From a virus, in IMG/VR virus record IMGVR_UViG_3300009180_000278, positions 1 to 20,077 of that record: 20,077 nucleotides of DNA; one strand, written 5' to 3'. A program made the translations under genes and the position numbers. This document shows, piece by piece, positions 1-20,077 of this stretch. Each line of letters opens with the position of its first letter. Within the stretch, counting starts at the first letter, position 1. A model generated the notes under the pieces. It did no database searches and was not told where the DNA came from. It saw only the letters and a program-made list of their open reading frames with translations.

Positions 1-1851
1 CCTTGAGTACCTTGAAGTCCTTGAGTACCCTGGGATCCTTGAAGACTTTGAGTACCTTGTGTTCCCTGAAGACCTTGAGTGCCTTGAGTACCTTGAAGAC
101 CTTGAGTACCCTGGGATCCTTGAAGACTTTGAGTACCTTGAGCTCCCTGAAGTCCTTGAAAACCTTGTGAACCTTGGGATCCTTGAAGACTTTGAGTACC
201 TTGAATACCCTGAGTTCCCTGAAGACCTTGAAGTCCTTGTGAACCTTGGGATCCTTGAAGACTTTGAGTACCTTGAGTTCCCTGAAGTCCTTGAGTACCT
301 TGTCTTCCCTGAAGACCTTGAGTACCCTGGGATCCTTGAAGACTTTGAGTACCTTGAGTTCCCTGAAGACCTTGAGTTCCCTGAATTCCTTGATCTCCTT
401 GAAGTCCTTGACCTCCTCCCCCCTGAAGACCTTGAAGTCCTTGAGTACCTTGAGTACCTTGAAGTCCTTGAAGACCGCCACCTTGAAGTCCTTGAAGACC
501 TTGAGTACCTTGTGTTCCCTGAAGACCTTGAGTACCTTGTCTTCCCTGAAGACCTTGAAGTCCTTGAGTACCCTGGGATCCTTGAAGACTTTGAGTTCCC
601 TGAATTCCTTGATCTCCTTGAAGTCCTTGACCTGGACCACCTTGAAGTCCTTGAAGTCCTTGTGTACCTTGAGAACCTTGATTACCCTGCAATCCTTGAG
701 TACCTTGGGATCCTTGAAGACTTTGAGTACCTTGAGTACCTTGTCTTCCTTGAAGTCCTTGTCTTCCTTGAGTACCTTGAGTTCCTTGAAGACCTTGAGT
801 TCCCTGAAGACCTTGAGTTCCCTGAATTCCTTGATCTCCTTGAAGTCCTTGAAGGCCACCACCCTGTAAACCTTGAAGTCCTTGAGTACCTTGAGATCCT
901 TGAAGTCCACCACCTTGAATTCCTTGAAGTCCTTGAAGTCCTTGAGTACCTTGAGTACCTTGAAGACCTTGAAGACCGCCACCTTGAAGTCCTTGAAGTC
1001 CTTGAGTACCTTGAATTCCCTGAAGTCCTTGAGCACCTTGTCTTCCTTGAAGACCTTGAGTTCCTTGAGTACCCTGAAGACCTTGTGTTCCCTGAGTACC
1101 CTGAAGACCTTGTGTTCCTTGAGTACCTTGAAGTCCTTGAAAACCTTGAGTACCTTGTCTTCCTTGAAGACCTTGAGTACCTTGAAGTCCTTGAGTACCT
1201 TGGGATCCTTGAAGACTTTGAGTACCTTGTGTTCCCTGAAGACCTTGAGCACCTTGTGAACCTTGGGATCCTTGAAGACTTTGAGTACCTTGAGTTCCCT
1301 GAAGACCTTGAGTTCCTTGAGTACCTTGGGATCCTTGAAGACTTTGAGTACCCTGGGATCCTTGTATTCCCTGAAGTCCTTGAGTACCTTGGGATCCTTG
1401 AAGACCTTGAAGACCGCCACCTTGAAGTCCTTGAAGTCCTTGAAGTCCTTGAGTACCTTGGGATCCTTGAAGACTTTGAGTGCCTTGAATTCCCTGAAGA
1501 CCTTGAGTACCCTGGGATCCTTGAAGACTTTGAGTACCTTGAGTTCCCTGAAGACCTTGAGTACCTTGTCTTCCCTGAAGTCCTTGAGTACCTTGGGATC
1601 CTTGAAGACTTTGAGTACCTTGAGTTCCCTGAAGACCTTGAGTACCTTGAGTACCTTGAAGTCCTTGAGTACCTTGAGTTCCTTGTAGACCTTGTGTTCC
1701 CTGAGTACCTTGAAGTCCTTGAAAACCTTGAGTACCTTGTCTTCCTTGAAGACCTTGAGTTCCCTGAATTCCTTGATCTCCTTGAAGTCCTTGACCTCCT
1801 CCCCCCTGAAGACCTTGAAGTCCTTGAGTACCCTGGGATCCTTGAGGTCCT
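1..1851 (-). repeat. Long collagen-like Gly-X-Y repeat block (about 9-nt unit)
   Basis: The DNA is a continuous array of 9-nt variants. On the plus strand these read CCTTGAGTA, CCTTGAAGT, CCTTGAAGA, CCCTGGGAT and similar. Read on the minus strand they give about 205 Gly-X-Y triplets, mostly GTQ, GLQ and GSQ. Larger higher-order units recur, such as GTQSLQGSQG, in which Ser (AGT) occupies a Gly (GGT) position. Gly-rich breaks that shift the triplet register by a residue occur at GGG, GGGG and GGPGQ (for example near 410-425, 470-485, 630-645 and 855-865). The block continues past position 1. Because the unit is a multiple of three, copy-number change keeps the frame. Confidence 0.93.
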
Positions 1852-3371
1852 CGAATAAGACCAACATCTACCCAATTAGTACCACTATAAACCCACAAAC
1901 GACCACTATCATCTGCCAAGACACCATTTCCCGCTGATGCTGGATACCAAGGATAAATTGTATCATTGACCGTTAATGTAGTATGAGGAGAAGATGTTGT
2001 AACTGAGGGAACACTGCCAACAATTGTAACTGATGTACCATCTTTTCCTACTAATCCTTGAATACTAGATCCTTGAGTTCCCTGAGTACCTTGTGATCCT
2101 TGAAGACTTTGAGTACCTTGTGTTCCCTGAAGACCTTGAGTACCTTGGGATCCTTGAAGACTTTGAGTACCTTGAATTCCCTGATTACCTTGAAGTCCTT
2201 GAGTACCCTGAGTACCTTGTGATCCCTGAAGACTTTGAGTACCTTGTGTTCCCTGAAGACCTTGAGTTCCCTGTGAACCTTGAAGACTTTGAGTACCTTG
2301 AGTTCCCTGAAGACCTTGAGTACCTTGAGTACCTTGAGTACCTTGGAGTCCTTGAGTACCTTGTGTTCCTTGAGTACCCTGAAGTCCTTGAGTACCCTGA
2401 GTACCCTGAAGTCCTTGAGTTCCCTGAAGTCCTTGAGTACCTTGAGTACCCTGAAGACTTTGAGTACCTTGTGTTCCTTGAAGACCTTGAGTACCTTGTG
2501 TTCCCTGAAGTCCTTGAGATCCTTGAGTACCTTGTGAACCTTGAAGACTTTGAGTACCTTGAGTACCCTGAGTACCTTGAAGTCCTTGAGTACCTTGGGA
2601 TCCTTGAATACCTTGATCTCCTTGAGTACCTTGAAGTCCTTGAGAACCTTGTGTTCCTTGAAGACCTTGAGTACCTTGAATACCTTGATCTCCTTGAGTA
2701 CCTTGAAGTCCTTGAGAACCTTGGGTTCCTTGAGGTCCTTGAATACCTTGAGTTCCCTGCAATCCTTGAGTACCTTGAGTACCTTGAGTACCCTGAACAC
2801 CTTGAACATAATCTGACCAAATAACTCCAGAACCAGTAGAAATTAAGACTGATTTAGCTACACCTACTTGATTTAAAGAATCCCTAAATTCTCCAGTAAT
2901 TCTAAATGAACCTTGAATATGTAAACTTTCGGTCGGTAATGAAGTTCCAATTCCAACTCTATTTGTTGCATCATCATAATATAATTGAGAAGCTCCAGTA
3001 AATTCTCCAGAATTATTAAAAATAACTTGATTATCATTTCCTGGAGCAAAAACTGTAATTTTTGCGGTGCTTCCTTCACCAGTTACAGTAACAGCAGCTC
3101 CAACAAATTTTAATTTAGAAAAACTATTACCTACGCCTACAAGATTGTTTTCGTCTTGAACATATATTCCAGGTTCTATCCAATACCTATCATATACTGT
3201 TCCATTATTAATTGTTACTAAAGAATAATATATTGATGATCCAGGTACTATCTTTTCTCCAGGATATCCAAGATTAGGTTCTGCTTGCTCTAATGCAAGA
3301 TACCTATTACGAGTTGTACTAAGTCCTAGAAAGGGAATTACCTTCTTTTTTCCACTTATATACCTTGTCAT
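1..3371 (-). CDS. Collagen-like tail fibre / virion adhesin, 3' end beyond window
   Basis: I found this by reading the minus strand from the ATG at 3371. The frame stays open to the left edge, giving about 1123 residues with no stop. It starts MTRYISGKKKVIPFLGLSTT. Residues 1 to about 185 are a non-repetitive head that includes a VGIGTSLPTESLHIQG fibre module. Gly-X-Y repeats follow (GTQ, GLQ, GSQ, GIQ, GDQ) from 2812 down to about 2056. A globular insert of about 65 residues (about 2050-1855) contains GRLWVYSGTNWVDVG, and a second, longer Gly-X-Y block runs to the edge. Gly-X-Y tracts in phage virion proteins usually form collagen-like triple-helical stalks. I infer a trimeric tail fibre or fibre-like decoration contacting the host. 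TAA GAG ATG links it to the upstream gene, so it is the last visible gene of the leftward operon. Codon and base composition in the repeats differ strongly from the AT-rich neighbours. The C-terminal tip, which would define receptor binding, is not visible. Confidence 0.88.
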   Translation of the reverse strand, partial: MTRYISGKKKVIPFLGLSTTRNRYLALEQAEPNLGYPGEKIVPGSSIYYSLVTINNGTVYDRYWIEPGIYVQDENNLVGVGNSFSKLKFVGAAVTVTGEGSTAKITVFAPGNDNQVIFNNSGEFTGASQLYYDDATNRVGIGTSLPTESLHIQGSFRITGEFRDSLNQVGVAKSVLISTGSGVIWSDYVQGVQGTQGTQGTQGLQGTQGIQGPQGTQGSQGLQGTQGDQGIQGTQGLQGTQGSQGLQGTQGDQGIQGSQGTQGLQGTQGTQGTQSLQGSQGTQGSQGLQGTQGTQGLQGTQGTQSLQGTQGTQGLQGTQGLQGTQGTQGLQGTQGTQGTQGLQGTQGTQGTQGLQGTQGTQSLQGSQGTQGLQGTQGTQSLQGSQGTQGTQGLQGNQGIQGTQSLQGSQGTQGLQGTQGTQSLQGSQGTQGTQGSSIQGLVGKDGTSVTIVGSVPSVTTSSPHTTLTVNDTIYPWYPASAGNGVLADDSGRLWVYSGTNWVDVGLIRGPQGSQGTQGLQGLQGGGGQGLQGDQGIQGTQGLQGRQGTQGFQGLQGTQGTQGLQGTQGTQGLQGTQGTQGLQGTQGTQSLQGSQGTQGLQGRQGTQGLQGTQGTQSLQGSQGTQGLQGIQGTQSLQGSQGTQGLQGLQGLQGGGLQGLQGSQGTQGLQGIQGSQGTQSLQGSQGTQGTQGLQGTQGTQSLQGSQGSQGAQGLQGTQGTQSLQGSQGTQGLQGTQGLQGRQGTQGFQGLQGTQGTQGLQGTQGTQGLQGTQGTQGLQGRQGAQGLQGIQGTQGLQGLQGGGLQGLQGTQGTQGLQGLQGIQGGGLQGSQGTQGLQGLQGGGLQGLQGDQGIQGTQGLQGTQGLQGTQGTQGRQGLQGRQGTQGTQSLQGSQGTQGLQGNQGSQGTQGLQGLQGGPGQGLQGDQGIQGTQSLQGSQGTQGLQGLQGRQGTQGLQGTQGTQGLQGLQGGGLQGLQGTQGTQGLQGLQGGGGQGLQGDQGIQGTQGLQGTQGTQSLQGSQGTQGLQGRQGTQGLQGTQGTQSLQGSQGSQGLQGLQGTQGIQGTQSLQGSQGSQGFQGLQGAQGTQSLQGSQGTQGLQGTQGTQGLQGTQGTQSLQGSQGTQGLQGTQ
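2051..2812 (-). repeat. First collagen-like Gly-X-Y repeat block
   Basis: About 84 Gly-X-Y triplets built from the same 9-nt units as the longer block. It begins after the head sequence IWSDYVQG and ends at GSSIQGLVGKDG, where the globular insert starts. GTQSLQG-type units with Ser at a Gly position occur about six times here. The blocks share units, which suggests they arose by duplication of a common array. Confidence 0.92.
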
Positions 3372-3374
3372 CTC

Positions 3375-4025
3375 TTATACATTACTATTTTCAAGAATAC
3401 TGCAACTAAATTCCATTTGTAATGGACCCACCAATCCCCCACTAACATATGTATGGGCAATGCCAGCAATGGATCCGGTATTGGTTGTAAATATTGTTGA
3501 GGTTCCTACATTAGTTATTGTAAAAGAAGCTTGTGGAGATGGAAATATTGTAGTAGTGATTGCAATATTATTTGAACTGCATGTGAATGCCAACCCCGAC
3601 ATTGTAACTTCATCACCTAAAGAAAAATTGTGATTACCATAGGTTGTGACTGTGGTTATTCCTGTTAAATTATTATATTTACAATCATAAACAGAGACAA
3701 TACCCGCTTGAGATCCCCTTATTACAATAGAATCCGAAATAAGTGCTGTTCTTTCCAAAACATATCGACCATCTATAATTACTAATGCATCCTCTGGAGG
3801 AATTTCTATATCTTTAACAATTCTAGTATTTCTTATATTTCCAGTTTTATTAGTTTTTCTTCTATGTGTAAATGTAACTGAAGGATAAGTATTTACACCA
3901 ACATTTGCAACTTGTGCATACAAAAGAATTGCAGATACGCCTACAGGAGTTGAATAAATTACCTGTTCTCCGGGAGCAACTGGAACGGAAAATGTTAAAA
4001 ACTTATTAACTGGTGCGACTGCCAT
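3375..4025 (-). CDS. Virion structural protein of unknown role (216 aa)
   Basis: No named family is recognised. The N-terminal half (MAVAPVNKFLTFSVPVAPGE...) looks like a compact beta-rich domain. It has FTHRRKTNKTGNIRNTRIVKDIEIPPEDALVI, followed by DGRYVLERTALISDSIVI. The C-terminal half contains TTVTTYGNHNFSLGDEVTMSG, which resembles the 'T.HGF..GD.V..SG' element common in marine phage fibre and structural proteins, though no alignment could be run. It lies between two fibre-type genes in the same operon: the upstream TAA-GAA-ATG gap is 3 nt, and a TAA-GAG-ATG gap follows. It is therefore probably a baseplate- or fibre-associated connector. There is no signal peptide or membrane segment. 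The coding call is firm; the function is only inferred from context. Confidence 0.8.
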   Translation of the reverse strand: MAVAPVNKFLTFSVPVAPGEQVIYSTPVGVSAILLYAQVANVGVNTYPSVTFTHRRKTNKTGNIRNTRIVKDIEIPPEDALVIIDGRYVLERTALISDSIVIRGSQAGIVSVYDCKYNNLTGITTVTTYGNHNFSLGDEVTMSGLAFTCSSNNIAITTTIFPSPQASFTITNVGTSTIFTTNTGSIAGIAHTYVSGGLVGPLQMEFSCSILENSNV

Positions 4026-4028
4026 TTC

Positions 4029-7000
4029 TTATCTCAATGCAAGAATTAGAGGTGTTACTTGTGCCTGAATTGCTTTATTGAAATCTCTTCCAGTAATTGT
4101 TGCGGTTGTTTGATCTACTTGAATACCTTCACCAATATTAAAGTTACCTTTTTGATCGGTACTTGTATAAGGTATTTGTGCGCCATTAAGAGCAACAATT
4201 TCATTCTCTTTAATGGGTACAGCACCCTTCAAAGGAGTTGAAGTATTTATGTCTGTACCAGTACCAATATATTCAAAAGAATGCCCACTTGTTAAAATGC
4301 GACTGATTCTCCTCATCTCAATGTCATCATCCTCATATAAAATATATGGGACAAATTCATTCAGAGTAACAGTTGTAATACCAGAAACAGTTGGAAATGT
4401 TGCTTCAGAAACTGTATAATAAATTGGTTCCATTACTGCAACTAAATCATTTGTTGGAATTCCATTAATTTTAACTCTCATATCTTGAGAAGATAGATAA
4501 TTTCTTCCACTACCAATAACATCAACACCAACAATTGATCCAGAATCATTAATTGTTGGAGAAAGTTGTGCAGCAATTCCCTCTGGTCCTAGTGGATTTT
4601 CACTATTATTATTGTAATCATAAATTGCAATATCTGGTGGAGAAGCAGAACTATATCCAGAACCGCCACTATTCACAATAATACTACTTAATTGTCTTAA
4701 TGGTGCAGTAATAATCCCAGTCTGACCAATATTATAATTTGAAAGATTAATCTTAAACCATAATGCCTGACCATCATAAGGTCTTCTTATTCGAGTTCCG
4801 TCAGTTACATCTTTAAAGGTAATTATATCTGCTTCTGCGGTTGTGGTTGTATTGACTTTTGCAGTAAATTCTGTTCTACCTAAACCAACTGCATAAAGAC
4901 CATAATTACCAAAGGATGAGTTAGAGTTTGTAAGATCACACTGCCCACCAGTATCAACATAAATTGCTTTATCGCAGTTAATTGTAAAGATAGAAACTAA
5001 CTGTGCATATCCGTTGTTTGTAATTGAAACTCCAATACCTGCCTCATTATATTGTGTAAATGAGTCACAAACCATACACTTAAGGTCTGCACCAATCTCT
5101 GTTGCAGTTGCATGATCTCCATTAATCTTCATACCAATACTTAATGGCATAAAGTTTGTACAGTTTCTTACATATGGGGATCTCCATCTTCCACTTGAAC
5201 CTTCTGTTGCAGGTCCAGGAGCAAGGTATCCAGTCACTGCACCATAAGATTTTCCTGAGATAATATCTTCAGTTATTGGTGGAAATGCAAGTGCTCCTCC
5301 ACCAGGATTAGATTCACCAGTATCACATGCAAAATTCATATTTTCAATTAGACATCCTCTCCTTACATGGAAAACATCTTTACTTAAGTTCTTGGGAACA
5401 ACAGTAACAAGTCTTAAATCTTGCCCACTTACAGATACATCTGTTCTTAATCCAATCGGATTATTTTCATAATATACACCAGATCGAATCATAACAGTAT
5501 CACCTGGTTCAGCAATCTCACAAGCGGCACCAATTGTGAGTTTTGCATCACCTTCAGTCTTTCCACCATTATCATCATTGCCATACTTAGAAACCCAAAT
5601 TAAATTTTTAGAATCTGCACCTGCTGGGGCCCATATTATTTTTCCATCAGGGTAAGTAATATTTGGTGATGCCGATGGACCTCCACCAATAATAGTAGTT
5701 ACAATACCAGCACAAACAGTAATTGCAGATACAACATTTGCACATCCAGTTAGACTATTATTGCTTCCATTATCTTTTTGAAGAGTCAAATCACGAATTT
5801 GACGAATACTACTTACACCACTTTGATATGATTTTGGTAGAGTGACATTATTAATTACATATCTTGCTAATTGTGCCGCAGTTGTAATTGCAACAATTGT
5901 AGCATCTTTGATTGAATAATTTCCACTTCCATCATTACCCGTAATATGAATCAATGAAGGTCCATTATAATAAGATAAACCGGCGCCAACAGATTGTGAG
6001 TTTCCTCCCTTAGTAATATCAAGAGTGATTGCCTTTAAAATTTTCTTAATATCATTTCTACAAGTTGAAACTCCACCAACACCAGGAACTATAAATGTAG
6101 TAGGAGTACTCTTATAATCTGTACTTGTGAGGAATCCGATTGCTTCTGCTGCAATGAAATCAAGATTCAAGCGAATCATATTGGCAGCATCAAAGAATCT
6201 GCCACCAATAATTTCGCCAGTTGTTCCAACTCCAACTTGAGTTAATACAGACCTTGGAGTTTGGTAAAAATTTACATCATACCCTACTTTGTTATTTTTA
6301 TCAATTATTGCTTTTCTAAATTTAACACTTTTTGCTAAATCAATGTCGAATTCTGGATTGTAGGTCCCTATACCAACAGAACCAATTCCAGTTGTTGTAA
6401 TTACCGTTCCACCAACTCCAACTTGAAGAGTTGAATTTAAAGATGTGGCACCATCAACAATCAGTTGATCTCTTAAAGTAGTAATTCCAGTAACATCTAA
6501 AGTTTTTTCAAGATTTGTAGTACCTTTAACAATCAGTTGATCCCTTAGAGTCGTAATTCCAATAACATCTAAAGTACTAGCAAGAGAAGTAGCACCACCA
6601 ACGATTAATTGGTTCCTTAGAGTCGTAATTCCAATAACATCTAAAGTTTTTTCAAGATTTGTAGTACCTTTAACGATTAATTGATCCCTTAAAGTAGTAA
6701 TTCCAATAACATCTAAAGTTTTTTCAAGATTTGTAGTACCTTTAACGATTAATTGATCCCTTAAAGTAGTAATTCCAGTAACATCTAAAGTACTAGCAAG
6801 AGAAGTAGCACCACCAACGATTAATTGGTTCCTTAGAGTCGTAATTCCAGTAACATCTAAAGTACTAGCAAGAGAAGTAGCACCACCAACGATTAAAAGT
6901 GTACTTATACCTACAGATCCTAAAACATCTAGATTAAATTTAGGAAGTGAAGTTCCAATTCCAACATAAGAATTTCTATAAATGTTTTTAGTCCCATCAA

Positions 7001-7808
7001 TAACATCCCAAAAATCATAAACATAAATATCGGCAATTGAAGGACTGGTAGGATTTATAAATCCTTGAATTGGATCTGTGGTAATTCCAGCACCTTTTCC
7101 AGTTTTTAAATTAAGACCTCTAAAGGAATTGACTCCGACCAAAACTTCTTCATTATAAACAAATATACCTTCAACAAAAGAAGGTTCAAATGGAGTCCAT
7201 TTAATACCTTGAGCATCTTTTGTTAAAAATGCTCCTATTACTCCCGGATTATTTGTTGAATCATATAATTGACTTGAAAATTTTACATTGCCAATAACAT
7301 CAAGTGATTGTTCCGGTACAGTGCTACCAATTCCAACCTTATTACTAATAAGTGCTGTTCCAATAACATCTAGATCCTGCCGTGGCAAATTAGTACCAAT
7401 TCCAAGTTTATTACTAATTAATGCTGTTCCAACAACATCAAGTTTTTGTCTGGGAGTAAAAATTCCAATTCCAATATTTCCAGTATCAACAGATGCAGTT
7501 AATATTGTACCACCAATCCCAACATCAAATTTTTTAGTTACTGTTAATATACCAACTTGCAAATTTTCAATATTAACATTAGATGTAAAGGTGGCAGATG
7601 TAAAACTGGCAATCCCAACAAATGTAGAAGTTCCTCCCACAAAAAGATTTTCAGGTATTACTACTGATCCAGTAAAATTTCCATTTCCTCCTCCCCCAAT
7701 TCCACCTTCACCTAAAGCGTATACATTTCCATAAATGTAGACATCCTTAAAGAACTTAGCATCCTCATTAAAATATGCTTCCTGACCTGTAACTAAAATA
7801 TCTGCCAT
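4029..7808 (-). CDS. Large fibre-like virion protein with 24-residue repeats and beta-helix domain
   Basis: This is a 1259-aa protein. Residues 1-100 include a Gly-rich turn (GEGGIGGGGNG). Residues about 100-190 hold three copies of a LDV(V/I)GTALISNK.GIG....P.Q unit. Residues about 300-465 are tandem 24-residue repeats (LDVTGITTLRNQLIVGGATSLAST and an EKT/KGTTN variant). Residues about 730-1000 (SKNLIWVSKYGNDDNGGK..., DTVMIRSGVYYENNPIGLRTDVSVSG) look like a pectin-lyase-type right-handed beta-helix. Residues about 1030-1110 carry a GGSGY...GSGRNY module. Cyanomyoviruses have similar long proteins near gp5, some annotated 'VrlC'; I recall this from memory and have not checked it. The likely role is a tail or baseplate fibre, perhaps carbohydrate-binding. 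It starts one base after the needle gene's stop, so it may attach to the baseplate centre. VGIGT..P modules link it to the collagen-like gene downstream. Confidence 0.85.
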   Translation of the reverse strand: MADILVTGQEAYFNEDAKFFKDVYIYGNVYALGEGGIGGGGNGNFTGSVVIPENLFVGGTSTFVGIASFTSATFTSNVNIENLQVGILTVTKKFDVGIGGTILTASVDTGNIGIGIFTPRQKLDVVGTALISNKLGIGTNLPRQDLDVIGTALISNKVGIGSTVPEQSLDVIGNVKFSSQLYDSTNNPGVIGAFLTKDAQGIKWTPFEPSFVEGIFVYNEEVLVGVNSFRGLNLKTGKGAGITTDPIQGFINPTSPSIADIYVYDFWDVIDGTKNIYRNSYVGIGTSLPKFNLDVLGSVGISTLLIVGGATSLASTLDVTGITTLRNQLIVGGATSLASTLDVTGITTLRDQLIVKGTTNLEKTLDVIGITTLRDQLIVKGTTNLEKTLDVIGITTLRNQLIVGGATSLASTLDVIGITTLRDQLIVKGTTNLEKTLDVTGITTLRDQLIVDGATSLNSTLQVGVGGTVITTTGIGSVGIGTYNPEFDIDLAKSVKFRKAIIDKNNKVGYDVNFYQTPRSVLTQVGVGTTGEIIGGRFFDAANMIRLNLDFIAAEAIGFLTSTDYKSTPTTFIVPGVGGVSTCRNDIKKILKAITLDITKGGNSQSVGAGLSYYNGPSLIHITGNDGSGNYSIKDATIVAITTAAQLARYVINNVTLPKSYQSGVSSIRQIRDLTLQKDNGSNNSLTGCANVVSAITVCAGIVTTIIGGGPSASPNITYPDGKIIWAPAGADSKNLIWVSKYGNDDNGGKTEGDAKLTIGAACEIAEPGDTVMIRSGVYYENNPIGLRTDVSVSGQDLRLVTVVPKNLSKDVFHVRRGCLIENMNFACDTGESNPGGGALAFPPITEDIISGKSYGAVTGYLAPGPATEGSSGRWRSPYVRNCTNFMPLSIGMKINGDHATATEIGADLKCMVCDSFTQYNEAGIGVSITNNGYAQLVSIFTINCDKAIYVDTGGQCDLTNSNSSFGNYGLYAVGLGRTEFTAKVNTTTTAEADIITFKDVTDGTRIRRPYDGQALWFKINLSNYNIGQTGIITAPLRQLSSIIVNSGGSGYSSASPPDIAIYDYNNNSENPLGPEGIAAQLSPTINDSGSIVGVDVIGSGRNYLSSQDMRVKINGIPTNDLVAVMEPIYYTVSEATFPTVSGITTVTLNEFVPYILYEDDDIEMRRISRILTSGHSFEYIGTGTDINTSTPLKGAVPIKENEIVALNGAQIPYTSTDQKGNFNIGEGIQVDQTTATITGRDFNKAIQAQVTPLILALR
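6415..6930 (-). repeat. Tandem 72-nt repeats inside the fibre gene
   Basis: The marker string acatctaaag (plus strand) recurs at exactly 72-nt spacing at 6493, 6565, 6637, 6709, 6781 and 6853. A diverged seventh copy, acatctagat, lies at 6925. Each unit encodes 24 residues. Two sequence types alternate irregularly: one reads GGATSLASTLDV, the other KGTTNLEKTLDV, each followed by (T/I)GITTLR(N/D)QLIV. Within a type the copies are nearly identical at the DNA level, which points to recent duplication or gene conversion. A diverged copy with LNSTLQVGVGG ends the array. Confidence 0.92.
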
Positions 7809-7809
7809 A

Positions 7810-8376
7810 TTACAGTCCTATAATTGAAGTTATACCACCACTAAAGGCTTTTTTAACGATATCAGCGCCAACAAAAGAACCGGCAAAGATTTGTTCCCCA
7901 AAACTAGAACCTGATGGAGCCAGATTTCCATCCAACGAATCACAATCTGCTTTATTTGCCTTAATAAGAACTCTACCAGAACCAGAATCTAATGTAATAT
8001 TTCTTCCTGCCTTAATATCTACGTCTTCATCTGCATCGATCATAATATTTTGAGCACGAATTCTGACTCTCCCATTCTTTTCTGCGGTAATACATACATC
8101 ACCATTTCTACCAGTGATTATAATATCTACGCCATTTGATTCACTCTTTTGTCCTGCGATAATTTCTATTGAACGATCATTATAAATGTGATAAGTTCCT
8201 CCTTCAGTCAACCCAGCAAGACAAACATCATTATTATCGGTAACTGCATAAAAATTATAGACATCTGTACCATTCGATCCCATTGTAGGATTGTTCATGT
8301 CCAATCTAAATTTTGGACCAAAACTGGTTATACTTCTACCCTGCCATTTTTGTTTATCAAAAGGTCTTTCTGCCAT
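7810..8376 (-). CDS. Beta-helical needle / spike protein (gp5 C-terminal-like)
   Basis: This 188-aa protein has a short-period beta pattern: VDIIITGRNGDVCITAEKNG, then RVRIRAQNIMIDADEDVDIK, then AGRNITLDSGSGRVLIKA (residues about 85-145). That pattern is typical of the intertwined triple-stranded beta-helix of phage cell-puncturing needles (T4 gp5 C-terminal domain, VgrG and gpV spikes). The N-terminal part (WQGRSITSFGPKFRLDMNNP) may dock onto the hub. The ATG follows the gp5 stop by 1 nt, and the gene ends one base before the next ATG. In T4 the needle is the C-terminal part of gp5; here it is a separate gene directly downstream of a gp5-like hub protein. I infer that it forms the membrane-piercing tip below the hub. 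The assignment rests on repeat pattern and position rather than a recognised family hit. Confidence 0.75.
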   Translation of the reverse strand: MAERPFDKQKWQGRSITSFGPKFRLDMNNPTMGSNGTDVYNFYAVTDNNDVCLAGLTEGGTYHIYNDRSIEIIAGQKSESNGVDIIITGRNGDVCITAEKNGRVRIRAQNIMIDADEDVDIKAGRNITLDSGSGRVLIKANKADCDSLDGNLAPSGSSFGEQIFAGSFVGADIVKKAFSGGITSIIGL

Positions 8377-8377
8377 T

Positions 8378-10735
8378 TTATGTCACACAATCGATTACTT
8401 GTTTTACTTCACCTTGGAATTCTGCAGGTACTATATCTAATAGAGGTCTCAATAGAGCACCAGAACCAGTATCAGATTTAATAGTAATTATAGGAAGATC
8501 ACTAACTATAATAGTATTAGTATTAGCATTATTCCCACTGATATTTATTGGTTCAATTTTATTAATAAAACCTTCAAAGACTTCAATTGAATATTCATTG
8601 CCAAATTGATCAGTTGCAGTATCAGTTTGACTATATTTTTCACCAGGACATTGAATTAGAACATTCTTAACGATATAATTCCTAGCAACAAATGATCCTT
8701 TTTGAGATTCCGTTAGAGTATCAATTACAGAAGTGTTTTCATATACATCTCCAATTGGATAGTTTTCACCTTCAGAAACAATATAAATTGAATCAACTTC
8801 ACCAACATCATTAATTGTTGCTCTTGCTACAGCACCATATCCTTGATTACAATTATCAACGATTTCTACAAATGGTGGGAAATCATATCCAGAACCACCA
8901 TTAATTAATTTTGCACCTATAACACTTCCAGTTGAACCAACAATTGCTCCCAGTAATGGAATTGCAGTTGCACCAGATCCTCCTCCACCAAAAATAGTAA
9001 CCGTAGGAGCACCACATGAAGTAGGTGGTCCAGTATAACATCCTCCAGTAGTTTTTGAATTTTTTGTTACAGAACTAAAAATGTCAAAGACTCCGAATGT
9101 CTGTTCAAATGTGGAAGGTAAAACTTGTTTTGTTAATGATTCTTTCGGTATATTGTTAATAACATTAAATGATGACCCAGCAACATAATTTGTAGCAATT
9201 CCAGAATATGCTCTCGTTACTGTTACTTGATTTGTATTGGTATTAAAAGTATCAACTTGCATTATTTCATTTCCAGAAGTAATGAATCCACCAGTCGTTA
9301 TTCCAGAAAGACTGGGTAATGTGATCGTATTTGTAATAGATTCAATTGCAGATGGAATAATAATGCTGGATAAGAAATTATCTTGAATTATTTGATCACT
9401 TGGAGTAACAGTCTCAATATTTGCTATTTGACCAATACCTTTAGCAATATTTGCAGTTTCTATAATCTTTTTAAAATCTGGTGCTGGTACATTCGATGGT
9501 CCTTGCCCAATTATCCACTGTTCAACAATACCTTTTGCCTTACCTTTACTCTGATTACAATCAAACATCCCAACAAGACCCTTAATAGCATCAATACCTC
9601 CTCTTAAAAATCCATCCACACTAAATGAGGAGAAGAATTTTAGAAGTGTTTGAACTCCACCAATTGCAGATTGCAGTCCACTGGTTATTTTTCCAATAAC
9701 ATCATTAATTAATGCTCCCGTAAATTGATTAGCCGCACAAGTTACAAAATTATCGACATTATCTACTGCAGACATGAGAATTTTTTTAACAGCACTTCCC
9801 AATCCACTAATAATTGCACCAGAAACACAAGGAATTGCCTTTTGTAATATATTAACTGGCGCAACCATTGTAGTTTGTGCCGCCACGCCAGCAAGATGAG
9901 CGGCCGCAGGATTTGCTGTTGCCGATAAAACAGTAGCAAAAATTTGCTTATAAAGTAAATCCAAACCTTTTTTCAACAGTTTTGTTAGTTGTTTGAATAA
10001 ACCATTTACCATATTACCAACTAGTCCATTGGTAATTGCCTGAATCTTTTCAGTTACACGATTGATTTCATTTTTAATATTAGAAAAGATTGCAGGTGCT
10101 TTTATTTTATTCAGTAAATTATTGACCTCCGTAGAGATCTTGTTAACCATAGTATTGTTGACAGTATTTGCAAGTTGAATCTTATCACCGATTGCACTAT
10201 AATATGAGATTTCATCATCGGCAATATTTTGTGCCTGAGATGGGGATACATTTCTTGGAGATTTCTGAGATCCAGCATTTTGCTCACTTGACTGATCAGG
10301 TTTAAGTGTTCCGTTTGGTTTTTTAACTTTATCAGTATATCCGGTGAATGGTTGAAATGGCCCTGGAGTATTGGAAGTAAGAACTTGTGAAGTTCTTCCA
10401 AAACATCCCATAATTACGGGAGTCTGTGCATTATCGGTATCTAAGAAAAATCCAAAAACAACATCACCAGGAGAGATTTTTACACTAGTTGCATTATTTC
10501 CAGCACCTGTCCCAGAAGTTGTTGGAAGTAAACATTGTGCCCAAGGTAAATCTTCATCTGGAAGTTCGGTAAGATCATAAGGATGATATCCCATAATACG
10601 AACCTTAAATCTATTTCCCCACCCTGCTCCATTAATTTGCCCACCATGAGCACTCTCTGGTGGAATCTGCCCAATCCACCAACGAAATCCGTCTCTTCCT
10701 AGAAAATTAGTCTTTAGTAAGGATTCTTGTATCAT
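8378..10735 (-). CDS. gp5: Baseplate central hub gp5-like protein without recognisable lysozyme domain
   Basis: This is a 785-aa protein. Residues about 18-125 form a gp5-type OB-fold: GNRFKVRIMGYHPYD, then LPWAQCLLPTTSGTG, PGDVVFGFFLDTDNAQ and PVIMGCFG. The middle (about 180-420) is Ala/Ile/Leu-rich and helical, with amphipathic or hydrophobic stretches around NGLVGNMVNGLFKQLTKLLK and VSGAIISGLGSAVKKIL. Residues about 570-660 contain two GGSGA/GGSGY modules. I see no T4-type (GH24) lysozyme catalytic pattern between the OB-fold and the C-terminus, although T4 gp5 has one. The protein is longer than T4 gp5 (575 aa). It overlaps the upstream hub gene by 4 nt (ATGA), and the needle gene starts just after its stop. 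With gp27 it should form the hub at the base of the tail tube, carrying the needle beneath. Confidence 0.82.
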   Translation of the reverse strand: MIQESLLKTNFLGRDGFRWWIGQIPPESAHGGQINGAGWGNRFKVRIMGYHPYDLTELPDEDLPWAQCLLPTTSGTGAGNNATSVKISPGDVVFGFFLDTDNAQTPVIMGCFGRTSQVLTSNTPGPFQPFTGYTDKVKKPNGTLKPDQSSEQNAGSQKSPRNVSPSQAQNIADDEISYYSAIGDKIQLANTVNNTMVNKISTEVNNLLNKIKAPAIFSNIKNEINRVTEKIQAITNGLVGNMVNGLFKQLTKLLKKGLDLLYKQIFATVLSATANPAAAHLAGVAAQTTMVAPVNILQKAIPCVSGAIISGLGSAVKKILMSAVDNVDNFVTCAANQFTGALINDVIGKITSGLQSAIGGVQTLLKFFSSFSVDGFLRGGIDAIKGLVGMFDCNQSKGKAKGIVEQWIIGQGPSNVPAPDFKKIIETANIAKGIGQIANIETVTPSDQIIQDNFLSSIIIPSAIESITNTITLPSLSGITTGGFITSGNEIMQVDTFNTNTNQVTVTRAYSGIATNYVAGSSFNVINNIPKESLTKQVLPSTFEQTFGVFDIFSSVTKNSKTTGGCYTGPPTSCGAPTVTIFGGGGSGATAIPLLGAIVGSTGSVIGAKLINGGSGYDFPPFVEIVDNCNQGYGAVARATINDVGEVDSIYIVSEGENYPIGDVYENTSVIDTLTESQKGSFVARNYIVKNVLIQCPGEKYSQTDTATDQFGNEYSIEVFEGFINKIEPINISGNNANTNTIIVSDLPIITIKSDTGSGALLRPLLDIVPAEFQGEVKQVIDCVT

Positions 10736-12081
10736 TTATCGTTTGTCCCATGTGCTCCAAAGGTATCTCTAATTAACTTCATTGAAGTATACGATGCATC
10801 AGTATCAAAATGATGACATAGTTCTTTTATCATATATAGACCACTTTGTTCCTTATCATATTCTTCACTATTTCCTTTTGAGATTTTTGGAAATTTGCAT
10901 TCAATAATATCACCCGCCTTTAAATTGGTATTTGATGGTACAACTATACTTAAAGTTTGAGTAAAAAGCATATTGTATCTCATGATCGCCTGAGATTGAT
11001 ATTTAAATGGATCGGAGTTTACATCAGTGGATACATCCTTTTCCATTGTTCCAATGTCTAATACTTGAGTTAAATATCTGGTTGGTATGTGTCCGAGATC
11101 AATATTTGAACTATTTGAAATTTTTGGCAATTCAAGTTTCTGTCCAAGATTTTTTACACCACTTACATAATCATCAGTCGTAAATAATCCTTTTTGAGGA
11201 TCGGTGAATTCAAATGTTAGTGGATTATAAAACATACGATAACTTGCATAAGAACCAAGTCTTAATTTTTCAAGTAAATTCTGATTTCTTTCTGTTTTAT
11301 AATTAAGAATATTAAAATCATTATCTCTTTCAATTCCAGATTGATTAACCTGAGTATAGGTGTATGTTGGAACCTTATCTGGTTTTTGTGAGATTAAACT
11401 ATCAATAGATCTGAACTGAAATCCTTCCTTTGTTTGATAAAATACAAATCCTGCTGTAGCATCTCCAGAAATTTCTGCAGGAACACCTTTAGATGCTAAC
11501 CATACCAAAATTGTAAATGGTTTTCTTAAATTACCAATGAATCCATATTTGTTCTGAGTCTTATCAATTTTACCAATCTTTTCAGTCTTTAGATAATTTT
11601 TAAGAATATCTGTTACCGAAGCATCAATTGTTGAACTTGTTTTATATTTTTTTCCAACTCTTGAAGTTTCGTTAGTAATTGCTTCTCTGGAAGTTAAATT
11701 CAAAAGAAATGTTTCCCTTTGAGATTCTGTTACAATATCAGTAATACTTGAAACATATAAGTAATCCTTTTCATTTGTTGCAAAATCTAATCCAGGATTC
11801 TTATTAGAATTTCCTGTAATTTTTAATGAAACTCTTTCACCACCACGAAGAGGAAGACCATTATAAATTGATTGCTTTTCTCCATCAGGATTTCCTTCCT
11901 TATCTGGCGCCTGAATAGCATCTCCAGTATTAACTATTCTAATTTTTGCAGTAATTGTTGGTGAAAAAATATCTTCATAATAATCAATAGATACCGCACC
12001 CTGTCTAATATCAGCAGTTCTTTTTTGATCGTTCGATTCTATAGTCAATTCTTCATAAACTGACTTATTAATTGCTGCCAT
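10732..12081 (-). CDS. Baseplate hub subunit, gp27-like
   Basis: This is a 449-aa protein, against 391 aa for T4 gp27. It reads as a hub protein: an N-terminal beta domain (AAINKSVYEELTIESNDQKRTADIRQGAVSIDYYEDIFSPTI), then a tube-like segment with LNLTSREAITNETSRVGKKY and TDILKNYLKTEKIG. Later come ILVWLASKG and a C-terminal domain with NTNLKAGDIIECKFPKI and GLYMIKELCHHFD; the last part is typical of gp27/gpD hub proteins, where the second tube domain ends. It starts inside a TAATG overlap with the upstream hydrolase and ends in an ATGA overlap with gp5, so translation is probably coupled. In T4, gp27 forms the trimeric torus that holds gp5, and the adjacency here fits that partnership. I made the call from architecture and neighbours and ran no alignment. 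Confidence 0.72.
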   Translation of the reverse strand: MAAINKSVYEELTIESNDQKRTADIRQGAVSIDYYEDIFSPTITAKIRIVNTGDAIQAPDKEGNPDGEKQSIYNGLPLRGGERVSLKITGNSNKNPGLDFATNEKDYLYVSSITDIVTESQRETFLLNLTSREAITNETSRVGKKYKTSSTIDASVTDILKNYLKTEKIGKIDKTQNKYGFIGNLRKPFTILVWLASKGVPAEISGDATAGFVFYQTKEGFQFRSIDSLISQKPDKVPTYTYTQVNQSGIERDNDFNILNYKTERNQNLLEKLRLGSYASYRMFYNPLTFEFTDPQKGLFTTDDYVSGVKNLGQKLELPKISNSSNIDLGHIPTRYLTQVLDIGTMEKDVSTDVNSDPFKYQSQAIMRYNMLFTQTLSIVVPSNTNLKAGDIIECKFPKISKGNSEEYDKEQSGLYMIKELCHHFDTDASYTSMKLIRDTFGAHGTNDK

Positions 12082-13922
12082 TAGGTATACGCTAGCTCTA
12101 GAAGTATTTGATTCTTAATAAGACTATTTAACGAACTTTCAGTGGGAATCATTTGTGGTTGTGATCCGCCACCTGCAGAAACTTGTTGAGGTGCAGGTGG
12201 TGGTGAAGGATTATCTGCAATTACAATTTGTTGTCCCTTTTTATTTTGTGCTACTGAAGGAACATTTTGACCTGGTGAAGTTGTTGATGAGACTTGTGCT
12301 TGCAATGGTTTTACTCCACCACCCCTATATTCAAAATGAAATGGATCTCCAGATATTTTAGCATAATACCAACCATATTTTGGTCCATTTTTCACCATCC
12401 AATTATATGCAGGAGTATTTGGTTCGAGATCAAGTGCCAATCCTACACCATGTCTAGAATAACCAGGAGTTGCTTTAACGGAACCTTTTACATTTTCTTG
12501 ATGTTTATAACTTCTATATGCGCTATTAATTGGAATATCTTTTCCATATGCTTGTTGTGCTGCTAAAAATGCCTTTCCTGCAGTTGGATTTAACATCGCA
12601 TTATTTCCGTACCAATCTTGATAATCGGCAGGATATGATAATGATTTTATTTTGATCAAATCCGATGAAGTTAAATATCCATTTCCTTTACCTGATTGTG
12701 GTTTTGAAGGTGCTGGTGCTTTATTAGTAATTGCAGGTGCTGGACCAGTTCTTGGTTTTTTGGGATCTATACCTTGCCTTTTAATAATATTAATTATATC
12801 TGTAGAATAAGTAGGAGATGTTGCATATACTCCATGACTAGTCATATTTGTTCCAGGAATTTTTGCTCCTGTTGGTAAACTCATATTTTGTGCTGCTTCT
12901 TCTGGAGTTTTAGCATTTCCATACTTATAATCCCATCTCTTAACTTTAGCTCTTACTCCCTCTTCAGGAGTTTCATAATCCCTAAATTTTGCTTTTACTC
13001 TCACATTTTTACCATTAATATTCTCAGTTGTCCAAAGCCAAGTGCCAGGTTCATTTGCTGACGCTTTTTGTCCAAAAAAATTATTTTTTCCACTCGGACT
13101 TTTTCCCCATCCACTTTCTATTGCCCATTGAGTTGCAGTAACTTCTGGAAATCGATCTCCCTCTTTCCTTGCAGCCTCATAAACTTTTGCCCAACCAGGA
13201 TCTGCACCTTTTGGAGCCGGTGGTGCTGTTCCTCCCCCACTTTCACCAGTAGTAGTGGTAGTATCTTGAGTATAATCAGTATTTAATGGTGGAACTTCTT
13301 TTTCTTCAGGACCTTGACCAAGAGGAGTTGTAAGTAACTCAAATCCCCTCATAAATTCATCATGCATAGAATCCATATTTGCACTCAAATCATTCATTGC
13401 ATTTTGAACTCTTTTTGATTGATCAGTGAAATCAAATTGAGTAATATCCAGATATACGGCAGAAAGAAGTTGCCCAAAATTTATAAATGTATTTCTAATA
13501 TTTCCCATAAACTCAGTTAATATTCCATATAGTGATCTAATTCTAGTAATCAAATTTTCAATTGCCGTCATAATTGTTGGCAAATTATAAAGCAACCAAC
13601 CAAGTAAAAGACTAGATGCAAAATCTAATAATCTGCCAAGAAATCCTTTTGTACTATCAGAAATAACTTTTCCAGTTCTTTTAAATGCTCCACTAATACC
13701 AGAAGCTTCAATTATACTTTCTTGGTCTTTTCTTTTAACTGCCTCTTCTCTCATCGTACTAAGCATTTTATTTCTAGCAATCGATTCTCTTTTTATTCTT
13801 GTTTTATTCAGAGAAACGGTTTTTATATTATCTACAGATTTTTTTAACTGCCCCATTCCAGTATTAAGGGATTTTATTCCACTTGACACTTTATCTAAAT
13901 TAATTGAGGATGTAATTGCCAT
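12081..13922 (-). CDS. Tail-associated peptidoglycan hydrolase: glucosaminidase plus M15 peptidase
   Basis: This 613-aa protein has four parts. Residues 1-180 are helical, with a hydrophobic stretch (LLDFASSLLLGWLLYNLPTI), and resemble the tape-measure-like neighbour. Residues about 190-240 are a Thr/Gly/Pro linker. Residues about 240-382 look like a glucosaminidase (FlgJ/LytG type): ATQWAIESGWGKS with predicted catalytic Glu269, NNFFGQKA, FRDYETPEEGVR and YATSPTYSTDIINIIK. Residues about 415-540 are an M15/VanY-type zinc peptidase: INSAYRSYKHQ, SRHGVGLALDL (ligands His491 and Asp498) and DPFHFEY (Asp526 and His529). The spacing matches the known Ply500-type pattern H-x6-D ... D-x2-H. The protein could cleave both glycan strands and stem peptides during DNA entry. 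It lies between the tape-measure candidate (1-nt gap) and the gp27-like hub (1-nt overlap), so it is likely a virion component of the hub or tube lumen. Confidence 0.85.
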   Translation of the reverse strand: MAITSSINLDKVSSGIKSLNTGMGQLKKSVDNIKTVSLNKTRIKRESIARNKMLSTMREEAVKRKDQESIIEASGISGAFKRTGKVISDSTKGFLGRLLDFASSLLLGWLLYNLPTIMTAIENLITRIRSLYGILTEFMGNIRNTFINFGQLLSAVYLDITQFDFTDQSKRVQNAMNDLSANMDSMHDEFMRGFELLTTPLGQGPEEKEVPPLNTDYTQDTTTTTGESGGGTAPPAPKGADPGWAKVYEAARKEGDRFPEVTATQWAIESGWGKSPSGKNNFFGQKASANEPGTWLWTTENINGKNVRVKAKFRDYETPEEGVRAKVKRWDYKYGNAKTPEEAAQNMSLPTGAKIPGTNMTSHGVYATSPTYSTDIINIIKRQGIDPKKPRTGPAPAITNKAPAPSKPQSGKGNGYLTSSDLIKIKSLSYPADYQDWYGNNAMLNPTAGKAFLAAQQAYGKDIPINSAYRSYKHQENVKGSVKATPGYSRHGVGLALDLEPNTPAYNWMVKNGPKYGWYYAKISGDPFHFEYRGGGVKPLQAQVSSTTSPGQNVPSVAQNKKGQQIVIADNPSPPPAPQQVSAGGGSQPQMIPTESSLNSLIKNQILLELAYT

Positions 13923-13923
13923 A

Positions 13924-15708
13924 TTACATCACCACATTATAATTAATTTGTGAATATAATGTATAAAAATTATCAGGATTAGAAGAAGGAATGGCAGGAA
14001 CGTCACTTGCAGGCCCACTTTTCAATGGTTGTTGTGGCGGTGGATTAGAAGAACCAGAAGGGGCATAAATTATATTTGGTTTTGGTTCAGGTTCTGGCCC
14101 AATATTAAATGGTACAGTTTGCATCTTTGTTGTTTGTGCTGGAGTTATCTCTGGTATAGAAGGTTTTGAAGAAGTTTCTGCTGGTTTTGCTTTTGTAGAA
14201 ACTTTTGGTTGTTCTTTAGATGATTCGGCAGAAACTTTTGCAGGTTCTGGTTTTACAGTTCCTGCTGATTGTGGTACTGGTGCTGATTGTGGTACTGGTG
14301 CTGATTGTGGTACTGGTGCTGATGTAGTTGCTGGGGTTGGTGTTGATGTAGTTGCTGGGGTTGGTGTAGTTCCTTCTGATGATGGTGTTGGTGTTGATGT
14401 AGAAGTTGTTTCTGATGCTGATGTAGAACTTAGTGCTGGCGCAGAAGTTGCTGGTGTTGGTATTGGTGAAGGTTTATCGCCTTTAGGTGTTTCTGATGCT
14501 TTAATCTGCAAATTACTTGCAGGAGGAATCATAGAGGTTGTTGGGGCAGGTTTAGCAGCTTCTGGTTTTGGTGATTCAGATTTTTTAATTGAAGATGATG
14601 TAATTTTGTTTTGATTTTTTTTCTTTGCTTCTTCTAATTCTTTTTGTTTTTGCTTTAATAATTTAGGATCTGCACCAGTAAAATTTTTGCCCAATGCTTC
14701 TGCAATTTCATCAAAAGCAAATACTGTTCCTGCAGATACTCTGGCAAGTTTAAATACTCCACCGCCAGGAACAAAAGTCAAAGCCGCCAGTGCAGCATCA
14801 ACATTTTCACCATTTAAGAAATTAAATGCTCCACTAATTCCAGTAATAATCTTACCAATTCCTGATAAAAGTCCACCACCTCCCGATTTTGGTCCTGTAG
14901 GTTTTGGTCCTGCAGGAGGTGTTGGAGTTCTATTAGGTCTAAAGATACCATTAGCAGCATTACCAATACCAGTCATAACTGCCTGGAATGGTTTAATAAT
15001 TAATCCACCAACTACAAATTTTCCAATTTTTGCTGCAAGACCAATAATAGTAGTAATAATACGACCTATACCAAAATTAATAACACCAAATATGCCACCA
15101 GCAATTGCAAGTGTTTTAATTACAGAATTTTTAATATCATCAAGTTGCTTCTTATCACCATCTTGATATGCCTTGATTAACTTGATTCCTTGAAGAGTTA
15201 ACCATCCTCCAAGTAATGTCTCTATAAATGACATTACATTCTGGAATCCAAATGAAACCTTATTTCCAATACGATTTACTGGTTCTGATAAGGCATTTTG
15301 AATTTTAGTTTCTAAAAGACTTTCTTTTCCACCCCTTGCACCTGCTTCTGCTAATCTTTTTTCTTTCTCTTCTTCATAACGATTTTTTTGACTCTCAATA
15401 GCACTTTCACTTGTGATTATAGTTGCAACTGATTCTAAAGTTTGATCAACTTTACTTAATTGAAGTCTTACACTATCAATTTGATTAACAAAAGATTGTT
15501 GAAAATTTGCAAAAACTCCAACATTAGTAATATTATTTTTATTTAATTCATTAACTTGATTTTGTAATGCTACTATTGAAGATGAAAGTGATTGAAGTCT
15601 AGATTTTGTTTCAGGATCTGGTTTGTTTCCACCAAAAATACTTCCCGATACGGTACTTTCATTAATACCTTGAACCGAATTTGAAAGTGGCGATGGTAGA
15701 ACTGCCAT
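13924..15708 (-). CDS. Probable tail length tape-measure protein (gp29 position)
   Basis: This is a 594-aa protein, close to the 590 aa of T4 gp29. Residues about 30-150 are predicted coiled coil (SRLQSLSSSIVALQNQVNEL, QIDSVRLQLSKVDQTLESVA, KNRYEEEKEKRLAEAG). Residues about 165-265 are hydrophobic (FIETLLGGWLTLQGIKLI, TLAIAGGIFGVINFGIG, ITTIIGLAAKIGKFVVGGLI), as is common in tape measures that meet the membrane. Residues about 345-570 are rich in Pro, Ser, Thr, Ala and Lys, with APVPQS three times in tandem. It follows the gp26/gp51 chaperone-like pair, which is the usual place for a tape measure. The ATG overlaps the gp51-like stop (TAATG). The low-complexity tail reduces the helical length available for measuring a tube, so a hub-associated structural role is an alternative. 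Confidence 0.6.
   Translation of the reverse strand: MAVLPSPLSNSVQGINESTVSGSIFGGNKPDPETKSRLQSLSSSIVALQNQVNELNKNNITNVGVFANFQQSFVNQIDSVRLQLSKVDQTLESVATIITSESAIESQKNRYEEEKEKRLAEAGARGGKESLLETKIQNALSEPVNRIGNKVSFGFQNVMSFIETLLGGWLTLQGIKLIKAYQDGDKKQLDDIKNSVIKTLAIAGGIFGVINFGIGRIITTIIGLAAKIGKFVVGGLIIKPFQAVMTGIGNAANGIFRPNRTPTPPAGPKPTGPKSGGGGLLSGIGKIITGISGAFNFLNGENVDAALAALTFVPGGGVFKLARVSAGTVFAFDEIAEALGKNFTGADPKLLKQKQKELEEAKKKNQNKITSSSIKKSESPKPEAAKPAPTTSMIPPASNLQIKASETPKGDKPSPIPTPATSAPALSSTSASETTSTSTPTPSSEGTTPTPATTSTPTPATTSAPVPQSAPVPQSAPVPQSAGTVKPEPAKVSAESSKEQPKVSTKAKPAETSSKPSIPEITPAQTTKMQTVPFNIGPEPEPKPNIIYAPSGSSNPPPQQPLKSGPASDVPAIPSSNPDNFYTLYSQINYNVVM
14270..14400 (-). repeat. Short in-frame repeats in the Pro/Ser/Thr-rich tail
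   Basis: An 18-nt unit (ggtgctgattgtggtact on the plus strand) is repeated three times, encoding APVPQS x3. A 24-nt unit beginning gttgatgtagttgctggggt is repeated twice just after it, encoding repeats of ATTSTPTP type. All lengths are multiples of three, so the reading frame is kept. These lie in the flexible tail of the tape-measure candidate. Confidence 0.85.
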
Positions 15709-15881
15709 TAGGAGGATTGCTGATTTTTAAGATTTTCTTGTTCAATATATTGTTGCAAAAGTGTAATATAGATTTCTTTCTCCCAAGGAATCATATTATC
15801 AAGTTCTGTTAATGAATATTTATGGTGTTGCATCAGGGAAAAATTAGTCCGGAAGTATGACGCAAGATCATTATGCGCCAT
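15708..15881 (-). CDS. gp51-like small baseplate hub assembly protein (57 aa)
   Basis: A 57-aa ORF fills the gap between gp26 and the tape-measure candidate. It reads MAHNDLASYFRTNFSLMQHH, then KYSLTELDNMIPWEKEIYIT, and ends in a charged, Gln-rich helix. 'YSLTELDNMIPWE.E.Y' is like the small proteins found after gp26 in T4-like phages, and like the downstream domain of tail-assembly chaperone fusions. In T4 the gene after 26 is 51 (baseplate hub assembly), though T4 gp51 is much longer (249 aa). The ATG is 2 nt after the gp26 TAA, and the TAA overlaps the next ATG by 1 nt. No clear Shine-Dalgarno sequence precedes it, and the ATG lies within a stable hairpin. That favours expression as a -1 frameshift extension of gp26, alone or in addition to independent initiation. 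Confidence 0.78.
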   Translation of the reverse strand: MAHNDLASYFRTNFSLMQHHKYSLTELDNMIPWEKEIYITLLQQYIEQENLKNQQSS

Positions 15882-15896
15882 ACTTACACGAAAAAA
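15853..15896 (-). promoter_or_regulatory. Programmed -1 ribosomal frameshift signal (slippery heptamer plus hairpin)
   Basis: On the minus strand the last gp26 codons are GCT TTT TTC GTG TAA, containing T TTT TTC in the X XXY YYZ phase (15896-15890). After a 4-nt spacer (GTGT) comes a hairpin: 5' arm AAGTATGGCGCA (15885-15874), 9-nt loop (15873-15865), 3' arm TGCGTCATACTT (15864-15853). All 12 positions pair, one of them as G-U. If the lower A-T pairs open, the spacer rises to the usual 5-9 nt. Slipping back one base gives CGT GTA AGT ATG, exactly the frame of the 57-aa ORF. Everything stated here is visible in the sequence; activity is inferred. Confidence 0.8.
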
Positions 15897-16603
15897 GCAG
15901 GAAGTCCCTCCAATACAACTTCACTTTCAATACCAGTATTTGGATTTTTAATTGAAATATTATGTGAAAGTTTTGGCATTGTTTCAAAGAACTTCTCAAT
16001 TTGTTTGAATTGTTTTGAACTTAATTGCTCAACAAATTCTGAGAGTTCTTTTTTTGAACATTCACTTCCAATCCACGACTCTTCTTCAGAATAAACTTGA
16101 TCGATACATGCACAAATCAAATCAAAAGATTCATTGACACCAATTCCCTCTCCACTATTAAAATTATTTTTAATGAATTCTGCCATCGATGGATACTTCA
16201 TTCTCATAGTTAAAGTATCATCCAATTTAATATCTCTATTATGCCCATCCTGTTCTTGTACTTGAATTTCGTCCAAATTAATACTTACAGGAACTTTTGT
16301 TGTATTGTCATCTGGGCATGTAATTAATATGTCAACATCCTCACCAACAGATTTTCCGCGAATATTCAAGAACAAATATTCAATATCAAATGTGGCAAGA
16401 TCATCAATTTTAATTCCTTTACTTAAAATGCAGTTTGAAATTACTGTTTTAACTGCATTTGCAATTTGTTTACTATCCTCACTTTCCATTGCAATAATGA
16501 GGATCTTTTCTTCTTTAACTAAAAATGGGCGATATCTAATGTTCTTCTTTAGTGATGGAATTTCCAACTCATAAATTGGAGTCGCAATCTTTGGTAATGG
16601 CAT
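15884..16603 (-). CDS. gp26: Baseplate hub protein gp26
   Basis: This 239-aa protein opens MPLPKIATPIYELEIPSLKK, then NIRYRPFLVKEEKILIIAME and DSKQIANAVKTVISNCIL. This pattern is typical of the T4 gp26-type baseplate family. The middle has LNIRGKSVGEDVDILITCPD; the later part is helical (KELSEFVEQLSSKQFKQIEKFFETMP). T4 gp26 is 208 aa. In T4 it is needed for hub assembly. AGGT about 5 nt upstream of the ATG could serve as a ribosome binding site. A perfect late promoter sequence lies 27 nt upstream, so gp26 is probably the first gene of a separately promoted late transcript covering the hub and fibre genes. The 3' end carries the frameshift signal, ending in PAFFV. In phages with lambda-like tails the equivalent position is the tail assembly chaperone, so gp26 may have that role here. 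Confidence 0.88.
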   Translation of the reverse strand: MPLPKIATPIYELEIPSLKKNIRYRPFLVKEEKILIIAMESEDSKQIANAVKTVISNCILSKGIKIDDLATFDIEYLFLNIRGKSVGEDVDILITCPDDNTTKVPVSINLDEIQVQEQDGHNRDIKLDDTLTMRMKYPSMAEFIKNNFNSGEGIGVNESFDLICACIDQVYSEEESWIGSECSKKELSEFVEQLSSKQFKQIEKFFETMPKLSHNISIKNPNTGIESEVVLEGLPAFFV

Positions 16604-16629
16604 AATGACCTATAGAATTCAGGTGCTTC

Positions 16630-16637
16630 TATTTATA
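16630..16637 (-). promoter_or_regulatory. T4-type late promoter TATAAATA upstream of gp26
   Basis: The minus strand reads GCTATAAATAG, a perfect match to the T4 late promoter element TATAAATA. It ends 27 nt before the gp26 ATG. It contains the TAA stop codon of the upstream gp54-like gene, so promoter and stop share bases. The known late system recognises this element with a phage sigma factor (gp55) and the sliding clamp. Confidence 0.8.
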
Positions 16638-17496
16638 GCGTTCTAAACCATCCAGCATCATTTGGACTAGTATTATTAGAAACTGCCTTTGCATCTGGGC
16701 TAGGGTTGATAGGTCCACCAATTCCCCTAGGTCTTGGATCGTCTAGTCTTCCAGTACCTTGATTAAGATTTCTCCAAATCATTTCTTGTCTTCCAGTTGC
16801 AAGATTATTGGAATTATTTACCGATGTAGATGCTGATGTGGCTGCAGTTACATTTTGAGGGATTAAATTATTACCTCTCAAGTAAGAAATATCTACACTT
16901 CTAGTAGAACCACAAACATATCTTTCATAATTAAATGATGCTGTTACAGTTAATGTTTGAGAATCATTATATGCAATTGTTGGAGAGTACATTGAAATTG
17001 GAAATAATTTAAAAAAATTATATTCGATTTCGTTTTCATAATCCCTATCAAATTTTAAGATTTTAACAGTATCTGTTTTATAATCTTCAGGATACTTCAT
17101 TCTGAAAAAATATCCTTCATTTGTTAAATCTGCGTTAGATCCACTAGTAATAAATTCTATCCAGTGCTCCAAAAATTTAATCATCTTATATTCGCTATCA
17201 ACATAAAATGTTAGATCTATGTCAGTAAATACTCTACTATGAGCCATTTTTTCAGTGACTCCAGTAATATCACCAACAATGTCTGCAGTTCCTATAGTAC
17301 TACCTGGCAATGATGCAGAAGAACACAATAATCCAGCATTTTCGGCAACAAACGCCCAATCAACACCCCTAACATTCAAATGATCTCGAAGAGGGCGTGG
17401 TAATGCTCCGAAAGAAACTTGATAATGAGAGGTTTGTGCAAGATTACCAAAAAGTGATTTAATTTGCGTTATCTTGCGAGGGCGGGCAGTGGACAC
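16633..17496 (-). CDS. Tail-tube-fold protein, putative baseplate tube initiator (gp54-like)
   Basis: This is a 287-aa protein. The N-terminal 210 residues look like the tail-tube fold shared by gp19, gp48 and gp54: TSHYQVSFGALPRPLRDHLN, CSSASLPGSTIGTADIVGDI, AHSRVFTDIDLTFYVDSEYK, MIKFLEHWIEFI, and NFFKLFPISMYSPTIAY. The last is the usual 'P..i....y...' strand before a C-terminal beta strand (LTVTASFNYERYVCG). The tail (about 225-287) is Asn/Ser/Pro-rich and probably flexible. T4 gp54 is 320 aa and starts the tube above the hub; the position next to gp26, gp4 and gp48 fits. The start is GTG at 17496, with AAGAG 8 nt upstream. It diverges from gp4 across a 34-bp gap. Alternatives are a second tube protein or a gp48 paralogue. 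Confidence 0.6.
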   Translation of the reverse strand: MSTARPRKITQIKSLFGNLAQTSHYQVSFGALPRPLRDHLNVRGVDWAFVAENAGLLCSSASLPGSTIGTADIVGDITGVTEKMAHSRVFTDIDLTFYVDSEYKMIKFLEHWIEFITSGSNADLTNEGYFFRMKYPEDYKTDTVKILKFDRDYENEIEYNFFKLFPISMYSPTIAYNDSQTLTVTASFNYERYVCGSTRSVDISYLRGNNLIPQNVTAATSASTSVNNSNNLATGRQEMIWRNLNQGTGRLDDPRPRGIGGPINPSPDAKAVSNNTSPNDAGWFRTL

Positions 17497-17504
17497 TCTA
17501 AATA
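17497..17504 (+). promoter_or_regulatory. Late-promoter-like TCTAAATA upstream of gp4
   Basis: TCTAAATA differs from the T4 late element TATAAATA at one base. It ends 26 nt before the gp4 ATG, so transcription would begin near 17510 with a leader of about 20 nt. The same octamer occurs as an inverted copy for the leftward gene and again before gp48. No -35 element is evident, as expected for late promoters. Confidence 0.65.
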
Positions 17505-17523
17505 CTCTTAAGATCTTATACTA

Positions 17524-17531
17524 TATTTAGA
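17524..17531 (-). promoter_or_regulatory. Late-promoter-like TCTAAATA upstream of the gp54-like gene
   Basis: The minus-strand copy of TCTAAATA is the mirror of the plus-strand copy at 17497-17504. It overlaps the first base of the gp4 ATG and lies 27 nt before the leftward GTG start. With transcription starting about 6 nt downstream, its start point would be near 17518. A 10-bp palindrome TAAGATCTTA (17509-17518) sits between the two copies. Confidence 0.65.
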
Positions 17532-17968
17532 TGTCGTATAAAGGAAAATACCAACCAATTAATCCTCAGAAATATCGAGGAGATTATAGTAATATCATTT
17601 ATAGATCTTTGTGGGAACGCAAATTCATGAAATATTGTGATATTAATGAAAATATTCTTGAATGGGGAAGTGAAGAGATTGCATTAGCATATAGATCTCC
17701 TGTCGATAATAAGATTCATAGGTATTATCCAGACTTTTATATTAAAGTAAGAGAAAGTAGTGGTGAAATTAAAAAATGTATCATCGAAATTAAACCTAAG
17801 AAACAAACAGTAGAACCAATACCACAAAAGAGAAAGACGAAAGGATATATTTTTGAAGTTGTGGAGTACGCAAAAAATCAGGCGAAATGGAAGGCTGCGG
17901 AAGAGTTCTGTAAAGATCGTCAATGGGAGTTTAAAGTTCTTACCGAAAACGAATTAGGTATTAAGTAA
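17531..17968 (+). CDS. gp4: Head completion protein gp4 (TnsA-like nuclease fold)
   Basis: This 145-aa protein (T4 gp4 is 150 aa) opens MSYKGKYQPINPQKYRGDYS. It continues IIYRSLWERKFMKYCDINEN, then ILEWGSEEIALAYRSPVDNK, IHRYYPDFYI and CIIEIKPKKQ. This is the characteristic order of the gp4/gp50 head completion family, which has a TnsA-like, PD-(D/E)xK-type fold: Glu in YRSLWE, Asp in YYPDFYI and E-x-K in IIEIKP. The protein closes filled heads before tail joining. There is no good Shine-Dalgarno site before the ATG, and the leader is short and A/T-rich. The stop overlaps the next ATG (TAATG). It is the first gene of the rightward late operon. Confidence 0.9.
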   Translation: MSYKGKYQPINPQKYRGDYSNIIYRSLWERKFMKYCDINENILEWGSEEIALAYRSPVDNKIHRYYPDFYIKVRESSGEIKKCIIEIKPKKQTVEPIPQKRKTKGYIFEVVEYAKNQAKWKAAEEFCKDRQWEFKVLTENELGIK

Positions 17969-18525
17969 TGGCACTTACCGGATACGAAAAATCACTAGAA
18001 CAATACAGTAAAAATGAATTAGTTGAGATTGCAAAAAAATATACAATATATTATCAGACAGATTCTGGACAAGGATCTATAAGTAATTATGGTAGTTTAA
18101 CAAAAGAAAAATTAATTTCTCTCATAAAATCTGATAGAAATTATCAAAGTGCCGCTCCACCGACTAAAAAATTAAGCAGGGTTGAAATAATGATGCAGAG
18201 AATTACCCCAGGAGTTGATACTGAAGATGAAATTATGGAAGTCATTCAAGAAGTTTTTGATGATATTGATTCAATTCCAAAAGTAGGAAATATATACACC
18301 TTCAAATATACTGCAACCACTCCAAGAATTTTTTATGATGAACACCCCCTCATATTTGTTCAATCATATGATCCCCCATACTTCATAGGATTTAATGTTC
18401 ATTGGCCAGATTATAGAAATTATCTTTTGAAAAATGTCACTGACCAAGTTTTTCATAGAGTTCAAAAAGGTGAAGAATTTGATTATCTTCATGATGTACC
18501 ATATAGAAAAATATCGCCAACATAG
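17968..18525 (+). CDS. Conserved hypothetical phage protein between gp4 and gp48 (185 aa)
   Basis: I cannot assign a named family. Residues about 10-55 look like a SAP-like helix-extended-helix segment: YSKNELVEIAKKYTI, followed after an insert by LTKEKLISLIKSD. This fold often binds nucleic acid. The middle (EIMEVIQEVFDDIDSIP) is acidic and helical. The C-terminal half is beta-rich and aromatic: VGNIYTFKYTATTPRIFYDE, HPLIFVQSYDPPYFIGFNVH, WPDYRNYLL. It overlaps gp4 by 1 nt and is followed by a late promoter-like motif and gp48. Its place among head completion and tube cap genes suggests a role in head or tail assembly or DNA handling, but this is inferred only from context. The coding call is firm. 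Confidence 0.8.
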   Translation: MALTGYEKSLEQYSKNELVEIAKKYTIYYQTDSGQGSISNYGSLTKEKLISLIKSDRNYQSAAPPTKKLSRVEIMMQRITPGVDTEDEIMEVIQEVFDDIDSIPKVGNIYTFKYTATTPRIFYDEHPLIFVQSYDPPYFIGFNVHWPDYRNYLLKNVTDQVFHRVQKGEEFDYLHDVPYRKISPT

Positions 18526-18533
18526 TCTAAATA
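18526..18533 (+). promoter_or_regulatory. Late-promoter-like TCTAAATA upstream of gp48
   Basis: The octamer begins immediately after the TAG stop of the 185-aa gene and ends 14 nt before the gp48 ATG. It is identical to the two copies in the divergent gap. The predicted start near 18539 leaves a leader under 10 nt, so translation might rely on the upstream transcript or a very short leader. A weak A/G-rich stretch (AGAAAAGA) precedes the ATG. Confidence 0.55.
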
Positions 18534-18547
18534 GTTAGAAAAGATAA

Positions 18548-19420
18548 ATGAAAGGATCTTATAGATATCCACAAAAAAGAATAGACAAAAAGGATGATTA
18601 TCTTGAGATTCTTGTCGTCAAATATGCTTATCCAGGTTTGAATCTAAATGCTACAAATTTAGTTCAAAGAACTTCCACGGAAGCACTAGGTGAAAATATA
18701 AAAAAACCAGAGTATCAAATTCTTCTTCCTATGCCACAGGGACTTTCTGATACTAATATGGTTAAATGGGGGCAAGATGAGATCAATCCTTTAGAAGCTG
18801 CTGGAACCGCTGGAGCGGCAGAAGCTGTAAAGGGAGATCCAATGGGAGGAGTTCAAAAATTTGTAGGTGCTATACAAAATGTTGCTACAAGTGGAAATGC
18901 ACAAAATTTGATTACTAATTATGCGGCCGCAAAGGCCGTTGGAGCTTTTGGAGGAAATGTAACTTTAGAAGGAGCTCTCGCAAGAACTAGTGGTCAAGTT
19001 CTCAACTCAAATATGGAACTTTTATTTCAAGGAGTTCAATTAAGATCTTTTAATTTCACATTCAATCTTGCACCCAGATTTGACAAAGAAGCGACAGTAG
19101 TTAAACAAATCATAAGAACTTTCAAACAGTCAATGTCGGCCAAAACTTCAGGTGGTACTGGTGGTGGACTATTCATTAGTTCTCCTGAAGTATTTCAATT
19201 AACTTATAAATCAGGAAACAAAAAACACCCATTTCTTCACTCATTTAAACCATGTGCTTTAGTAAATATGGGAGTTAATTATACCGCATCTAATGTTTAT
19301 GCAACTTATGAAGATGCGACACCAGTTCATATGACACTTTCACTTTCTTTTCAAGAATTGAATCCAATTTACTTCGATGATTATGATAAGATTCCTTTAA
19401 CCGATGGAGTTGGATACTAA
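18548..19420 (+). CDS. gp48: Baseplate tail tube cap gp48
   Basis: This 290-aa protein contains YQILLPMPQGLSDTNMVKWG, an Ala/Gly-rich middle (AAGTAGAAEAVKG, LITNYAAAKAVGAFGGN) and a C-terminal tube-fold domain: NSNMELLFQGVQLRSFNFTF, NLAPRFDKEATVVKQIIRTF, PEVFQLTYKSGNKKHPFLHS and TPVHMTLSLSFQELNPIYFD. Those features are typical of gp48 in T4-like phages. In T4, gp48 and gp54 sit on the baseplate hub and nucleate tail tube polymerisation. It is preceded by a late-promoter-like site, and its TAA overlaps the gp53 ATG by 1 nt. There is no signal peptide. The N-terminal 25 residues are basic (RYPQKRIDKKDD). Confidence 0.88.
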   Translation: MKGSYRYPQKRIDKKDDYLEILVVKYAYPGLNLNATNLVQRTSTEALGENIKKPEYQILLPMPQGLSDTNMVKWGQDEINPLEAAGTAGAAEAVKGDPMGGVQKFVGAIQNVATSGNAQNLITNYAAAKAVGAFGGNVTLEGALARTSGQVLNSNMELLFQGVQLRSFNFTFNLAPRFDKEATVVKQIIRTFKQSMSAKTSGGTGGGLFISSPEVFQLTYKSGNKKHPFLHSFKPCALVNMGVNYTASNVYATYEDATPVHMTLSLSFQELNPIYFDDYDKIPLTDGVGY

Positions 19421-20073
19421 TGGGATACTTTAGGGAACTTCCTGATCTAGAATATCAATCACCTTTTGTTGATAGAGTATCTTCGGATGCTTATGTTCGT
19501 GCAAAGAATTTATTTCGCAGAGTTAAACTTCGTGATGATCTTCAGAATGTTTTTACTCTTTTTAATAAGTACCAAATTCGAGATGGTGCTCGTCCCGATA
19601 CTGTGGCAGAAGAACTTTATGGTAGATCAGACTTGGATTGGGTTGTAATTCTAACTGCAGGAATTATCAATATTAGAAATGAGTGGCCTTTGTCCAATAA
19701 AGATGTTTACAACTATGCAGAAGAAATTTATGGAACTCAATTAAATGCATTACATCATTATGAAACTAAAGAAGTTAAGGACTCACAAGGTCGTTTAATT
19801 CTTCCTGCAGGTAAAGTTGTTGATTATAATTTCACAATTATAGATCCAGATATTCCAACTCAAAATATCACTCCAGCACCAGTTACAGGAATTAGTAATT
19901 ATGAATACGAAGTAAGAAAAAATGAAACTAAAAGAACAATTTATATTCTCAAGAAAGGATTCCTACAGCAATACTTAAATGATATGAGAAAAATTATGTA
20001 TTATGATAAGTCTTCACAATATATCGATAAGACTCTAATTCGTACTGAGAATACTAGAGTCACAATGCCATAA
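19420..20073 (+). CDS. gp53: Baseplate wedge subunit gp53
   Basis: This 217-aa protein (T4 gp53 is 196 aa) has the family core RDGARPDTVAEELYGRSDLD, then WVVILTAGIINIRNEWPLSN and KDVYNYAEEIYG. This is a LysM-like region seen in gp53. Its N-terminus, FRELPDLEYQSPF, is also typical. The C-terminal third carries KETKRTIYILKKGFLQQYLN-type sequence. In T4, gp53 joins baseplate wedges to each other and to the hub. GGAG about 10 nt upstream lies inside gp48 and probably serves as the ribosome binding site; stop and start overlap as TAATG. The gene is complete, ending 4 nt before the window edge. T4 has 4-53-5 in order, and here gp53 follows gp48. Confidence 0.9.
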   Translation: MGYFRELPDLEYQSPFVDRVSSDAYVRAKNLFRRVKLRDDLQNVFTLFNKYQIRDGARPDTVAEELYGRSDLDWVVILTAGIINIRNEWPLSNKDVYNYAEEIYGTQLNALHHYETKEVKDSQGRLILPAGKVVDYNFTIIDPDIPTQNITPAPVTGISNYEYEVRKNETKRTIYILKKGFLQQYLNDMRKIMYYDKSSQYIDKTLIRTENTRVTMP

Positions 20074-20077
20074 AAAA

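Follow-up and report, generated by a model that had tools for sequence, protein, structure and literature searches.

A predicted −1 ribosomal frameshift joins gp26 to a gp51-like C-terminal domain in T4-like phages

The 3' end of the gp26-like gene in a 20,077-nucleotide stretch of DNA from a marine T4-like phage (hereafter the window) carries a slippery heptamer, T TTT TTC, in the zero-frame phase, followed by a hairpin and overlapped by an open −1 frame. We consider it very probable that this is a −1 programmed ribosomal frameshift, by which a single gene makes both a short and a long tail assembly chaperone. Most ribosomes would then end gp26 at its TAA and release the short chaperone, while a minority, slowed by the downstream hairpin and probably also by Shine-Dalgarno-like purines upstream, would slip on the heptamer into the −1 frame and make a 298-aa fusion with the C-terminal domain of gp51. 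On the model of gpG and gpGT in lambda, the domain common to both forms would coat the tape measure protein, and tail tube subunits would be recruited by the extended, less abundant form. We infer the slip itself, its ratio and the chaperone role from the features of the locus, which are listed here with their positions in the window.

15884..16603, minus strand: gp26-like gene, 239 aa, predicted short-form tail assembly chaperone (TAC-N), with matches to PF12322, phrog_150 and T4 gp26
15907..15911, minus strand: Shine-Dalgarno-like GGAGG, probable upstream stimulator, 10 nt upstream of the heptamer, with a Glu codon bias
15890..15896, minus strand: slippery heptamer T TTT TTC in zero-frame phase, kept in 304/304 distinct junctions
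15884..15886, minus strand: gp26 TAA stop, one codon past the heptamer, with equal spacing in 257/304 junctions
15853..15885, minus strand: putative stimulatory hairpin, 12 bp with a 9-nt loop and a conserved core of ~10 bp, from folding, synonymous shuffles and compensatory changes at 15876/15862
15708..15890, minus strand: extension in the −1 frame, 60 aa and a stop codon, homologue of the T4 gp51 C-terminal domain, from phrog_634, hhalign and pN/pS
15879..15881, minus strand: first −1 frame ATG, probably not a start but a codon inside the fusion, with no Shine-Dalgarno and with startless relatives
13924..15708, minus strand: large ORF, 594 aa, in the tape-measure position, from its position and the ATG/stop overlap TAATG
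16633..17496, minus strand: tail tube-like gene, upstream of gp26, PF23849 Phage_TTP_2 (E=2.1e-16) and phrog_45 (E=4.7e-38)

In profile searches the gp26-like protein matches PF12322 T4_baseplate (E=1.5e-72) and phrog_150 (E=1.2e-81), and blastp aligns it to T4 gp26 with E=1.2e-8, so that the short form is homologous to T4 gp26. The order of genes in the window, with the tube-like gene followed by gp26, the extension and the large ORF, fits a chaperone role. The predicted fusion (TAC-NC) consists of gp26 residues 1-238 and the 60-aa extension, 298 aa altogether, with the junction peptide ...AFFRVSMAHNDLASYFR. When a structure predicted from gp26 only (pLDDT 86.9) was compared with known folds, the HK97 tail assembly chaperone 2OB9 was the PDB match of highest probability (0.51-0.63), but with E>1, which makes it a lead only; a sequence search of the PDB gave no credible relative. 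A prediction from a mixed gp26/gp51 alignment had a pLDDT mostly below 57 in its middle part, and its fold matches were set aside.

The gp26 frame ends in GCT TTT TTC GTG TAA, with the heptamer (15896-15890) in codon phase; an earlier note, made from the window alone, had placed this heptamer, a 4-nt spacer and a 12-bp hairpin with a 9-nt loop at what prove to be the right coordinates on the minus strand. To follow the junction through relatives, we assembled several hundred loci from IMG/VR scans together with added isolate records, and took as distinct junctions the 304 in which the gp51 domain was detected by HMM. They derive mostly from metagenomic contigs that are mutually related, and all counts given for them are of distinct sequences, not of independent events. 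The check that the earlier note had proposed, on the persistence of heptamer and −1 continuity, gave a uniform answer: an in-phase TTTTTTN is found in 304 of 304 junctions (IMG/VR and isolates), its last base being C in 260, T in 23, A in 20 and G in 1, and the gp51 domain lies in the −1 frame in every one. As a control, an in-phase TTTTTTN occurs within the last 9 codons of 1 of 351 ORFs from the same loci. Throughout the first 118 distinct junctions the heptamer reads TTTTTTC and ends 3 nt 5' of the stop. In the full set of 304 the codon leading into the run varies (AGT, AAT, TCT, GCT, GAT, ACT, CAT) yet always ends in T. The recurrence of the heptamer is not due to chance. Two loci fall outside the pattern: in contig L052 (3001-3894) a 2-nt deletion within the heptamer puts gp26 and the gp51 domain into one frame, as a hard-wired fusion of natural origin or through a mistake in assembly, and in L151 the frame breaks earlier within gp26, perhaps through a sequencing error. 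Vibrio phage K353 (L420:3150-3400) has no heptamer and reads CTT TTC AAG TAA TGG with an overlapping ATG; it may make the long form in another way.

About 10 nt 5' of the heptamer lies a purine-rich, GGAGG-like stretch, which the earlier note missed in calling the cassette complete, correct as it was on the heptamer, the hairpin and the −1 frame. Among 142 representatives, the Glu codon at this site is GAG in 87 and GAA in 21, compared with 732 GAG and 1709 GAA elsewhere in gp26 (p=4e-26), a GAG share of 87/108 against 30%, and the Gly codon next to it is preferentially GGG or GGA. The Shine-Dalgarno-like element is under selection, and it is probably an upstream stimulator of the frameshift.

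On the other side of the heptamer, a 4-nt spacer, GTGT, leads into a stem that pairs 15885-15874 with 15864-15853 around a loop at 15873-15865. Since the outermost A-U pair is poorly conserved, the structure is better described as a core of ~10 bp preceded by a spacer of ~6 nt. The hairpin of the window folds at −16.9 kcal/mol (z −3.8), and 0 of 200 synonymous-codon randomisations fold equally well. When 45-nt windows are moved along the 142 representatives, the mean energy falls from about −6 to −10.4 kcal/mol precisely where the heptamer ends, with a shuffled counterpart of about −4.7 to −5.3 kcal/mol, and synonymous-codon randomisation of the −1 frame gives a mean of −5.1 against −10.7 observed (mean z −2.4). 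Taken individually, 89 of the 142 fold significantly better than their synonymous shuffles and 15 fold no better. Some lineages have a weak hairpin or, like L002, none at all. In S-H34 the corresponding place is taken by another hairpin. A second, weaker dip in folding energy lies ~95-145 nt past the heptamer (about 15745-15795 of the window, minus strand), and across relatives it reaches about −2.7 kcal/mol relative to shuffled sequence.

Compensatory changes in the stem, which the earlier note had suggested looking for, are present, mostly at one pair. In an alignment of 118 sequences the 12-pair stem is 85% paired, as against 29-43% when it is slid, and it holds 49 double-change cells where 18.9 are expected, nearly all at the pair 15876/15862 (UA in 55, GC in 31 and AU in 16). 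On the gp26 tree the two sides of this pair need 21 and 20 changes and the pair as a unit needs 25, so most of the changes coincide; a tree-aware sign test, with about 3:0 and 4:0 supported independent pairs, was underpowered. One side of the pair is a third codon position and the other a second codon position, so that the amino acid seems to be influenced by the stem. Run over the entire alignment, RNAalifold returned only 3 consensus pairs, because several lineages have different hairpins or none, and was replaced by counting a named structure. Rfam contained no matching family.

The −1 frame is open from 5' of the heptamer down to 15708 and would give, after the shift, the 60-aa extension RVSMAHND...QQSS. 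The 57-aa ORF of the earlier note, rightly said to be continuous with this frame, is the part that begins at the first ATG. The extension matches phrog_634 (E=1e-26) as well as the C-terminal end of phrog_150, a hint that there may be fused forms among the phrog_150 members.

A different reading of the junction would be that ribosomes stop at the gp26 TAA and re-initiate at the ATG at 15881 by translational coupling, producing a free gp51, with the heptamer being incidental. In the window, as in many relatives, the ATG does lie 5 nt past the stop, and GenBank records annotate two genes. However, 74 of the 304 junctions have no ATG, GTG or TTG within the first 12 codons past the shift, and those codons are conserved as protein, encoding a block such as R-I-A-L-S-H-x-S-L-E-N-Y-Y; over the first 14 codons of the startless representatives, pN/pS is 0.30 in the −1 frame versus 1.25 and 1.42 in the other frames, and the −1 frame of this group is under purifying selection. 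Where an ATG is found near the gp26 stop, 0 of 74 representatives have a Shine-Dalgarno at usable spacing, and the ATG at 15881 in the window has none either, which bears out the earlier note's remark that the 57-aa ORF is without a clear ribosome site. With conserved extensions that have no start and ATGs that have no Shine-Dalgarno, separate initiation therefore cannot account for the whole family, and it would leave the invariant heptamer, its phase and the hairpin unexplained. We regard it as very improbable as the explanation of the junction, while it is possible as a minor extra in phages like that of the window.

Still less probable is transcriptional slippage at the T run, in which mRNAs with an altered number of U's would join the two frames: an invariant run of six or seven T's speaks for it, but six T's are short for polymerase slippage, the T's keep the X XXY YYZ phase in every case and usually have C next, and the hairpin and the Shine-Dalgarno-like element flank it at ribosomal spacing. 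We give almost no credence to a sequence or assembly error that split one gene, a reading to which the in-frame contig L052 lends some colour; it is refuted by the recurrence of the same-phase split in 304 distinct junctions and many isolates, among which L052 is an outlier that may itself be the error.

The device that we read as a −1 frameshift is present in isolates of Kyanoviridae, Emdodecavirus, Menderavirus and Pootjesviridae, in a Methylophilales phage, in Cr30, pf16 and RHph_I1_18, and also in three Straboviridae outside the T4 group, KVP40, CC2 and LPCS28. With KVP40 gp26 as the query, only 2 viral contigs were found. The extension runs without a start codon for 31 codons in CC2 and for 18 in LPCS28, and in the GenBank records of both Aeromonas phage CC2 (L423:3190-3358) and LPCS28 (L424:3175-3339) it is unannotated, appearing as an intergenic gap.

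In T4 and Aes012, gp26 and gp51 lie on opposite strands and no slippery run is found, T4 reading GAG TTC TTT GAG. T4 gp51 aligns by hhalign to gp26 over residues 6-174 (E=3.6e-10) and to the −1 extension over residues 204-247 (E=1e-8); separate gp26 and extension alignments were used for this comparison, a mixed alignment having lost the C-terminal part. Because T4 gp51 is homologous to gp26 in its N-terminal part, full-length T4 gp51 has its counterpart in the fusion, and the ORF that the earlier note called gp51-like corresponds to the C-terminal domain of T4 gp51 and not to the entire protein. T4 gp51, which is needed for tail assembly and is not in the final particle (PMC3004832), thus matches what a hard-wired counterpart of the long form would look like. 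The simplest reading is that the T4 group swapped frameshifting for a duplicated, fused gene, a direction of change that we infer from the sequences.

The 594-aa ORF begins at 15708 in a TAATG that overlaps the extension stop, has no Shine-Dalgarno, and found no tape-measure profile match in profile searches; in Cr30 and RHph_I1_18 the annotated tape measure gene lies one short gene further on. Among 133 representatives, the next long ORF starts mostly −5, +2 or −8 from the extension stop and is preceded by a Shine-Dalgarno-like site in only 40, an arrangement which suggests translational coupling. One could speculate, although we think it rather unlikely, that outside the T4 group most T4-like phages never have a free 'gp51', which would exist only as the frameshifted tail of gp26, and that translation of the tape-measure-position ORF, given its TAATG start without a Shine-Dalgarno of its own, may need shifted ribosomes; if true, the long chaperone and the tape measure would both be dosed by a single slip rate. 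The protein encoded next to this ORF (12081-13922, minus strand) has glucosaminidase and VanY-type peptidase domains, and both it and the 594-aa ORF are weakly similar to phrog_35029. A further ORF of at least 1123 aa (3-3371, minus strand), open at the window edge, consists mostly of QGTQGLQG-type collagen-like repeats and is probably a tail fibre.

Abundant marine phages have gp26 and gp51 among their core genes. We inspected the GenBank annotation of a sample of records, and those annotating both show two genes, one called 'baseplate hub' and the other 'hub assembly catalyst'; the fused protein is covered to at least 80% by 586 phage records. One frameshifted tail-chaperone gene in place of two would mean an annotation correction in hundreds of genomes, and the natural variants, with startless extensions, differing heptamers and hairpins and a possible natural fusion, offer material for experiments on the control of tail assembly by the ratio of short to long form.

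Vladimirov, Gautam and Davidson reportedly identified the T4-like tail chaperones (TAC-N and TAC-NC) in 2022 (Virology 566:9-15). Poly-T −1 slippery sequences in T4-like TAC-N genes are credited to that work in passages of PMC12846349, and passages of the PRFect paper credit to it that in some T4-like phages a short gene and a longer, fused one take the place of frameshifting (PMC10885494). As these passages place T4-like chaperones and poly-T signals in the 2022 study, the kind of device described here was already known; a 2016 statement had the chaperone frameshift widely conserved 'except T4' (PMC5009743). The earlier note's reading of the junction is supported, but the unification with the chaperone frameshift of other phages that it foresaw is, by the passages on the 2022 study, not new. 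The device of the window is the T4-family form of a tail-chaperone frameshift that other tailed phages are known to use; what is apparently added here is its breadth, the startless extensions, the upstream and downstream stimulators and the mapping onto T4 gp51, some of which may already be in the 2022 work.

T4 itself shares with the window phage a PF12322 gp26, and its gp51 is made of a gp26-like and an extension-like part; T4 and Aes012 encode the two forms in separate genes, whereas the window phage has one gene shared through a predicted frameshift. In the −1 frameshift of E. coli dnaX, a Shine-Dalgarno-like element ~10 nt upstream, a slippery heptamer and a downstream hairpin are combined, a three-part layout to which that of the window would be analogous, although dnaX is a cellular gene with an A-rich heptamer. 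The tail chaperones of Vandenendeviridae and Andersonviridae use a poly-T −1 frameshift (Adele, PMC12846349) and share with the present system, in the passages of that source, a conserved T-rich slippery site and an open −1 frame that annotation wrongly presents as a gene of its own; they differ in the motif, GTTTTT, and in belonging to other phage families, and those passages report no analysis of a downstream hairpin. In lambda, the tape measure is bound by gpG and gpGT, and it is the T domain that brings in tube subunits (PMC5009743), the G/GT frameshift having been described by Levin 1993 and by Xu, Hendrix and Duda 2004, as cited in PMC5009743. No sequence similarity to lambda and its relatives is shown, and the window system has T TTT TTN flanked by a strong hairpin and a Shine-Dalgarno-like element; alike in both would be the −1 shift near the end of the chaperone gene, its place between the tail tube and tape-measure positions, and a short form accompanied by a minor extended one.
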